Source: Pelagibacteraceae bacterium AG-426-E17
GTDB taxonomy: Bacteria; Pseudomonadota; Alphaproteobacteria; Pelagibacterales; Pelagibacteraceae
DNA: 64,000 nt
NCBI GenBank assembly: GCA_003210095.1
Contig: QCNP01000001.1
Span: 728,001-792,000, forward strand
Reading direction: 5' to 3'
Position numbers and translations under genes: made by a program. The notes under the pieces are model-generated. The model saw only the letters and a program-made list of their open reading frames with translations, did not search any database and was not told where the DNA came from. Shown here in pieces: positions 1 through 64,000 of the stretch (positions are counted from its first letter, which is position 1; the number at the start of each line of letters is the position of its first letter).

Positions 1-356
1 TAAACAGAATCAATTGAGTTTATGGTACCAAAAAAATTAACTTCCATAATTTTCTTAACTTTTTCAAGATTTAAACTTTTCTCTGATTTTGGATCATGAA
101 TTCCTGTACAGAAAACAGATATATCAATCTCTCCAATTTTATTTTTAATATTTTCGAATACATTTTTACATTTTTCACTATCCGTTACGTCTAAAGGAAA
201 TGGCATTATATTCTCATTACTCTGAGAAATTTCATTTAATAAATTCTCTCTTCTCGCTGAAATTGCTACCTTCCAACCTTCTTTTGCAAATTTTAAAGCT
301 AGAGCTTTACCAATCCCGCTACTAGCTCCGGTTATCCATATTGATTTATTATTCAT
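1..356 (-). CDS. Short-chain dehydrogenase/reductase, 3' end cut by window edge
   Basis: About 118 N-terminal codons are visible; the gene runs off the left edge. The protein opens MNNKSIWITGASSGIGKAL, a Rossmann fold with the TGxxxGxG dinucleotide-binding motif at residues 9-16, then LDVTD and, near the cut, EVNFFG, all typical of SDR enzymes. The usual NNAG segment reads FCTG here. The catalytic Tyr-Lys lies outside the window, so the substrate cannot be judged. The start ATG (354-356) is only 6 bases from the divergent TspO frame, so the two promoters must overlap coding sequence. Being an SDR is secure; the specific reaction is unknown. Confidence 0.85.
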   Translation of the reverse strand, partial: MNNKSIWITGASSGIGKALALKFAKEGWKVAISARRENLLNEISQSNENIMPFPLDVTDSEKCKNVFENIKNKIGEIDISVFCTGIHDPKSEKSLNLEKVKKIMEVNFFGTINSIDSV

Positions 357-362
357 ATAAAA

Positions 363-845
363 ATGATGTATAATATGAATATGTTAAAAAATAAATTTAT
401 ATCTTTTACTATATTTGCAATAATTACATATTCTGCGTCGTTTATAGGAAGTATAGCGACAATTTCTTACAAAGAGCCATGGTATTCGACACTAAATAAA
501 TCTTTTTTGACACCCCCGGATTGGGTATTTGCTCCTGTATGGACAACTTTATATCTTTTTATGGCTATAGCTATTTGGTCGGCTTGGCATAAGAATTATA
601 ATATAAATTTAGTTTTAATATACTTGATTCATTTATGTTTTAATACAACTTGGAGTATAGTTTTTTTTGTTTTCCACAACATTGAATTAGCATTAATTAA
701 TTTAATAGTAATATTAATGTTTATAGCACTATTAACTTTCAAATATAAAAAAATAAATAATTTAAGTTTTTATCTAATGATTCCATATTTACTTTGGAGC
801 TGTTATGCATTAATTCTTAATTTTACTTTAGTTTTATTAAATTAA
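363..845 (+). CDS. tspO: TspO/MBR family tryptophan-rich membrane protein
   Basis: The 160-residue protein has about five hydrophobic segments and the family signature: PWYSTLNKSFLTPPDWVFAP around residues 39-58, followed by VWTTLYLFMAIA, with many tryptophans. TspO proteins are inner-membrane (or outer mitochondrial membrane) proteins that bind porphyrins and sterol-like ligands and modulate tetrapyrrole or stress responses; the exact role in bacteria is unsettled. The first ATG (363) gives MMYNMNML; the later ATGs at 375 or 381 are equally credible starts. The stop is one base before the next gene's ATG, so the two are probably co-transcribed. Confidence 0.88.
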   Translation: MMYNMNMLKNKFISFTIFAIITYSASFIGSIATISYKEPWYSTLNKSFLTPPDWVFAPVWTTLYLFMAIAIWSAWHKNYNINLVLIYLIHLCFNTTWSIVFFVFHNIELALINLIVILMFIALLTFKYKKINNLSFYLMIPYLLWSCYALILNFTLVLLN

Positions 846-846
846 T

Positions 847-1950
847 ATGGATGATGTAGTAGTAGTTGGTGGTGGAATAATTGGAGCGTCTACAGCTTAT
901 TTTCTCTCAAGGGTAGGTAGAAAAGTAAAAGTAATTGAAAAAGATCCAACTTACAAAAGGGCTTCATTTCCATTATCTTTGGGTGGATTTAGAAGACAAT
1001 TTTTTCAAAAAGAGAATATCATGTTAGGTAAATTTTCTAGGGAATTTTTGTTAAATGTCCCTAGTGATCTAAAAACTAAAAATAACCCAAGTCCAACAGT
1101 CAGTATGGTTCCAAATGGCTACCTTTTGCTTTTTGGACCAGAACATGCTCAAGAGCAGTATTTAGCTTTAGAAAATCATAAAGCCTGCGATGCTGGCACA
1201 AAAAATATTAAAGGTTCTGAATTAAAACACAAATTTCCATATATAAGTGAAAAGGGAATTGAAACAGCAACTTACTCTGATACAAAAATTGAAGGCTGGA
1301 TAGATCCATATTTATTTCATAACGCTCTGAAAAATAAAGCTATTGAATTAGGAGCTGAATTTGTAAAAGGGGACGTCAAAAGCTTAAAAGACATAAACGC
1401 TAATGCTATAATTTCTGCTGCTGGATGCTGGACCAACGAACTTCTAAATGACATTCCTGTATTTCCTCAAAAACATACTGTTTTTAGATTTAAATGCCCA
1501 AAACATATACCTGAAATGCCTTTGACTGGTGACCTTACAACAGGTGTATATTGGAGACCTGAAGGTAAAGAATATTTAGCTGGATCACCAAAACCTGTTT
1601 GGGATGCTAAAGATTTAGAACCAGAGTGGAATGATTTTGAAGAATTAGTCTGGCCAGGTCTTGCTAAAAGAATTTCAGTATTTGAGGAGATAAAAATGAC
1701 TGGTGCTTGGGCAGGGTATTATGATTGCAATAAATTAGACAACAACGCTGTAGTTGGAAAACATCCTGCTTATAAAAATGTTTATATGGCCACTGGATTT
1801 ACAGGAAGAGGATTGATGCAAGCTCCTGGTATAGGAAGAGCTTTAACAGAATTAATTACGACAGGATCTTATCAAACGATTGATTTAGGTTGTTTTTCTG
1901 TTGAAAGGGTACTCAAGCAAGAGGAAAGAGTAGAACCCTACGTATTATAA
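847..1950 (+). CDS. FAD-dependent oxidoreductase, DAO family
   Basis: This 367-residue flavoprotein opens with a classic FAD-binding Rossmann motif (VVVVGGGIIGASTAYFLSR, residues 4-22) ending in an acidic residue (VKVIEKD). Near the C-terminus, ATGFTGRGLMQAPGIGRALT matches the second FAD-contacting region of the D-amino-acid oxidase/glycine oxidase/sarcosine dehydrogenase superfamily. The middle part is the substrate domain. Such enzymes oxidise amines or amino acids; the overall pattern resembles the FOXRED1-type branch, but I cannot assign a substrate. It follows tspO with a one-base gap and is probably in the same transcript. Family assignment is firm, function open. Confidence 0.85.
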   Translation: MDDVVVVGGGIIGASTAYFLSRVGRKVKVIEKDPTYKRASFPLSLGGFRRQFFQKENIMLGKFSREFLLNVPSDLKTKNNPSPTVSMVPNGYLLLFGPEHAQEQYLALENHKACDAGTKNIKGSELKHKFPYISEKGIETATYSDTKIEGWIDPYLFHNALKNKAIELGAEFVKGDVKSLKDINANAIISAAGCWTNELLNDIPVFPQKHTVFRFKCPKHIPEMPLTGDLTTGVYWRPEGKEYLAGSPKPVWDAKDLEPEWNDFEELVWPGLAKRISVFEEIKMTGAWAGYYDCNKLDNNAVVGKHPAYKNVYMATGFTGRGLMQAPGIGRALTELITTGSYQTIDLGCFSVERVLKQEERVEPYVL

Positions 1951-1955
1951 ATTTA

Positions 1956-2129
1956 TTATTTTCCAATTTTTTTTACTAATAATCCTAAAGTACCGTTAAA
2001 TGTTGATACCGCTAATATTAAAAGTTGACCTTTAAAAGTGTAAAATTCAAAAGTTGGATAAAAACTTATAGCAACGCTAAAAAATAAATAAGTTAAAATA
2101 AAAGGTTTTAAAAATTTTTTAATTTTCAA
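1956..2129 (-). CDS. Possible small membrane protein (TTG start)
   Basis: A 57-codon frame fills the gap after the formate dehydrogenase gene. It starts with TTG two bases past the fdh stop and reads MKIKKFLKPFILTYLFFSVA at the N-terminus: a short basic head, a hydrophobic segment, then a second hydrophobic stretch and a basic tail (VKKIGK). The positive-in, two-helix layout looks like a real small membrane protein, and translation could be coupled to fdh termination. Against it: a non-ATG start, no good ribosome-binding site and no family I recognise. It almost exactly fills the space between fdh and the convergent oxidoreductase. Confidence 0.45.
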   Translation of the reverse strand: MKIKKFLKPFILTYLFFSVAISFYPTFEFYTFKGQLLILAVSTFNGTLGLLVKKIGK

Positions 2130-2131
2130 AT

Positions 2132-3331
2132 TTACTTTTTCTTGTATTTAGCAGCCTCCTCAGAACCACTTGTTGCCGAACCTTTACTATACGAGTGTGC
2201 ACCCATACCAGCCAATTGACCATCTTTAACAATTAAATACTGATCTCTAATAGGTTTTTTATCAAAAAAACATTCTAGAATTTCTCTTACACCATCTGCG
2301 TATCTTGCTTGTGCAGAGAGTGATGTTCCTGATGTATGAGGAGTCATACCATGATGTGGCATACTTCTCCAAACGTGATCATTTGGGGCAGGCTGTGGAA
2401 ACCATACATCGCCAGCATAACCGCTTAATTGTCCAGATTTTAATGCGTCGGCTATATCATCTTTATTACATATCTTTCCTCGGGCTGTATTAACAATATA
2501 AGCACCTTTTTTCATCTTATTAATTAAATTCTTATTAAATAAATTTTCTGTTTCAGGGTGCAGAGGACAATTTATAGTTACTACATCACAAACTTTAACT
2601 AACGATTCAACTGAATCATGAAAAGTAAGATTTAATTCTTTCTCCACACTATCCGGTAATTTATGTCTATCAAAATAATGTAGATGGACATCAAACGGTT
2701 TCATTTTTCTTAATGCGTCGAGACCAATTCTTCCAGCTGCTACTGTACCAACATGCATACCCTCCACATCGTAACTCCTTTGTACTGCATCAGCTATATT
2801 CCATCCTCCTTCATTAACTATTCTATGTTGGTTATGATAATCTCTTACTAATGTTACAATCATCATAACAATATGCTCTGCTACCGATCTTGAATTACAA
2901 AATGTAACTTCAACAACATCTATTTTATTGTCCATAGCTGCTTGTAAATCAACATGATCCGAACCAATTCCTGCAGTTATCGCCATTTTTAAATTTTTTG
3001 CTTTTTTAATTCTCTCAGCTGTTAAATAATAAGGAAAAAATGGTTGTGATATAACTACATCAGCATCAACAATGTGTTTATCAGCCTCACATCCATCACC
3101 GTCCTTACTATTAGTTACAATAAATTCGTGACCACCACTCTCTAAAAATTTTCTTAATCCTAATTCACCTGATACGCATCCTAGTAACTGACCAGGAGTA
3201 AAATCTCTACCTTTTGGTGTAGGTAAACTCATACCGTCAGGATATTTATCTAATTTTGGCAAGTCAGATAATGGATAAGATTTTGGCATTCCACCTTTAG
3301 GGTCATCATATAAAACACATAATATTTTCAT
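2132..3331 (-). CDS. fdh: NAD-dependent formate dehydrogenase
   Basis: The 399-residue protein oxidises formate to CO2 with NAD+, in the cytoplasm, and belongs to the D-2-hydroxyacid dehydrogenase superfamily. It follows the Pseudomonas sp. 101 enzyme almost position for position: Ile122, Asn146, Asp221 (NAD preference), Arg284, Gln313 and His332 are all present, with the GTVAAGRIG nucleotide-binding loop at 195-203 and the diagnostic end AHSYSKG...GSEEAAK. A strong AAGGAG ribosome-binding site (3337-3342, read on the minus strand) lies just before the ATG. In marine oligotrophs it would complete oxidation of one-carbon units to CO2 with NADH yield; that role is inference. The gene stands alone, apart from a possible small membrane frame directly after it. 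Confidence 0.96.
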   Translation of the reverse strand: MKILCVLYDDPKGGMPKSYPLSDLPKLDKYPDGMSLPTPKGRDFTPGQLLGCVSGELGLRKFLESGGHEFIVTNSKDGDGCEADKHIVDADVVISQPFFPYYLTAERIKKAKNLKMAITAGIGSDHVDLQAAMDNKIDVVEVTFCNSRSVAEHIVMMIVTLVRDYHNQHRIVNEGGWNIADAVQRSYDVEGMHVGTVAAGRIGLDALRKMKPFDVHLHYFDRHKLPDSVEKELNLTFHDSVESLVKVCDVVTINCPLHPETENLFNKNLINKMKKGAYIVNTARGKICNKDDIADALKSGQLSGYAGDVWFPQPAPNDHVWRSMPHHGMTPHTSGTSLSAQARYADGVREILECFFDKKPIRDQYLIVKDGQLAGMGAHSYSKGSATSGSEEAAKYKKK

Positions 3332-3390
3332 TTTTCTCCTTAAACTTTAAGTACGTATTATTTATTTTAGCTTATCATGAAAAAGGATAA

Positions 3391-3867
3391 TCAATCAAAC
3401 AAATTATTTTTTGGATATTTCCTTTTTAAGATCAGCCTATTTAAAATTATTCCAAACACAATAATTATAATTGAACCGACCATAATGGGGTTTAAAAGAT
3501 ATTCGAAGGAAACAGATCCAAGAATTACAATTATTGGATTACCCCCAGCAGGTGGATGAGGTACATTTAATAATATCATCAATGCAACACCTAAACCAAC
3601 TGCTAATGGTAAAGTTAAAAATAATGGCAGAGATATAAATGCAACAAAAATAACACCAACGAGCGAAGTAAGCAAATGGCCAAAAAAAATATTTTTTGGT
3701 TGCGCAAATGGACTGTCTGGATATCCATATAATATAACCATAGTTGAACCAAATGATGCAACTAAAAAAATACCATAATCAGTTTTGTAAGTTAGATAGG
3801 ATAAAATACCAATAGTGAAAAAGGAAAATAGACCCGCAAATACAGATAATTTAATTTTTTCTATCAT
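3391..3867 (-). CDS. HPP family membrane protein
   Basis: The 158-residue protein has about four or five transmembrane helices and the defining HPP-family motifs: YGYPDSPFAQPKN around residues 47-59 and the NVPHPPAGGNP signature around 100-110. Plant plastid and cyanobacterial HPP proteins have been linked to nitrite transport; whether that holds here is unknown. Its start overlaps the end of the upstream IscU-like gene by 17 bases (3851-3867), so the two are translationally coupled and probably work together. The 59 bases after it, before fdh begins, hold the fdh ribosome-binding site and presumably its promoter. Family call is strong, substrate uncertain. Confidence 0.85.
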   Translation of the reverse strand: MIEKIKLSVFAGLFSFFTIGILSYLTYKTDYGIFLVASFGSTMVILYGYPDSPFAQPKNIFFGHLLTSLVGVIFVAFISLPLFLTLPLAVGLGVALMILLNVPHPPAGGNPIIVILGSVSFEYLLNPIMVGSIIIIVFGIILNRLILKRKYPKNNLFD

Positions 3868-4264
3868 TTAATGTTAATAATTTTCTAAGTGTTATGAAAG
3901 GTAAAAGTAAGCAGTCTTTTCTAGCAAAATTATCTTTAGTTAAAATTTTTTTAAAGAAATTAATTTTTTTATCAAACTTTCCCTCTTTTATTTGATAAGA
4001 ATCAATGACGTTATTACACAAATTAATTGTGCTAATTATATCCATTTTAGTTACTTTTTTACTTAATAAATTAATTGAGGCCTGACAAAAAACACATGAT
4101 TTACAATTATAACCAATATCTTTAATAATATTTTTTTTTATTAATAAACTTATTATAATTTCGTCACCACAAATCGAATTTTTATTTTTAATTTTGTGAG
4201 TATAATTTTTAATATCTTTTTGATTTTTGTTATTTGAAGCAATTTTAATAATTTGTAGATCCAT
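3851..4264 (-). CDS. IscU/NifU-N-like Fe-S scaffold homologue
   Basis: The 137-residue protein resembles the IscU/SufU scaffold fold. Visible ligand positions are Cys32-Gly-Asp34, then GYNCKSCVFCQASINLL with Cys54, Cys57 and Cys60, and a final Cys118 in ARKDCLLLPF. Cys32, Asp34, Cys57 and Cys118 line up with the three cysteines and aspartate of SufU; Cys54 and Cys60 are extra. A canonical SufU is encoded in the suf operon at 57643, so this is a divergent second copy, perhaps a specialised scaffold or a cluster- or metal-binding accessory. It overlaps the HPP membrane gene by 17 bases. The assignment rests on motif spacing alone. Confidence 0.65.
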   Translation of the reverse strand: MDLQIIKIASNNKNQKDIKNYTHKIKNKNSICGDEIIISLLIKKNIIKDIGYNCKSCVFCQASINLLSKKVTKMDIISTINLCNNVIDSYQIKEGKFDKKINFFKKILTKDNFARKDCLLLPFITLRKLLTLNDRKN

Positions 4265-4387
4265 TTAAATATGATTAGTCTATTTTAATAAATAAGTTAA
4301 ATAAAAAAACCAAAATAAGCCAAATTTTGAACATTTAACCAATAAAAAATAGTTGTTTAAAATATTAATTAATATTAAGAATCTAAA

Positions 4388-5293
4388 ATGCTGGAATTAA
4401 AAAATGAAAAAGTTGCAATTCCACTAGTGCTTTTTGCTGGTATATTGTGGTCTTTTGGTCCGTTAGTAGTTAGATATATTGATCAACCCGAACTAGTTCC
4501 TTGGCAATATCTTTTAGGAAGGGGAATTACTATTTTTTTAATATTAAATATATATTTATATTTTGAAGAGGGTATTACCTTTTATAAAAATTATAAGAAA
4601 ATTGGATTATCGGGCTTAATTGGAGGAATTGGTTTAGGTATTGCAATGATTTCTTTTATTTGGTCAATTACAAATACCACTGCCGCAGTCACATTATTAT
4701 GCCTTGCAGCAATGCCTTTTATAACTGCATTTCTGGGTTTCTTATTTCTTAATGAAAGAATTTCTATAAATGTCTGGATCTCTATTATAATTGCCACTAT
4801 AGGAATTTGTATAATAGCTTTTGGTAATTTCTCTGAAAGTAGCTTATTTGGTTTAATTTTTGGTATAGCCTCAGCAACTGGTTTTTCAATTTTTTCAGTA
4901 TCCTTAAGATGGAGAAAAGATACTCCGAAGTTTACCACTGTTGCATTAGCAGGATTGTTTTGTGCAATAATATCTATAATTATTTTAGTTGAAACAGATA
5001 GTAATCTAATATCTACAAGCTTGAATCAGGGTTTATTTTCAATACATGGAACTCTCGTGTGTGTTGGTTTGATTTTATACTCTATTGGCTCAAGGACAAT
5101 CCAAGCAGCCGAATTAACTCTTTTATCATTAACAGAAGTAATTGGTGGTATTTTTTGGGTATGGATACCAATATTAGGAATTAACGAAGTTCCATCAAAT
5201 AACACAATAATTGGCGGTTTCCTAATTTTTATTGCAATAATTTATTATAGTTTAATTATTAAAAATAATAGAAGATTTATTGCATTAAATTAA
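4388..5293 (+). CDS. EamA/DMT-family transporter
   Basis: This 301-residue inner-membrane protein has about ten transmembrane helices arranged as two EamA repeats. Typical features are the Trp-rich start (AGILWSFGPLVVRY), ITNTTAAVTLLCLAAMPFITAFLGFLFLNERIS closing repeat one, and a matching TLLSLTEVIGGIFWVWIPIL segment in repeat two. Members export or import small metabolites; sequence alone does not say which. The stop codon is followed directly by the ATG of the amidinotransferase gene, so the likeliest reading is that the transporter handles a substrate or product of that enzyme. This is one of four EamA proteins in the window. Confidence 0.88.
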   Translation: MLELKNEKVAIPLVLFAGILWSFGPLVVRYIDQPELVPWQYLLGRGITIFLILNIYLYFEEGITFYKNYKKIGLSGLIGGIGLGIAMISFIWSITNTTAAVTLLCLAAMPFITAFLGFLFLNERISINVWISIIIATIGICIIAFGNFSESSLFGLIFGIASATGFSIFSVSLRWRKDTPKFTTVALAGLFCAIISIIILVETDSNLISTSLNQGLFSIHGTLVCVGLILYSIGSRTIQAAELTLLSLTEVIGGIFWVWIPILGINEVPSNNTIIGGFLIFIAIIYYSLIIKNNRRFIALN

Positions 5294-6406
5294 ATGAATG
5301 AAAAAATAGTAGTTAATAGTTGGAATGAATGGGATCCGCTAAAACATGTTATTGTTGGTAAAGCAGATGGATGTTGCATACCTGCACCTGAACCTGCGGT
5401 AGATGCAAAAGTTCCTGAGGACTCTGATATGAAGGGAATGCATGGGCCTCGTTTAAAAGATACAGTTGATAAAGCTAACGACTTGCTAAATAATTTTGCA
5501 TCTCTTTTAGAAAAAAGAGGTATTAAAGTTGATAGACCAGTTCCAATAAATCATAACCAGAAAATTTCCACACCAGATTGGGCAGCTGAGTCAATGTTTG
5601 GCTGCATGCCAGCAAGAGACATAATTTTGACTGTAGGAAATGAGATGTTAGAAGCAACTATGAGTTATAGATGCAGATGGTTTGAGTATTTAAATTATAG
5701 ACCTTTGTTACAAAATTACTTTAATAAAGATAAGAATATGAAGCATGAAACTGCACCAAAACCAAGACTGACCGATCTTGATTATAGAAAAGATTATCTA
5801 TCTGAAAAGATTGGTGAAAAAAAGAGGCTTGAATGGACAGAAAAAAAATACTTTGTTACAACCGAAGAAGAGCCGTTATTTGATGCTGCAGATATTTTAA
5901 GATTTGGTAAAGATTTGGTTGTTCAGCACGGATTTACAACTAATCTTAAAGGTATAGATTGGCTTAAAAGACATTTTTCAAATCACAGAGTTCATACTGT
6001 TAATTTTCCTGGGGATCCATATCCAATACATATTGATGCTACCTTTACACCGATTAGGGAAGGCTTAATAATTAACAATCCTCAAAGAAGACTTCCTAAA
6101 TCTCAACGCAAATTATTCGAAAATAATGATTGGCAGATAATAGACTCTGCTCAGCCAGCGCATAACTCACCTCCACCATTATGTTATTCTTCAGTTTGGT
6201 TGTCTATGAATATTTTAGTTTTAGATCCTAAAACAGTTTGTGTAGAGAAAAGTGAAATTTATCAATCTGACCAATTAGATAAACTAGGAATGGAAGTTAT
6301 CCCTGTTGAATTGAGAGATGCATATGCTTTTGGTGGAGGTCTTCATTGTTGTACTGCTGACGTTTATCGCGAGGGTGAATTAAAAGACTATTTTCCAAAT
6401 CAATAG
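5294..6406 (+). CDS. Glycine amidinotransferase-like enzyme
   Basis: The 370-residue protein belongs to the arginine:glycine amidinotransferase family, which moves the amidino group of arginine to an amine. Catalytic-triad motifs are present in order: Asp in EPLFDAADILRFG, His in HIDATF, and the nucleophile Cys352 in GGGLHCCTADV near the C-terminus. The stretch GNEMLEATMSYRCRWFEY also follows the animal enzyme closely. Family relatives act on glycine (giving guanidinoacetate), inosamine phosphates or other amines, so the acceptor is not settled. The ATG abuts the stop of the EamA transporter, suggesting one transcript and a shared guanidino compound. Family call is strong; physiological role is inference. 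Confidence 0.9.
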   Translation: MNEKIVVNSWNEWDPLKHVIVGKADGCCIPAPEPAVDAKVPEDSDMKGMHGPRLKDTVDKANDLLNNFASLLEKRGIKVDRPVPINHNQKISTPDWAAESMFGCMPARDIILTVGNEMLEATMSYRCRWFEYLNYRPLLQNYFNKDKNMKHETAPKPRLTDLDYRKDYLSEKIGEKKRLEWTEKKYFVTTEEEPLFDAADILRFGKDLVVQHGFTTNLKGIDWLKRHFSNHRVHTVNFPGDPYPIHIDATFTPIREGLIINNPQRRLPKSQRKLFENNDWQIIDSAQPAHNSPPPLCYSSVWLSMNILVLDPKTVCVEKSEIYQSDQLDKLGMEVIPVELRDAYAFGGGLHCCTADVYREGELKDYFPNQ

Positions 6407-6411
6407 TACTA

Positions 6412-7572
6412 ATGAAAAAAACAATTTATTACTGGTCTCCATTTCTTACTAAAGTTGGAACAGTTAAATCTACTTTAAACTCAGCAATATCACTCGCAAA
6501 ATTTTCAAATGACTACAACGTTATAATTCTTAATATTTTTGGCGAGTGGACAAAATATAAAAATTATTTAGAAAAAAATGGGGTAAAATTAAAAAATCTG
6601 TCTTTTAATTATTACAACTTACTTCCAAAAACAGGTTTCTTTAAAAGCAGGTTTTCATACATAGTAATTATCCTGATTTCATTATTTCCATTTATTTTAT
6701 TTTTAAGAAAAAATAAACCAAATTATCTTATAGCTCATCTTTTGACATCTCTACCAATTATTTTTACAAATTTTATAAACCCTAAAACGAGGTTAATTTT
6801 AAGGATATCTGGTTACCCTAAATTAAATTTTTTTAGAAAGAATTTATGGATTAATTCAAAAAAAAAATTATATAGAATTACTTGTCCAACTGATGAATTA
6901 AAAAAAGATTTAATTGAAAATAATATTTTCGATATCGAAAAAATTGAAACATTACCAGATGCAATAATTAATATACAGGATTTTAAAATAAAAAAAATTA
7001 TTGATAAAGATAGCTCAAACATGGAGATAAATCATAATTATTTTCTAGCAGCAGGGAGATTTACTAAACAAAAAAATTTTATCTATTTAATAAAAGAATT
7101 TAAGTCATTTTGTTTAGAAAATCCTGACGAAAAGTTACTTATAATCGGAGACGGTGAGGAAAAAGTTAAAATGATAGAAGAGATAAGAAAACAAAATTTA
7201 TCTAAAAATATATTTATTATAAACTTTACAGAAAATATTTATTACTACATGAAAAAATCAAAGGCTTTTATTTTAAGTTCAATTTGGGAGGAAGTTGGTT
7301 TTGTAATTGTAGAAGCTGCTTTATGCAATTCATTCATTATATCAAGTAATTGTAAAAATGGACCAAAGGAATTTTTATCTTACGGAGATGCAGGTTTACT
7401 TTATGATAGTAATATTTCTGGAAAATTATCTCAAAAGCTAAAAGAATTTTTAAAACTCGATGATAAAATCATATTTAAAAAAAAAATAAAAGCAAAGCAG
7501 AATAGCTTAAAATATTCTTTGTATAGACACTTTTGCAGGTTATTAATGATATTAGAAAGTGATAAATTTTAA
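6412..7572 (+). CDS. Glycosyltransferase, GT4-like
   Basis: The 386-residue protein looks like a GT-B glycosyltransferase. The N-terminal half has a hydrophobic segment (IVIILISLFPFILFL) that may tether it to the membrane. The C-terminal half begins FLAAGRFTKQKNFIYLI and contains LLIIGDGEE and SSIWEEVGFVIVEAALCNS, the GT4 sugar-nucleotide region with its E-x7-E-like pair. It probably adds a sugar to an envelope or lipid acceptor. It starts five bases after the amidinotransferase stop, so co-transcription is likely, but a functional link to that enzyme is not evident. Its end overlaps the convergent coiled-coil gene by four bases. Confidence 0.8.
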   Translation: MKKTIYYWSPFLTKVGTVKSTLNSAISLAKFSNDYNVIILNIFGEWTKYKNYLEKNGVKLKNLSFNYYNLLPKTGFFKSRFSYIVIILISLFPFILFLRKNKPNYLIAHLLTSLPIIFTNFINPKTRLILRISGYPKLNFFRKNLWINSKKKLYRITCPTDELKKDLIENNIFDIEKIETLPDAIINIQDFKIKKIIDKDSSNMEINHNYFLAAGRFTKQKNFIYLIKEFKSFCLENPDEKLLIIGDGEEKVKMIEEIRKQNLSKNIFIINFTENIYYYMKKSKAFILSSIWEEVGFVIVEAALCNSFIISSNCKNGPKEFLSYGDAGLLYDSNISGKLSQKLKEFLKLDDKIIFKKKIKAKQNSLKYSLYRHFCRLLMILESDKF

Positions 7573-8306
7573 TTTTTTGAACTATTCTCTATATCAAAAG
7601 TACGAAGTTTAGATGATATTTCGTCATTTTTATCGTCATATTTTAATTCTCTGGATGCTCTTAAATTCATCTCTTTCAAACGTAATTTCTCTTCTTTTAA
7701 TTTTTCTTGATTTTCTTTTTCTTTTTGCTCCCTATCAAATTTTTCTTCCCACTCTTTTAGTTTTCTAGCCTCGATACTTTTTTGTTCATCTTCTTTTTGT
7801 TGAATTAATTTTTGCTCTCTTCTTTTACGTCTATTTTCTTTTACTTCTTTTTGTTTTTGCTCTTCTTCACGAACTTTTAAATCTATATCTTTACGGTTTA
7901 ACTCATCTATTTTTAATTTAATTTCTTTTTCTTTTTTCTTTAATTCGATACGTATATCGTTTTGATGATTATCTTTAATTTTTTGATTATTTTCTTTTTC
8001 TTTTATTTGATTTTCCCTATTTTTTAGCTCAATTTCTATGAGTTGCAATTCCTTCTCTTTTAATTTTAACTCTTCAAACTTTATTGCTATTTTATCTTCT
8101 TGCTTTCTAAAATCTTCAAACTTTTTATTTAATTCCTTTTTTTCTAAATTTAATTTACTAAATTCTTCTTTTCTTTTCTTAACCTCTAGCTCCTTTTTTT
8201 TTTGTTTTTGTCTTTTCTTATAATCGCTAATAGCATCTGAGGTTAAACTCGCGAGTTTTGCAATTGCACCATTGTCTAATTTGTTTGACAATTTTTTTTT
8301 TTTCAT
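7569..8306 (-). CDS. Lys/Glu-rich coiled-coil protein of unknown function
   Basis: I do not recognise a family. The 245-residue protein is dominated by Lys, Glu, Gln and Arg with Leu/Ile at regular spacing from about residue 30 to 220, as expected for one long single helix or coiled coil. The first 30 residues (KLSNKLDNGAIAKLASLTSD) are less charged and could form a small globular or binding segment. No signal peptide or membrane segment is visible, so it is probably cytoplasmic. It stands alone and converges with the glycosyltransferase gene. The even frame and clean start make it a credible gene, but low complexity makes similarity searches unreliable. Confidence 0.6.
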   Translation of the reverse strand: MKKKKLSNKLDNGAIAKLASLTSDAISDYKKRQKQKKKELEVKKRKEEFSKLNLEKKELNKKFEDFRKQEDKIAIKFEELKLKEKELQLIEIELKNRENQIKEKENNQKIKDNHQNDIRIELKKKEKEIKLKIDELNRKDIDLKVREEEQKQKEVKENRRKRREQKLIQQKEDEQKSIEARKLKEWEEKFDREQKEKENQEKLKEEKLRLKEMNLRASRELKYDDKNDEISSKLRTFDIENSSKN

Positions 8307-8387
8307 AATTAATTAAACCAAAATAAAGGTTTTTAAACAAGAGTTATGTAGAGTTAATGTTTTATACAACTAAAAATGGAATATGTA

Positions 8388-9734
8388 TTAATTTTCTTTT
8401 CTAATTTCTTTAGCCTTTTTTTTTAAAATAACACCTTTTCTTTTCAACATTTTTTCAACATTTTCAGTGTAAGGCTCGTCAATATGTTCTGTAGATGGAT
8501 TTAACTCCATTCCAACCGGTGTAATAGTTTGTGGCATTGGAACAAACTGAGAGTCTGGATTTTCTAAAGTTGGTCGTACTTTCATTCTATGTATGCCAAA
8601 AATTCCTATTATTGAGTGAAAAATAATAATAAATATAAAAAAACCGTTATTTCCAACAACATTCATGAAGATTGAACAAAGAAAGGGGCCACTCATTGCA
8701 CCAAAACCAAAAGCAAATTGTAGACTTGCTCCAGCTGCTACAAATTTATCTTTAGTAATATAATCATTGGTGTGTGCTAAAATTAAAGAAAACAAAGGTA
8801 AACTGCAAAATGAAAATAAAATTACAAAAAAATAAAACCAAATTTTTGAGGAACCTAACCCTTGTGGTAAATACATTGTTCCACTAGAAAAAATAAGCAA
8901 TAAGGCAAAAAAAGCTGCACCAAAAGATGTAAAAACAATCACTTTTCTTCTATCAAATTTATCTGAAACATAACCGATAGGATATTGAGCAATAGCCCCA
9001 GAAATTGTTAAAAGAAAAGTAACAATTGAAATTTCAAGAATTGAAAAATTCATTTCAGCTGCATAAACAGCAAAAAATAAAAAAACTGCTGAGTGAACAG
9101 TACCCAATAATAATGCACCTACTGTACCAAGTGGTGATGAATTATATAAATCTTTAATAGACATTGTGCTAATTTTTTTAAAAGTAGGCGCTTTTCTTTT
9201 TGTTAACAAAATTGGTATAAGTGCCAAAGACATAATTGCGGATATTAAAATAAATGGTTCAAAATTCTCTGGTTCACTAAAATTAAGTAAAAACATTCCT
9301 AACCCCATACTTCCGTATAGTATGATCATATATATTGATAAGACTTTCCCTCTATTTTTATTACTTGCTCTATCATTTAACCAACTTTCTGCAATTGTAT
9401 AAATTAAAACCATTGAATATCCTGTTACAACTCTTAATAAAAACCAGGAGAATGGATTTACAAAAATAGAGTGGAGTAATATCGATAAGGATGCAATGGA
9501 TGCAAAAGCAGCAAAAACTCTTATATGCCCAACGCTTGAAATTACAGGTGTAGCAGTTCTAGCACCAATAAAATAGCCAACAAAGTATCCAGACATCATA
9601 AAACCTGTAGAAGCTAAACTAAAATTTTCTACAACAGCTCTTACACCAAGAAGTGAACTTTGGTATCCGTATGACAACATAATCATACTCATACCCAAAA
9701 ATAGTGCCCAAGAATTTTTTACAATTTTATTCAT
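8388..9734 (-). CDS. Major facilitator superfamily transporter
   Basis: The 448-residue protein has about twelve transmembrane helices in two six-helix halves. The loop between helices 8 and 9 reads PIGYVSDKFDRRKV, the conserved MFS motif G-x-x-x-D-R/K-x-G/D-R-R-K/R, and helix 4-5 carries ESWLNDRASNKNRGKVLS, typical of the YcaD-like branch. A hydrophilic basic tail of about 60 residues (MLKRKGVILKKKAKEIRKEN at the end) projects into the cytoplasm. The substrate cannot be told from sequence. The gene is flanked by gaps of 81 and 58 bases and probably has its own promoter. Confidence 0.87.
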   Translation of the reverse strand: MNKIVKNSWALFLGMSMIMLSYGYQSSLLGVRAVVENFSLASTGFMMSGYFVGYFIGARTATPVISSVGHIRVFAAFASIASLSILLHSIFVNPFSWFLLRVVTGYSMVLIYTIAESWLNDRASNKNRGKVLSIYMIILYGSMGLGMFLLNFSEPENFEPFILISAIMSLALIPILLTKRKAPTFKKISTMSIKDLYNSSPLGTVGALLLGTVHSAVFLFFAVYAAEMNFSILEISIVTFLLTISGAIAQYPIGYVSDKFDRRKVIVFTSFGAAFFALLLIFSSGTMYLPQGLGSSKIWFYFFVILFSFCSLPLFSLILAHTNDYITKDKFVAAGASLQFAFGFGAMSGPFLCSIFMNVVGNNGFFIFIIIFHSIIGIFGIHRMKVRPTLENPDSQFVPMPQTITPVGMELNPSTEHIDEPYTENVEKMLKRKGVILKKKAKEIRKEN

Positions 9735-9792
9735 AAACCGACTGCTTATTATTTGCGATTTTAGACTAAATCAAGAAATTATTATGTCTAAC

Positions 9793-10653
9793 TTATGATT
9801 TTTTTAATTTTAAAAAAGAATGAACAGCAATTGTAACAATTATAACTATACCACCAAGGATTGTTTCAGTTGTTGGCTGTTCTTTAATTATTAACCAAAC
9901 CCAAATTGGACCAATGATAGTTTCCAGCAAAAAGAATAGGTTTACCTCTGCTGCAGTTATAAATCTTGGAGCGATAGTTACTAAAACAAATGGTATTGCA
10001 ACACACATTAAACACATTAAAGGAACAATTATTAAATCGTTTCCAATAAGAGAATAATCGTCGATAAAAATTAAAGCAAAGCATGCTACAAACAATTTTC
10101 CAATTACTGCAGATGGGACTAAATTTAATTTTTTTGCAGACCTTATTATAACTGCACCAATAGCTAATCCTAGTGCTGCAATAAAACCAAGTATATCTCC
10201 GTAGAAGTTACCAATTTTAATTGAGTCATAAAAAATATATATTACCGAAACAAAAGTAATGATTATAGCTAACCATGTTTTTTTGTCAGGATTTTCTTTT
10301 AAAAAAACATTACTCAAAATTGCAGATAACATCGGTGCTGTTGCAATCATGACCAAAGTATTTGCAACATTTGTATTTTGAATTGAAACAACAAAAGCAA
10401 TATTTGTTATTGAAAAAGTTATAATATAAGCGATACCTTTGTAGCCATTTGAAAATAAAATTTTAAAAAATCTAGTTTGATAAATTATAATCATACCTAT
10501 AAAAACAACAGCAAATGGAATAATTCCCCTATAAAAAACTAAACCCCAAGTATCAATTGATGAAAGTCTTATAAATAAAGAGTCGGGAGTGATTAACATC
10601 ACTGCTATAAAAGCCATCAAAGAACCTTTTTTTTGGTTAGATAGATCTCTCAT
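9793..10653 (-). CDS. EamA/DMT-family transporter
   Basis: A 286-residue inner-membrane protein with about ten helices in two EamA repeats. The start MRDLSNQKKGSLMAFIAVML and the repeat-ending segment ANTLVMIATAPMLSAILSNV followed by FLKENPDKKTW are typical, as is the second-half AAEVNLFFLLETIIGPIWVW. The substrate is unknown. Its start overlaps the end of the upstream DUF255 gene by 17 bases, so the two are likely translated from the same message; no functional link is obvious. The EamA family call is confident, anything finer is not. Confidence 0.87.
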   Translation of the reverse strand: MRDLSNQKKGSLMAFIAVMLITPDSLFIRLSSIDTWGLVFYRGIIPFAVVFIGMIIIYQTRFFKILFSNGYKGIAYIITFSITNIAFVVSIQNTNVANTLVMIATAPMLSAILSNVFLKENPDKKTWLAIIITFVSVIYIFYDSIKIGNFYGDILGFIAALGLAIGAVIIRSAKKLNLVPSAVIGKLFVACFALIFIDDYSLIGNDLIIVPLMCLMCVAIPFVLVTIAPRFITAAEVNLFFLLETIIGPIWVWLIIKEQPTTETILGGIVIIVTIAVHSFLKLKKS

Positions 10654-12586
10654 TTAAATAATTATTAATTTCAGAAAAATTTTTTAATTTTTTTGAACAA
10701 GTTTGATTTTTACAAATTAAAATAAATTGTTCATCTTCAGATTTTTTATAAATAAATGTAGATTTTTCGAAGTAATTTAACAATAAAAAGTCTCGAATTT
10801 CTTGAAACTCTTCATTAAAACCAAAAAATGTGAAAGTAATATTATTTTCACAAATATCTAAGGTTTTATAATAGCTAAACATTTGTGAGTAATTTCTGTC
10901 TATCAAAGAATAAAAGGACTTTGTAAGATTTTCTATTTTATTTTTATAAACATTATTTTCAGTTATATTAAAAATTTTATTTAGTGTAAGCAGAAAAATA
11001 CTATTTCCATTTGGAATATTATTATCAATTATATCTATAGGTTTAACAAATAGATCATTTGTTTTTTGCGAATTTTTTTGTAAAGTTTTTGTCTCCTCAT
11101 CGTAGAAAAGACTCCATGTTTCTTTTAATATTTCCTCACTCCTGTTAAGATAGTTTTCATTACCTGTCACCTCGTAAAAACTTACTAAAACTAATGCAAA
11201 ATATGCGTAATCTTCTAAAAATACATCTATTTCTTCTTTCTTATCATAACAATGATAAATCTTATTTTTAAGAGTTTTTTGTAAAATTTCTAAAAGTTTA
11301 AATGATTTATCTCTAAGTGTTTTATTCTTAAGTACAAAAGATGAATGTAATAAAGTATATATCCAAAAGCTATTTAAATCAGTTTGACTTTTATCATCGA
11401 AAAAAGGCTTTACTCTTTTTTTTCTTTCATTAAAAAGCTTTTTTTCACTTTTGTTTATAATTTCTAACTCGTTTTCATTTAATTCTAAATTATCACTCTC
11501 AATTAATATATTTGATCCTTCAAAGTTTCCTTCTTTTGAGACTAAGTATTTTTTTTTAAATACTTCAATATCTTTACCAAGTAGTTTTGTAATTTCTTCA
11601 TAACTCCAAACATAGTATTTGCCTTCAATACCTTCACTATCTGCATCATAAGCCGAGCCTAATAAGTTTTTGTCATTAAGAAATTCGCTATTTATAAAAT
11701 TAATTGTTTGGATTAGTTTCTCATTCAATTTTTCGTCTTTTTTACTTACTAAATAATTATTTACTGTTCTTACGAACAAAATATTATCGTAAAGCATTTT
11801 TTCAAAATGGGGAACTATCCATTTTTCGTCAACAGTATACCTAGAAATACCACCACCAATGTGATCGTAAATACCTTTAGATGAAATATTATTCAGTAAT
11901 TTTCTAACTACATCTAAGAAAGTATTTTTTTTATTTTTAATATAAAAATAAAATATTGTATCAAATATATATAATTGGGGAAACTTTGGCGCTCCTTTAA
12001 AGCCACCATTTTTTTCATCCATGTATTGTAAAATTTTTTCAACCAATGGTTCGACATCTTGTTTTATAACAGCAGTTTTTATATTAAATTCTTTAAAAAC
12101 TAGCTTCATTTGCTCAACTTGATTTACAATTTTTTCTCTGTTCTCTTTATAAACCTTCGAAACATTGTTAAGAACTTGGGTAAAACTTGGTCTTCCTTGC
12201 ATTTCTTTTGGTGGAAAGTATGTTCCTCCAGTAAAAGGCACACCATTTTCATCTAAAAACATTGACAACGGCCAACCTCCTTGAGCACCAGTTAGTATAC
12301 CTAGACTTCTTTGAAATATAAAATCTAAATCTGGTCTCTCTTCTCTATCAACTTTTATATTAATAAAATTGTCATTCATTACTTTTGCTATTTCAATGTT
12401 TTCGAAACTTTCATAGGCCATCACATGACACCAATGACAACTAGCATATCCAATACTTAAAAAAATTGGTTTTTTTTCAACTTTTGCTTTTTTTAAACTG
12501 TCTTTATTCCATGCTAACCAATCAACAGGATTATTTTCATGCTGTTTAAGATAAGGACTTTTTTCGGATTTTAATTTATTAGACAA
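10637..12586 (-). CDS. DUF255 thioredoxin-domain protein (YyaL/SPATA20-like)
   Basis: The 649-residue protein starts with a thioredoxin-like domain (about residues 1-165): SEKSPYLKQHENNPVDWLAW, then SIGYASCHWCHVMAYESFEN holding the CHWC redox pair, and VDREERPDLD. The remainder matches the alpha/alpha-barrel, glycosidase-like part (EKMLYDNILFV, YDADSEGIEGKYYVW). Homologues are widespread (YyaL in bacteria, spermatogenesis-associated protein 20 in animals) but biochemically poorly defined. Length is slightly below the usual 670-700. It lies two bases from the HD-domain gene upstream and overlaps the EamA gene downstream, forming a small operon. No export signal is seen. Confidence 0.9.
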   Translation of the reverse strand: MSNKLKSEKSPYLKQHENNPVDWLAWNKDSLKKAKVEKKPIFLSIGYASCHWCHVMAYESFENIEIAKVMNDNFINIKVDREERPDLDFIFQRSLGILTGAQGGWPLSMFLDENGVPFTGGTYFPPKEMQGRPSFTQVLNNVSKVYKENREKIVNQVEQMKLVFKEFNIKTAVIKQDVEPLVEKILQYMDEKNGGFKGAPKFPQLYIFDTIFYFYIKNKKNTFLDVVRKLLNNISSKGIYDHIGGGISRYTVDEKWIVPHFEKMLYDNILFVRTVNNYLVSKKDEKLNEKLIQTINFINSEFLNDKNLLGSAYDADSEGIEGKYYVWSYEEITKLLGKDIEVFKKKYLVSKEGNFEGSNILIESDNLELNENELEIINKSEKKLFNERKKRVKPFFDDKSQTDLNSFWIYTLLHSSFVLKNKTLRDKSFKLLEILQKTLKNKIYHCYDKKEEIDVFLEDYAYFALVLVSFYEVTGNENYLNRSEEILKETWSLFYDEETKTLQKNSQKTNDLFVKPIDIIDNNIPNGNSIFLLTLNKIFNITENNVYKNKIENLTKSFYSLIDRNYSQMFSYYKTLDICENNITFTFFGFNEEFQEIRDFLLLNYFEKSTFIYKKSEDEQFILICKNQTCSKKLKNFSEINNYLNERSI

Positions 12587-12587
12587 T

Positions 12588-13145
12588 TTAATAGTGAGAA
12601 TATGGTTTTCTTGAAAATATATTTCTCACCATAGGTTCAAAATCCTTGAGATTCATGGACTTATAATTTGGATCAAAAGAACATTGATCGTATTTCTCAC
12701 AAAAATCTACTGTCGCTTGGTAGTATTTGTGGTCTTTGTATTTTTCTCTCTTAAACCTATCAGCACCTAAATGGTGAGCATAATAATACATTTGAAACTC
12801 ACCGTGTTTCTCTATTATCCAATGGGTTTTTTCAGAAACGTATGGTTTCAACACTGTTGCTGCGTATTCTGAGTGATTTAAAGGAGCAAGTTCATCTCCT
12901 ATATCATGTAACAAACATGCAACTACCATCTCTTCACTTTCTTTATTTTTATAAGCTCTAGTAGCACTTTGCAAAGAGTGTTCTAATCTTGAAATTTTGT
13001 AACCTTCTAAAGTTGAAGTCATTCTTGATAAGAAACCTAATATTCTATCAGCAGTTTCACCTACATACTCTTTTTCAAGTTTATCTAAAAACATGTAGTC
13101 TTCCTTAGTACCATTTTTCATTTCTGTGAAATTTACTTTTTTCAT
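12588..13145 (-). CDS. HD-domain metalloprotein
   Basis: The 185-residue protein carries the HD-domain metal ligands in order: His in RLEHSLQSATRA (about residue 56), the HD pair in CLLHDIGDELAP (about 85-86) and His in LNHSEYAA, with a later Asp in the C-terminal half. HD proteins are mostly phosphohydrolases, but a diiron oxygenase branch (PhnZ and myo-inositol oxygenase relatives) has a similar small architecture with a LEH segment, and this protein fits either. The gene sits between purF and the DUF255 gene with gaps of 3 and 1 bases, so it belongs to that transcript. The reaction is undetermined. Confidence 0.75.
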   Translation of the reverse strand: MKKVNFTEMKNGTKEDYMFLDKLEKEYVGETADRILGFLSRMTSTLEGYKISRLEHSLQSATRAYKNKESEEMVVACLLHDIGDELAPLNHSEYAATVLKPYVSEKTHWIIEKHGEFQMYYYAHHLGADRFKREKYKDHKYYQATVDFCEKYDQCSFDPNYKSMNLKDFEPMVRNIFSRKPYSHY

Positions 13146-13148
13146 AAT

Positions 13149-14630
13149 TTAATTATTAGATGCAGTACTTAGTAATGACAACTGCGTCACTTTATTATCA
13201 CCAAGATTATCAATTAATTTAACAGGATAATCACCAGTGAAGTAATGATCAGTAAGTTGTGGATATGTTTTGTTTCTATTCTCAAAACCCATTGCTTTGT
13301 ATAAGCCTTCAATACTTAAAAATTCTAATGATTTAGCATTGATATAATCACATATTTGGTTGTTGTTCATATTTGCTGCAAGCAATTCTTTTTTAGTTGG
13401 CGTATCAACACCGTAAAAATCTGGATATTTGATTTCTGGACAAGCTATTCTTACATGAACCTCTTTTGCACCAGCATCATATAACATTTTAACTATTTTA
13501 TGTGACGTTGTTCCACGAACTAAAGAGTCATCAATTAAAATAATTATTTTATTTTTTATGGTAGTTTTATTTGCATTAAGTTTTAGCTTTACTCCTAAGC
13601 TTCTTATTTTTTGAGCAGGCTCAATAAATGTTCTACCAACATAATGATTTCTGATTAAACCAAGATCAAATGGTATTTTGGTTAATTGACTAAATCCTAT
13701 CGCTGCAGCATTACCTGAATCTGGAACTGGCACTACTAAATCTGCTTTTAGTGAGTTTTCTTTTGCAAGTTCCCCACCAAAATTTTTTCTATATTCATAA
13801 GCACACTTACCATTTAATAAACTATCTGGTCTTGAAAAATAAATATATTCAAAAACACAAGGTCTAATTTTTTTAACAGGAAAAGGTTTTATACTATTTA
13901 ATTTATTATCTTGTATGTAAACAATTTCTCCATTTTCAACGTCTCTAACATACTTAGCTCCTATAATATCTAAAGCACATGTTTCTGACGCAAAGACATA
14001 AGAGTTATTTAATTTTCCAATAACAAGTGGTCTTATTCCAAAAGGATCTCGAACTCCAATCAAAGTATTTTGCGTTAACATTACTAAAGCATAACCTCCT
14101 TGAATTTGAAATAATGCATCTATAATTTTATCTATGGTTTTTACTCTTTTAGATCTTGCAATTAATTGCACAATTGTTTCTGTATCAGATGTTGTATAAA
14201 AAATAGCACCATCCTCGACCAATTTCTTTCTGAGTGTTATTGCATTTGTTAAATTACCGTTGTGAGAAACTCCAATTCCGCCAGTGTTAGTATCCGCAAA
14301 AAAAGGCTGTATATTTCTTAAAGTTGTACCTCCTGTAGTGCTATATCTATTATGGCCGATCGCATAGTTTCCAGGTAGTGACTTTAAAACTTTCTCTTTA
14401 TTAAAGTTATCACCAACTAAACCAAACCTTTTTTCTGAATGATATTTTTTGCCATCAAATGACACTATTCCACAACCTTCTTGGCCCCTATGTTGTAAAG
14501 CATGTAAACCAAGAGCAGCTAAAGTTGATGCATCTTCATTATTACTAATCCCAAATACACCACACTCCTCTTTTATTTTTGGATTATAATTCTTGAACTT
14601 TTTCTTTAGTATTTTGATAGTCTTTTTCAT
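13149..14630 (-). CDS. purF: Amidophosphoribosyltransferase
   Basis: The 493-residue enzyme makes phosphoribosylamine from PRPP and glutamine, the first committed step of purine synthesis. A 22-residue propeptide precedes the N-terminal nucleophile Cys23 (EECGVFG), as in PurF enzymes that are trimmed. GHNRYSTTGG is the glutaminase Arg-binding loop, and IILIDDSLVRGTTS is the PRPP-binding signature. The start overlaps the end of cvpA by 47 bases; no other start codon is available before Cys23, so the overlap is real unless cvpA is longer than it should be. cvpA-purF adjacency is common in proteobacteria. Confidence 0.96.
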   Translation of the reverse strand: MKKTIKILKKKFKNYNPKIKEECGVFGISNNEDASTLAALGLHALQHRGQEGCGIVSFDGKKYHSEKRFGLVGDNFNKEKVLKSLPGNYAIGHNRYSTTGGTTLRNIQPFFADTNTGGIGVSHNGNLTNAITLRKKLVEDGAIFYTTSDTETIVQLIARSKRVKTIDKIIDALFQIQGGYALVMLTQNTLIGVRDPFGIRPLVIGKLNNSYVFASETCALDIIGAKYVRDVENGEIVYIQDNKLNSIKPFPVKKIRPCVFEYIYFSRPDSLLNGKCAYEYRKNFGGELAKENSLKADLVVPVPDSGNAAAIGFSQLTKIPFDLGLIRNHYVGRTFIEPAQKIRSLGVKLKLNANKTTIKNKIIILIDDSLVRGTTSHKIVKMLYDAGAKEVHVRIACPEIKYPDFYGVDTPTKKELLAANMNNNQICDYINAKSLEFLSIEGLYKAMGFENRNKTYPQLTDHYFTGDYPVKLIDNLGDNKVTQLSLLSTASNN

Positions 14631-15144
14631 TTGGAAATTCTTTAATTAAATAATTACTACCTTTTAGAACATATGGAAAGCTATAAGAATGGTCAAGATT
14701 TATCGGCCATTTTTTATGATTGTAAATAATGTCTATTGTAGCAAAAATACATATAGAAATTACATATGCTCTTAAGAAACCAAAGAAAAAACCAAATATT
14801 TTGTCTAAAGTTCCTATTCCAGAGTAACTAACTGCTTTACTGATTCCTTTATTTATCATTAGAACTAAAAAAATTATTACAATAAAAATTGATAATCCTA
14901 AAACAACATCTAATATATATTCATTGTCTATAAAATCTGAAACATAAGGTTTTATTCTTGGAAACAAAAATAAAGTTAATACATATGCTAGTATCCATTT
15001 ACTTGCAGACAATAAGCTTAGCACAAAACCTTTAGATGTGCATTTAATTAATGATAAAAAAGTAAGAACGATAAATACTAGATCAAAAATTTGTATTTTA
15101 TTTAAAAAATTTAATAAGTTTTCAGTCATGTATTTCAATACCAA
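14584..15144 (-). CDS. cvpA: CvpA family membrane protein
   Basis: A 186-residue inner-membrane protein with about four helices: FDLVFIVLTFLSLIKCTSKG opens the domain, followed by the conserved SKWILAYVLTLFLFP and IGTLDKIFGFFFGFLRAYVI segments that define the colicin V production protein family. CvpA is linked to envelope homeostasis and colicin V secretion in enterobacteria; its molecular activity is unclear. The gene overlaps the RND transporter upstream by 23 bases and purF downstream by 47, so all three are on one message. The C-terminal 40 residues are hydrophilic. Confidence 0.9.
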   Translation of the reverse strand: MVLKYMTENLLNFLNKIQIFDLVFIVLTFLSLIKCTSKGFVLSLLSASKWILAYVLTLFLFPRIKPYVSDFIDNEYILDVVLGLSIFIVIIFLVLMINKGISKAVSYSGIGTLDKIFGFFFGFLRAYVISICIFATIDIIYNHKKWPINLDHSYSFPYVLKGSNYLIKEFPNEKDYQNTKEKVQEL

Positions 15145-17524
15145 AAGGTTTTATCAAAGTTATTAAAGCAGGCAAAAGAGATAAAACTAATAACATTGCT
15201 AATAACATTGCTATACCCGTAAAAATCCCAAAATATATTGTTGGAATAAAATTTGATAAAACAAGTATTGAAAATCCAAAAACTATAGTTATTGAAGTAT
15301 TTAATATAGCAACACCTACTGATGAGTGACAAATTTTAATTACCTCATTGTAATTTTGCTTGTATTTAAACTCCTCAATAAATCTATAAATATAATGAAT
15401 ACTATTATCAACAGCAATTCCAATTGTGATTGCTGCTATTGTAATTGTCATCATATCTAAAGGAATATTTAACAAACCTATCAAACCAAGTATAGAAAAT
15501 GCCGCTATAAAATTAGGTATTACTCCGATTAAAGATATCTTAACATTCCTAAAAAGTATCAAAAACATAATGAAGATTCCTAACATTACTAGTCCTAATG
15601 TTAATATTTGAGATTTAAATAAACTTTGAAGTAAATTATTAAATAAAATTAATACACCCCCTAATTTATAACTTTCCTCTTTTAAATTTAATTTATTATG
15701 TAGATCGTAGTTTATTTTTTTGATTAATTCATTTCTTCTCAAATCCTTAGATGAGTCTTTAATTCTTAAACTAATTCTAGCCTCGTTGTTTGTTACAGAA
15801 ATATATGGATCTACTATCTCTCTTTTTATGTTTTCTGGTAATTTGGTGTAAAGTACTCCCATTTCTAAAGTTCCTAATTCATTATTATTATTTAATGTAG
15901 TTGCGATTTCTATTATTGAGTAGAAAGATAGAACTTTACCAATATGATCAAGATTTTCTAGATAAGTGTGAACATTCTTAATTCTGTCTATCTTATCTTT
16001 TGTAAACCAATATTTGCTATCATCTGAGGTATTTTCATCCTCTTCCCAATCATCAAATTCATCATTTTTTTCAGAAACTTCATTATTTGTCTTAGTATTA
16101 AATTTTAAAATTATATCTAAAGGAGTAGTACCACCAAGCTTTTCATCAATTAATTTCATACCTCTATAGATTTCAGTATCTTTACTAAAATAATTAATAA
16201 AACTATTTTCTACTTTCAATTTCGAGATTCCAAAAATGCTTAAGATAATTAATAAAATAGAAATAATATAAATTAATTTTTTTTTTGTTATTGAACAATT
16301 AGCTAAAAAATTTGTAAAGTTTGTAAAAGACTTTTCTTGTACATCAATTTTTTCTGAAGCCATTAAGTTTAATAATGATGGCAATAGAGTAAATGTTACA
16401 ATAAACGAAGTTATTAGACCAAAAGTCATCATCCATCCAAAATCAATAATTGGTTTAATTTCGCTAAATATTAAAGATAGGAAAGCACATATTGTTGTTA
16501 AAACTGTATAAGCTATTGGCCAAAACATTTTGGAGGTGGCCAAATAAATTAATTCGTTTGTAGGCTTATTTTCTAAGGTGGTTTTGAGCTGAAGATATCT
16601 AGTGCTCATATGTATATTCATAGCCATTGTTAAAATTAGCATTAATGCAATAAAGTTTGACGAAATTACTGTGACTTTCCAACCCATTATTCCTAAAAAA
16701 CCTGTCATAATTAAAACTGATAAAAAACAACTACTTATTGGTATTAGTATCCATATAAACTTTCTAAATACGTACCACAAAGTGAGAACAATAAATAAAA
16801 AAACACCAATGCCAAATGTAAATATATCACTTTTAATAAATGTCATCATGTCATCAGCTATCATGGGAATGCCACCAAGATGAATTTTACCAATATCGCT
16901 AAAAGACTTAATTATTTCTCTAATCTCTAAAATATTATTATGATTTTTTTCTTTTAATTTATCTTTATAAGTTTGTAATTCTTTTTTTGATTGAAATTGT
17001 TTAGCATTAGCTTCAGTATTTTTTATGTTTACAATTATTCCTGTTGTAGTTTTATCTTCACTGATTACAAAATTTTTAAATACCGGGCTGCTTGCAATTT
17101 CATTAAATCCTCTTTCTCTATCAATATTCTCATCTTTTAAAGTTCTGTAATTTTTAATTCTATCCATCAAAGGCTCATCCGAGCTATCTAAGAGGGGTAT
17201 ATCTAGAATTGTTATTACGTTATGAACCCAATCTAGGCTTTGTATTTTATATTTAAGACTTAGAATATTATTAATTACATTGTCCGAAATTATACTTTCA
17301 TTGGGTGTTAAAGTTAAAACTAAAAAGTCTTTCGAGCCAAATTTTTCACTTATTTCCTGAAGATATTTAAGGTCTGGATCACCTTCTATTAAAAGGGTTT
17401 CTGACGATGCATCTAATCTAAAATCTTTAGAATTATATCCAAAAAATAAAGCTGTCAAAATTATAAAAATCAATACTGTCTTTGGATTTTTAAGAATGAT
17501 ATTTTTATAAATATTTGAGATCAT
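15122..17524 (-). CDS. RND superfamily (MMPL-like) exporter
   Basis: An 800-residue membrane protein with the RND twofold layout: one N-terminal helix, a large periplasmic loop (about residues 35-225), five helices, a second loop (about 440-620) and a final helix bundle. AITIGIAVDNSIHYIYRF in the second half has the conserved Gly-x-x-x-Asp of helix 4 in proton-driven RND and sterol-sensing-domain proteins. The type is a single-gene MMPL/HpnN-like exporter of lipids or other hydrophobic compounds, not an AcrB-type multidrug pump. An acidic insert around residues 470-490 (NDEFDDWEEDENTSDDS) is unusual. It is the promoter-proximal gene of the cvpA-purF run, 23 bases after dnaB ends. Confidence 0.88.
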   Translation of the reverse strand: MISNIYKNIILKNPKTVLIFIILTALFFGYNSKDFRLDASSETLLIEGDPDLKYLQEISEKFGSKDFLVLTLTPNESIISDNVINNILSLKYKIQSLDWVHNVITILDIPLLDSSDEPLMDRIKNYRTLKDENIDRERGFNEIASSPVFKNFVISEDKTTTGIIVNIKNTEANAKQFQSKKELQTYKDKLKEKNHNNILEIREIIKSFSDIGKIHLGGIPMIADDMMTFIKSDIFTFGIGVFLFIVLTLWYVFRKFIWILIPISSCFLSVLIMTGFLGIMGWKVTVISSNFIALMLILTMAMNIHMSTRYLQLKTTLENKPTNELIYLATSKMFWPIAYTVLTTICAFLSLIFSEIKPIIDFGWMMTFGLITSFIVTFTLLPSLLNLMASEKIDVQEKSFTNFTNFLANCSITKKKLIYIISILLIILSIFGISKLKVENSFINYFSKDTEIYRGMKLIDEKLGGTTPLDIILKFNTKTNNEVSEKNDEFDDWEEDENTSDDSKYWFTKDKIDRIKNVHTYLENLDHIGKVLSFYSIIEIATTLNNNNELGTLEMGVLYTKLPENIKREIVDPYISVTNNEARISLRIKDSSKDLRRNELIKKINYDLHNKLNLKEESYKLGGVLILFNNLLQSLFKSQILTLGLVMLGIFIMFLILFRNVKISLIGVIPNFIAAFSILGLIGLLNIPLDMMTITIAAITIGIAVDNSIHYIYRFIEEFKYKQNYNEVIKICHSSVGVAILNTSITIVFGFSILVLSNFIPTIYFGIFTGIAMLLAMLLVLSLLPALITLIKPFGIEIHD

Positions 17525-17547
17525 TTACTGTAATATATAATTATATA

Positions 17548-18981
17548 CTAATTATTTACAGCATCTTTAAATTTAGTAAACATAGCCTCAAATTCGACCA
17601 TTATATTACCTGTTGGTCCATGTCTTTGCTTACTTATAATAATCTCAGCTAAATTTGATACTTCATTCATTTTAGCTTGCCATTCAGCATGCTCCACTGT
17701 TGCAGGTCTAGGTTCTTTTCTCTCTAAATAGTAAGATTCTCTATAAACAAACATAACAACATCTGCGTCTTGCTCGATTGAACCAGACTCTCTAAGATCT
17801 GATAATTGTGGTTTTTTGTCATCTCTTTGCTCTACAGCTCTAGAAAGTTGAGATAAAGCTAAAACAGGCACTGAAAGTTCTTTTGCTAAAGCTTTTAAAC
17901 CTTGAGTTATTTCTGATATTTCTTGTACTCTTCCATCTTTTATTGAAAAAGACGCCTTCATCAATTGTATATAATCTATAACTATCATGTCTAACCCATA
18001 CAATCTTTTTATTCTTCTTGCTCGATTTGACAATGCAGCGATACTAATAGCTGGGGTTTCGTCTATGTATAAAGGAAGTTCTGAAATATTTTTAGAAGTT
18101 TCTAGGAATTGTTCAAATTGTTCATCTGAAATTTTACCTCTTCTTATGTCATTAGATTTAATTCTTGACTGTTCAGCAAGAATTCTAGTCGATAATTGTT
18201 CTGATGACATTTCTAGAGAAAAAAAAGCAATTGAGGATTTTTTTCCAGACTCTTGAATTTTACTAGCAGCATGAAAAGCAATATTGGTAGCTAATGCCGT
18301 TTTTCCCATTGAGGGTCTTCCTGCAATAATAATTAAATCAGATTTGTGCAATCCACCAAGTCTATCGTCCAAATCTTTTAGTCCAGTTGGCACACCCACA
18401 ATTCCTTCCTCATTTTTGTAAGCATTAGAGGCCATATCAATTGTTTGCCTTACAGCTTCATCAAATTTGATTAATGATGAGTTAAAAGAACCTTTTTCAG
18501 CAAGATCATAAAGAACTTTTTCAGAATTTTCTATTATGGTTTTTGCATTAATATTCAAATCATTTAATTTAGCAGTGTCAATAATATTTTCTGATATTTT
18601 TATTAATTCTCTTCTAACATACATATCATAAATAATTTTTGAGTATTCAATAGTTTGTCTAGAAGATGTTGAAAATTTGGTAATTTTAATTAAATAATCA
18701 GGAACATCCAGTTCATCCTTTTCATTTTCGAAATAATTTTTTAATGTTATCGGATTTGCCAACATTCCTTTGTAAACAAGATTCTGTATTGCAGCAAAAA
18801 TTCTTTGATGAAGTGGATCGTAAAAATATTTGTCACTAATAATAGTATTTATATCATCAAAAATTTCATTTGATGTTAATATTGATCCGATTACTGACTG
18901 TTCAGCTTCTATATTATTTGGTAACTCTTTGAAATTATTTGAAATTACACTAAATTTATTATTCACTAAATAACTATACAT
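17548..18981 (-). CDS. dnaB: Replicative DNA helicase DnaB
   Basis: The 477-residue protein is the hexameric helicase that unwinds DNA at the fork. The N-terminal domain begins LPNNIEAEQSVIGSIL, which binds primase. The RecA-like C-terminal domain has Walker A in IIAGRPSMGKTALATN, Walker B in LDMIVIDYIQLM, and the ending SLAEIIISKQRHGPTGNI region typical of DnaB. The 17 residues before LPNN are longer than common, but no better start is visible. Placement beside rplI-rpsR-rpsF is a widely conserved bacterial neighbourhood. No intein is present. Confidence 0.97.
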   Translation of the reverse strand: MYSYLVNNKFSVISNNFKELPNNIEAEQSVIGSILTSNEIFDDINTIISDKYFYDPLHQRIFAAIQNLVYKGMLANPITLKNYFENEKDELDVPDYLIKITKFSTSSRQTIEYSKIIYDMYVRRELIKISENIIDTAKLNDLNINAKTIIENSEKVLYDLAEKGSFNSSLIKFDEAVRQTIDMASNAYKNEEGIVGVPTGLKDLDDRLGGLHKSDLIIIAGRPSMGKTALATNIAFHAASKIQESGKKSSIAFFSLEMSSEQLSTRILAEQSRIKSNDIRRGKISDEQFEQFLETSKNISELPLYIDETPAISIAALSNRARRIKRLYGLDMIVIDYIQLMKASFSIKDGRVQEISEITQGLKALAKELSVPVLALSQLSRAVEQRDDKKPQLSDLRESGSIEQDADVVMFVYRESYYLERKEPRPATVEHAEWQAKMNEVSNLAEIIISKQRHGPTGNIMVEFEAMFTKFKDAVNN

Positions 18982-19043
18982 ATTTATTACTACTAAATAA
19001 AATAATTAATCTAGTTTATTAACCTGGGGAAAAAAATGTATAA

Positions 19044-19502
19044 TTATTTAGTCTGCTCGAAAGAATTGACTTTGATTTTTATTTCTGCTTGTATCTCAGA
19101 GTGTAAATCAATCTTTACTACATGAGTTCCTAAAGTTTTAATTTCTTTCATTGGTTGTATAAGAGAAGGTTTAATTTCTATTTTTTCTTTGTCAAAAATC
19201 AACTTTGAAATTTCTGTAGGTTTTATAGATCCATAAAGTTCTTTATTTTCCGTAACTTGTTTTTCAACATTGAATAATTTATTGTGAATTTTTTCTGATA
19301 GTTCTTTAGCAGCTCTTTTCTTTTCCAGATCTTTTTTGCCTAATTCAGCTTTAATTTTTTCAACTTTTTTAATATTATCTTTAGATGCATAAAGCGCTTT
19401 ATTATTAACTATTAAAAAATTTCTTGCGAAACCTCTTTTGACCTCAATTATATCTCCTATGTTTCCTATTTTTCTCAAGTTTTCTAATAAAATGACTTTC
19501 AT
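19044..19502 (-). CDS. rplI: 50S ribosomal protein L9
   Basis: A 152-residue protein of normal length with the L9 N-terminal fold (MKVILLENLRKIGNIGDIIE, then VKRGFARNFLI), a long central helix and the C-terminal rRNA-binding domain (GSIKPTEIS, then HVVKIDLHSEIQAEIKIKV). It lies five bases after rpsR in the rpsF-rpsR-rplI ribosomal operon and ahead of dnaB. The final gene order is standard for bacteria. Confidence 0.97.
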   Translation of the reverse strand: MKVILLENLRKIGNIGDIIEVKRGFARNFLIVNNKALYASKDNIKKVEKIKAELGKKDLEKKRAAKELSEKIHNKLFNVEKQVTENKELYGSIKPTEISKLIFDKEKIEIKPSLIQPMKEIKTLGTHVVKIDLHSEIQAEIKIKVNSFEQTK

Positions 19503-19507
19503 GACAA

Positions 19508-19780
19508 TTAAATTAAAGCTAAATTTCTTGCTCTTTTAACAGACAAAGACAATTCTCTTTGTTTCTTTTGAGAAATATTAGTTATTCTTGACGGTAAAAT
19601 TTTACCATTTTCAGATACATATCTTCTCAGTAATTTTATGTTTTTATAATCAACTGCTGGTGCGCCTTTTATAGATAGAGGACATTTTTTTTTAAATTTA
19701 TACTTATTATTTTGAAATATACTTAACTTTGAAAAGCTATTTGATTTATTTCTTTTAAGATTATTTCTTTTATTTTTCAT
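19508..19780 (-). CDS. rpsR: 30S ribosomal protein S18
   Basis: This 90-residue protein contains the S18 core: [20 protein letters not shown] followed by [20 protein letters not shown] and RNLALI. The N-terminal 35 residues are a basic extension rich in Lys and Asn ([17 protein letters not shown]), longer than in E. coli S18 (75 residues), as in other AT-rich alphaproteobacteria. Its start overlaps rpsF by 11 bases, so S6 and S18, which bind 16S rRNA as a pair, are translationally coupled. Confidence 0.96.
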
Positions 19781-20111
19781 CTATTTTTTTTTCATCATTT
19801 GAAAAGTAGTTGGTTTCAAGATCGAATTTTTTTACTTTAACAGTAAGATATCTAAGTAAATTTTTGTCTAATTTTTCGTTTTTTTCTAACTCTTTAATTA
19901 AGCTACCATCACCCTCTATTTTAAAATGAATGTAATTACCTTTTCTATTTTTTTTAATTAAATAAGACAAATTCATTAAACCCCACTCTTGAGTTTGCAC
20001 TATATTACCTTTATTCTTGTTTATTATATCGATGTATTTTTCTTTTATTTGCTTGATTTGAGACGCTGAACTGTCCTGTCTAGCAATTATTGTATGTTCG
20101 TATAAGTTCAT
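19770..20111 (-). CDS. rpsF: 30S ribosomal protein S6
   Basis: The 113-residue protein starts [15 protein letters not shown] and includes [20 protein letters not shown], the characteristic S6 strand that contacts S18. It is first in the rpsF-rpsR-rplI operon. The 76 bases between it and the divergent fabD gene must hold both promoters. In many bacteria an S6:S18-binding leader sits here; a CCACCTTT stretch just upstream of the start (about 20128-20135, minus strand) is suggestive, but I cannot fold it reliably. Confidence 0.96.
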
Positions 20112-20187
20112 TTTTAAAATGTATAAAAAAGGTGGATATACTATTATAATAGTTTTAATACAAGACTTAAAATTTAAAAATTAACAA

Positions 20188-21117
20188 ATGTTTTCTGTAG
20201 TTTTTCCAGGTCAAGGATCACAAAAAATTGGAATGTGTAAAGAATTATACGATAAATATCCTATTGTTAAAAATCTGTTTAATCAAGCTAACGAAATTCT
20301 TGATATACCAATCTCCAAAATAGTACTTGAAGGTCCAAATGATTTATTAAACTTAACCGAAAATACACAACCAGCAATTTTTTTAACTAGTTATGCAATA
20401 TATAAAGTTACATTAGAGGAATTTGGATTAAATTTAAATGATGCTAAATTTATTGCTGGTCATTCCTTAGGCGAATATTCTGCTTTAGCAAGTTATGGAG
20501 CAATTGATTTTAAAGATTGCCTTCTAACATTAAAAAAAAGAGGTAAATCAATGCAAGATGCGATTCCCTCTGGTAAAGGCTCAATGTTAGCCGTTTTAGG
20601 ATCAAGCCTTTCTGTTATTGATGACATTTTAGATAAGGATTTTAAAAATAAGTGTTTCGTGGCTAATGATAATTCTCCTCAACAAGTTGTTGTCAGTGGT
20701 TTAAAAGAAAATATTATAAAATTTTCAGATATTTTAAATAAAAAAAAAATTAAAAACATATCACTTAATGTCAGCGCACCTTTTCATTGTGATCTAATGA
20801 AGCAAGCAACAGACAATATGAAACCTGTTATAAATAATTTAAAAATAGAAAATCTGAAGAATGAATTAGTATCGAATGTAACAGCCTTGCCGACTTGTTC
20901 CGCTGATGAAATTAAAAAGTTACTCGTTTTACAGATTGAGTCTAAGGTAAGATGGTGTGAAAGTGTAAGTTTTATGGTGAATAATGGAGTGAATAATTTT
21001 ATAGAAATTGGTCCTGGAAAAGTGTTATCAGGACTAATTAAAAGAATTAATAAAAATGTTAAAATACAAACTCTTAATAATATTGAGGATATAAAAAATA
21101 TTAATCTTAATGTTTGA
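20188..21117 (+). CDS. fabD: Malonyl-CoA:ACP transacylase
   Basis: The 309-residue enzyme transfers malonyl from CoA to acyl carrier protein to start fatty-acid elongation. The N-terminal FPGQGSQKIGM motif, the active-site serine in AGHSLGEYSALAS (about residues 90-102) and the catalytic His region NVSAPFHCDLMK (about 193-204) are all present, with IEIGPGKVLSGL near the end. It overlaps fabG by eight bases and heads a fabD-fabG-acpP-gmk run. Confidence 0.96.
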   Translation: MFSVVFPGQGSQKIGMCKELYDKYPIVKNLFNQANEILDIPISKIVLEGPNDLLNLTENTQPAIFLTSYAIYKVTLEEFGLNLNDAKFIAGHSLGEYSALASYGAIDFKDCLLTLKKRGKSMQDAIPSGKGSMLAVLGSSLSVIDDILDKDFKNKCFVANDNSPQQVVVSGLKENIIKFSDILNKKKIKNISLNVSAPFHCDLMKQATDNMKPVINNLKIENLKNELVSNVTALPTCSADEIKKLLVLQIESKVRWCESVSFMVNNGVNNFIEIGPGKVLSGLIKRINKNVKIQTLNNIEDIKNINLNV

Positions 21118-21847
21118 ACTTGAAAATAAAAAAGTAATTATTACAGGAGCTACTGGGGGAATCGGAAATGCAATAACAGATTTTTTTTGTAAGCAAAAAT
21201 CAATTATCCTTGCTACAGGGACAAACCAGCAGAAATTAAATTTGCTTAAAGAAAAATATAATAAAATTAATATAAAAAATTTTGATATTTCAAAGCATGA
21301 TAATATAGAAAATTTTGTCAACGAAGTTTCAGATATACTTAGTGGCGGACCTGATATCTTAATAAATAATGCTGGCATTACAAAAGATAATTTATCATTA
21401 AGAATGAATATGCAAGAATGGCAAAATGTTATTGATTTAAACCTGACATCAACTTTTCTTCTTTGTAAATATACTTTAAAAAAAATGATAAAAAATAAAT
21501 ATGGTAAAATAGTTAATATTACTTCAGTAGTTGGTCATACAGGCAATGTTGGTCAAGCAAATTACACAGCATCAAAATCAGGAATTATAGGATTCTCTAA
21601 AAGCTTAGCTTTAGAGTATGCAAAAAAAAATATTAACATAAATTGTGTATCCCCAGGATTCATAGAAACAAATATGACCAGTAAAATTGATGAAAAATTT
21701 AAAGAACAGATAATTTCAAAAATACCATCAAATAAGTTAGGAAAACCTAAAGATGTAGCTAATGTGGTAGGGTTTTTATCATCAGATCTAGCTAATTATA
21801 TAACTGGTGAAACAATTCATATAAATGGGGGGATGTATTTAGGTTGA
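21110..21847 (+). CDS. fabG: 3-oxoacyl-ACP reductase
   Basis: A 245-residue SDR enzyme that reduces 3-oxoacyl-ACP with NADPH. It has the cofactor loop TGATGGIG, the NNAG motif (ILINNAGITKDNL), and the catalytic Ser-Tyr-Lys in NITSVVGHTGNVGQANYTAS followed by K, then CVSPGFIETNMT and the tail GETIHINGGMYLG. Length and motifs match FabG exactly. It overlaps fabD by eight bases and lies 48 bases before acpP. Confidence 0.96.
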   Translation: MFELENKKVIITGATGGIGNAITDFFCKQKSIILATGTNQQKLNLLKEKYNKINIKNFDISKHDNIENFVNEVSDILSGGPDILINNAGITKDNLSLRMNMQEWQNVIDLNLTSTFLLCKYTLKKMIKNKYGKIVNITSVVGHTGNVGQANYTASKSGIIGFSKSLALEYAKKNININCVSPGFIETNMTSKIDEKFKEQIISKIPSNKLGKPKDVANVVGFLSSDLANYITGETIHINGGMYLG

Positions 21848-21895
21848 CAAAACTACTTTTTAATTTAAAAAAAAAAAATCAAACAAAGGATCAAA

Positions 21896-22135
21896 ATGGC
21901 AGATGATATATCAAATAAAGTAAAAAAAATAGTTGCTGATCACCTAGGAATAGATGAAAGTAAAGTTACTGATGAAGCTAGTTTTATCGATGATTTGGGT
22001 GCAGATAGTTTAGATACTGTAGAGTTAGTTATGGCTTTCGAAGAAGAATTTGGTTCGGAGATTTCAGATAGCGAAGCTGAAAAAATTCTTACTGTTGGAG
22101 ATGCAATTAAATTTATAGAGAGTAAAAGTAATTAA
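21896..22135 (+). CDS. acpP: Acyl carrier protein
   Basis: The 79-residue acidic protein carries growing acyl chains on a phosphopantetheine attached to Ser38 in [20 protein letters not shown]. Length and helix pattern are standard. A good purine-rich site (AAAGGA, about 21886-21891) precedes the ATG. Unusually, the next gene is gmk, five bases on; fabF and mltG, which normally follow acpP in alphaproteobacteria, are absent from this place. Confidence 0.97.
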
Positions 22136-22140
22136 AATTA

Positions 22141-22770
22141 ATGTCCTTAAAAAACAAGGGGATAATAATAATTCTCTCTTCCCCTTCTGGTGCAGGCAAA
22201 ACTACATTAGTAAAATTGTTGTCTGAGGAAAAGAAATATAAGATCTCTATCTCACATACTACAAGAAAACCAAGATACAATGAAAACAATGGAATAGATT
22301 ATTTTTTTGTAGATAAAAAAAAATTTAAGGAAATGATCGATAATGATGAGTTTTTAGAATACGCAGAGGTATTTGATAATTATTATGGCACAACAAAAAA
22401 AAATGTTTTTATTAATTTAGATAAAGGCATTAATATGGTTTTTGACATTGATTGGCAGGGAACAGAAAAAATAGTTTCAAAAAAATTAAATTATAAACTT
22501 ATATCTTTTTTTATATTGCCACCTAGTAGAGATGAACTGCAAAAAAGGTTGTCAAATAGGGATATGAAAGACAAACTCATAGTTGAGGAAAGAATGAAAC
22601 AATTCGACAAAGATATTTTACATTGGCGAGACTACGACTATGTTGTCATTAATGATAATTTACAGAATTGTTATAAAAACATAACTTCTTTAATAGACAC
22701 AGAAGTTAATAATGAAGAAAATGACTACGATAAAGATGAAATTGAAAAGCATATTAATTCTTTAATTTGA
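22141..22770 (+). CDS. gmk: Guanylate kinase
   Basis: The 209-residue enzyme phosphorylates GMP to GDP. The P-loop is [15 protein letters not shown] (about residues 14-28), followed by the GMP-binding segment [20 protein letters not shown] and the lid-associated region [10 protein letters not shown]. An acidic C-terminal extension ([15 protein letters not shown]) is slightly unusual. The gene starts five bases after acpP and its end overlaps the convergent rsmA by nine bases. The genes yicC, fabF and mltG, common upstream neighbours, are missing here. Confidence 0.95.
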
Positions 22771-23544
22771 TTTTTTTTCAAGCTCCTTTGCAATTAATAA
22801 ATATTTTTCTATAGGTATATTTTGCGGTCTACAGGTCTCATTTATATCAATTTTTTTTATAAAATTTCTATAATCTTTGAAAAGTGTTTTAAATTTTTTT
22901 TTTACCATCTTCCTTCTTTCCCTAAAAAAAAAATTAGTTAATTTCTCCAAATTATTTGGATTTTTAATTTTGATGTAACTTTTTTTTGGAGTGAACTCTA
23001 ATAGCATACTTTTCACTTTAGGCTTGGGAAAAAAAGATCCTGGATTAATTTCACATATTTTCTTTACATTAAATTTCCAATTAGATAAAATTGTAAGTCT
23101 ACTATAATTTTTAGTATTAACTTTAGCTATAATTCTTTCCCCAACTTCTTTTTGGAACATCAAAATTAGTTTATTAAATTTAAATTTTTCATTTAAGCAC
23201 CATCTAGATAAAATTTGAGTAGAAATATTATAAGGAAGATTACCAAAAACTTTATATTTTTCTTTATAAAATTTTTCTGGTACCTTTAATATATCTGCAT
23301 TGATAACTTGAACTTTATCCTTGAGATTTCTTTTTAAAATGTCTGATAGCTCGTTATCTTTTTCAATAACGGTAATTTTTTTTACATTAGACTTAATTAG
23401 AAGTTTAGTTAAATTTCCAGTTCCTGGACCAATTTCCAAAATATGATCATCTATATTTATATCGCCTATTTTAATTATTTTCTCTAAGATATTTTTGTCC
23501 ACTAAAAAGTTTTGCCCTAAACTTTTTTTTGGTTTATTTTGCAT
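22762..23544 (-). CDS. rsmA: 16S rRNA (adenine1518-N6/adenine1519-N6)-dimethyltransferase
   Basis: The 260-residue enzyme dimethylates the two adjacent adenines near the 3' end of 16S rRNA using SAM. It opens [20 protein letters not shown], has the SAM loop [15 protein letters not shown], and the NLPYNIST motif (family N/D-L/P-P-Y/F) for the target adenine. It is the last gene of the lptF-lptG-lptD-surA-pdxA-rsmA operon, overlapping pdxA by 11 bases. Also known as ksgA. Confidence 0.96.
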
Positions 23545-24505
23545 ATTTTTTGTAAAAATTTATTGCCTCTATTAAACTTTCGGGATTAGACTTGTTTTTA
23601 CCTAACATCTTCTCGTTAGGACCATGATCCGGGCTTACTCTTAAGAATGGTAGACCAACTGTAATATTGATTGCCTTGAAACCATAAATAGCCTTCATTG
23701 GACCAAGCACCTGGTCATGATACATACCAACAACTACATCAAATTTTTTAATGTTATCTTTTAAAAAAATTGTATCTGCAGAAAAAGGACCTTTAATATC
23801 TACTTTTTTTTTTTTTAAATAATTAATAGCAGGTATAATTTCTTTTTTTTCAACATTAAGAGTTCTAAAATTTTCACAGTGTGGATTAAGTCCTGTAATT
23901 GCAATTTTTGGTTTTTTTTTTAGAAAATTTTTATAAAAAAAATATATATTATTTACTTTGTTAATTATATTGGATTTTTTTATTTTTTTTTCTACTTTTG
24001 AAATAGGTATATGTGTTGTCAAAGGACAGACACTTAAATCTTTATTAAATATTAACATAACAGGATCCTTTGATTTTGTATTTGCTGCCAAATACTCGGT
24101 AATTCCATAAAATTTTCCTTTTAAAAAAGTTTTTTTTGATATTGGACCATTTATCAATCCCAAACATTTATGATTTTTTAATAATTTTAATGCTGTATTA
24201 AAACATTTTTCAATAAAAATATTAGATTCAATTGATATTTTTTTTGTAAAAGAAAAATTATTATAAGGTATATCAATTAAATTTAATTCATCTTTTTTTA
24301 AGTTAATTAATTTTTCATCAATATAATTTGTTTTAAAATTAATTTTAAATTTTTTAAAGTTTTCATATAAAATACTATTAGATGTTATTAAAAGTAATGG
24401 GTTTTTAAACTTTTTAATATTTAATATTTTTATAGTTTTAAGGAGAATTTCAAAAAAAACACTTTGTGGTTCTCCACACACAATTATAATTGGTTTAGAA
24501 CTCAT
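23534..24505 (-). CDS. pdxA: 4-hydroxythreonine-4-phosphate dehydrogenase
   Basis: The 323-residue enzyme oxidises 4-phosphohydroxythreonine in the deoxyxylulose-dependent pyridoxal phosphate route. Metal-binding histidines appear in LTTHIPISKV, GMYHDQVLGPMKAIYG and VSPDHGPNEK, which are the family signatures. It overlaps rsmA (11 bases) and the true end of the frameshifted surA (11 bases, 24495-24505), the usual surA-pdxA-rsmA order in proteobacteria. The latter overlap supports placing the real surA stop at 24495. Confidence 0.95.
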   Translation of the reverse strand: MSSKPIIIVCGEPQSVFFEILLKTIKILNIKKFKNPLLLITSNSILYENFKKFKINFKTNYIDEKLINLKKDELNLIDIPYNNFSFTKKISIESNIFIEKCFNTALKLLKNHKCLGLINGPISKKTFLKGKFYGITEYLAANTKSKDPVMLIFNKDLSVCPLTTHIPISKVEKKIKKSNIINKVNNIYFFYKNFLKKKPKIAITGLNPHCENFRTLNVEKKEIIPAINYLKKKKVDIKGPFSADTIFLKDNIKKFDVVVGMYHDQVLGPMKAIYGFKAINITVGLPFLRVSPDHGPNEKMLGKNKSNPESLIEAINFYKKYAK

Positions 24506-25428
24506 TTATTCTAGTTTTGTTAAAAACTCTTTTATAATGAAGTGTGGAGTATCTTTTAAGTTGTTTGTCTCTCTCAAACAATATTGCTTTTTCAAATTGT
24601 TCTTCTTCATTAATTATAAGTTTTTCATTTTTAACTTCATTTAGCATTATAATAATAAACCCCCCCCGAGGTTGTGATTGGATTTGTATATTCTCCCACA
24701 TTTATTTTGTTAATCTCAGAGATGATCTTTTTTGATAATTGATTTTTATAAATCCATCCAACATTACCTCCATTATTTTTAGTATTTGAAACACTGTATA
24801 TTCTTGCTGTTTCTTCAAATCCAATGCTATCTATACTTTTTTTTATTTTTGAATACTTTTCTTGAAATTCATTGTTATCATTTATTGTAAATATAATTTC
24901 TGATAATAATAAATTTTCAATATTAGTATTTTTTTTTTGAACATTTATTTTTTCTTTAATCATTTTTTCGTTAACTTTTATTGAGTCAGCAAATTGATTT
25001 ACAATTAAATCATTCCACGCAACCTCTATACCTATTTTGTTTTTAACTTGGTCTATGTCAATACCATTAACATCTAAATATTGCATAAATGTTTCAAGAT
25101 CAGTTATATTAAGTTTTGAATAAATGCTTTTTATAATTTTATCCACAACTGCATTGTTTCCAACAATTTTATAAAATTTTTCAATCTCTATTTTTTTTAC
25201 TTTTTCATTTATTGCTGAGTCAATAGCGTATCTGATAATCTCCTTTTTGTTTAATTCCTTCAATTTAGGATTTAAAGCTACTAAATATTTTATTTCATTC
25301 TCTATATCATGGTTTGTAATTATTTGATCATTAACTTTTGCTTTAATATAAATTTGAGAATTCGAATTTAAAACATTTAGAAAAAAAATTATTAGTGAAA
25401 ATATTACTATTTTAATATTTAAATTCAT
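24495..25428 (-). pseudogene. surA: SurA-like periplasmic chaperone/peptidyl-prolyl isomerase, frameshifted
   Basis: The first frame (25428 down to 24637) encodes 263 residues: a signal-like N-terminus (IVIFSLIIFFLNVLNSNSQ), a SurA N-domain, and a single parvulin domain (ENLLLSEIIFTINDN, then NNGGNVGWIYKNQLS), ending PITTSGGVYYYNAK and a stop. Eight G (C on the plus strand, 24660-24667) lie exactly there. In the frame reached by removing one G the protein continues GGFIIIMLNEVKNEK... to a stop at 24495, about 310 residues in all, which restores the expected SurA ending and the 11-base overlap with pdxA. So either the copy is disrupted, the tract varies between cells, ribosomes slip, or the base call is wrong. 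SurA folds outer-membrane proteins such as LptD, encoded immediately upstream. Confidence 0.85.
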
Positions 25429-27801
25429 TTATTTTGTGCTTGGCGAATTGATAGTAGTAAATGGTACTATAGATATTGATAAAAATATTTCCTCAGTAGG
25501 TTTTAAATCTTTATCAGAATAGTAATTTTTATTGTATTGAATAGCTGCAGTTAAACAGTCATTTTTATATTCGTAAATTAAATTATAATACTCAGTTAAA
25601 TCTGTCTTTCTATTTCTCCTTGTCATATATTTTAATGAACTAGAGTTAGTAAGATCTAATTTCAAATTATTTGAGAAATAACTTTCACTTCCCACCTCAT
25701 CATTTTCCTGAAGATATTCAAAACTTGTTACAAATTTATTAACAGTAAAATCTGCTTTTAAAAGATTATAATTTGTTGAGCTTAAATCGTTATCTAACGA
25801 AAAATTATAATCTAATTTTAAATTATTATTAGGTTCAAATAGTAAAGATCCAATCAAATCTGAACCTTTATTATTTATAGTAGATTTTGTTGGCAAACTC
25901 TCATCACTATTATCTCTAAATACTGAAGCAATATTAGTTTTTAACAAGGCTCTATTATTTTTATCTATTAAACTATATTCACCACCTAAAGTTATAGACT
26001 GTCCCCCCTCAACACTATCATACAAGCCTAGACGATCTTGTGAATATACATTTTTAATATTTATTCTTCTGTCTAAGTCTTGAACATTTCTATTTTTATT
26101 TGGGCTGTACATAAAAGAAGCTTTACCTGTAATAAAATTATCATATTTATTTCCTGAATTTTTCATTGGATAGGAAATATCGTACATGAAAGAACTGTAA
26201 TTATGTGATCTCAAATCACTCTCATATTTTTGTGAATTATCCCCCTTAGTTGTAACATTTTTTAAAAGTAGACTGAAATTATTTATAATACCTTTTGAAC
26301 TAATGTTTGGATTAGAGGAATATTTTAAATTATTGGTTAAAACTTTCTCAAATATATTTGTGTCATAGTTTTTGTTATAAGCAGTTGATGTTAAATTTAA
26401 ATTCTTATTAAAACTTTTTGATAATTCAAGACTTGGTAATAAATATTCGTATTTATCATTTGATTTTTCTTTTGTTAAATCTTCAAAAGATTCAAGTCTA
26501 GCTTCTAAAAATAAATCCCCTTTGTTTGCTTTTAAGGAGAGGAAAGAATTAAGAAGCGATTTATTGTTAGTAATTTCTGTCTTAATATTATGTGACTTTA
26601 AATAAGTATTATTTGAAGTAGCTTCAACATTTACTTCAAGTTCACCACTATCAAAGTTTGCAAAGTTAAGATTTGAAATTGTGTTTGAGAAAAAATGGGA
26701 CTTTGACGCACCACTTTTTTTCTTTAAACTAAAATCAGATATATGTGATGAATTTCTATTTTCTTGCCTAAACTCGTTTTGAAAAAGGACTTCATTATTA
26801 CCGAAGAACTGAGGTGAGAATGTAATATCTTTATTATCAGAAATTACTTGAAAATATGGTATCGAGATAGAATCACCATGAGAACTTGAGCTTTTAATAG
26901 TTGGTATCAAGAAACCTGACTGTCTATTAACAGTAGGATCAGGATGAAAAAATTTTGGAAAATAAACTATAGGTTTATCATAAATCTCTAACCATGCATT
27001 TTTATAGTAAATTGTTTTTTTATTTTTGTTATGTTTTATTTCAGCTGCTTTAAATTGCCAAGGCGGACATTTATCTTTCTCTTTTTTACAAGTTGTAAAC
27101 ACTCCTTTTTTGACAATTGTCTCATTATTATCACTATAGATAGATTTACCTCTTAACCTCGGATCATTTTGCTCGTTTCCAAATGCATTGTTAAAGAAAT
27201 CAATTTTAATTCCATCTCCAATAATTTCTTGAGAAGAAAAATCAACAATAGCAGTATCGAAATGATATTCATTTTTTAAAACATCAAACATTTTAGTGTT
27301 ATTTATTTTTAGAAGTTTGTTTTTCATAGAAAATATTGTTTGATTTGCAGTAATTTTATTTCCTAAATTGTCAAAAATATTTGCAATTGTTTCAATAACA
27401 ATTTCTTTTTTAACAATATCGTAATTTATTAATTCAGTTTCTAAAGTATAATCATCTAATATCTTTATCTCTACATTTTTTGAAACTTTCAACTTATTTA
27501 AATTTTGGTCGTAAATTAATTTATTTCCATAAATTTTTATATCATTATCATTGTTTTCAATTATAATTTCACCTTCTGCATTGATTATTCCTATCTCTTT
27601 ATTATATTCCATTTTATCGGCGTTAATAACCACACCTGTATCAGAAAAAATCTTAACATTTTTTTCGGCTATAATTTTTTTGTCTTTGTCTAAAAATTCT
27701 ATTACGTTTGCTTCAAATTTTATTTCTTCACTTAGAGTATTTGCAATAAACAAGATCTTAAAAATTAAGCTTAAAAATAATATTAAAATTTTATCTTTCA
27801 T
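25429..27801 (-). CDS. lptD: LPS-assembly protein LptD
   Basis: The 790-residue outer-membrane protein inserts lipopolysaccharide into the outer leaflet. A signal peptide (ILILFLSLIFKILFIANTLS) precedes an OstA/LptA-like beta-jellyroll domain (about residues 25-190, with repeated IxxDKMEYNKE and IYGNKLIYDQNLNKLKV strands) and the LptD barrel (YFPKFFHPDPTVNRQSGFLI is the family-typical barrel entry). A CKKEKDKCPPWQF segment holds two cysteines. It abuts surA and overlaps lptG by 11 bases. The Asn/Ser-rich loops are typical for this AT-rich genome. LptD here means the cell makes LPS. Confidence 0.93.
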   Translation of the reverse strand: MKDKILILFLSLIFKILFIANTLSEEIKFEANVIEFLDKDKKIIAEKNVKIFSDTGVVINADKMEYNKEIGIINAEGEIIIENNDNDIKIYGNKLIYDQNLNKLKVSKNVEIKILDDYTLETELINYDIVKKEIVIETIANIFDNLGNKITANQTIFSMKNKLLKINNTKMFDVLKNEYHFDTAIVDFSSQEIIGDGIKIDFFNNAFGNEQNDPRLRGKSIYSDNNETIVKKGVFTTCKKEKDKCPPWQFKAAEIKHNKNKKTIYYKNAWLEIYDKPIVYFPKFFHPDPTVNRQSGFLIPTIKSSSSHGDSISIPYFQVISDNKDITFSPQFFGNNEVLFQNEFRQENRNSSHISDFSLKKKSGASKSHFFSNTISNLNFANFDSGELEVNVEATSNNTYLKSHNIKTEITNNKSLLNSFLSLKANKGDLFLEARLESFEDLTKEKSNDKYEYLLPSLELSKSFNKNLNLTSTAYNKNYDTNIFEKVLTNNLKYSSNPNISSKGIINNFSLLLKNVTTKGDNSQKYESDLRSHNYSSFMYDISYPMKNSGNKYDNFITGKASFMYSPNKNRNVQDLDRRINIKNVYSQDRLGLYDSVEGGQSITLGGEYSLIDKNNRALLKTNIASVFRDNSDESLPTKSTINNKGSDLIGSLLFEPNNNLKLDYNFSLDNDLSSTNYNLLKADFTVNKFVTSFEYLQENDEVGSESYFSNNLKLDLTNSSSLKYMTRRNRKTDLTEYYNLIYEYKNDCLTAAIQYNKNYYSDKDLKPTEEIFLSISIVPFTTINSPSTK

Positions 27802-28873
27802 TTACTCTTACCAAACTAATTGTTGACATTAAAAATATAATTAGTAAAGGTATCCATATAGATACATTTACAGGTAATTGCTCGTTTTTACCAAGTTCCT
27901 CAAAAAAGAAACTTAAATAGTAGATTATTACTGAAATTAATATTCCAAATATTAAATGAAAAATTTTTGATTTGTTATATTTAATACTCATCATTATTGT
28001 TGTTGAAAGTACGGTCATCACCATTAGATAAAATGGAAATGAAAGTAGTTTTTGTAAAGCTGAATTAATTTCAGTAGATGAATAATTTATAGTATCATAT
28101 TTTTTTCTTAAGTCATTTAATTCAAAAATAGTTAATGATGACAGGTTCGAATATAAAGAGTTAATATCTTGATAATTCAAATTTGTCTCTAATCTAATAT
28201 TTTCAAAGTATTCAACTTTACCTTCATTATCAGTTACAGTTGGATTTAAAATTTTCCAATTTTTATTTTCAATTAGAACTTTTGCAGATGAAATATTTTT
28301 TTGTAAATTAAAATTGTTATCAAATTGAAGTATATCTACTTGGTGTAAAATTTTGTTTTCAATTTTGTTTGCATTTATTATGTTAATCTGAGTGTTTATT
28401 TCATCTTTAATCCATATTCCATTTTCTGTTATAACCGCTAGATATTTATTATCTTTTGCGTAAGAGTTTTTTAAACTTAAATAAGAGTATTTTAAATTCG
28501 ATGCAAAATTGTAATATATTGTAATTATAAATAAGCCTAAAATAAAACTTAAAATTGAAAAAAGTTGTATAATTTTAAAATTCGTCAATCCAAAATTTTT
28601 AAAAACTATTATTTCATTTTGTTCCATTAATTTAATGAATGTAAATTGAGCTGAAATAAGAAAAATAAATGGAAAAATATCAAAAATTACCGAAGGTATG
28701 TTTAAAAGAGTCAGGAATATAGGTAGTGTAATTGAAACATTGTAATCTTTAAAAAAATTTACTTCCTCAAAAATATTTAAAACAAAAGCTAAAGACATGA
28801 ATATTAAAAATGTTTTAAAAAGAGTTAAAAGAAATATTTTACCCAAATATGTATGATATACTTTTAGTATCAT
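27791..28873 (-). CDS. lptG: LPS export permease LptG
   Basis: A 360-residue YjgP/YjgQ permease with three N-terminal helices, a periplasmic beta-jellyroll (about residues 130-260) and three C-terminal helices. The start LKVYHTYLGKIFLLTLFKTF and FIKLMEQNEIIVFKNFGLTN (coupling region to the LptB ATPase) are typical of LptG. With LptF and LptB it extracts LPS from the inner membrane. It overlaps lptF by four bases and lptD by 11. Assigned as LptG because it is second and next to lptD, the usual alphaproteobacterial order. Confidence 0.9.
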   Translation of the reverse strand: MILKVYHTYLGKIFLLTLFKTFLIFMSLAFVLNIFEEVNFFKDYNVSITLPIFLTLLNIPSVIFDIFPFIFLISAQFTFIKLMEQNEIIVFKNFGLTNFKIIQLFSILSFILGLFIITIYYNFASNLKYSYLSLKNSYAKDNKYLAVITENGIWIKDEINTQINIINANKIENKILHQVDILQFDNNFNLQKNISSAKVLIENKNWKILNPTVTDNEGKVEYFENIRLETNLNYQDINSLYSNLSSLTIFELNDLRKKYDTINYSSTEINSALQKLLSFPFYLMVMTVLSTTIMMSIKYNKSKIFHLIFGILISVIIYYLSFFFEELGKNEQLPVNVSIWIPLLIIFLMSTISLVRVNER

Positions 28874-30009
28874 GATTTTTTATAGTTAAATTGATTTTTA
28901 AATATATAATAAAATAAAATAAAAAATATAAATGGAAGCATAAAAATTAATAGAGATTTGTAATAATTGCTAGAAAAAAATTTAATTACTATTTCAGAAA
29001 TTGAAATAAATACAACACCCACAAAAAAAATTTTAAATTTATAACTATTATATCCAACCGAGTTCTTTGACTTTAAAAGTAGAAAACAGGCTATTAATGC
29101 TAATAAAGGTATATAGAATGGTTTGAATGCTCTAGATAATAGCTCTTGTGAAATTTTATTTTTTTGTACTTTTGTGTTTTCACATCTAAAAACAAATTGA
29201 GCATTTTCTTGAAGGAAGTTTGATCTTAAATTTTGTTTAAAAAATAAACAATTGAATAATTTTAATGTATCTACTTCTTGTAATTTTGGTGTTAAGGTGG
29301 TCTTAGCTGTGTAATTAGATAGATTTATTTGCGTTTGAGAAAAATTAAAGCTTGTAGTTTTGCCATCGTTAATGTTTAAAATCTTTCCGTCTATTAAAAC
29401 TAAAAAATTATTGTTATTATTAGATGTAAAATAACCTTTTTTTGCATAAATTATTTTAGATTTTGTAGTAGAAAACGTGTCTTTAATAATAATATTTTCT
29501 AATTTATCCTTTTCTTTTTTATCAGAATAAATTGTTAGCCTTTCAACTGTATCTATGAATTTTTTAGGTTTTATTAACAATGGTAAATAATCTATATTTG
29601 ATTGCCTAATAAATGATCTGGCTTTATCTTGGGCTGCTGGCACAATTACAAGACTTAATAAAAGCTGTAAAATTAAAAAAAATAGTGAGTATTTAACAAC
29701 CACATTTAAAAAACTTACTTTTTTTATACCATTTGTCCAAAAAATTATTGTTTGATTTTGTTCTTCATATTTTATTAATTCAAAAAATAATGAGAAAAAA
29801 AACATAAATGGAACTAATTTATTAAAAATTTTTGGGATGCTTAAAACAGTATATAAAAAGTAAATTTTAAAACCATGGCCATCCTCTGTAACAAAATCTA
29901 AATAGTTTACTGCCTGAATTACCCATACTATTATTGTCACACAACAACTAGTTAATATAAAAAAACCTGTTGTTTCTTCCAAAAAATTTTTAAAAATAAT
30001 TTTTTTCAT
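28870..30009 (-). CDS. lptF: LPS export permease LptF
   Basis: The 379-residue partner of LptG has the same six-helix plus jellyroll plan. FKNFLEETTGFFILTSCCVT opens helix 1 and KYEEQNQTIIFWTNGIKKVS is the cytoplasmic coupling loop. It is the first gene of the lptF-lptG-lptD-surA-pdxA-rsmA operon, so the operon promoter must be in the 55 or so bases shared with divergent pepA. LptB is not in the window. Confidence 0.9.
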   Translation of the reverse strand: MKKIIFKNFLEETTGFFILTSCCVTIIVWVIQAVNYLDFVTEDGHGFKIYFLYTVLSIPKIFNKLVPFMFFFSLFFELIKYEEQNQTIIFWTNGIKKVSFLNVVVKYSLFFLILQLLLSLVIVPAAQDKARSFIRQSNIDYLPLLIKPKKFIDTVERLTIYSDKKEKDKLENIIIKDTFSTTKSKIIYAKKGYFTSNNNNNFLVLIDGKILNINDGKTTSFNFSQTQINLSNYTAKTTLTPKLQEVDTLKLFNCLFFKQNLRSNFLQENAQFVFRCENTKVQKNKISQELLSRAFKPFYIPLLALIACFLLLKSKNSVGYNSYKFKIFFVGVVFISISEIVIKFFSSNYYKSLLIFMLPFIFFILFYYIFKNQFNYKKS

Positions 30010-30064
30010 TGAAATTTAATAAAATAAACATATACACTTTTTAAGTGAAAATTTGAATAAAATT

Positions 30065-31525
30065 ATGATTATTAAAGATATTTACCTAAAAAAAGCTAAA
30101 TTAAATAGTCTAAATGGAGCTATAATATTTTTTACTAATGAAAAATTTGAAATAAATAATACACAAGGAATTATAAATTCTAAAGAAAAAGATATTTTTA
30201 AAAAAAATTTAAAAAAAGTTGATTTAAAAAAAAATATTTTTTCATTTGATTATAATCATAATCAAAGAGTAATTTTTTTAGCATTAAAAAAAAATCAATC
30301 ACAAACATATTTTGAAAATCAAGGTGCAAAAATTTTTAATTTTTTAAAAAATGAAAACATAAAAAAAGTAAATATTTTGTGTGAAACATTGTATAAAATA
30401 AGCAACACAAATTTAATTTATAGTTTTATTCATGGAATGAAATTAAAATCATATCACTTCGACAAATATTTGTCGAAAAAAAACTCTGGTATAATTAATT
30501 TAAACGTAGTTTCATCAACTAAAGTTGATAAAAAATTAAAAAATAATTTAGACGCTATTGAGAAAGGCGTTAACTTAACAAAAGATTTGGTTTCTGAACC
30601 TGGAAATATTTTGCATCCTGATGAATACTCTAGGAGAATAAGAGAATTAAAAAAATTTGGATTAAAGGTAAACATTTACGATAAAAAAAAATTAAAAAAA
30701 ATGGGTTGCAATGCTTTACTGGGAGTTGGACAGGGCAGTATTAGAGGATCATATTTAGTTACAATGGAGTGGAAAGGAAATAAGTCTCAAAAAAAACCTT
30801 TAGCATTCGTAGGAAAAGGTGTTTGTTTTGATACTGGTGGAATTTCTTTAAAGCCAGCAAGGTTTATGGAGGACATGACATATGACATGGCTGGTTCAGC
30901 TGTAGTAGTTGGTTTAATGAAAAGTCTAGCTTTAAGAAAAGCTAAAGTTAACGCCGTTGGAGTTGTTGGTCTTGTTGAAAATATGGTTAGTGGTAATGCA
31001 CAAAGACCAGGTGATATAGTGAAATCGTTTAGTGGTAAGACAATTGAAGTATTAAATACTGATGCTGAGGGAAGATTAGTATTAGCTGATGCAATTACGT
31101 TTACGGAAAAAAAATTTAGACCAAGCTTTATTATTGATTTAGCAACTCTTACTGGAGCAATTGTTGTAGCTCTCGGGTCAGAATATGCTGGATTATTTTC
31201 TAACAGTGACAAAATTTCAAAACAAATTTTTGACTCTGGAGAAAAGGTTGAGGAAAAAGTTTGGAGATTACCTTTACATGAAAATTATGATAAACTAATG
31301 AATTCAAAGAACGCAGACATGCAGAATATAAATTATGTTGGTGGTGCGGGCTCTACGACCGCAGCTCAATTTTTACAACGATTTATTATTAATAAAACAC
31401 CTTGGGCGCATCTAGACATCGCAGGTATGGCTTTTTCAAAATATGCAGGATCGTTGAACTCTGGTGGTGCCACTGGTTATGGAGTAAGATTATTGAATAA
31501 ATTTGTTGAAGACTATTATGAGTAA
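30065..31525 (+). CDS. pepA: Leucyl aminopeptidase (M17)
   Basis: The 486-residue cytosolic di-zinc aminopeptidase removes N-terminal residues from peptides. The M17 signature NTDAEGRLVLADA is present, with GKGVCFDTGGISLKPARFME (metal ligands) and ATLTGAIVVALG nearby; the N-terminal third is the divergent PepA N-domain. I choose the ATG at 30065 (MIIKDIYLKK); an in-frame TTG at 30053 would add four residues. The frame runs through several long A tracts without breaks. It overlaps ndk by eight bases. Confidence 0.94.
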   Translation: MIIKDIYLKKAKLNSLNGAIIFFTNEKFEINNTQGIINSKEKDIFKKNLKKVDLKKNIFSFDYNHNQRVIFLALKKNQSQTYFENQGAKIFNFLKNENIKKVNILCETLYKISNTNLIYSFIHGMKLKSYHFDKYLSKKNSGIINLNVVSSTKVDKKLKNNLDAIEKGVNLTKDLVSEPGNILHPDEYSRRIRELKKFGLKVNIYDKKKLKKMGCNALLGVGQGSIRGSYLVTMEWKGNKSQKKPLAFVGKGVCFDTGGISLKPARFMEDMTYDMAGSAVVVGLMKSLALRKAKVNAVGVVGLVENMVSGNAQRPGDIVKSFSGKTIEVLNTDAEGRLVLADAITFTEKKFRPSFIIDLATLTGAIVVALGSEYAGLFSNSDKISKQIFDSGEKVEEKVWRLPLHENYDKLMNSKNADMQNINYVGGAGSTTAAQFLQRFIINKTPWAHLDIAGMAFSKYAGSLNSGGATGYGVRLLNKFVEDYYE

Positions 31526-31928
31526 CATGGAGGAAACTTTATCAATAATTAAACCAGATGCTGTTGAAAGAAATTTGGAAGAAAAAATTAAAAGCATTTT
31601 TATAAAAAATAATTTTCAAATAACTAGACAAAAAAAAGTAAAACTAGAAAAAAAAGAAGCAGAAATATTTTATAAAGTTCATGAGACAAAACCTTTTTAT
31701 AATGAGCTTTGCAACTATCTATCATCTGGTCCAATAGTAGTAATGGTTCTTAAAAAACAAAATGCTATTTTAGAGAACCGAAAATTAATGGGAGCAACTG
31801 ATCCATTGGAAGCTGAAGTCGGTACCATTAGAAAAGAGTTTGGAATATCAATCGACAAAAATTCTGTGCATGGTTCAGATAGTCCAGAAAATGCAAAGAC
31901 TGAGATAGATTTTTTTTTTAAAAATTAG
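31518..31928 (+). CDS. ndk: Nucleoside diphosphate kinase
   Basis: The 136-residue enzyme transfers gamma-phosphate between nucleoside triphosphates and diphosphates through His118 in NSVHGSDSPENA, the universal active-site signature. ETLSIIKPDAVERNL opens the fold. The ATG at 31518 (MSNMEETL) gives the normal length and overlaps pepA by eight bases; an upstream TTG at 31503 is unlikely and the ATG at 31527 is also possible. Its end overlaps the convergent purN by 11 bases. Confidence 0.96.
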   Translation: MSNMEETLSIIKPDAVERNLEEKIKSIFIKNNFQITRQKKVKLEKKEAEIFYKVHETKPFYNELCNYLSSGPIVVMVLKKQNAILENRKLMGATDPLEAEVGTIRKEFGISIDKNSVHGSDSPENAKTEIDFFFKN

Positions 31929-32508
31929 ATAATACTTTTACTATCGCTTTTGGATAAGTCTCATGTTCAATTTTCAATACTCTCTTCTGAATACTAACTT
32001 TATTATCGCACTTTTTAACTCTAATTTTTTTCTTCAAAATAATTTTTCCCGAATCTAATTTTTTTGTCACAAAATGTACTGTACAGCCGGTATATGTATC
32101 TTTGTTTTTTATAACTTTTTCGTGCGTATTAAGACCTTTATATTTTGGAAGAAGAGATGGATGTATATTAATTATTTTTCCTTTAAATAAGGTGATAAAA
32201 TTATTAGACAAAATTTTCATAAACCCAGCAAGACATACCAATTTAATTTGATCTTTTTTTAAAATATTAATTACTTTTCTCTCTTTTGAATTGGACTTCG
32301 TAAAATCTGAAACTAAAGTTTTAATATTATATTTTTTTGCAATCAGTAATCCTTTTATATTTTTTTTATTCGACAAGACTAATGATACTTTAAATAACGA
32401 TTCTTTGGCTAAAGATTTTTTAATAATCGATAATAAATTTGAACCTTTTCCAGAAATAAATACAGCTATATTAATTTTACGAACTAAATTACCATTTAAT
32501 TTTTTCAT
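31918..32508 (-). CDS. purN: Phosphoribosylglycinamide formyltransferase
   Basis: The 196-residue enzyme transfers a formyl group from 10-formyl-THF to GAR in purine synthesis. It has FISGKGSNLLSI (phosphate loop), INIHPSLLPKYKGLNTHEK (catalytic His and the loop that follows the catalytic Asn) and TGCTVHFVTKKLDSGKII, containing the catalytic Asp. It overlaps purM by 20 bases, the common purM-purN arrangement. Confidence 0.95.
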   Translation of the reverse strand: MKKLNGNLVRKINIAVFISGKGSNLLSIIKKSLAKESLFKVSLVLSNKKNIKGLLIAKKYNIKTLVSDFTKSNSKERKVINILKKDQIKLVCLAGFMKILSNNFITLFKGKIINIHPSLLPKYKGLNTHEKVIKNKDTYTGCTVHFVTKKLDSGKIILKKKIRVKKCDNKVSIQKRVLKIEHETYPKAIVKVLSNF

Positions 32509-33514
32509 TGAAAACTATTTTATTTTTGTTTCTTATAATCTTTCCGATTACATAAGGCTTAAAATTATTTTTTGCGTATTTATAAATTTTTGAAAAGTTT
32601 TTTTCTTTAGCTATTACACAAAATCCAATACCGCAATTGAACGTTTTCAACATTTCTTTATCTTCAAGACCCATTTTTTTAAGCCATAAAAAAATAGGCT
32701 TAGTTTTAATTTTATCTAAATTTATCATTGCACACAAACCATTCGGAATTATTCTTTGAATATTATCTGCTAAACCTCCACCAGTAATATGTGCGCATCC
32801 GTGTATTAAATTATGTTTAACGAGATATAAAATTTCATTAACGTAAATTTTTGTAGGTTTTATAAGTTCTTTTTTTAAAAATTTATCTTTTTTAATATTT
32901 ATTCTTTTTTTTGCAATAATATCCCGAACTAATGAAAAACCATTGGAATGTAAACCACTTGATGGAAATGCAATAATTATATCTTTAGATTTTATATTTA
33001 TTTTTTTCAAAATTTTCTTGGAAGTTACTACTCCGACAGAGAAACCAGCTAAATCGAATTTATTTTTATTGTAGGTACCTGGCATCTCTGCAGTTTCTCC
33101 GCCTACTAATTGACATCCACTTAATTTACATCCCTTTAAGATACCTTTTATAATTTGTTTTAATTTATTAGGGTTAATTTTATCTATAGAAATATAGTCT
33201 AAAAAAAATAAAGGCTTTGCACCTTGTACAATAATATCGTTTACACACATCGCTACAAGATCGATACCTATAGTATCAAATTTATTTATTTTATTAGCTA
33301 TTTCAATCTTAGTTCCAACACCATCAGTACTTGAGACCAACAATGGGTTTTTGTATCCTTTTGGAATTTTGTTAATTGATCCAAAATTTCCTATATTATT
33401 AGAATTTGATGTAAAATTTCTTTTTTTATTTAAATTAGATATATATTTTACAAAATTATCGGCAGCATTTATGTTTACTCCACTATTTTGATATGTAAAT
33501 TTATACTTTTTCAT
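32489..33514 (-). CDS. purM: Phosphoribosylformylglycinamidine cyclo-ligase
   Basis: The 341-residue AIR synthetase closes the imidazole ring with ATP. Family signatures include YKNPLLVSSTDGVGTKIEIA, DLVAMCVNDIIVQGAKPLFF, CQLVGGETAEMPGTY and HITGGGLADNIQRIIP. It is the first gene of the purM-purN pair and is divergent from the DUF2066 gene with only 10 bases between the start codons, so its promoter must lie within the neighbour's coding sequence. Confidence 0.96.
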   Translation of the reverse strand: MKKYKFTYQNSGVNINAADNFVKYISNLNKKRNFTSNSNNIGNFGSINKIPKGYKNPLLVSSTDGVGTKIEIANKINKFDTIGIDLVAMCVNDIIVQGAKPLFFLDYISIDKINPNKLKQIIKGILKGCKLSGCQLVGGETAEMPGTYNKNKFDLAGFSVGVVTSKKILKKINIKSKDIIIAFPSSGLHSNGFSLVRDIIAKKRINIKKDKFLKKELIKPTKIYVNEILYLVKHNLIHGCAHITGGGLADNIQRIIPNGLCAMINLDKIKTKPIFLWLKKMGLEDKEMLKTFNCGIGFCVIAKEKNFSKIYKYAKNNFKPYVIGKIIRNKNKIVFNEKIKW

Positions 33515-33524
33515 TTATTTAAAA

Positions 33525-34601
33525 ATGTTCATAAAAACCAAATTTTTAAAACTAAACTCTTATATATTTTTTTTAACATTGATTCTATTTATTATTTTGA
33601 TGGATATAACTAAATTAGAGGCCCGTATTTTTAAAATTGAAAATGTTGAAGTTTCTGAACCATTCAACTCTAATTTTAATAAGGATATTACTATCAACAA
33701 GGCATTTGTTTCAGCATTTGAGGAGTTGACATCAACACTGATAACTTCAAAAGATAAAGTAAAGTTAGCGTCTATTAATCTTGATGAAATTAAATTACTT
33801 GTTGAGTCATTTGAAATTATTGATGAAAGTTTTTTAAATAAAAATTATATAGCCAAGTTTAATGTGAATTTTAATAAAAAAAATACCCTATCTTTTTTTG
33901 AACAAAAAAATATATTTCCATCTTTAAAAAATAGAAAAGATTTTTTAACAATTTTAATACTTATAAATAACGATAATAATGAGATATCTATTTATGAAAA
34001 TAATCCTTTCCATAAATATTGGAATGAAGACAAAAAGAAATTTTTCCTTTTAAATTACGTGCTTACCGAAGAAGATATTGATACTTTAAAAGCAATAAAT
34101 GACAATAAAGAAAATATAGAAAAATTTAAATTTGAAAATATTATAAAAAAATACGCTTTAAAGGACTATATTATTGGAATATTTTTTAAGAATGATGACA
34201 AAATTAGATTTTTTGCACGATTTTATTTTAATGATAAACTTAAAATACTTAACACAAATTATGATAATATTACCAGTTTAGATGAGGGACTTGTTAAAAA
34301 TATTATTAGTGAAATAAAAATTAAATTTGAAGATACCTGGAAAAAAAATAACCAAATCAATACCTCAATTAAATTAGCGATTAATTTACAAATAAGTTCA
34401 AAAAAAAATAAAGAATTTTTAAATTTAGAAAATAAAATGGATGAAATTGATCTTATCTCAAATTATTACATCACAAGTTTAAATAACGAACTAATAAATA
34501 TTAAAATTATCTTTAATGGAAGTCCTAAACAATTTCTCAATTTAATGAATAGTAATGGTATAAAAATTGATACTGATAATGAAATATGGAAAGTAAAATA
34601 A
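33525..34601 (+). CDS. Secreted DUF2066-like protein
   Basis: The 358-residue protein starts with a hydrophobic signal or anchor (YIFFLTLILFIILMDITKLE) followed by IFKIENVEVSEPFNSNFNKD, the pattern of the DUF2066 family, whose members lie next to purM and hda-type genes in alphaproteobacteria. Beyond that it is Asn/Lys/Ile-rich with no catalytic motif. It is presumably periplasmic. Its end overlaps the Hda-like gene by 16 bases. The family call rests on the N-terminus and gene order, so it is moderate. Confidence 0.65.
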   Translation: MFIKTKFLKLNSYIFFLTLILFIILMDITKLEARIFKIENVEVSEPFNSNFNKDITINKAFVSAFEELTSTLITSKDKVKLASINLDEIKLLVESFEIIDESFLNKNYIAKFNVNFNKKNTLSFFEQKNIFPSLKNRKDFLTILILINNDNNEISIYENNPFHKYWNEDKKKFFLLNYVLTEEDIDTLKAINDNKENIEKFKFENIIKKYALKDYIIGIFFKNDDKIRFFARFYFNDKLKILNTNYDNITSLDEGLVKNIISEIKIKFEDTWKKNNQINTSIKLAINLQISSKKNKEFLNLENKMDEIDLISNYYITSLNNELINIKIIFNGSPKQFLNLMNSNGIKIDTDNEIWKVK

Positions 34602-35257
34602 AAGATCTAAGACAATTAATTTTTAACTTTGGACATAATAAAAGTTTTCAAAAAAACGATTTTTTTATAAGTGAGAGTAATTATTTTGCATACGAACTTT
34701 TAATGAGTTGGCCAAAATGGGAAAAAAAACTAATTAATGTTTATGGAGCTAAAAGTTCTGGTAAAACACATCTATTAGAAATTTTTAAACAAAAAAACAG
34801 AGCTATTAAATTTGAGGCTATGAATTTTTGTAAAGACGATTTAGATAAAACAAATTTAGAACAAAATATTATTTTAGAGAATTTAGACAATAACTTTGAC
34901 GAAAATCTTATTTATACCTTAATAGATTTATTAGAAAAACAAAATAAGTATTTAATCATAACATCAAAAATATCAATTAATTTAATGAATATAAAATTAC
35001 CAGATTTAAAATCCAGATTTAAAAATTGTCTTAACGCAGAGATAAAAAAACCTGATGATTTGCTACTACAGGCTTTGATTATCAAAAATTTATCAGATCA
35101 TCAGATATTCTTAGACTCAAAATTAATTAATTTTATTTGTAAAAGAATAACCAGATCGTATGATAATATAACAGAATTTATATGTACAATTGACAAAATT
35201 AGTTTAAAAAAAAAAAAACCTATTAGCTTAAAAATTATAAAAGAAATATTGAAATAA
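34586..35257 (+). CDS. Hda-like DnaA-family regulator
   Basis: The 223-residue protein is a short DnaA-type AAA+ protein without the DNA-binding domain. RQLIFNF at residues 9-15 resembles the beta-clamp-binding motif of Hda, the P-loop is VYGAKSSGKTHLLEIF (about 50-65), and IILENLDNN replaces Walker B. The lid region NLSDHQIFLDSKLINFICKR is typical. Hda with the loaded clamp promotes hydrolysis of DnaA-ATP and limits re-initiation. Placement beside DUF2066 and purMN matches alphaproteobacterial hdaA. It lies one base before aspS. Confidence 0.85.
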   Translation: MESKIKDLRQLIFNFGHNKSFQKNDFFISESNYFAYELLMSWPKWEKKLINVYGAKSSGKTHLLEIFKQKNRAIKFEAMNFCKDDLDKTNLEQNIILENLDNNFDENLIYTLIDLLEKQNKYLIITSKISINLMNIKLPDLKSRFKNCLNAEIKKPDDLLLQALIIKNLSDHQIFLDSKLINFICKRITRSYDNITEFICTIDKISLKKKKPISLKIIKEILK

Positions 35258-35258
35258 A

Positions 35259-37043
35259 ATGAAAAAATATCGGACTCATACTTGTGGTGAATTAAATAAA
35301 AAAAACAAGGATCAAAATGTTTTGTTATCAGGTTGGATAAACAAAAAGAGAGATCATGGTAACTTATTGTTTATAGATCTAAGGGATAATTATGGTCAAA
35401 CTCAATGTGTAATAGATAAGAAAAATAAATTATTTAAAAATATAGAAAAAACTCCACTCGAAACAGTTATTAAAATTAACGGAAAAGTAATTGTAAGAAG
35501 TGACGATACAATTAACAAAGATCTATCTACAGGCGATATTGAAATATTAATATCTGATTTTGAAATTTTAGGAAAAACAAAAGAATTACCTTTACCAGTA
35601 TTTTCCGATCAAGAATATTCGGAGGAAATTAGATTAAAATATCGATTTTTAGACTTACGTAGAAAAAAAATTCATAAAAATATTTTACTGAGATCAAGAG
35701 TTATCTCATTTATAAGAGCAGAGATGGAAAAATTGGGTTTCTTAGAATTCCAAACACCCATACTAACTTCTTCTAGCCCTGAAGGTGCTAGAGATTTTTT
35801 GGTGCCAAGTAGATTAAATCCAGGAAGATTTTATGCTCTTCCTCAAGCTCCGCAACAGTTTAAACAGCTAATCATGGTATCTGGATTTGATAAATATTTT
35901 CAAATAGCACCATGTTTTAGAGATGAAGATGCTAGAGCAGACAGAAGTCCAGGTGAATTTTATCAACTTGATATTGAAATGTCTTTTGTAGATCAAGAAG
36001 ATATTTTTGAAATAATTGAAAAATTGTTTAATAATCTTTTCACTAAATTTTCAAAAAAAAAAATAGAAAATTCAAAGTTTCCTAGGATCACATACGAAAA
36101 TGCGATGTTTAAATATGGAACAGATAAACCAGATCTAAGAAATCCACTAGAAATTTGTGACTTAACTGAATTATTTATTAGAGATGATGTAAACTTTGAA
36201 ATTTTTAAAAACTTAGTTAAAAAGGGCTCAATAGTAAGAGCAATAGTTACAAAAAATACCAAAAATCAACCAAGAAGTTTTTTTGATAATTTAGACAAAT
36301 GGGCTAAAGAACAAGGCTGGAGTGGGTTAGCCTACCTCACAATAGAAACAAATAAAGACGCATTAACTGCTAAAGGACCAATAGGTAAGTTTTTTTCAAA
36401 CGATGCTTTAAAGGATTTTATGAAAATTAGTAAATCTGAAGTTGGAGACAGTGTATTTTTTGCTTGTGGTAAAAAACCTGAAGTAGAAAAGATATTGTCA
36501 CAAGTGAGAACAAAAATAGCAAGACAGTTAAATTTAATAAATGATGAGAAATTCAGCTTTTGTTGGATAGTTGATTATCCAATGTACGAAATTGATGAAA
36601 TTTCTCAAAAAATCAAATTTAGTCACAATCCTTTTTCAATGCCTCAGGGTGATCACAAAAATATTGATTTTAGTCAACCACTTAAAATAAAAGCTTATCA
36701 ATATGATATTGTTTGCAATGGTATAGAGTTATCATCAGGAGCAATAAGAAACCATATACCCGAGCTTATGTATAAATTATTTTCGATTGCAGGTTATGAT
36801 AAAAAAAGTGTTGAAGAAAAGTTTAGTGGTATGATAAATGCCTTGAGTTATGGTCCACCTCCACATGGAGGTATTGCTCCTGGAATAGATAGAATTGTGA
36901 TGTTACTAGCTAACGAAAAAAATATAAGGGAAATTACAATGTTTCCTCTTAATCAAAATGCTCAAGATCTTTTAATGAATGCTCCATCAGAGGTTAATGA
37001 AAATCAACTGAAAGAATTAAATTTAAAAATAACAAAAAAATAA
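35259..37043 (+). CDS. aspS: Aspartyl-tRNA synthetase
   Basis: The 594-residue class II synthetase has an N-terminal OB anticodon domain (SGWINKKRDHGNLLFIDLRD), class II motif 2 in PCFRDEDARADRSPGEFYQL, the GAD insert of bacterial AspRS (about residues 285-420) and motif 3 in PPHGGIAPGIDRIVMLL. Length is standard. Whether it also charges tRNA-Asn (non-discriminating form) cannot be told here; no gatCAB or asnS gene is in the window. Confidence 0.97.
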   Translation: MKKYRTHTCGELNKKNKDQNVLLSGWINKKRDHGNLLFIDLRDNYGQTQCVIDKKNKLFKNIEKTPLETVIKINGKVIVRSDDTINKDLSTGDIEILISDFEILGKTKELPLPVFSDQEYSEEIRLKYRFLDLRRKKIHKNILLRSRVISFIRAEMEKLGFLEFQTPILTSSSPEGARDFLVPSRLNPGRFYALPQAPQQFKQLIMVSGFDKYFQIAPCFRDEDARADRSPGEFYQLDIEMSFVDQEDIFEIIEKLFNNLFTKFSKKKIENSKFPRITYENAMFKYGTDKPDLRNPLEICDLTELFIRDDVNFEIFKNLVKKGSIVRAIVTKNTKNQPRSFFDNLDKWAKEQGWSGLAYLTIETNKDALTAKGPIGKFFSNDALKDFMKISKSEVGDSVFFACGKKPEVEKILSQVRTKIARQLNLINDEKFSFCWIVDYPMYEIDEISQKIKFSHNPFSMPQGDHKNIDFSQPLKIKAYQYDIVCNGIELSSGAIRNHIPELMYKLFSIAGYDKKSVEEKFSGMINALSYGPPPHGGIAPGIDRIVMLLANEKNIREITMFPLNQNAQDLLMNAPSEVNENQLKELNLKITKK

Positions 37044-37045
37044 AA

Positions 37046-37873
37046 TTATTTTTTTCCTTTTAAGTTTATCCTTATGTCAGATAAATCAACTAATTTTCTT
37101 TTATAGTCGTTCCGGACAAAACCTTTGCTAGTTAAGTCTTTTACAATTTTAATTAGTTGGTTACTATCATCAGTCGAACCTAATTCATTTTCATTAATTT
37201 TTTCTGATTTTCCTATTGATGGTGTATGCGCTAAATCTTCTCTGTTTAAATAAGATATCGCTAGCTCTCTAAAAATGTAGTCTAGCAGAGATGAGGCAGA
37301 TAAAATTCTGTCATTTCCAAAAACTTTACCTGAGGGTTCGAATTTAGTATCAACATACGCATTCACAAATTCATCCAAGGGTACGCCATATTGCAACCCA
37401 AGAGAAATGGCTATTGCAAAATTATTCATTAAAGCTTTAACTAACTCACCTTCCTTACTAGTATCAATAAAAATTTCTCCAATTTTTCCGTCCTCATATT
37501 CACCAGTATGTAAATAAATTTTGTGATCACCAATTGTTGCTTTTTGTATATAACCTTTTCTTCTATCTGGCATGCTGAAGCGTTTATTAATACTCTCTTC
37601 AACATTATTTGAAAACTTTTTGTTTAAGCTACTTTTTTTTCCCTTATCTACATTATTTTTTTCTAAGTCTATGCTTGATAAAGTATTAGTCGTTGAGTTA
37701 TTGTTTTTTTCTAAATTCTTTGTTTTTCTTTTATCAATCTTAATATCTAGTATCTCAAACTTTCCATCTTCTCTTTTTTCTAAATTTTCTAGTTCTTTTT
37801 CACTTATATTATCAAGGAAATGAGTTACTTTAAGAGTACAAGTGTAAAAAGTATCAACTAAATATTTTGCCAT
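37046..37873 (-). CDS. Stand-alone TSCPD-domain protein (NrdJ C-terminus/NrdJb-like)
   Basis: The 275-residue protein has two parts. Residues 1-60 ([20 protein letters not shown], then [18 protein letters not shown]) form a small domain, then a Lys/Asn/Ser-rich linker, then from about residue 100 a segment matching the C-terminal part of vitamin B12-dependent ribonucleotide reductase: [59 protein letters not shown] and [20 protein letters not shown]. No catalytic RNR domain is attached and no nrdJ gene is adjacent. Pseudomonas splits class II RNR into NrdJa and a small NrdJb of this kind, so this may be an RNR accessory; function here is unproven. Confidence 0.8.
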
Positions 37874-37984
37874 AAATTAAATTTTTTTTTGAATCTTAAA
37901 TTTATATATATACAAATTTAATTTTTAGTCTAATCTAATTTATTCAATCTAAAATTGAAAAAAGTTTTTATTATTATGTTGACA

Positions 37985-38335
37985 ATGTTTAAGCAAATTT
38001 TTACTTGGTGGAATCATCAAACTTTAGGTACAAGAATTTACACTTTTATTTTCGGAAAATTTAAAGGAAAAGATTATTTTGGAAATAAATATTACCAAAG
38101 TAAATCAGGAAAGAGATGGGTTATTTATAACGGTGAAGTTGATTCAAGTAAAATACCTAACGAATGGTTTTCTTGGATACACTTTATGAAAAATAAAATT
38201 GAAAATACACAACAATTAAATAAATTCGAATGGCAAAAAAAAAATATTCCTAATCAAACCGGCACTCCTAAAGCATTCCATCCTAATAAAGATAATGAAA
38301 ATGATTATAAAAAATATAAGTCTTGGAAAGAATAA
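37985..38335 (+). CDS. Complex I accessory subunit NDUFA12-like
   Basis: The 116-residue protein matches the NDUFA12/B17.2 family of NADH:ubiquinone oxidoreductase, an accessory subunit shared by mitochondria and alphaproteobacteria: LGTRIYTFIFGKFKGKDYFG then NKYYQSKSGKRWVIYNGEV, IPNEWFSWIH, and the closing NQTGTPKAFHP. The ATG at 37985 gives MFKQIFTWW; one at 37976 or a TTG at 37955 is possible but less likely. It overlaps the DUF2155 gene by 41 bases, the usual alphaproteobacterial pairing. Its presence is a strong lineage marker. Confidence 0.92.
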   Translation: MFKQIFTWWNHQTLGTRIYTFIFGKFKGKDYFGNKYYQSKSGKRWVIYNGEVDSSKIPNEWFSWIHFMKNKIENTQQLNKFEWQKKNIPNQTGTPKAFHPNKDNENDYKKYKSWKE

Positions 38336-38705
38336 ATTTTTTATAATTATTTTTTTTTTGATATTTTTTTTTCAAAAAAATTACCTAAATTCGGATGATA
38401 AAATTTACTTTGGTAATAATGTAGATATAAAAATTTTAGATAAGTTAAGTTCAAAAAATAAGCTTATAAAGCTTGAAGTTGGTAAAAATTTTAAATTTAA
38501 AAATTTAAATTTAAAAGTTTTAAAATGTAAAAACTCCAAATTTGATGACGATCCAGAGATTACATCATATTTGCAAGTTAAGGATTTAAATAATACAGAT
38601 AATAATGAGGTTTTCGTTTTTAATGGTTGGACTTTTTCGTCTAGTCCCTCCATACAAGTTTTTGATCATCCTGTATATGATCTTTGGATACTTCGATGTT
38701 ATTAG
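38295..38705 (+). CDS. DUF2155 secreted protein
   Basis: A 136-residue protein with an N-terminal hydrophobic signal (FFIIIFFLIFFFQKNYLNS) and the DUF2155 core: ILDKLSSKNKLIKLEVG, then LKVLKCKNSKF and the family ending FNGWTFSSSPSIQVFDHPVYD followed by LWILRC. It is presumably periplasmic; function is unknown, though it habitually sits beside NDUFA12 and acc genes in alphaproteobacteria. Its start lies inside the NDUFA12 gene in another frame (41-base overlap); a later start would remove the signal. It overlaps accC (convergent) by four bases. Confidence 0.87.
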   Translation: MKMIIKNISLGKNKFFIIIFFLIFFFQKNYLNSDDKIYFGNNVDIKILDKLSSKNKLIKLEVGKNFKFKNLNLKVLKCKNSKFDDDPEITSYLQVKDLNNTDNNEVFVFNGWTFSSSPSIQVFDHPVYDLWILRCY

Positions 38706-40039
38706 ACTATTTTTTCTCTATCTAGCCAGGTAACGTTAAAATCAGAATTAATAAATTTTTTATGTTTCAACAATGTTTTATGCAAATTGATTGTAGTTGT
38801 AATACCCTCAATTACAAATTCATCAAGGGACCGCAAAGTTCTTTGAATAGCTTCAGTTCTGTTTCTACCATGACAAATTAATTTACATATCATGCTATCA
38901 TAATATGGTGTTACCTTATATCCTTGATATATAGCGCCATCTACTCTAGTCCTAAATCCCGAAGGTTGATGACACATACCAATAAGTCCTGGAGAGGGTT
39001 GAAAATTTTTACTTGGGTCTTCGGCATTAATTCTACACTCAATTGCATGTCCTCTTGGGTTAATATCCGATTGTTTTAATGCTGTATTCCCGGAGTGTGC
39101 TATCCATATTTGTTCTTTAACAATATCAATACCAGTTACCATTTCTGTTACAGGATGTTCAACTTGAACCCGAGTATTCATTTCTAAAAAATAAAATTTT
39201 CCATTTTCATATATATATTCAACTGTGCCTGCTCCCTCATAATTTATTTGAGAGACCATATTGACTGTTTTTTCAAATATTTCATTCCTTAAACTTTCTG
39301 TTAAAACTGGGCTTGGTGTTTCCTCAATTAATTTTTGATGTCTTCTTTGAACCGAACAATCTCTTTCATGTAAATGTACAGTTCGATTTTTTCCAGACAA
39401 TACTTGAACCTCTATGTGTCTAGGGTTTTCAAAAAACTTTTCAATATACACTTCGTCATTTGCAAAAAACTTTTTCGCCTCACTTTTTGCAGTTAAAAAC
39501 AAATTTTCAAATTCATCCTCAGACCTTACTATTTTCATTCCTTTTCCTCCTCCTCCACCTGCTGCTTTTATAAGTATAGGAAAACCAATTTCTTTTGCTA
39601 TTTTTTTTCCATCTTCTAAATTTGAGATGCCTCCTTCTGATCCTTCGATCACAGGTAAACCATATTTTTTTGCAATTTTTTTTGCTTCAATTTTATCTCC
39701 CATTTTTTGTATTACATCAGGACTGGGGCCAACAAATTTTATATTATTATCTTCGAGTATTTTTGCAAAATTATAATTCTCAGACAAAAAGCCATAACCT
39801 GGATGTACAGCGTCAGAATTTGTAACTTCTATTGCAGATAGTATTGATGGAATGTTTAAATAACTATCGGATGGTTGATGAGAACCTACACATAGGCTTT
39901 CATCTGCTAACTTTACGTGCATACTTTCCTTATCAACATCAGAATGTATTGCTACGGTAGAAATTCCCCATTCCTTACAAGCTCTAATTATTCTAACAGC
40001 TATCTCACCTCTATTTGCTATTAGGATTTTTTTAAACAT
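38702..40039 (-). CDS. accC: Acetyl-CoA carboxylase, biotin carboxylase subunit
   Basis: The 445-residue ATP-grasp enzyme carboxylates biotin on AccB. MFKKILIANRGEIAVRIIRA opens the biotin-carboxylase N-domain; KAAGGGGGKGMKIV is the glycine-rich ATP loop; VQVEHPVTEMVTGIDIVKEQ carries active-site residues. Length is standard. It abuts accB (shared base 40039) in the aroQ-accB-accC operon. The aat gene, which often follows accC in alphaproteobacteria, is absent; accC meets DUF2155 directly. Confidence 0.97.
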   Translation of the reverse strand: MFKKILIANRGEIAVRIIRACKEWGISTVAIHSDVDKESMHVKLADESLCVGSHQPSDSYLNIPSILSAIEVTNSDAVHPGYGFLSENYNFAKILEDNNIKFVGPSPDVIQKMGDKIEAKKIAKKYGLPVIEGSEGGISNLEDGKKIAKEIGFPILIKAAGGGGGKGMKIVRSEDEFENLFLTAKSEAKKFFANDEVYIEKFFENPRHIEVQVLSGKNRTVHLHERDCSVQRRHQKLIEETPSPVLTESLRNEIFEKTVNMVSQINYEGAGTVEYIYENGKFYFLEMNTRVQVEHPVTEMVTGIDIVKEQIWIAHSGNTALKQSDINPRGHAIECRINAEDPSKNFQPSPGLIGMCHQPSGFRTRVDGAIYQGYKVTPYYDSMICKLICHGRNRTEAIQRTLRSLDEFVIEGITTTINLHKTLLKHKKFINSDFNVTWLDREKIV

Positions 40040-40458
40040 TATTCAAGGATTACTAAGGTTTGTCCATATTCAACTGGCTGTCCATCTTCAACTTGAACAT
40101 TTTTTACAACACCATCAGAAGGTGAAGGAACATGATTCATTGTTTTCATAGCTTCAACAATCATGACAGTATCTCCTTTTTTTATTTTTTTTCCAGGTTC
40201 AACAAACTTTTTTGCTCCTGGTTCTGGAGCTAAATAGGCAGTGCCAATTATAGGAGATTTTATTGCAGTACCAGAAATCTCTTCTGGTTGAATTTTATTT
40301 TCAGATTTTTTTGGAATATTATTTGCAGGTAATGAAGATAAATTATTATTTTTTGATACTTTAATTTTTGTATTTCCATCGCCATATTCTAACTCAGTAA
40401 GATTATACTCATTTAAATAATCTGTTAATTCTTTAATTAATTTTTTATTTATTTTCAT
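40039..40458 (-). CDS. accB: Acetyl-CoA carboxylase biotin carboxyl carrier protein
   Basis: The 139-residue protein carries biotin on the lysine of IVEAMKTMNHVPSP in the C-terminal lipoyl-like domain (about residues 62-139). The N-terminal third contains ELTDYLNEYNLTELEYGDGN, joined by an Asn/Ser-rich linker. It overlaps aroQ by 14 bases and accC by one. Its partners AccA and AccD are not in the window. Confidence 0.96.
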   Translation of the reverse strand: MKINKKLIKELTDYLNEYNLTELEYGDGNTKIKVSKNNNLSSLPANNIPKKSENKIQPEEISGTAIKSPIIGTAYLAPEPGAKKFVEPGKKIKKGDTVMIVEAMKTMNHVPSPSDGVVKNVQVEDGQPVEYGQTLVILE

Positions 40459-40891
40459 TTAATAAGTCATTCATTGCTAATATGGCTAAATTATAACCCT
40501 CAACACCTAAACCAAATATTCCACCATTTACTACACTACTTATTAGTGACTTATGTCTAAATTCCTCTCGACTATAAATATTAGATATATGAACTTCAAT
40601 TTTAGGTTTTTTATAAATTTCCAATGCATCTCTAATAGCGACAGAAGTGTGTGTGAAACCTGCTGCATTAATAATTATCCCATCATATTTTGTATTTGCA
40701 TTTTGTATCATGTTAATAATTTCACCTTCTATATTACTATGTATAAAGTCTAGCTCAATACTAAGATTTTTTGATTTTTCCATACATTTTTTTTTTAAAT
40801 CATCAAAACTCATAGATCCATATTGTGATTGTTCTCTCTCTCCTAATAGATTAAGATTTGGACCATTAATAAATAGTATTTTTGAAATCAT
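40445..40891 (-). CDS. aroQ: 3-dehydroquinate dehydratase, type II
   Basis: The 148-residue enzyme of the shikimate pathway dehydrates 3-dehydroquinate. NGPNLNLLGEREQSQYG is the N-terminal signature with the catalytic Tyr and flanking Arg in the flexible loop; HTSVAIRDAL, VHISNIYSREEFRHKS (catalytic His) and FGLGVEGYNLA complete it. It heads aroQ-accB-accC. The divergent thiS start is only 12 bases away. Confidence 0.95.
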   Translation of the reverse strand: MISKILFINGPNLNLLGEREQSQYGSMSFDDLKKKCMEKSKNLSIELDFIHSNIEGEIINMIQNANTKYDGIIINAAGFTHTSVAIRDALEIYKKPKIEVHISNIYSREEFRHKSLISSVVNGGIFGLGVEGYNLAILAMNDLLNENK

Positions 40892-40903
40892 AGATAATAC
40901 ATA

Positions 40904-41122
40904 ATGAAAAAATTAAAAAAAATCAAAATTAATTTAAATGGAAAGACAGCTTTATTTCCTAATGGATCAACTGTTTTCAATGTAATAAAAAAAATCAATG
41001 CTCCACTGGATAAAATAGCAATTGAATTGAATAAGAAAATTGTTAATAAAAAAAACCTAAGAAAAATAAGTTTAAGAAATAAAGATAAAATTGAAATAGT
41101 TCACTTTATTGGGGGCGGGTAA
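40904..41122 (+). CDS. thiS: Thiamine sulfur-carrier protein ThiS
   Basis: A 72-residue ubiquitin-like protein ending IEVVHFIGGG-type (here IVHFIGGG), so it has the C-terminal Gly-Gly that becomes thiocarboxylate and donates sulfur to the thiazole ring. [20 protein letters not shown] and [14 protein letters not shown] fit ThiS. Its stop overlaps the thiG start by one base, and thiS-thiG form a pair divergent from aroQ. No thiO, thiE or thiC is adjacent. Confidence 0.92.
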
Positions 41123-41895
41123 TGTATAAAGATATATTTAAGATTTCTTCCAAAAAGTTTAAATCTAGATTAATTGTTGGAACTGGTAAGTATAAAAATT
41201 TTAATGAATGTGCCAAAGCAGTAAAAATATCTGGCGCAGATATAGTCACAGTTGCTGTAAGAAGAGTAAATATATCTAATAAAAATAAACCTGTGCTAAT
41301 GGATTATATTAATCCAAAAAAAATTACATACCTTCCTAATACAGCAGGATGCTTTAACTCAGATGAAGCGTTAAGAACATTACGTCTTGCAAGAGAAATA
41401 GGAGGTTGGAAGCTTGTTAAATTAGAGGTTTTAGGAGATAAAAAAAGTTTACTTCCAGACATGATTGAAACTTTAAAATCGACTGAAATTTTAACTAAAG
41501 AAGGGTTTAAAGTAATGGTTTACTGTAATGATGATCCATTAATGGCAAAAAGATTAGAAAATGTTGGTGCTGTCGCAATTATGCCTTTAGCAGCTCCAAT
41601 TGGCTCAGGGTTAGGAATTCAAAATTTTACAAATATTAAGTTAATAAGAAACCAAACAAAGCTACCTTTAATTATTGATGCTGGAATTGGCCAAGCTTCA
41701 GACGCTACTATAGCAATGGAATTAGGTTGTGATGGCGTGTTAATAAATACAGCAATTGCAAGAGCAAGAAAACCTCTAGAAATGGCCAAAGCCATGAAAT
41801 ATGCAGTCATAGCAGGTAGAAAATCTTTTTTATCAGGTAGAATTAAAAAAAATCTTTATGGGTTTGCCTCTACTCCTAATAAAGGAATTATTTAA
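41122..41895 (+). CDS. thiG: Thiazole synthase
   Basis: The 257-residue TIM-barrel enzyme builds the thiazole phosphate of thiamine from deoxyxylulose 5-phosphate, dehydroglycine or iminoglycine and ThiS thiocarboxylate. Motifs include [49 protein letters not shown] with the Schiff-base Lys, [15 protein letters not shown] and [20 protein letters not shown]. It converges with the RNase E/G gene, overlapping it by eight bases. Confidence 0.96.
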
Positions 41896-43645
41896 TTTTT
41901 TTATTTTTTCTTTTATAAAATTTCTTTTTATTATTGTTAGCCATCTTAAAATTTTTTTTATTTAATTTTAAATCATTATATTCTTTATGATATTTTTTTA
42001 TTTCTATTTTATTTTCTATTTTATCTAAAACTTTTTTACTTTTATTTTGAAATTCGATTAGATATTCTGGTACTAATAACGATTTATCATCATCAAAGTT
42101 TATTTTAATTTTATTTTTCTTTTCTAAATATTTAATATCATTATTAAAATTTTCTTTTAAAAATGTATTAATTTTTTCTGGTATCTGGACTTTTATAATT
42201 TTTGCCTTTTTAATAATAGCATTTACCTCAATTAATTTTATTATCTTTTGAGCAAATGAACTGTTTGTTAAAGATATATTCCATTGAACACTACTTTCTC
42301 TTAATCTTTGTCTGGACATTTCAAGTAAGCCAAAACTACTTATTCTTCCAATTTGAACTCTTGCACGATCTTTTCTACAGCGTTCTTTTAGTCTTCTCTC
42401 TACATGGCGTCTATTACTAAAATTCATCATATCAATAAAATCAATTATTATTAAACCTGATAAATCTCTAATTTTTATTTGTCTGGCGATTTCTTCCGCA
42501 GCTTCTAAATTTGTATCAAGAGCGGTGCTTTCAACATTTTTCTGCCTGATTGACTTACCTGAATTTATATCTATAGAAACCAAAGCTTCTGTAGGATTTA
42601 TTACCAAATAACCACCTGAATTCAGTTTAACTGTTGTGTCATAAATTTCGTTTAGTTTTTCCTCTATTTTCTCTTTTATAAACAAAGGTTGTTTATCTCT
42701 ATATTTTTTAATTTTTTTTAAATTATTTGGCATCAATAATTTCATGAAGTTTTTAGCTTTTTGATAACCAGTATTTCCTTCAATGATTATATTTTTTGTC
42801 TCATCATCATAAATATCTCTTAAAGTCCTTTTTATAATATCGCTCTCTTGATGAATTAGGGCTGGAGCCATTGAATTCATTGCATTCTCTTTAATTTTGT
42901 CCCATGTCTCTATTAAGCTTGATAGATCATATTCAATATCTCTTTTTGTTTTATTAGAGCCAGCTGTTCTCACTATTAAACCCATTTCTTTTGGAATACT
43001 TATTTCATTAAGAATAGTTCTAATTTTTTTTCTATCACCTGAATTAAATATTTTTCTAGAAATTCCACCCCCTTTGGGAGTATTAGGCATTAAGACAATA
43101 TATTTTCCTGCGATTGATATAAAAGTAGATAATGCGGCACCTTTTAATCCTCTTTCGTCTTTTAAGACTTGAACAAGTATTACCTGATTAGGTTTAATAA
43201 CTTCTTGAATTTTATATCTTTTTGATGGAATTTTTTTTTTTAATTCTTCTTCACTTGCTTGCGATCCATTTTCAATTTTCTTATCATCAATTATTTTTTC
43301 ATCATTTTCTTTGAACGATATATCATTGTTTACACTTTTTTTCGCTAACTCTTCTCTATGTCTTTCCTCCTCTAATTTAATTTTATTTAAATCACTAGAG
43401 GGTAGTTGATAATAATCAGATTGAATATCATTAAAAGATAAGAAGCCATGCCTTTCTCTTCCAAAATCTACGAATGCTGCCTGAAGAGATGGTTCAATTC
43501 TACTTACTTTACCTAAATAAATATTGTTTTTTATTAGATTACTTTTAGTTGTCTCATACTCGTAATCTTCAATGTTTCCATTTTCTTTAAGTACAACTCT
43601 AGTTTCATCAGGATGCGATGCATCGATGTATAAATTCTTTTCCAT
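41888..43645 (-). CDS. Ribonuclease E/G family endonuclease
   Basis: The 585-residue protein has the RNase E/G catalytic half: an interrupted S1 domain ([20 protein letters not shown] and [14 protein letters not shown], with a Lys/Glu-rich insert of about 60 residues), then [20 protein letters not shown] and [20 protein letters not shown] with the catalytic aspartates, and [14 protein letters not shown]. The zinc-link CPxCxG that normally follows SRQRLR is not seen. The C-terminal tail is a short Lys/Asn-rich segment, so a degradosome scaffold is missing. Function would be mRNA turnover and rRNA processing. I cannot choose between rne and rng. Confidence 0.9.
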
Positions 43646-43726
43646 AAAATTATTTTAATATTAATCATTGTTTTTTTAAATTCTGTGCCTAAACTTTAAC
43701 AAATTCAATAATTAAATTATACCAAA

Positions 43727-46069
43727 ATGAGCAAGTTATTCAAAAAAATTTTATTATTAGTTGGTTCAGGTTTTATACTAATGTTTTTGATTTTAGTATC
43801 AGTATTGTGGGCTTTTTCAAACAACTTACCCGATTATAAATATTTGAAAAGTTACAAAGCACCAGTATCTAGTAAAATTTATTCAGGAGATGGAGAGCTT
43901 ATTCAGGATTTTTCATCTGAAAAAAGAATTTTTATTCCTTACAATTCAATACCTAAAAAAGTTGTTAATTCTTTTTTATCTGCAGAGGATAAAAACTTTT
44001 TTAATCATCCAGGAATAGATGCAAAAGGAGTAATGAGAGCTGTCGTAAAAAATATATCTAATATTATCAAGTCAAAAAGACTAGAAGGAGCTTCTACAAT
44101 TACCCAGCAGGTTGCTAAAAATTTTCTTCTCAGTAATGAGGTTAGCATTAATAGAAAAATTAAAGAGGCAATTTTGGCCTTTAGAATTGAAAGAAGTTTA
44201 AATAAAGAGAGAATATTAGAACTTTACCTTAATCAAATTTATCTTGGGGAAGGTGCATATGGAATTGCAGCAGCAAGTTTAGAATACTTTGATAAATCTA
44301 TTGATGAATTAAATTATGAGGAGGCAGCATTATTAGCTGCATTACCAAAGGCACCTAGTAGATATAATCCCTATAAGAATAAAAAAATTGCTAAATTTAG
44401 AAGAGATCTTGTGCTTAAAAATTTGAAAAATAATAAATATATTAGCGAAGATCAATTTAATTATTTAAAAAATAAAAAAATTTTACTTAAAAAAAGAAAA
44501 AAAATTTTTCTAGAAGACTCCAGATACTATGTAGAGGAAGTTAGAAAAGATATTATAAAAAAATTAAGTTACGAAAAAGTTTATAAAGAGGGTTTAAACA
44601 TTAAAACTCCTTTAAATTTAGAATACCAAGAAATTGCATCAAAAGTACTTAGAGAAGGCATAGAAAGTTATGATAAAAGAAAAGGGTGGAGAGGACCGAT
44701 AACAAATCTTAAACAAAGTTCTAATTGGATAAAGGAGGCAAAGAAATATTCTTTAGAAAAAAGTTTTGAATGGACATTATCTAAAGTAATTGAAATAAAT
44801 AATTCTCGGATAATAATTGAAACTACTGAAAAACAAAAAGGAGAAATAGATATTTCAAATCTTAAGTGGACAAAAGTAAATGATTACAATGAATTATTAA
44901 ACGTTGGTGATTTAATCTATACAAAAAAAAATAAAAATAATTATTTTGATTTAAAACAGTTACCATTAGCAAATGGTTCAATTGTTGTAATGGATCCATT
45001 CACAGGAAGAGTTTTGGCATTGAGTGGAGGCTTTAGTTTCAAAAAGAGCGAATTTAACAGGGCTACCCAAGCATTAAGACAGCCTGGATCAGCGTTTAAA
45101 CCATTTGTATATGCTTTAGCTCTTGAGAATGGTTATTCTCCCTCCACACTAATTTTAGACGCTCCATTAGTTCTGGAACAAGGTTCTGATCTTAAAATGT
45201 GGAAACCTGAAAATTACGGTAAAAAATTTTATGGTCCATCAACTTTGAGAATGGGTCTAGAGAAATCAAGAAACTTAATGACAGTAAGAATTTCACAAGA
45301 CCTTGGTTTAAATAAAATTCTAAATTTATCTAAGGAATTGGGTATTTACGACAACCCAAAAGAACTATTATCAATCTCACTAGGCTCTGAGGAAACTACG
45401 CTGTTAAAACTAACATCTGGTTATTGTTCGTTTGTAAACGGTGGTAAAATTGTAAATCCAAAATTAATAGATAGAATTCAAGATAGTGAGGGAAACACAA
45501 TTTTAAAAACTGAAGATCGAGAATGTTTTAACTGTAAAAATATTTCTTTTTTAAGTGAAGATATCCCAGTAATTAAAGATAATTTTAAACAAATTTTTTC
45601 ACCACAAACTGCCTACCAAATTACGTCTATTTTAGAAGGTGCCACAAAAAGAGGAACAGCAAAAAAATTAAATAGTCTCAAACTTGATATTGGTGGTAAA
45701 ACTGGAACAACAAATAAAAATACCGATACATGGTTTATTGGTTTTACCTCTAACCTGGTAGTTGGAGTTTATGTAGGATATGATGAACCAAAGTCTCTAG
45801 GTAAGTTTGAAACAGGTGCAAAAACAGCAATGCCTATATTTAAATCGTTTATTCAGGATGCTATCAAAAAAGAAAACACTAGACCATTTAAAGTACCCCA
45901 AGATTTAACATTAATGGTAGTTGATTCTGAGACTGGCAAAAAAGTTAATTTTTCTTCAAAAAAAACGATAATTGAGTCATTTAAATCTAAAAATATTAAG
46001 GATAATTTTGATTTGAGTAAAAAAAATAATAATAGATTTAATAATTATAATGTATTAAGATTCTACTAA
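43727..46069 (+). CDS. mrcA: Penicillin-binding protein 1A
   Basis: The 780-residue bifunctional peptidoglycan synthase has a single N-terminal membrane anchor (LLVGSGFILMFLILVSVLWA), a GT51 glycosyltransferase domain (AEDKNFFNHPGIDAKGVMRA and EGASTITQQVAKNFLL) and a transpeptidase domain with Ser-x-x-Lys in PGSAFKPFVYA, Ser-x-Asn in EKSRNLMT and KTGTTN in GGKTGTTNKNTDTWF. It starts after an 81-base gap divergent from the RNase E/G gene, and its stop TAA shares a base with the prfB ATG. Confidence 0.95.
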   Translation: MSKLFKKILLLVGSGFILMFLILVSVLWAFSNNLPDYKYLKSYKAPVSSKIYSGDGELIQDFSSEKRIFIPYNSIPKKVVNSFLSAEDKNFFNHPGIDAKGVMRAVVKNISNIIKSKRLEGASTITQQVAKNFLLSNEVSINRKIKEAILAFRIERSLNKERILELYLNQIYLGEGAYGIAAASLEYFDKSIDELNYEEAALLAALPKAPSRYNPYKNKKIAKFRRDLVLKNLKNNKYISEDQFNYLKNKKILLKKRKKIFLEDSRYYVEEVRKDIIKKLSYEKVYKEGLNIKTPLNLEYQEIASKVLREGIESYDKRKGWRGPITNLKQSSNWIKEAKKYSLEKSFEWTLSKVIEINNSRIIIETTEKQKGEIDISNLKWTKVNDYNELLNVGDLIYTKKNKNNYFDLKQLPLANGSIVVMDPFTGRVLALSGGFSFKKSEFNRATQALRQPGSAFKPFVYALALENGYSPSTLILDAPLVLEQGSDLKMWKPENYGKKFYGPSTLRMGLEKSRNLMTVRISQDLGLNKILNLSKELGIYDNPKELLSISLGSEETTLLKLTSGYCSFVNGGKIVNPKLIDRIQDSEGNTILKTEDRECFNCKNISFLSEDIPVIKDNFKQIFSPQTAYQITSILEGATKRGTAKKLNSLKLDIGGKTGTTNKNTDTWFIGFTSNLVVGVYVGYDEPKSLGKFETGAKTAMPIFKSFIQDAIKKENTRPFKVPQDLTLMVVDSETGKKVNFSSKKTIIESFKSKNIKDNFDLSKKNNNRFNNYNVLRFY

Positions 46070-47167
46070 TGAACGACGAATTTTCTCAAGAATTGGTTTT
46101 AATTGAAAAAACAAATCAAAGAATTAAGGAGTATCTTTGAGAAAAATAAAATTGTTTCTAAAATTCAAGAATTAGGAAAATCTTCTTTAGACCAAAATTT
46201 CTGGAAAAATCAGAACAAGGCTCAAAAAATTTTAAAAGAAAAAAAATTTTATGAAAATCTAGTTGAATCTTTCAAAAATTCTATTTCTGAATCAAAAGAA
46301 TTAAAAGAGTTTTACAAATTAGCAAGTGAGGAAAATAATAAAGGACTAATACAAGAAACTTTAAAAAATATTAAATTTTTAAAATCAACAGTCCAAAAAA
46401 ATGAAATTAAATGTTTTTTATCTAAAGAAACAGATAGTAATGATTGTTATTTAGAAATACATGCTGGAGCCGGAGGTACAGAAAGTCAAGATTGGGCTGA
46501 TATGCTTAGAAGAATGTATATGAAATGGTCAAGTACCAAAACATTTAAATTAAATATTATAAGTGAACATAAGGGTGAAGAAGCAGGATTAAAATCCTCT
46601 ACTTTAAGAATTAATGGCGATTATGCATTTGGCTGGTTAAAAAATGAGTCAGGTATTCATAGATTAGTAAGAATTTCCCCCTTTGACTCAGGCGCGAGAA
46701 GGCACACCAGTTTTGCGAGTGTATGGGTATATCCAGTCGTAGATGATAGCATTGAATTAGAAATTCAAGAAAAAGATTTAAGAGTTGATACATATAGATC
46801 TAGCGGCGCAGGTGGTCAGCATGTAAACACGACTGACAGTGCGGTTAGAATTACACATTTACCAACTAAAATTGTAGTTCAGTGTCAAAACGATAGATCT
46901 CAACATAAAAACAAAGAAACATGTATGCAAATGTTAAAAGCTCGATTATATAATTTCGAATTGGAAAAAAGAGAAAAACAAAGCCTTGGTCAACAAAGTC
47001 AAAAAAAGGATATTGGTTGGGGTCATCAAATAAGATCATATGTTTTGCATCCTTATAGATTAGTTAAAGATAATAGAACTAATTTTGAAACTAGTGATCC
47101 TGATAAAGTTTTAAATGGAGAAATTGATAGCTTTTTAGAAAGCTCATTATTTAATTTAAATGGTTAA
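46069..47167 (+). CDS. prfB: Peptide chain release factor 2, programmed +1 frameshift
   Basis: RF2 reads UGA and UAA. The zero frame begins at 46069 (MNDEFSQELVLIEKTNQRIK then EYL) and reaches an in-frame TGA at 46138-46140. A +1 slip at CTT-TGA moves to the frame beginning GAG at 46139, giving a 365-residue protein, the same length as E. coli RF2. SPFDSGARRHTSFASV carries the SPF stop-recognition tripeptide, and SSGAGGQHVNTTDSAVRITH the GGQ peptidyl-release loop. The frame from a TTG at 46103 also reads the body without a shift but lacks the proper N-terminus. Its end overlaps the AsmA-like gene by eight bases. Confidence 0.95.
46126..46141 (+). promoter_or_regulatory. prfB programmed frameshift signal
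   Basis: AAGGAG (46126-46131) acts as an internal Shine-Dalgarno stimulator, three bases before the slippery CTT (46135-46137) and its TGA stop (46138-46140); the next base is G. This is the spacing of the classic RF2 site (AGGGGG TAT CTT TGA). When RF2 is scarce, termination at TGA is slow and ribosomes slip +1, raising RF2, which gives negative feedback. Sequence match is direct; function is from the known mechanism. Confidence 0.93.
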
Positions 47168-49361
47168 AAGATTAGTTCAAATAATAATTATCCTTGTATT
47201 GTTGTTTATATCGTTTTGTTTGTATTTAAGTATTTACGGACTTAATACAAATAAGTTTAATGATTTGATAAGTAAAAAAATCTCAGAGAAAAATAAAAAT
47301 TTTACTATAACATTTGACAAAATAAAAATTTTTTTGAACATTGGTACTTTTAATTTAGAAATTAAGACTGATAAACCAAGTATAATTTTTCAAGACAAAG
47401 AGATTAAAATTAAAAGCATTAGTACTAGTCTACCCATTAAATCTATAATCAAAAAACAAAATAATATTAATAATATAAAGATTATTACTGATGAAAATAA
47501 AATTAAAAATATTATTGAAATAGCAAGATCATTAAAAAATACACCTGAACTATTTTTAATAAATAAAGCAGTTAAAAGTGGAATAATTACATCAGAAATA
47601 AAGTTCAATTTTGACGAAAATGGAAATTTATTAAATGATTTCATTTTAGATGGAAGGATCGAAAATCTAAATTTAAAATTAATTAACAATAATACAGTAG
47701 ATGAAATTAAATTTAACTTTTTGATAAGAGATAAGAAGTATTTATTTTACAATTCCTCATTAAATTATGAAGGTATCAAGATTACTTCTAACGAAATCAG
47801 GGTATTAAATAGTAATAATATTTATTCAGTTGAAGGTGATCTATCTAACAATAGTTCAAATATTAATTTAAACAAACTTTTTAAAATATTAAATATTGAT
47901 ATCAAACTTAAAGACAAAGATTTACTCATATCAAGTACGAATGATTTTTCTTTTGATTTAAATAAAAAATTTAAATTTTCTGGGGTAAAAGTTCAATCAA
48001 ATATTGATTATGGTAATTTCGAATATTCAAACGTACTACTTAAAAGATTTTTTCCTGGTTATAGAGAGAATATTAAACTTCAAGATAACAAGCTAAAAGT
48101 AATTTATAATAATGAGAATTATCAAGTTTCAGGTAATAGCAAATTTAATATTAACGATGACATCGATAATTTAAAATTTGATATAAGTAAACGCGATGAT
48201 AAAATTTTTTTTAATACTACGTCTACTATAAAAAATAATGCTATTAATTTTAAAATTTTAAATTACACGAAAAAAAAGAATTTAAACAGTACAATAAATT
48301 TAGATGGTATAATTTACGAAAATAAATCATTATTAATAAATGAAATAAAATTTGCCCAAAAAGAAAATTATGTGAATTTTAAAAACATAAGCCTAAATCC
48401 AAATAAAAAAGTAAAATCAATCGATGAAGTAAATATTTCTGTTCAAAATAACAATGAAAATATTAGTAAACTTAAAATTAAAAAAAATAAAAATAATTAT
48501 TTAATTGATAGTGACATTTTTGATGCAACTTCCTTAGTTGATGAAATACTATTTTCGAAAAAAGATGGAAATTTTCTAGGGATATTTGATAGTTTAAACT
48601 CTTTAATTAAAATTAACGTAAAAGAAATTTATATTAGTAAAAATGATTATTTGGAAAACCTTATTACAGATATCGATATTAAATTAAATAAAATTAATAA
48701 TTTGATGCTATCTTCTAAATTCCCTAATAATAGTGAATTAAAACTTTCAATTACAAAAAATTCTAATGATGAAAAAATAACAACGTTAAACACAAAAAAT
48801 GCCAGTCCTTTGGTAAAAAAATACAAATTTATTAAAGGTTTTGAGGGTGGATCGTTAGATTTTTATTCAACTTCCAAAAATGGATACTCCAAATCAAACT
48901 TAAATATCAACGATTTTAAACTTAAGGAAGTTCCTGCTTTAACTAAGCTTTTAACATTGGCCTCTCTCCAAGGAATTGCAGATTTATTAACAGGAGAAGG
49001 AATAAGATTTAATGAATTTGAGATGAAGTTTAATAATAATAACGGCCTTATGACCATAGAGGAAATTTATTCATTGGGTCCCTCTATTTCAATATTAATG
49101 GATGGTTACGTTCAAAAAGATGATTTGATAAGTCTAAGGGGAACATTAGTTCCTGCAACAACAATAAATAAAGTTATTGGATCTATACCTTTACTTGGAG
49201 ATCTTTTAGTAGGAAAAAAAACAGGTGAAGGGGTTTTTGGGGTAAGTTTTAAAATTAAAGGTTATCCAAAGGATCTAAAAACTACTGTTAACCCAATAAA
49301 AACTTTAACACCTAGATTTATAACGAGAACATTAGAAAATTTAAAAAAAACTAGGGAGTAA
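47160..49361 (+). CDS. AsmA/YhdP-like envelope protein
   Basis: The 733-residue protein has an N-terminal helix (LVQIIIILVLLFISFCLYLS) and then a long beta-rich, Asn/Lys-rich region consistent with a periplasmic bridge of AsmA-like repeats. The C-terminal part (LTLASLQGIADLLTGEGIRF, then SLGPSISILMDGYVQ, GTLVPATTINKVIGSIPLLG, EGVFGVSFKIKGYP) matches the AsmA-like C-terminal domain of YhdP/TamB-type proteins. Such proteins help move phospholipids to the outer membrane. It overlaps prfB by eight bases and converges with tyrS (11-base overlap). Confidence 0.82.
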   Translation: MVKRLVQIIIILVLLFISFCLYLSIYGLNTNKFNDLISKKISEKNKNFTITFDKIKIFLNIGTFNLEIKTDKPSIIFQDKEIKIKSISTSLPIKSIIKKQNNINNIKIITDENKIKNIIEIARSLKNTPELFLINKAVKSGIITSEIKFNFDENGNLLNDFILDGRIENLNLKLINNNTVDEIKFNFLIRDKKYLFYNSSLNYEGIKITSNEIRVLNSNNIYSVEGDLSNNSSNINLNKLFKILNIDIKLKDKDLLISSTNDFSFDLNKKFKFSGVKVQSNIDYGNFEYSNVLLKRFFPGYRENIKLQDNKLKVIYNNENYQVSGNSKFNINDDIDNLKFDISKRDDKIFFNTTSTIKNNAINFKILNYTKKKNLNSTINLDGIIYENKSLLINEIKFAQKENYVNFKNISLNPNKKVKSIDEVNISVQNNNENISKLKIKKNKNNYLIDSDIFDATSLVDEILFSKKDGNFLGIFDSLNSLIKINVKEIYISKNDYLENLITDIDIKLNKINNLMLSSKFPNNSELKLSITKNSNDEKITTLNTKNASPLVKKYKFIKGFEGGSLDFYSTSKNGYSKSNLNINDFKLKEVPALTKLLTLASLQGIADLLTGEGIRFNEFEMKFNNNNGLMTIEEIYSLGPSISILMDGYVQKDDLISLRGTLVPATTINKVIGSIPLLGDLLVGKKTGEGVFGVSFKIKGYPKDLKTTVNPIKTLTPRFITRTLENLKKTRE

Positions 49362-50586
49362 GTTTTATTAATATATGCTTCTTTTTTCCTTGTGATAGTT
49401 TTAAGACACTATTATTAAATTCTGATAACAAAACAGTTATTTTATCACTTTCAATTGTTTTATTATTAACTTTTATACCTAAATTTTTTATCATCCTTCG
49501 AACTTCACTTTTACTATTTAATAATTTTGATTCTACTACAAGATCAACAATATTTAATCCACTTTCAAATTTTTCTCTTTTTATTTTAACTACAGGTAAA
49601 TCATCACCAAATGATCCTGATGTGAAAGTTTTTTTTGCGGTTTCAGCTGCTTTTACAGCTGCAATTTTTCCATGCAGCATAGTTGTAGCTTCGTTTGCTA
49701 AAATAATTTTTAATTCATTTATATCTTTATTTTTTATTTCCTCAATTTCTGATATTTTTTTGTCAGTAAACATTTTTAAAAATTTTATAACATCCCTGTC
49801 ATCTGTATTTCTCCAAAATTGCCAGTAGTCATATGGAGATAATAACTTTTTATCTAACCATATTGCACCTTTTTCTGTTTTCCCCATTTTAGCTCCAGAT
49901 GCTAACGTTATTAATGGCGTAGTTAAACCGTAGACTTGTTTTGATGAATATCTTTTAACTAATTCTACACCGTTTACTATATTTCCCCATTGATCCGAGC
50001 CTCCAATTTGAACAACACAATTATTTTTTTTATTGAGTTCTAAAAAATCATAAGCCTGTAAAATCATGTAATTAAATTCCATGTAACTCAAAGATTGCTC
50101 TCTTTCTAATCTTAGTTTTACGCTATCAAAGCTTAACATTTTATTGATCGTAAAGTGTTTTCCAATCTCTCTTAGAAATTTTATATAATTTAATTTACCT
50201 AACCATTTATTATTATTAACAAAAATCGGTTTTGTCTTTGTATTTTTATTGTCCAAAAAAATACTAAAAACTTTTTTAATACTGTTTATATTTTTTTTTA
50301 TATCACTCTCAGTCAAAATTTTTCTTGTTTCTTCTTTTCCTGAAGGATCGCCAATCATCGTTGTTCCACCACCTAGAAGAACAATTGGTTTATGACCATA
50401 TTTTTGCAACATTCTTAAACACATAATTTGCAATAAGCTTCCGACATGTAAACTTTGAGCCGTACAATCAAAACCTATATATGCACTGATTTTATTAGTA
50501 TTCATCAATTTTTCTAACTCTTCTAAATTAGTACATTGATTAAAATACTCTCTTTCTTTAAACTCAGATATAAATGAACTTTTCAT
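49351..50586 (-). CDS. tyrS: Tyrosyl-tRNA synthetase
   Basis: The 411-residue class I synthetase has the HIGH-like site in AYIGFDCTAQSLHVGSLLQI, the Tyr-binding segment MEFNYMILQAYDFLEL and QIGGSDQWGN, the signature loop KMGKTEKGAIWLD (KMSKS equivalent) and a C-terminal S4 domain (LLNSKSEVRRMIKNLGIKVN). The KMGKT form fits the shorter TyrZ-like/alphaproteobacterial type. It converges with the AsmA-like gene. Confidence 0.96.
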   Translation of the reverse strand: MKSSFISEFKEREYFNQCTNLEELEKLMNTNKISAYIGFDCTAQSLHVGSLLQIMCLRMLQKYGHKPIVLLGGGTTMIGDPSGKEETRKILTESDIKKNINSIKKVFSIFLDNKNTKTKPIFVNNNKWLGKLNYIKFLREIGKHFTINKMLSFDSVKLRLEREQSLSYMEFNYMILQAYDFLELNKKNNCVVQIGGSDQWGNIVNGVELVKRYSSKQVYGLTTPLITLASGAKMGKTEKGAIWLDKKLLSPYDYWQFWRNTDDRDVIKFLKMFTDKKISEIEEIKNKDINELKIILANEATTMLHGKIAAVKAAETAKKTFTSGSFGDDLPVVKIKREKFESGLNIVDLVVESKLLNSKSEVRRMIKNLGIKVNNKTIESDKITVLLSEFNNSVLKLSQGKKKHILIKLTP

Positions 50587-50642
50587 TTTTTTTAATTATG
50601 AATATTCAATATACCTATATTAATTTGATTGAAAAATAAATT

Positions 50643-51770
50643 GTGAGCAAATCCTATATAAGTCTTGGTTTAATGAGTGGCACCTCAGGAGATGGTGTTG
50701 ACGCTTCAATAATCAATTCTGACGGGCAAAATGCTTATAATGTTTTAACCAATAAATACGTTAAATATAGTGAAGAATTATCTGGAAATATTCATAAATT
50801 AAAAAACAAAATTAATAATCTTGATGATATCAAAAACCTAAATATAGAAATAAATGAACTAGAAAGAGATATAACAATATTTCACTCAAAAGTAGTCATA
50901 GATATTTTAAGAAATAGAGGACTTAATCCAGATTTCATTGGTTTCCATGGTCAAACAATTTTACACAGTCCAACTGATAAGTTTTCTATACAATTAGGTG
51001 ATGGAAAATTATTATCCCAATTAATAAGAAAAAAAGTTATCTATAATTTCAGACAGAATGATATCAAAAATGGGGGTGAGGGTGCACCACTTACACCAAT
51101 ATTTCATCAAATAATTGTTAAACAAAATAAAATCGATATGCCAGTTTGTATTTTGAATATAGGTGGTATTTCAAATCTTACACTCATAAAAGATAATTCT
51201 AATAACGGTATCATTAGCAAAGATTTAGGGCCTGGAAACTGCTTAATTGACGAATGGATTAGAAGAAACAACAAGGGTAACTATGATGTTAATGGTGAAA
51301 TTGCCATGTCAGGTAAAACAAATGATTTAATTTTAAATCAAGCCTTAGACAATTTTGATAACAGACCTAACAAAGATAAGTTGTCTTTTGATACTAATGA
51401 TTTTGAAATCAACTTTTTAAGAGGCTTGTCTTTAGAGGATGGTGCAGCTACACTAACCGATCTAACTGCAAATATAATTGTTTCAAGTTTAGTTAATTTT
51501 TTAAAAGATAATAAAAATAAAGTTTTTAAAATTTTACTTTGTGGTGGAGGCAGAAAAAATAAAACTTTAATAAACAAAATTAAATCTATAAGTTATGAAA
51601 ATTTTAATTATGAGCAAATAGATAAATATGGAATTGATGGTGATTTTATTGAGTCACAAGCTTTTGCTTTTCTTGCAGTACGATCTCACTTAAATTTACC
51701 AATTTCATTTCCTCTTACCACTGGTTGTAATTCACCTTCATCTGGAGGTTTATCTGTTGAAAATTTTTAA
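50643..51770 (+). CDS. anmK: Anhydro-N-acetylmuramic acid kinase
   Basis: The 375-residue enzyme phosphorylates and opens 1,6-anhydro-MurNAc from peptidoglycan turnover, giving MurNAc-6-phosphate. LGLMSGTSGDGVDAS is the N-terminal ATP-phosphate motif, GFHGQTILHSP the substrate segment, NIGGISNLTLI and DLGPGNCLIDEW follow, and GGGRKNKTL closes the sugar-kinase fold. It starts with GTG (50643); no good ATG is nearby. A convergent hydrolase gene overlaps its end by four bases. Confidence 0.95.
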   Translation: MSKSYISLGLMSGTSGDGVDASIINSDGQNAYNVLTNKYVKYSEELSGNIHKLKNKINNLDDIKNLNIEINELERDITIFHSKVVIDILRNRGLNPDFIGFHGQTILHSPTDKFSIQLGDGKLLSQLIRKKVIYNFRQNDIKNGGEGAPLTPIFHQIIVKQNKIDMPVCILNIGGISNLTLIKDNSNNGIISKDLGPGNCLIDEWIRRNNKGNYDVNGEIAMSGKTNDLILNQALDNFDNRPNKDKLSFDTNDFEINFLRGLSLEDGAATLTDLTANIIVSSLVNFLKDNKNKVFKILLCGGGRKNKTLINKIKSISYENFNYEQIDKYGIDGDFIESQAFAFLAVRSHLNLPISFPLTTGCNSPSSGGLSVENF

Positions 51771-52423
51771 AATAAAGCAGATTCTTTTTGGATATATTTT
51801 TCTAAAACTTTCCTGAGCGAAGCTTCCGATTTAGTAAAGAAATGATTTGCATCAGGAACTGACTCAAAATTTACTTTTATTCCTTTTTGCGAAGATAGTC
51901 TTTTATTAAGCTCATTAATATGTTCAATTGGAACCAATTCGTCTTTTTTTCCATAAACCATCAATCCAGATGTTGGACATGGAGAAAGAAAAGAAAAATC
52001 ATATACATTTGGTTGAGGAGAGATAGAGATAAATCTATTGATTTCTGGTCTTCTCATTAAAAGTTGCATTGATATTAGAGATCCAAATGAAAAACCTGCA
52101 ACCCAACATTGAGAATTATCGAAGTTTTCTCTTTCAATCCAATCTAGTGCGGCTGCAGCATCTGCTAACTCGCCTTGGCCGTTATCAAATTCTCCATCAC
52201 TTTTACCTACTCCTCTAAAATTTACTCTACAAACTGAAAACCCATTATCCATGAATGCATGAAAAGTTTCTACTACAACCTTGTTATTCATTGTGCCGCC
52301 ATATTGTGGATGAGGCTGAAGTATAAGGGCAATCGGTGAAGTTAATTTATGATTTTTAAAATATTTTGCCTCAAGTCTTCCAGCAGGACCTGGGATAAAA
52401 ATTTCTACAATTTTATTTTCCAT
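51767..52423 (-). CDS. Alpha/beta hydrolase
   Basis: The 218-residue protein has the alpha/beta hydrolase fold: ALILQPHPQYGGTMNNKVVV (oxyanion region), VNFRGVGKSDGEFD, the nucleophile Ser in VAGFSFGSLISMQLL (G-x-S-x-G, about residues 104-118), the acid in VYGKKDELVPIEHI and the catalytic His in PDANHFF. This short type acts on small esters or amides, substrate unknown. Its start is 10 bases from the first Fur/RirA-like box, so it may share iron control with the divergent suf operon. Confidence 0.88.
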   Translation of the reverse strand: MENKIVEIFIPGPAGRLEAKYFKNHKLTSPIALILQPHPQYGGTMNNKVVVETFHAFMDNGFSVCRVNFRGVGKSDGEFDNGQGELADAAAALDWIERENFDNSQCWVAGFSFGSLISMQLLMRRPEINRFISISPQPNVYDFSFLSPCPTSGLMVYGKKDELVPIEHINELNKRLSSQKGIKVNFESVPDANHFFTKSEASLRKVLEKYIQKESALF

Positions 52424-52425
52424 AA

Positions 52426-52483
52426 TTGTTAATGATAATTATTCTCACAAAATTTTTTGTTAATGATAATTATTCTCACAAAA
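52426..52483 (+). repeat. Two 27-base direct repeats, 31-base period
   Basis: Identical copies at 52426-52452 and 52457-52483 begin TTGTTAATGATAATTATT. The 31-base period is about three helical turns, so factors bound at each copy would lie on the same DNA face. They fill the gap between the hydrolase start and the suf promoter. Both carry the palindrome described separately. Confidence 0.9.
52433..52478. promoter_or_regulatory. Tandem Fur/RirA-like iron-regulator boxes
   Basis: The core TGATAATTATTCTCA occurs at 52433-52447 and again at 52464-52478. It is a 7-1-7 near-palindrome (TGATAAT/ATTCTCA) close to the Fur core and also fits the TGA-N9-TCA form of RirA boxes. Location upstream of an Fe-S assembly operon fits iron control. 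Which regulator binds (Fur, Mur, RirA or Irr) cannot be told; none is encoded in the window. Confidence 0.6.
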
Positions 52484-52535
52484 AAACTTTATTTATCACA
52501 ATGAGGCGACAATTTGCGAGTCTTTTTAATTGTCA

Positions 52536-52560
52536 AAACTTGACTATTTTAGTCGGGTAT
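52536..52560 (+). promoter_or_regulatory. Type 1 IscR binding site
   Basis: The left half AAACTTGACT, centre ATTTT and right half AGTCGGGTAT match the E. coli type 1 IscR consensus at 24 of 25 positions (second base A, consensus T). It overlaps the probable -35 box and starts 52 bases before iscR. [2Fe-2S]-IscR would therefore repress its own suf operon. The match is seen directly; binding is inferred. Confidence 0.85.
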
Positions 52561-52569
52561 ATATATAAG
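52540..52569 (+). promoter_or_regulatory. Probable iscR-suf promoter
   Basis: TTGACT (52540-52545) as -35 and TATATA or TATAAG (52562-52569) as -10 with 16-18 bases between them form a credible sigma-70 promoter about 20 bases before the iscR ATG. It is embedded in the IscR site and lies downstream of the iron boxes. Confidence 0.7.
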
Positions 52570-52587
52570 TCGCATAAATAAACGATT

Positions 52588-53010
52588 ATGAAGCTAAATA
52601 CAAAATCTAGATATGCAGTTATGGCTCTTGCTGATATGGCTGTTTTTTCAACTAGTAAAGCAGTTAGTCTAAGAGATATTTCGCTAAGGCAAGGAATATC
52701 ACTTTTATATTTAGAGCAAATATTTTTAAAATTAAAAAAAAATAATATTGTTAAAAGTATTAGAGGAATTAATGGTGGATATATTCTTAGCAAAAGTCCA
52801 AAAGATATTAAAATTTCAGAGGTACTATTAGCCTTGGATCAAAAAGTAAAAACTATTGGATGTAAAAAAGATTCTAAAAAATCTTGTAATGGTAAAAGCT
52901 CTAAATGCATAACTCATAATTTTTGGGATGAGTTGGATCTACATATAAACAGTTTTTTTGAAAGTAAGAAACTAAGTGATTTATTAAAAAATAAAGAGTC
53001 AAGGATATAA
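52588..53010 (+). CDS. iscR: Fe-S cluster-sensing regulator IscR
   Basis: The 140-residue Rrf2-family repressor starts KLNTKSRYAVMALADMAVFS and has the winged helix (RDISLRQGISLLYLEQIFLK, SIRGINGGYILSK). Cluster ligands are Cys92, Cys100, Cys107 and His110 (E. coli: C92, C98, C104, H107), with slightly longer spacing between the cysteines. It would bind a [2Fe-2S] cluster and repress the operon when clusters are plentiful. A matching site lies over its own promoter. The stop abuts the sufB ATG. Confidence 0.93.
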   Translation: MKLNTKSRYAVMALADMAVFSTSKAVSLRDISLRQGISLLYLEQIFLKLKKNNIVKSIRGINGGYILSKSPKDIKISEVLLALDQKVKTIGCKKDSKKSCNGKSSKCITHNFWDELDLHINSFFESKKLSDLLKNKESRI

Positions 53011-54447
53011 ATGAGAGATAAACAAATAGAAGATTTAAAAGATTATAAATATGGGTTTTCAACTGACATTGAAAATTTTAAAGCGCCCAAAGGTTTGAAC
53101 GAGGATGTAATTAAATTTATTTCTAATATAAAAAAAGAACCTAAATGGTTATTAGATTGGAGACTTAAAGCTTTTGAGAGATTAAAAGTTTTAAAAGAAC
53201 CTGATTGGCAGAAACCAAAATATCCAAAGATAGATTATCAAGACTTATACTATTATTCTGCCCCAAAGAGTTTTAAAGATAAACCAAAAAGTTTAGATGA
53301 GTTAGATCCTAAATTATTAGAAACTTACAAGAAACTAGGAATTCCACTTAACGAGCAAAAAAGATTAAACGGCATAGCTGTTGATGCAGTTTTTGACTCA
53401 GTTTCTGTGGCCACAACGTTTAAGGAAACTTTAACAAAACAAGGAATTATATTTTGTTCAATATCTGAAGCTGTTCAAAAACATCCAGAACTTGTTAAGA
53501 AATACCTTGGAACTGTTATTCCTCTGACAGATCATTTTTTTTCGACACTTAACTCTGCTGTATTCACAGATGGATCATTTGTTTATATTCCACCAGGAGT
53601 AAGATGCCCAATGGAGCTATCGACTTACTTTAGAATTAATGCTTCTGATACAGGACAATTTGAAAGAACCTTAATAATTGCCGACAAAGGAAGTTATGTA
53701 AGTTATCTTGAAGGATGTACTGCTCCAATGAGAGATGAAAATCAACTCCATGCTGCAAATGTTGAACTTATAGCATTAGATGATGCTGAAATAAAATACT
53801 CAACAGTTCAAAATTGGTATCCTGGAGATAAAGATGGCAAAGGAGGAATTTACAATTTTGTTACAAAAAGAGGTTTGTGTAAGGGTAAAAATTCTAAAAT
53901 ATCATGGACGCAGGTTGAAACAGGATCTGCAATTACTTGGAAGTATCCGAGCTGTATTTTAAAAGGCGACAATTCAATTGGAGAATTTTACTCAATTGCA
54001 ATCACAAACAATCATCAAAAAGCTGACACTGGTACAAAAATGATACATCTTGGAAAAAATACAAAGAGTAAAATTATCTCAAAGGGAATTAGTGCAGGAT
54101 TTTCAGATATGACTTATAGAGGGTTGGTAGATATTTCTCCAAAAGCAACCAATTCAAATAATTTCACTCAGTGTGACTCTTTATTAATGGGTAACAAATG
54201 TGGAGCACATACAGTTCCATATATTAAAAATAAAAATTCAGACTCTAATATTGCTCATGAAGCGACAACTTCAAAAATTAGTGAAGAACAATTACATTAT
54301 TGTCAACAAAGGGGATTAAATCCCGAAGAAGCAGTTGGACTAATAGTAAATGGTTTTTGTAAAGAGGTATTACAACAGTTGCCAATGGAATTTGCAGTAG
54401 AAGCTCAGAAGTTAGTTGGAATTAGTTTAGAAGGAAGTGTTGGCTAA
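53011..54447 (+). CDS. sufB: SUF Fe-S assembly scaffold SufB
   Basis: The 478-residue beta-helix protein is the scaffold subunit of SufBC2[60 protein letters not shown] and the ending [16 protein letters not shown] are family signatures with conserved cysteines. Length is standard. It directly follows iscR and shares one base with sufC. Confidence 0.97.
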
Positions 54448-55181
54448 TGTTAAAAATTAATAATCTAAGTGCAAAAATTGATAATAAATCTATTTTGCAA
54501 GACTTCAAATTAGAGATAAATCCTGGCGAAGTTCACGCAATAATGGGCCCCAATGGTTCAGGCAAAAGCACATTGTCTAACATTTTATCTGGAAAAAAAG
54601 GATACGATGTAACAGGAGAGGTTTTGTTTGAAAATAATGATTTATTTTCTTTAGAAACAGAGGAACGTGCACACAAAGGAATTTTTTTAGCTTTTCAATA
54701 CCCATTAGAGATACCAGGAGTTAATACGAATGTTTTTTTAAAGACTTCATTAAATGCAATAAAAAAAGCAAGAGGAGAAAAAGAATTGGATGCAATACAA
54801 TTTTTAAAACTCGTTAAAGAAAAAGCTAAAGAACTTAAATTTGATGAAGAAAAATTAAGCAGACAGCTGAATGTTGGTTTTTCTGGCGGAGAAAAAAAGA
54901 AAAATGAAATTCTTCAAATGTCAATTTTAAATCCAAAACTTTCTATCTTAGATGAAACAGACTCAGGCTTAGATATTGATGCTCTTAAGACTGTCGCAGA
55001 TGGTGTTAATGCATTAAGAAAAAAAAATAACTCATTTTTAATTATCACTCACTATCAAAGACTACTTGAATATATCAAACCTGATTTTGTTCATGTTTTA
55101 ATGAACGGAAAAATAATTAAATCTGGTGGTCCAGAGCTAGCACTCGAACTAGAGAAGAAAGGATACGAAAATATTAATTAA
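54447..55181 (+). CDS. sufC: SUF system ATPase SufC
   Basis: The 244-residue ABC-type ATPase drives SufBD. Walker A is GPNGSGKSTLSN (residues about 34-45), the ABC signature is VGFSGGEKKKNEI, and Walker B is LSILDETDSGLD with HYQRLL as H-loop region. It overlaps sufB by one base and abuts sufD. Confidence 0.97.
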   Translation: MLKINNLSAKIDNKSILQDFKLEINPGEVHAIMGPNGSGKSTLSNILSGKKGYDVTGEVLFENNDLFSLETEERAHKGIFLAFQYPLEIPGVNTNVFLKTSLNAIKKARGEKELDAIQFLKLVKEKAKELKFDEEKLSRQLNVGFSGGEKKKNEILQMSILNPKLSILDETDSGLDIDALKTVADGVNALRKKNNSFLIITHYQRLLEYIKPDFVHVLMNGKIIKSGGPELALELEKKGYENIN

Positions 55182-56429
55182 ATGGAAGAACAATTAAAAA
55201 TAGACTTTGAAAAAAAGTTAAAAGATTTCTCATATTCTGACCAGGAAAAAAAGTTTAGGGAGACTAACTTTAAAGAATTTTTAAAAAAAGGTTTTCCTAA
55301 TAGAAAGTTAGAAAACTGGAAATTTTCTGATTTAAATCAAATAATTAAAAGCAATATTGGTGAGTTAACCTTCTACAATGATTATAAAAAAGAAAATCAA
55401 ATTGATAAAATCGAATTAATAAGTGAGTTAGAGCATAATAAAATTATTATAGTTGATGGAAAAATTGAAAAAATCGATTTTAAGTTTGAAGATAAAGATA
55501 AAATTGAAGTTTTAGTTGAACAGGGTGAAGAAACTATAAAAGAAAATATTAATTCACTAATTAACTTAAACAACGCTTTTTCTAATAAATTCTGTAAAAT
55601 TATTATTAAAAAAAATTATAGTTTAAAAAAACCTTTAGTCATTTATCATTTAACAAATAAAAATACACAATCAAAAAATACTAATTCGAGAATTGATTTT
55701 AAGTTAGAAGAAAATGCATGTTTAATACTAATTGATATTTTCAAGGACAATTCAGAGAAAAATTTTCTTAATATTTATTATAATTTTGAATTAGATAAAT
55801 CATCAATATTAAAAAACTATAAAATAGATAAATCTATAAATAATAATATTAAATATTCATATAACAATGTTAAGCAAGAAGCTAACAGTATTTCTGAAAC
55901 TTTTATATTATCTAGTGGTTCAAAATTTTTCAAAAATGAAATTAACTGTGATCTTCTAGGACAGCATTCCTCAGCTTTTGTAAATGGAATTTTTGATTTA
56001 GATGATGAAAATCATCATGAAATAAAATCAAATATTAATCACCTGGTAGAAAATACTAAAAGTTATCAATTAGTGAAAAGTGTATTAGAGAAAAAATCTA
56101 AAGCAGTCTATCAAGGAAAGATTTTTGTAAGTTCTGAAGCTCAAAAAACGGATGGTTATCAATTAAGTAACGCAATACTTTTAAGTGAAAATTCAGAGTT
56201 TAATGCTAAACCTGAATTAGAGATTTATGCTGATGATGTAAAATGTTCTCATGGATCCTCCTCAGGAAGTTTAGATGAAAACTCAATATTCTATTTAATG
56301 TCTAGAGGGCTAAACTATAAAGAGGCAAAAAAACTTTTAATTAATGGTTTTTTATTAGATGTCATTGAAAAAATAACAGATGAAGATATTAAAAATCTAA
56401 TTAAGAATTTATTGGGAGTTAAAGAATGA
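55182..56429 (+). CDS. sufD: SUF system protein SufD
   Basis: The 415-residue paralogue of SufB completes SufBC2D. The N-terminal part is divergent and charged; the C-terminal core has YQGKIFVSSEAQKTDGYQLS, NAKPELEIYADDVKCSHGSS and SIFYLMSRGLNYKEAKKLLI, typical of SufD. It overlaps sufS by four bases (ATGA). Confidence 0.94.
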   Translation: MEEQLKIDFEKKLKDFSYSDQEKKFRETNFKEFLKKGFPNRKLENWKFSDLNQIIKSNIGELTFYNDYKKENQIDKIELISELEHNKIIIVDGKIEKIDFKFEDKDKIEVLVEQGEETIKENINSLINLNNAFSNKFCKIIIKKNYSLKKPLVIYHLTNKNTQSKNTNSRIDFKLEENACLILIDIFKDNSEKNFLNIYYNFELDKSSILKNYKIDKSINNNIKYSYNNVKQEANSISETFILSSGSKFFKNEINCDLLGQHSSAFVNGIFDLDDENHHEIKSNINHLVENTKSYQLVKSVLEKKSKAVYQGKIFVSSEAQKTDGYQLSNAILLSENSEFNAKPELEIYADDVKCSHGSSSGSLDENSIFYLMSRGLNYKEAKKLLINGFLLDVIEKITDEDIKNLIKNLLGVKE

Positions 56430-57640
56430 GTATAAAGGATATTAAAAAAGAATTTCCTATCTTTAATAATAAAATACAAAATAATGATCTTGTATACTTA
56501 GACAGTGCAAATTCTTCACAAAAACCCCAAGTAGTTGTAGATAGAATATATGATTTCTACACCAAAGAATTCTCAAATGTCGGAAGAAGCATTCATTATT
56601 TAGCTGTTGCTGCAACAAACTTATATGAGAATACAAGAACTTTAGTTCAAAAATATATTAATGCAAAAGATAAAAATGAAATAGTTTTTACCAAAGGTGC
56701 AACAGAGGCGATCAATTTAGTTGCAAATACATTCGGTCAAAAATATTTAAATGAGGGTGACGAAGTTCTTCTTACAGAATTAGAACATCATTCAAATTAT
56801 GTGCCATGGCACTACTTAAGAAAATCAAAAGGTGTTAAAATTAAATTCGCAGAAATGGATGAAAATGGTGATGTTACTTTAGAAACAATTGAAAAAAATA
56901 TTACTAATAAAACTAAAATTATAGCTATTACTCATTTATCCAATGTGACTGGTGCAATATTGCCTGTAAAAGAAATTACAAAATTAGCACATTCCAAAAA
57001 TATTCCAGTTTTAATTGATGGCTGTCAAGGAGCACCTCATTTAAAGCTTGATATGCAAGATCTCGATTGTGATTTTTATGCAATCTCATGTCACAAAATG
57101 TATGGACCTACAGGATTAGGTATTTTGTATGCTAAGAAAAAATGGTTAGAAGAATTACCTCCGTATCAAGGTGGTGGTGGAATGATAAGAGAAGTAAAAA
57201 AAGAAGGAATTACATTTGGAGAATTACCAAACAAATACGAAGCTGGTACAATGGCGACTGCCCAAGTTATTGCATTTGGAGAATCCATTAAGTTTATAAA
57301 TAAAATTGGAATTGAAAACATTGAAAAACATGAGAGGGAACTAACTGTTTATGGTGAGGAAGTATTAAGAAAAAATAATTCTGTAAAACTTATTGGAAAC
57401 CCTAAAGACAAAGGTTCAGTGTTATCATTTACTTTAGACGGTGTTCATCCCCACGATATTGCAACTATTCTTGATGAAGATGGAGTTGCAATTAGAGCTG
57501 GCCATCATTGTTGTCAGATTTTGCATGAGAAACTCGGTTTGTCAGCAACAGCAAGAGCATCATTAGGAGTTTACAATACTAAAGAAGATTTAGATCAACT
57601 TAATGAATCATTAAATAAGTGTAAAAAAATATTTAGCTAA
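56426..57640 (+). CDS. sufS: Cysteine desulfurase SufS
   Basis: The 404-residue PLP enzyme takes sulfur from cysteine. Lys224 in ISCHKMYGPTGLGILY binds PLP and Cys362 in IRAGHHCCQIL carries the persulfide; the RxGHHC form is that of group II (SufS) enzymes. It overlaps sufD by four bases and lies two bases before sufU, its likely sulfur acceptor, since no sufE is present. Confidence 0.97.
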   Translation: MSIKDIKKEFPIFNNKIQNNDLVYLDSANSSQKPQVVVDRIYDFYTKEFSNVGRSIHYLAVAATNLYENTRTLVQKYINAKDKNEIVFTKGATEAINLVANTFGQKYLNEGDEVLLTELEHHSNYVPWHYLRKSKGVKIKFAEMDENGDVTLETIEKNITNKTKIIAITHLSNVTGAILPVKEITKLAHSKNIPVLIDGCQGAPHLKLDMQDLDCDFYAISCHKMYGPTGLGILYAKKKWLEELPPYQGGGGMIREVKKEGITFGELPNKYEAGTMATAQVIAFGESIKFINKIGIENIEKHERELTVYGEEVLRKNNSVKLIGNPKDKGSVLSFTLDGVHPHDIATILDEDGVAIRAGHHCCQILHEKLGLSATARASLGVYNTKEDLDQLNESLNKCKKIFS

Positions 57641-57642
57641 CA

Positions 57643-58113
57643 ATGGACCTAAAAGAGCTTTATCAAGAAATAATCTTAGATCACGGGAAGAACCCGAGGA
57701 ATTTAGGTAAATTTGAAAACTTTAATAAAGATGCAGAGGGTTACAATCCTTTATGTGGGGATAAAGTTCACGTTTATTTAAAGTTAAATGAAAATAAAGA
57801 AATTGAGGATATATCTTTTGAAGGACACGGCTGTGCAATTTCAATGGCGTCAGCATCAATAATGACTGAATTAATGAAAGATAAAAAAAATCCTGAAGTA
57901 AAAGAAATCTTAAATGATTTTTTAGATATGATTAAACAAAGTCCTGAATTAAAATCTCAATTAATCAAAGAGGACGAAAAAACTAAGCTAATGTCACTTT
58001 CAGGGGTTAAACAATATCCAATGAGAGTAAAATGTGCTACAATAGCATGGCATGCATTAGCATCAGCTATGGACTATAAAAAAGATGAAGATAATAGTGA
58101 GAAATTTATTTAA
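57643..58113 (+). CDS. sufU: SufU-type sulfur acceptor/scaffold
   Basis: The 156-residue IscU-fold protein has Cys38 and Asp40 in NPLCGDKVHV, Cys64 in GHGCAISMASASIM and Cys131 in MRVKCATIAWHAL. The stretch between Cys64 and Cys131 is longer than in IscU, which marks it as SufU. In SufU systems Zn at these residues helps accept persulfide from SufS. It sits between sufS and sufT with two-base gaps. Confidence 0.93.
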   Translation: MDLKELYQEIILDHGKNPRNLGKFENFNKDAEGYNPLCGDKVHVYLKLNENKEIEDISFEGHGCAISMASASIMTELMKDKKNPEVKEILNDFLDMIKQSPELKSQLIKEDEKTKLMSLSGVKQYPMRVKCATIAWHALASAMDYKKDEDNSEKFI

Positions 58114-58115
58114 TT

Positions 58116-58415
58116 ATGGAACTTAAAGAAAAAATTATAGGGGAGATCAAAAAAATCTATGATCCTGAAATACCAGTCAATATTTATGACCTTGGTTTAA
58201 TTTACGATGTAAAAGTGGATGAAAAAAATAATGTCGATGTAAAAATGACACTCACCACACCTAATTGTCCAGTAGCAGAAAGTTTACCGATGGAGGTTGA
58301 AAACACAGTTAAAGAAGTCAAAGAAGTAAATAAAGTAAATTTAGAGTTGGTATGGGATCCACCCTGGGATAAATCAATGATTACAGAGGCAGGAAAATTA
58401 GAGTTAAATCTATGA
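58116..58415 (+). CDS. sufT: SUF-associated DUF59/MIP18 protein SufT
   Basis: The 99-residue protein is a single DUF59 domain: IKKIYDPEIPVNIYDLGLIY, then MTLTTPNCPVAESLPMEVEN with the conserved Cys and WDPPWDKSMIT. SufT/MIP18-type proteins help with Fe-S maturation under heavy demand. It overlaps sufA by four bases. Confidence 0.93.
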   Translation: MELKEKIIGEIKKIYDPEIPVNIYDLGLIYDVKVDEKNNVDVKMTLTTPNCPVAESLPMEVENTVKEVKEVNKVNLELVWDPPWDKSMITEAGKLELNL

Positions 58416-58741
58416 CACAGGTAATTAAATTAAGTGATAAAGCAGCTGATAGAATAAAAGAAATACTTTCGCAAAATAAAGATTCATTGGGTGTAAGGAT
58501 TGGCGTAAAGAGTGGTGGTTGTGCTGGAATGTCTTACATCATGGAGTATGCTAAAACTCAGCAGCCAAATGACGAATTGATAGAAGACAAAGGTGTTAAA
58601 GTTTTTATAGATCCAAGCGCAATAATGTATCTTCTAGGAACAGAAATGGACTATAAAGTAGAAGAGTTCTCATCTTCATTCGTTTTTAATAATCCAAACG
58701 AAACTGAGCGTTGCGGATGCGGCGAGTCTTTTAAAATATAA
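58412..58741 (+). CDS. sufA: A-type Fe-S carrier protein
   Basis: The 109-residue protein has the A-type carrier ligands Cys37 (KSGGCAGMSYIMEY), Cys101 and Cys103 (ERCGCGESF). It would deliver clusters from SufBCD to targets. Last gene of the eight-gene operon; its end is five bases from the convergent glnA stop. SufA, IscA and ErpA cannot be separated by these motifs; the symbol follows the operon. Confidence 0.92.
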   Translation: MTQVIKLSDKAADRIKEILSQNKDSLGVRIGVKSGGCAGMSYIMEYAKTQQPNDELIEDKGVKVFIDPSAIMYLLGTEMDYKVEEFSSSFVFNNPNETERCGCGESFKI

Positions 58742-58746
58742 TCAAA

Positions 58747-60153
58747 TTAACAGCTGTAATACATCTCAAATTCAATTGGATGTGGAGTATGTTCAAAATT
58801 ATGAACTTCTTCCATTTTCAATGAAATGTATGCATCAATCTGGTCGTCTGTGAAAACACCACCTTCAGTTAAGAATTTTCTATCCTTATCTAAACTCTCC
58901 ATAGCTTCTCTTAAAGAACCACAGACAGTTGGAATTTTACTTACTTCCTGTTCTGATAATGCATAAAGATCTTTATCAAAAGATTTACCAGGATCAATTT
59001 TATTTTTTATTCCATCTAATCCTGCCATTAACATAGCAGCAAAAGTTAAGTAAGGATTTCCAGCAGCATCACCAAATCTGATTTCACATCTTGCAGCTTT
59101 TTTACTTAATGTTATTGGTATTCTGCATGAAGCTGATCTATTTCTTGCAGAGTAAGCTAATAATACTGGCGCTTCAAATCCAGGAATAAGTCTTTTATAG
59201 CTATTAGTTGTAGCGTTCGAAAAAGCGTTGATTGCTTTAGCGTGTTTTAAAATTCCACCAATATAATTTAAAGCAAGATCCGATAGTCCAGCATATTTAT
59301 CCCCTGAAAATAATGCCTTATCACCCTTCCATATAGATTGGTGTACGTGCATTCCAGAACCATTATCGCCCTTAACTGGTTTAGGCATAAATGTAGCTGT
59401 CTTACCAAATGAGTGAGATACCATGTGAACGGCGTACTTATAAAGTTGCAAATTATCTGCTTGATCTACAAGTGTTCCAAAGTACATACCTAATTCGTGT
59501 TGGCTTGGTGCTACTTCATGGTGATGTTTTTCAACTTTAATACCCATGTCTTTCATTGCTTTTAAATATTCACTTCTCATATCTTGAGCGCTATCAACTG
59601 GTGGTACTGGAAAATAACCACCTTTGACTCCAGGTCTGTGACCCATGTTTCCATTGTCATAGTCTTTACCAGTATTGTAAGGACCTTCAATACTATCAAT
59701 TTTAAAACCTGTTTCATTCATGTCGTTTTTAAACTTAACGTCATCAAATACAAAAAATTCTGCCTCAGGACCAAAAAATGCTTTATCGCCAATACCTGAT
59801 TTTTTTAGATATGCTTCAGCTTTTTTTGCTGTTCCTCTTGGATCTCTTTCATAAGGATCTTTTTTAATTGCATCTAAAATATCGCAAAAGATATTTAGAG
59901 TATTATGAGATGTAAATGGATCTACAATTGCTCTTGATAAATCTGGTTTCAAAATCATGTCAGATTCATTAATTGCTTTCCAACCAGCAATTGATGAACC
60001 ATCAAAAAATATTCCTTCATCCAACATATCGCCGTCTACCACTTTGGCATCCATTGTTACATGTTGAAGTTTTCCTCTAGGATCTGTAAATCTTAGGTCT
60101 ACGTATTCTATTTCTTTATCTTTAATTGTTTTAAGTACGTTATTTGCGCTCAT
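58747..60153 (-). CDS. glnA: Glutamine synthetase, type I
   Basis: The 468-residue enzyme makes glutamine from glutamate, ammonia and [45 protein letters not shown] and NRSASCRIP are the family signatures; [10 protein letters not shown] has the tyrosine that is adenylylated in enterobacteria (NLYDLP there). Length is normal. It stands alone: glnB, a frequent neighbour, is not adjacent. The 139 bases upstream hold the divergent ybaK start and inverted repeats. Confidence 0.97.
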
Positions 60154-60200
60154 AATGTTATCTCCAAATTTTCTGGATTAGTATCAAAAATAATTATAAC

Positions 60201-60251
60201 TTAATCCTGATATAAATTAATATCTCCTATGTCATTTAAACATAGGATTAA
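60201..60251. promoter_or_regulatory. Overlapping inverted repeats between glnA and ybaK-like gene
   Basis: TTAATCCT (60201-60208) pairs with AGGATTAA (60244-60251), and TCCTATG (60225-60231) pairs with CATAGGA (60241-60247). The right arms overlap, so only one hairpin can form at a time. This could be a switch-like leader, an operator, or chance in AT-rich DNA. No T tract follows, so it is not a standard terminator. Confidence 0.35.
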
Positions 60252-60292
60252 ACATGAGAAATTACTTTTTTGCAAACAATCAAGGGTTGTAA

Positions 60293-60775
60293 ATGAATTC
60301 AATTTTAACCAGTGAAGCAGTGATTAGAGTTCAAAAAGCTCTTAACGAATTCAATGACAATATTAAAATTATGATTTTAGAAAAGACTGCAAGAACAGCA
60401 AAGGATGCTGCAGAAGCACTTAATTGTGAAATTGGGGCAATAGTTAAAAGTTTACTTTTAAAAGCTGATGATGAATTTATTTTGTGTTTGATACCAGGTG
60501 ATAAGAAATGTTCATTAAATAAATTAAAAAAAATTATTTCAAAAAAAGATGTATGCATGGCTGATGCAGATCAAGTTAAAGAAAACACTGGTTTTAGCAT
60601 CGGAGGTGTTTCACCAGTAGGTCATTTAAAAAAAATTGAAGTTTTGGTTGATAAAACATTTTATAGGTTTAAAGAAGTTTTTGCTGCTGCAGGCCATCCA
60701 AATAGTATTTTTAAAATAAGCAACTTAGATCTTTTAAAAATTACTAATGGTAAAACTTTGGATATTTCAGAATGA
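60293..60775 (+). CDS. YbaK/EbsC-type aminoacyl-tRNA deacylase
   Basis: The 160-residue protein belongs to the YbaK/ProX family of tRNA editing domains. EKTARTAKDAAEALNCEIGA followed by IVKSLLLKADDEFILCLIPG, then the Gly-rich GFSIGGVSPVGHLKKIEVLV and AAGHPNSIFKI, match closely. Relatives hydrolyse mischarged Cys- or Ala-tRNA-Pro; specificity is unknown. It overlaps the next EamA gene by four bases. Confidence 0.87.
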   Translation: MNSILTSEAVIRVQKALNEFNDNIKIMILEKTARTAKDAAEALNCEIGAIVKSLLLKADDEFILCLIPGDKKCSLNKLKKIISKKDVCMADADQVKENTGFSIGGVSPVGHLKKIEVLVDKTFYRFKEVFAAAGHPNSIFKISNLDLLKITNGKTLDISE

Positions 60776-61665
60776 GACAGCCCAATTTAATTGACTATTC
60801 TTTGCTTGTTTTTTTAGCTGTAATTTGGGCCTCAGCTTTTTTTAATATAAAAATTGCAACAGAATCTTTTGGACCAATAACTATTGCTTTTATAAGAGTT
60901 TTTCTAGGCTCAATTCCATTACTTATTTTATGTAGTATTAAAAATATAAAAATTGAGGCGTTTTCAAAAGACTGGCTTTGGTTTGCATCTATCGGATTTG
61001 TAAATCTTGTGTTACCATTTTTTTTAATTGCTTATGGAGTTAAGCAAATCCAAAGTAATTTAGCAGCAATATTAATGTCAACCTCACCTTTAACCTCAAC
61101 ACTGTTAGCTCACGTATTCATTAAAAATGAGAAAATAAATCTCTTAAAAATTATTGGTGTTTCCGTTGGTTTTGCAGGTATAGTTTATCTATTTTCTGAT
61201 GATTTTTTAATTAATGAAAACAACATCTTTTCAGCATTTTGTATATTAATGGGGTCCCTCGGCTACGTTATTGGCGGGATTTTAACTCTAAAAATAAGCA
61301 AGAAAAAAAACGAGAATGTTACAGCGTCCATTTTAATTTGGGCTACAATAATTTTACTCCCAATATGTTTTATTTTAGAAAAACCTTGGAATTACAGTCC
61401 ATCAGTGAACTCACTCATTTCAATAATATACTTAGGTTTAATCACAACTGGCTTGGCTTGGGTTTTAAGGTTTAAAGTTTTAAAAGAAAATGGCTTAGTA
61501 TTTCAGTCTCAAGTAGCTTATTTAATTCCAATTTTTGGAGTTGTTTTGGGGTACATTTTTTTAGGAGAAATTATTACAGATAAAGTAATTATAGCTTTAG
61601 TTGCAATTATTCTTGGAATTTATCTTGTAAAAAAATCTACTAAAATTATTCCAGTTAAAGTTTAA
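60772..61665 (+). CDS. EamA/DMT-family transporter
   Basis: The 297-residue protein has ten predicted helices in two EamA repeats: YSLLVFLAVIWASAFFNIKI, IQSNLAAILMSTSPLTSTLL, then SQVAYLIPIFGVVLGYIFLG and GEIITDKVIIALVAIILGIY. The substrate is unknown. It is coupled to the YbaK-like gene by a four-base overlap and followed 65 bases on by another EamA gene, with a parS-like palindrome between them. The two are different branches, not a recent tandem duplication. Confidence 0.88.
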   Translation: MRQPNLIDYSLLVFLAVIWASAFFNIKIATESFGPITIAFIRVFLGSIPLLILCSIKNIKIEAFSKDWLWFASIGFVNLVLPFFLIAYGVKQIQSNLAAILMSTSPLTSTLLAHVFIKNEKINLLKIIGVSVGFAGIVYLFSDDFLINENNIFSAFCILMGSLGYVIGGILTLKISKKKNENVTASILIWATIILLPICFILEKPWNYSPSVNSLISIIYLGLITTGLAWVLRFKVLKENGLVFQSQVAYLIPIFGVVLGYIFLGEIITDKVIIALVAIILGIYLVKKSTKIIPVKV

Positions 61666-61700
61666 TTTTAAATTTGATTCAACTTTAGGTTTTTCTGTGG

Positions 61701-61712
61701 TTTCACGTGAAA
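61701..61712. other. parS-like palindrome
   Basis: A perfect 12-base palindrome TTTCACGTGAAA lies between two EamA genes. The wider 16 bases read GG-core-TT, against TG-core-CA in the ParB-binding parS consensus, so 13 of 16 match. parS sites seed ParB spreading near the chromosome origin. No parA, parB, gidA or dnaA gene is in the window, so function is inferred from sequence only. Confidence 0.55.
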
Positions 61713-61730
61713 TTGATATAACTTGATTAA

Positions 61731-62585
61731 ATGAAAAATAGTTTATCTTTTGCGTTTATCTTTTTATGGTCATCAGCTTTTGTTACAACTAAACCAATAG
61801 TTGATAACAGTGATCCGTTTTCTGCATTAGCCTTTAGATTTCTTATAGTGGCTATTGGTTTTTTTATTTATGCGAAATATAAAAAAATTTCACTAACATT
61901 AGAAAAAAAAGAATTATCTCATTCAATTTTAAGTGGAGTTTTGTTTCACGGAATTTATTTGGGTGGTGTTTTTTACTCAGTCTCTCTCGGTATCCCAACA
62001 GGGATAACTGCTCTCATAGTTACAATGCAACCAATACTAACAAACGCATTAGCTGGACCAATTTTAAATGAAAAAGTTGGTTGGAGACAGTGGGTTGGAG
62101 TAATACTTGGATTTACTGGGGCAGCAATCGTTCTAGGTTTTGATTTTGGAGAAAGTTTACCCTCAGTAGGTATCATAGCATCGTTTATTGCCTTAACATC
62201 TATTACATCTGCAACTTTGTTACAAAAGAAATTTGGGGGGAATGCTCCCTTACCAGTAAGCAACATGTATCAAGCTGCTGGAGGATGCATGTTTCATATT
62301 TTAATTATTATTTTTTTTGCTGATGCATTTATTAATTTTAATAAAACTTTTTTAATAGCAATGAGCCATCAAATATTTCTAGTATCCTTTGGTGCTTTTA
62401 CAATTTTAATGTATTTGATAAAAAATAATTCAGCGAGCAAAACTGTAACAATCTTTTTTCTAATTCCAGCAACAACCGCAATTATTGCTTGGATATTTTT
62501 AAACGAACAACTATCTAATCTAGATATTTTTGGATTTGTGGTCGCATCTTTTGGTGTTTATTTGGCTACAAGAAAAACTAGTTAA
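61731..62585 (+). CDS. EamA/DMT-family transporter
   Basis: The 284-residue protein begins NSLSFAFIFLWSSAFVTTKP, has repeat-one end GITALIVTMQPILTNALAGP and repeat-two FFLIPATTAIIAWIFLNEQL. Ten helices, substrate unknown. It follows the parS-like site and precedes a hairpin and the aldehyde dehydrogenase frame. Confidence 0.88.
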   Translation: MKNSLSFAFIFLWSSAFVTTKPIVDNSDPFSALAFRFLIVAIGFFIYAKYKKISLTLEKKELSHSILSGVLFHGIYLGGVFYSVSLGIPTGITALIVTMQPILTNALAGPILNEKVGWRQWVGVILGFTGAAIVLGFDFGESLPSVGIIASFIALTSITSATLLQKKFGGNAPLPVSNMYQAAGGCMFHILIIIFFADAFINFNKTFLIAMSHQIFLVSFGAFTILMYLIKNNSASKTVTIFFLIPATTAIIAWIFLNEQLSNLDIFGFVVASFGVYLATRKTS

Positions 62586-62589
62586 AAAC

Positions 62590-62615
62590 GTAGAAGTTAA
62601 GCCTAATATTTCTAC
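62590..62615 (+). terminator. Weak hairpin after EamA gene
   Basis: GTAGAAG (62590-62596) pairs with TTTCTAC (62609-62615, one G-U pair), four bases after the EamA stop. No T run follows, so it may stabilise the 3' end rather than terminate on its own. Confidence 0.3.
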
Positions 62616-62687
62616 AACTCAAAATTGAAAATAAAATTGCTCGTTTACAGAGTGTCCAAAAAGAGTTTTAATTAGATTTATATAAAT

Positions 62688-64000
62688 ATGGCTAAGACTA
62701 AGAGGAAGGCTATTAAAAGAGAGAGAAAGAAAACAAAAAAGTCGATTAAAAGAAAGAAAAAACTTAAAAGCGGAACGACAAGGAAACTTTCTAAATCATC
62801 AAAAAAAGCTAAGTCGAAGTCAAAAAAGCGTAAAACAAATGGAGGAAAAATGAGTGCAGAAATGAAATTGTCTTCTGTTCTGGATACATCTCATTTGAAG
62901 GTTAAATTTCCGTTTAAAGCTAAATACGGAAACTACATTAACGGTAAATTTGTAGAGCCTAAATCTGGAAAGTATTTTGACAATACTTCTCCGATTTCAA
63001 ATGAAAAAATCTGTGCAGTTGCAAGATCAAATGAAAAAGACGTGGATGCAGCATTAGATGCAGCCCACGCAGCTTTTCCGTCTTGGGGTAAAACTTCAAT
63101 TACGGAAAGATCTAACATGTTACTTAAAGTAGCTGATGCGATTGAGAAAAACTTAAACACATTAGCTGTAGCAGAGTGTTTAGATAATGGTAAGCCAATC
63201 AGAGAATGTATGGCTGCAGACTTACCTTTAGTGATTGACCACTGGAGATATTTTGCAGGTGTAATTAGAGCTGAAGAAGGTTCAATTGCTGAAATTAGCA
63301 GCGGTGAATATTCTTACCATATACCTGAGCCACTAGGTGTAGTTGGACAAATTATACCTTGGAACTTCCCTTTACTAATGGCAACTTGGAAACTTGCTCC
63401 AGCATTAGCAGCTGGTAACTGTGTGGTATTAAAACCTGCAGAGCAAACTCCAGCTTCGATCATGGTATTGATGGAACTTATTGGTGATATATTACCTCCA
63501 GGTGTAGTTAACATTGTAAGCGGTTTTGGTTTAGAAGCTGGTAAACCTTTAGCATCTTCTAAAAGAATAAGAAAAGTTGCTTTCACTGGTGAAACAACAA
63601 CTGGTAGATTGATAATGCAATACGCATCACAAAACTTAATTCCAATTACATTAGAATTAGGTGGTAAATCTCCTAACATTTATTTTGAAGACGTTATGGA
63701 TAAAGACGATGACTTCTTCGACAAATGTCTAGAAGGTTTTGCGATGTTTACATTAAACCAAGGAGAAGTTTGTACTTGTCCAAGTAGAGCTTTAGTACAA
63801 GAGTCTATCTATGATAAGTTTATGGAAAGAGCTGTTGCAAGAACTAAAGCAGTTAAACAAGACAATCCTTTAAAAATGGAAACAATGATTGGTGCGCAAG
63901 CTTCATTAGAACAAATGGAAAAAATCAAATCTTATCTAGATTTAGGTAAGAAAGAAGGTGCCAAAGTTCTATGTGGAGGAAATGTTGCTAAAATCAATAG
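62688..64000 (+). CDS. Aldehyde dehydrogenase (cut at right edge) with in-frame basic leader
   Basis: From ATG 62850 the protein reads [20 protein letters not shown] then a standard NAD-dependent aldehyde dehydrogenase: [51 protein letters not shown] and the catalytic Cys in [11 protein letters not shown]. About 383 codons are visible to the window end. GGAGG (62841-62845) sits five bases before that ATG, making it the likely enzyme start. Yet the frame is open back to ATG 62688, adding 54 residues that are more than half Lys/Arg ([19 protein letters not shown]...). This leader may be a real fused domain, a separate peptide ending in the enzyme frame, or untranslated. The ExaC-like branch oxidises short aldehydes. 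Confidence 0.9.

Follow-up and report, generated by a model that had tools for sequence, protein, structure and literature searches.

A palindrome identical to the parS core in a conserved block upstream of an EamA-type transporter gene of Pelagibacteraceae: a likely promoter operator and possible ParB site

Results

Features of the locus

The window analyzed here is a stretch of 64,000 nucleotides (C1:728001-792000) from a Pelagibacteraceae genome of 1.151 Mb in 5 contigs. Near its end, two EamA-type transporter genes, designated EamA1 and EamA2, are separated by a short intergenic region, in which a perfect 12-bp palindrome identical to the parS core was found (Table 1). The sequence-only reading had located a palindrome of this kind, scoring 13/16 to parS, between two transporter genes at 61695-61716, and both its placement and its score were confirmed. 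The 16-mer has a perfect left half-site, lacks the outer C of the right half, and differs from parS (TGTTTCACGTGAAACA) at three outer positions.

Table 1 Features of the window around the palindrome (positions in the window).
Feature	Position	Strand	Evidence or remark
EamA1, upstream EamA transporter gene	60772..61665	+	gene end and palindrome 35 bp apart
Further conserved upstream bases TTCAACTTTA (TTCAA...A before GG)	61678..61687	+	sequence conservation
Conserved upstream flank GGTTTTTCTGTGG	61688..61700	+	contains CTGTGG
parS-like 16-mer GGTTTCACGTGAAATT	61699..61714	+	left half GTTTCAC perfect
Palindrome TTTCACGTGAAA, parS core	61701..61712	.	intact in 24/24 block-bearing genus genomes
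Candidate -10 box TATAAC	61717..61722	+	conservation; putative role
EamA2, EamA/DMT-family transporter gene, presumed regulated	61731..62585	+	PF00892, E=1.6e-26

Within the 64-kb window, this was the only site with three or fewer mismatches to the parS 16-mer. Since at least one such site also occurred in 21 of 100 shuffled windows, the 16-mer score is weak when taken alone. For the exact 12-mer, chance predicts about 0.007 occurrences per 64 kb (0.11 per Mb at 29% GC), in agreement with the rate given earlier. The strong evidence for the palindrome is its conservation rather than this estimate.

The palindrome was embedded in a longer conserved block, AGGTTTTTCTGTGG-TTTCACGTGAAA-N4-TATA(A/G)(C/G). 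In every EamA-type copy, four free bases after the palindrome were followed by TATA(A/G) and one or two conserved bases, and the start codon lay 18-23 bases past the palindrome (18 nt to the ATG in the window). CTGTGG is located 17 nt ahead of the TATA box, at the position of a -35 element, and may serve as one, yet it is a poor -35 sequence. A consensus promoter scan at the site gave no convincing sigma-70 match and did not pick up TATAAC; the putative -35 and -10 assignments are based on conservation only. The outer C/G of the right half was absent from every copy of the block, with A or T in its place.

The upstream neighbor of the block was variable (EamA1, a divergent glycosyltransferase gene, or a divergent mmuM), whereas the block kept its association with the gene downstream of it. 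A glycosyltransferase-like gene (L141 4476-5360) had entered between EamA1 and the block in G049, G205, G168, and G183, which suggests that the spot just upstream of the block is prone to insertion. Downstream in the window, an aldehyde dehydrogenase frame opens with about 54 Lys/Arg-rich residues (62688-62850) before a normal start, MSAEMKLSS...; a similar tail was observed in G042, G049, and G332 and was absent from G282 and G119.

Conservation of the block

Upstream DNA was read for 69 EamA2 orthologs, and in 8 of them the palindrome was intact, with its first base 30-34 bp ahead of the start codon. When the 25-mer GGTTTTTCTGTGGTTTCACGTGAAA was searched with up to three mismatches, the block was found in 24 of the 399 genus genomes, and all mismatches were confined to the flank. 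Twenty-one of these copies precede EamA2, and three (G282, G224, and G119) precede mmuM, which encodes homocysteine S-methyltransferase (PF02574); a fourth mmuM-type copy was found in G017. In the mmuM copies, the palindrome was closer to the start codon, at a distance of 4-10 bases, so that the position of the presumed operator within the promoter would differ from that in the EamA-type copies, as is common for operators. In the mmuM-type carriers of loci L138, L139, and L140, the block is aimed at mmuM and is reversed relative to the same neighbors in EamA-type carriers, as if inverted in place.

An exact 23-base probe against 84,980 species genomes detected 37 loci, all in Pelagibacteraceae; 36 of them read into EamA2, and in the last the locus itself stops just after the start codon. 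The fourfold-degenerate sites of EamA2 in distant carriers (the G042, G034, and G049 group) were only 36-47% identical to those of the window gene, whereas the core plus flank was identical at 25 of 25 positions. The probability of such identity by chance is about 2e-9 at 45% fourfold-site identity, indicating purifying selection on the block. In the EamA2 tree, the block carriers fell into at least two separate groups.

A degenerate regulon was also considered, as TRTRGTTTCACGTGAAAWW with up to two mismatches matched in 212 of 399 genomes. It was rejected because the loci opened at one or two mismatches were almost all coding, and several were the same codons in different genomes. Five matches to a 19-mer in viral contigs, most if not all of them in coding sequence, were regarded as unrelated.

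Distribution of the exact core in the genus

In 101 genus genomes, the exact 12-mer palindrome occurred 112 times, in every case either at the gid/par locus or in the EamA2/mmuM block; two doublets (G010 and G013) and the par copies of G069 and G034 were confirmed individually. About 11 copies would be expected at random from the base composition, and a reversed control pattern was seen 5 times. Because all exact cores were confined to these two places against about 11 random copies expected, the core seems to be tied to ParB recognition, and it is perhaps avoided elsewhere in the genomes. parS sites that are one-sided in the manner of the block were also present at the par locus.

Two exact parS cores, one at the 3' end of gidA and the other in gidB, were observed 332 bp apart (335 bp in G037) in about 20 genus genomes (loci L043, L045, L048, L056, L290, L313, and others). 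One site of this doublet often lacked the outer G on one side, and its fixed spacing looks selected. The doublet was found in none of the nine EamA2-block carriers of the 101-genome set.

Position relative to the par locus and the origin

A scan of the genome for other parS copies, which the sequence-only reading had proposed, revealed one site with a single mismatch (15/16), CGTTTCACGTGAAACA, at C1:384916-384931. This site is at the start of gidB within an mnmE-gidA-gidB-parA-parB cluster. The genome thus encodes both ParA and ParB, and a search for ParB-family proteins gave a single match, the ParB of this cluster. Distances from the window site (C1:789701) are 405 kb to the gidB parS and 340 kb to dnaA (C1:449150). 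The cumulative GC skew, which was noisy and sampled in stretches of the genome, was lowest over a broad region at about 366-590 kb, away from the window site at 789.7 kb. The earlier suggestion that the palindrome marks proximity to the origin was therefore not borne out, since a better parS lies 405 kb away beside parAB. The same two facts, distance from the origin and a better parS in gidB, were those it had named as telling against a centromere; what stands of the idea of a parS-like centromere site is the exact identity with the parS core of the genus, and the centromere role is not supported.

Discussion

The site stays with a single downstream gene and the promoter of that gene, a pattern that suits an operator better than a centromere. 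From the sequence comparisons, the block is very likely a protein-binding promoter operator of some kind, and the identity of its core with parS is probably meaningful. In the mechanism that we propose, the palindrome would form the center of an operator in the promoter of EamA2, and of mmuM in some relatives. Because the palindrome lies between the two putative promoter boxes, CTGTGG and TATA(A/G)(C/G), a dimer bound there would exclude RNA polymerase. The most likely dimer would be the single chromosomal ParB of the cell, which would load on a parS whose one half (GTTTCAC) is perfect and whose other half is weakened, and transcription of EamA2 would then hinge on ParB occupancy. The promoter roles, the repression, and ParB as the binder are what we infer from these arrangements. 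A ParB site at the palindrome is plausible, and we would put ParB at even odds as the binder. We give a probability of roughly 0.4 to the full reading, in which part of the SAR11 genus has recruited ParB to serve, by way of one off-locus parS, as a dedicated regulator of the promoter of a methionine-linked transporter gene (of mmuM in relatives).

Findings that favor a ParB operator are the parS core itself, the single ParB-family match in the genome, the restriction of the exact core to the par locus or the block, and the one-sided sites at the par locus. There is also a precedent. In Pseudomonas aeruginosa, the intergenic sites parS3 and parS4 mediate repression of the PA0011 and PA0013 promoters by ParB, and mutation of parS abolishes this effect (PMC5521831). 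The window site resembles these in being an intergenic parS core in or beside a putative promoter (4 nt before TATAAC), with ParB repression proposed here; it differs in that parS3 and parS4 are origin-proximal, whereas the window site is distant from the par locus, with a ParB control that is only putative. In our reading of an alignment, SAR11 ParB has R/M/N/G at the Caulobacter specificity residues R173/T179/A184/G201 (PMC7383237); it appears to keep the two residues whose change switches recognition to the Noc site, which is suggestive only.

Other observations weigh against ParB. The right half lacks its outer C/G in every copy. P. aeruginosa ParB also binds GTTTCAC half sites with little effect on local transcription (PMC10419367), and copies of parS placed mid-arm lower fitness in Caulobacter (PMC5815017). 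The window site shares GTTTCAC with the P. aeruginosa half-parS sites (GTTTCAC/GTTCCAC), but it differs from them in having a full symmetric core and a strongly conserved position. ParB needs a length of 16 bp; the block is longer, and therefore something besides ParB constrains it. Furthermore, the presence of mmuM as a partner gene hints at control by a metabolite, which counts against ParB, since to our knowledge no metabolite control by ParB has been described.

An ordinary transcription factor encoded elsewhere may instead bind the block as the operator of a methionine- or sulfur-linked transporter and mmuM, the parS match being coincidental; we regard this as the main rival, though not as the favored explanation. 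A link of the genes downstream of the block to methionine metabolism is probable: the block precedes mmuM in four genomes, and mmuM lies directly behind EamA2 on one strand in five others (G010, G018, G039, G077, and G080). Among the other mmuM loci that were examined, three had a SAM-V riboswitch, and mmuM is induced by sulfur limitation in strain HTCC1062 (PMC5069961). The conserved flank that outruns the length of parS points in the same direction. However, a random 6-bp half-site would equal the parS half-site only once in 4096, no regulator gene adjoined the block in the loci examined, and no other promoter with the motif was detected, the examined matches with one or two mismatches being almost all coding. 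A palindrome with a central CG is also reminiscent of LacI-family operators, but a search of the genome for PF00356 gave no match while the controls were detected, and a LacI-type operator is accordingly not indicated.

It is improbable that the window site is a genuine second centromere, or a place of SMC loading, acting mid-arm in segregation. It does resemble a chromosomal parS (ParABS/Spo0J) in its exact 12-bp core, its one perfect half-site, its 13/16 match, and the ParA and ParB encoded by the genome, and no other off-locus exact copies were found in the 101 genomes. However, chromosomal parS sites match TGTTTCACGTGAAACA exactly or with one or two mismatches and are located near parAB and the origin, whereas the window site has three mismatches, is remote from parAB, and has lost the outer base on one side in every copy. 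It is embedded in a longer promoter block tied to one gene, at a fixed distance and with an oriented flank and a TATA box; only 24 of 399 genomes carry this block, and the harm caused by ectopic mid-arm parS in Caulobacter argues further against such a role.

Still less probable is a structured, riboswitch-like RNA leader, in which the block would act in the transcript instead of as DNA. SAR11 has many riboswitches, the block is just upstream of a start codon, and the SAM-V riboswitch upstream of SAR11 mmuM controls, in relatives, a gene family that some copies of the block precede. The block nevertheless has no match to SAM-V in sequence or structure, being a DNA-like palindrome with no aptamer. 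An Rfam search at the site gave no match to a known structured RNA or riboswitch, folding at the window site was unremarkable (z-score -0.43, against -2.16 in one relative), and the block is too short, with a symmetric core that shows no covariation. A chance palindrome kept through recent common descent, for which the frequency of 13/16 matches in shuffled windows might speak, is scarcely credible, being contradicted by the identity of the 25-bp block between genomes with near-saturated fourfold sites.

SAR11 bacteria, which rank with the most abundant cells of the ocean, possess few regulators of the classical kind. If ParB is the regulator, transcription of a metabolic gene would follow the ParB level, its CTP state, or the cell cycle, and the conserved parS core in a promoter away from the par locus would mean that a streamlined genome reuses a segregation protein for gene control. 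Whether chromosomal ParB regulates genes at specific sites beyond the origin region could be tested cleanly on the block. Even with another binder, it would represent a strongly conserved, apparently undescribed cis-element for a methionine-linked transporter.
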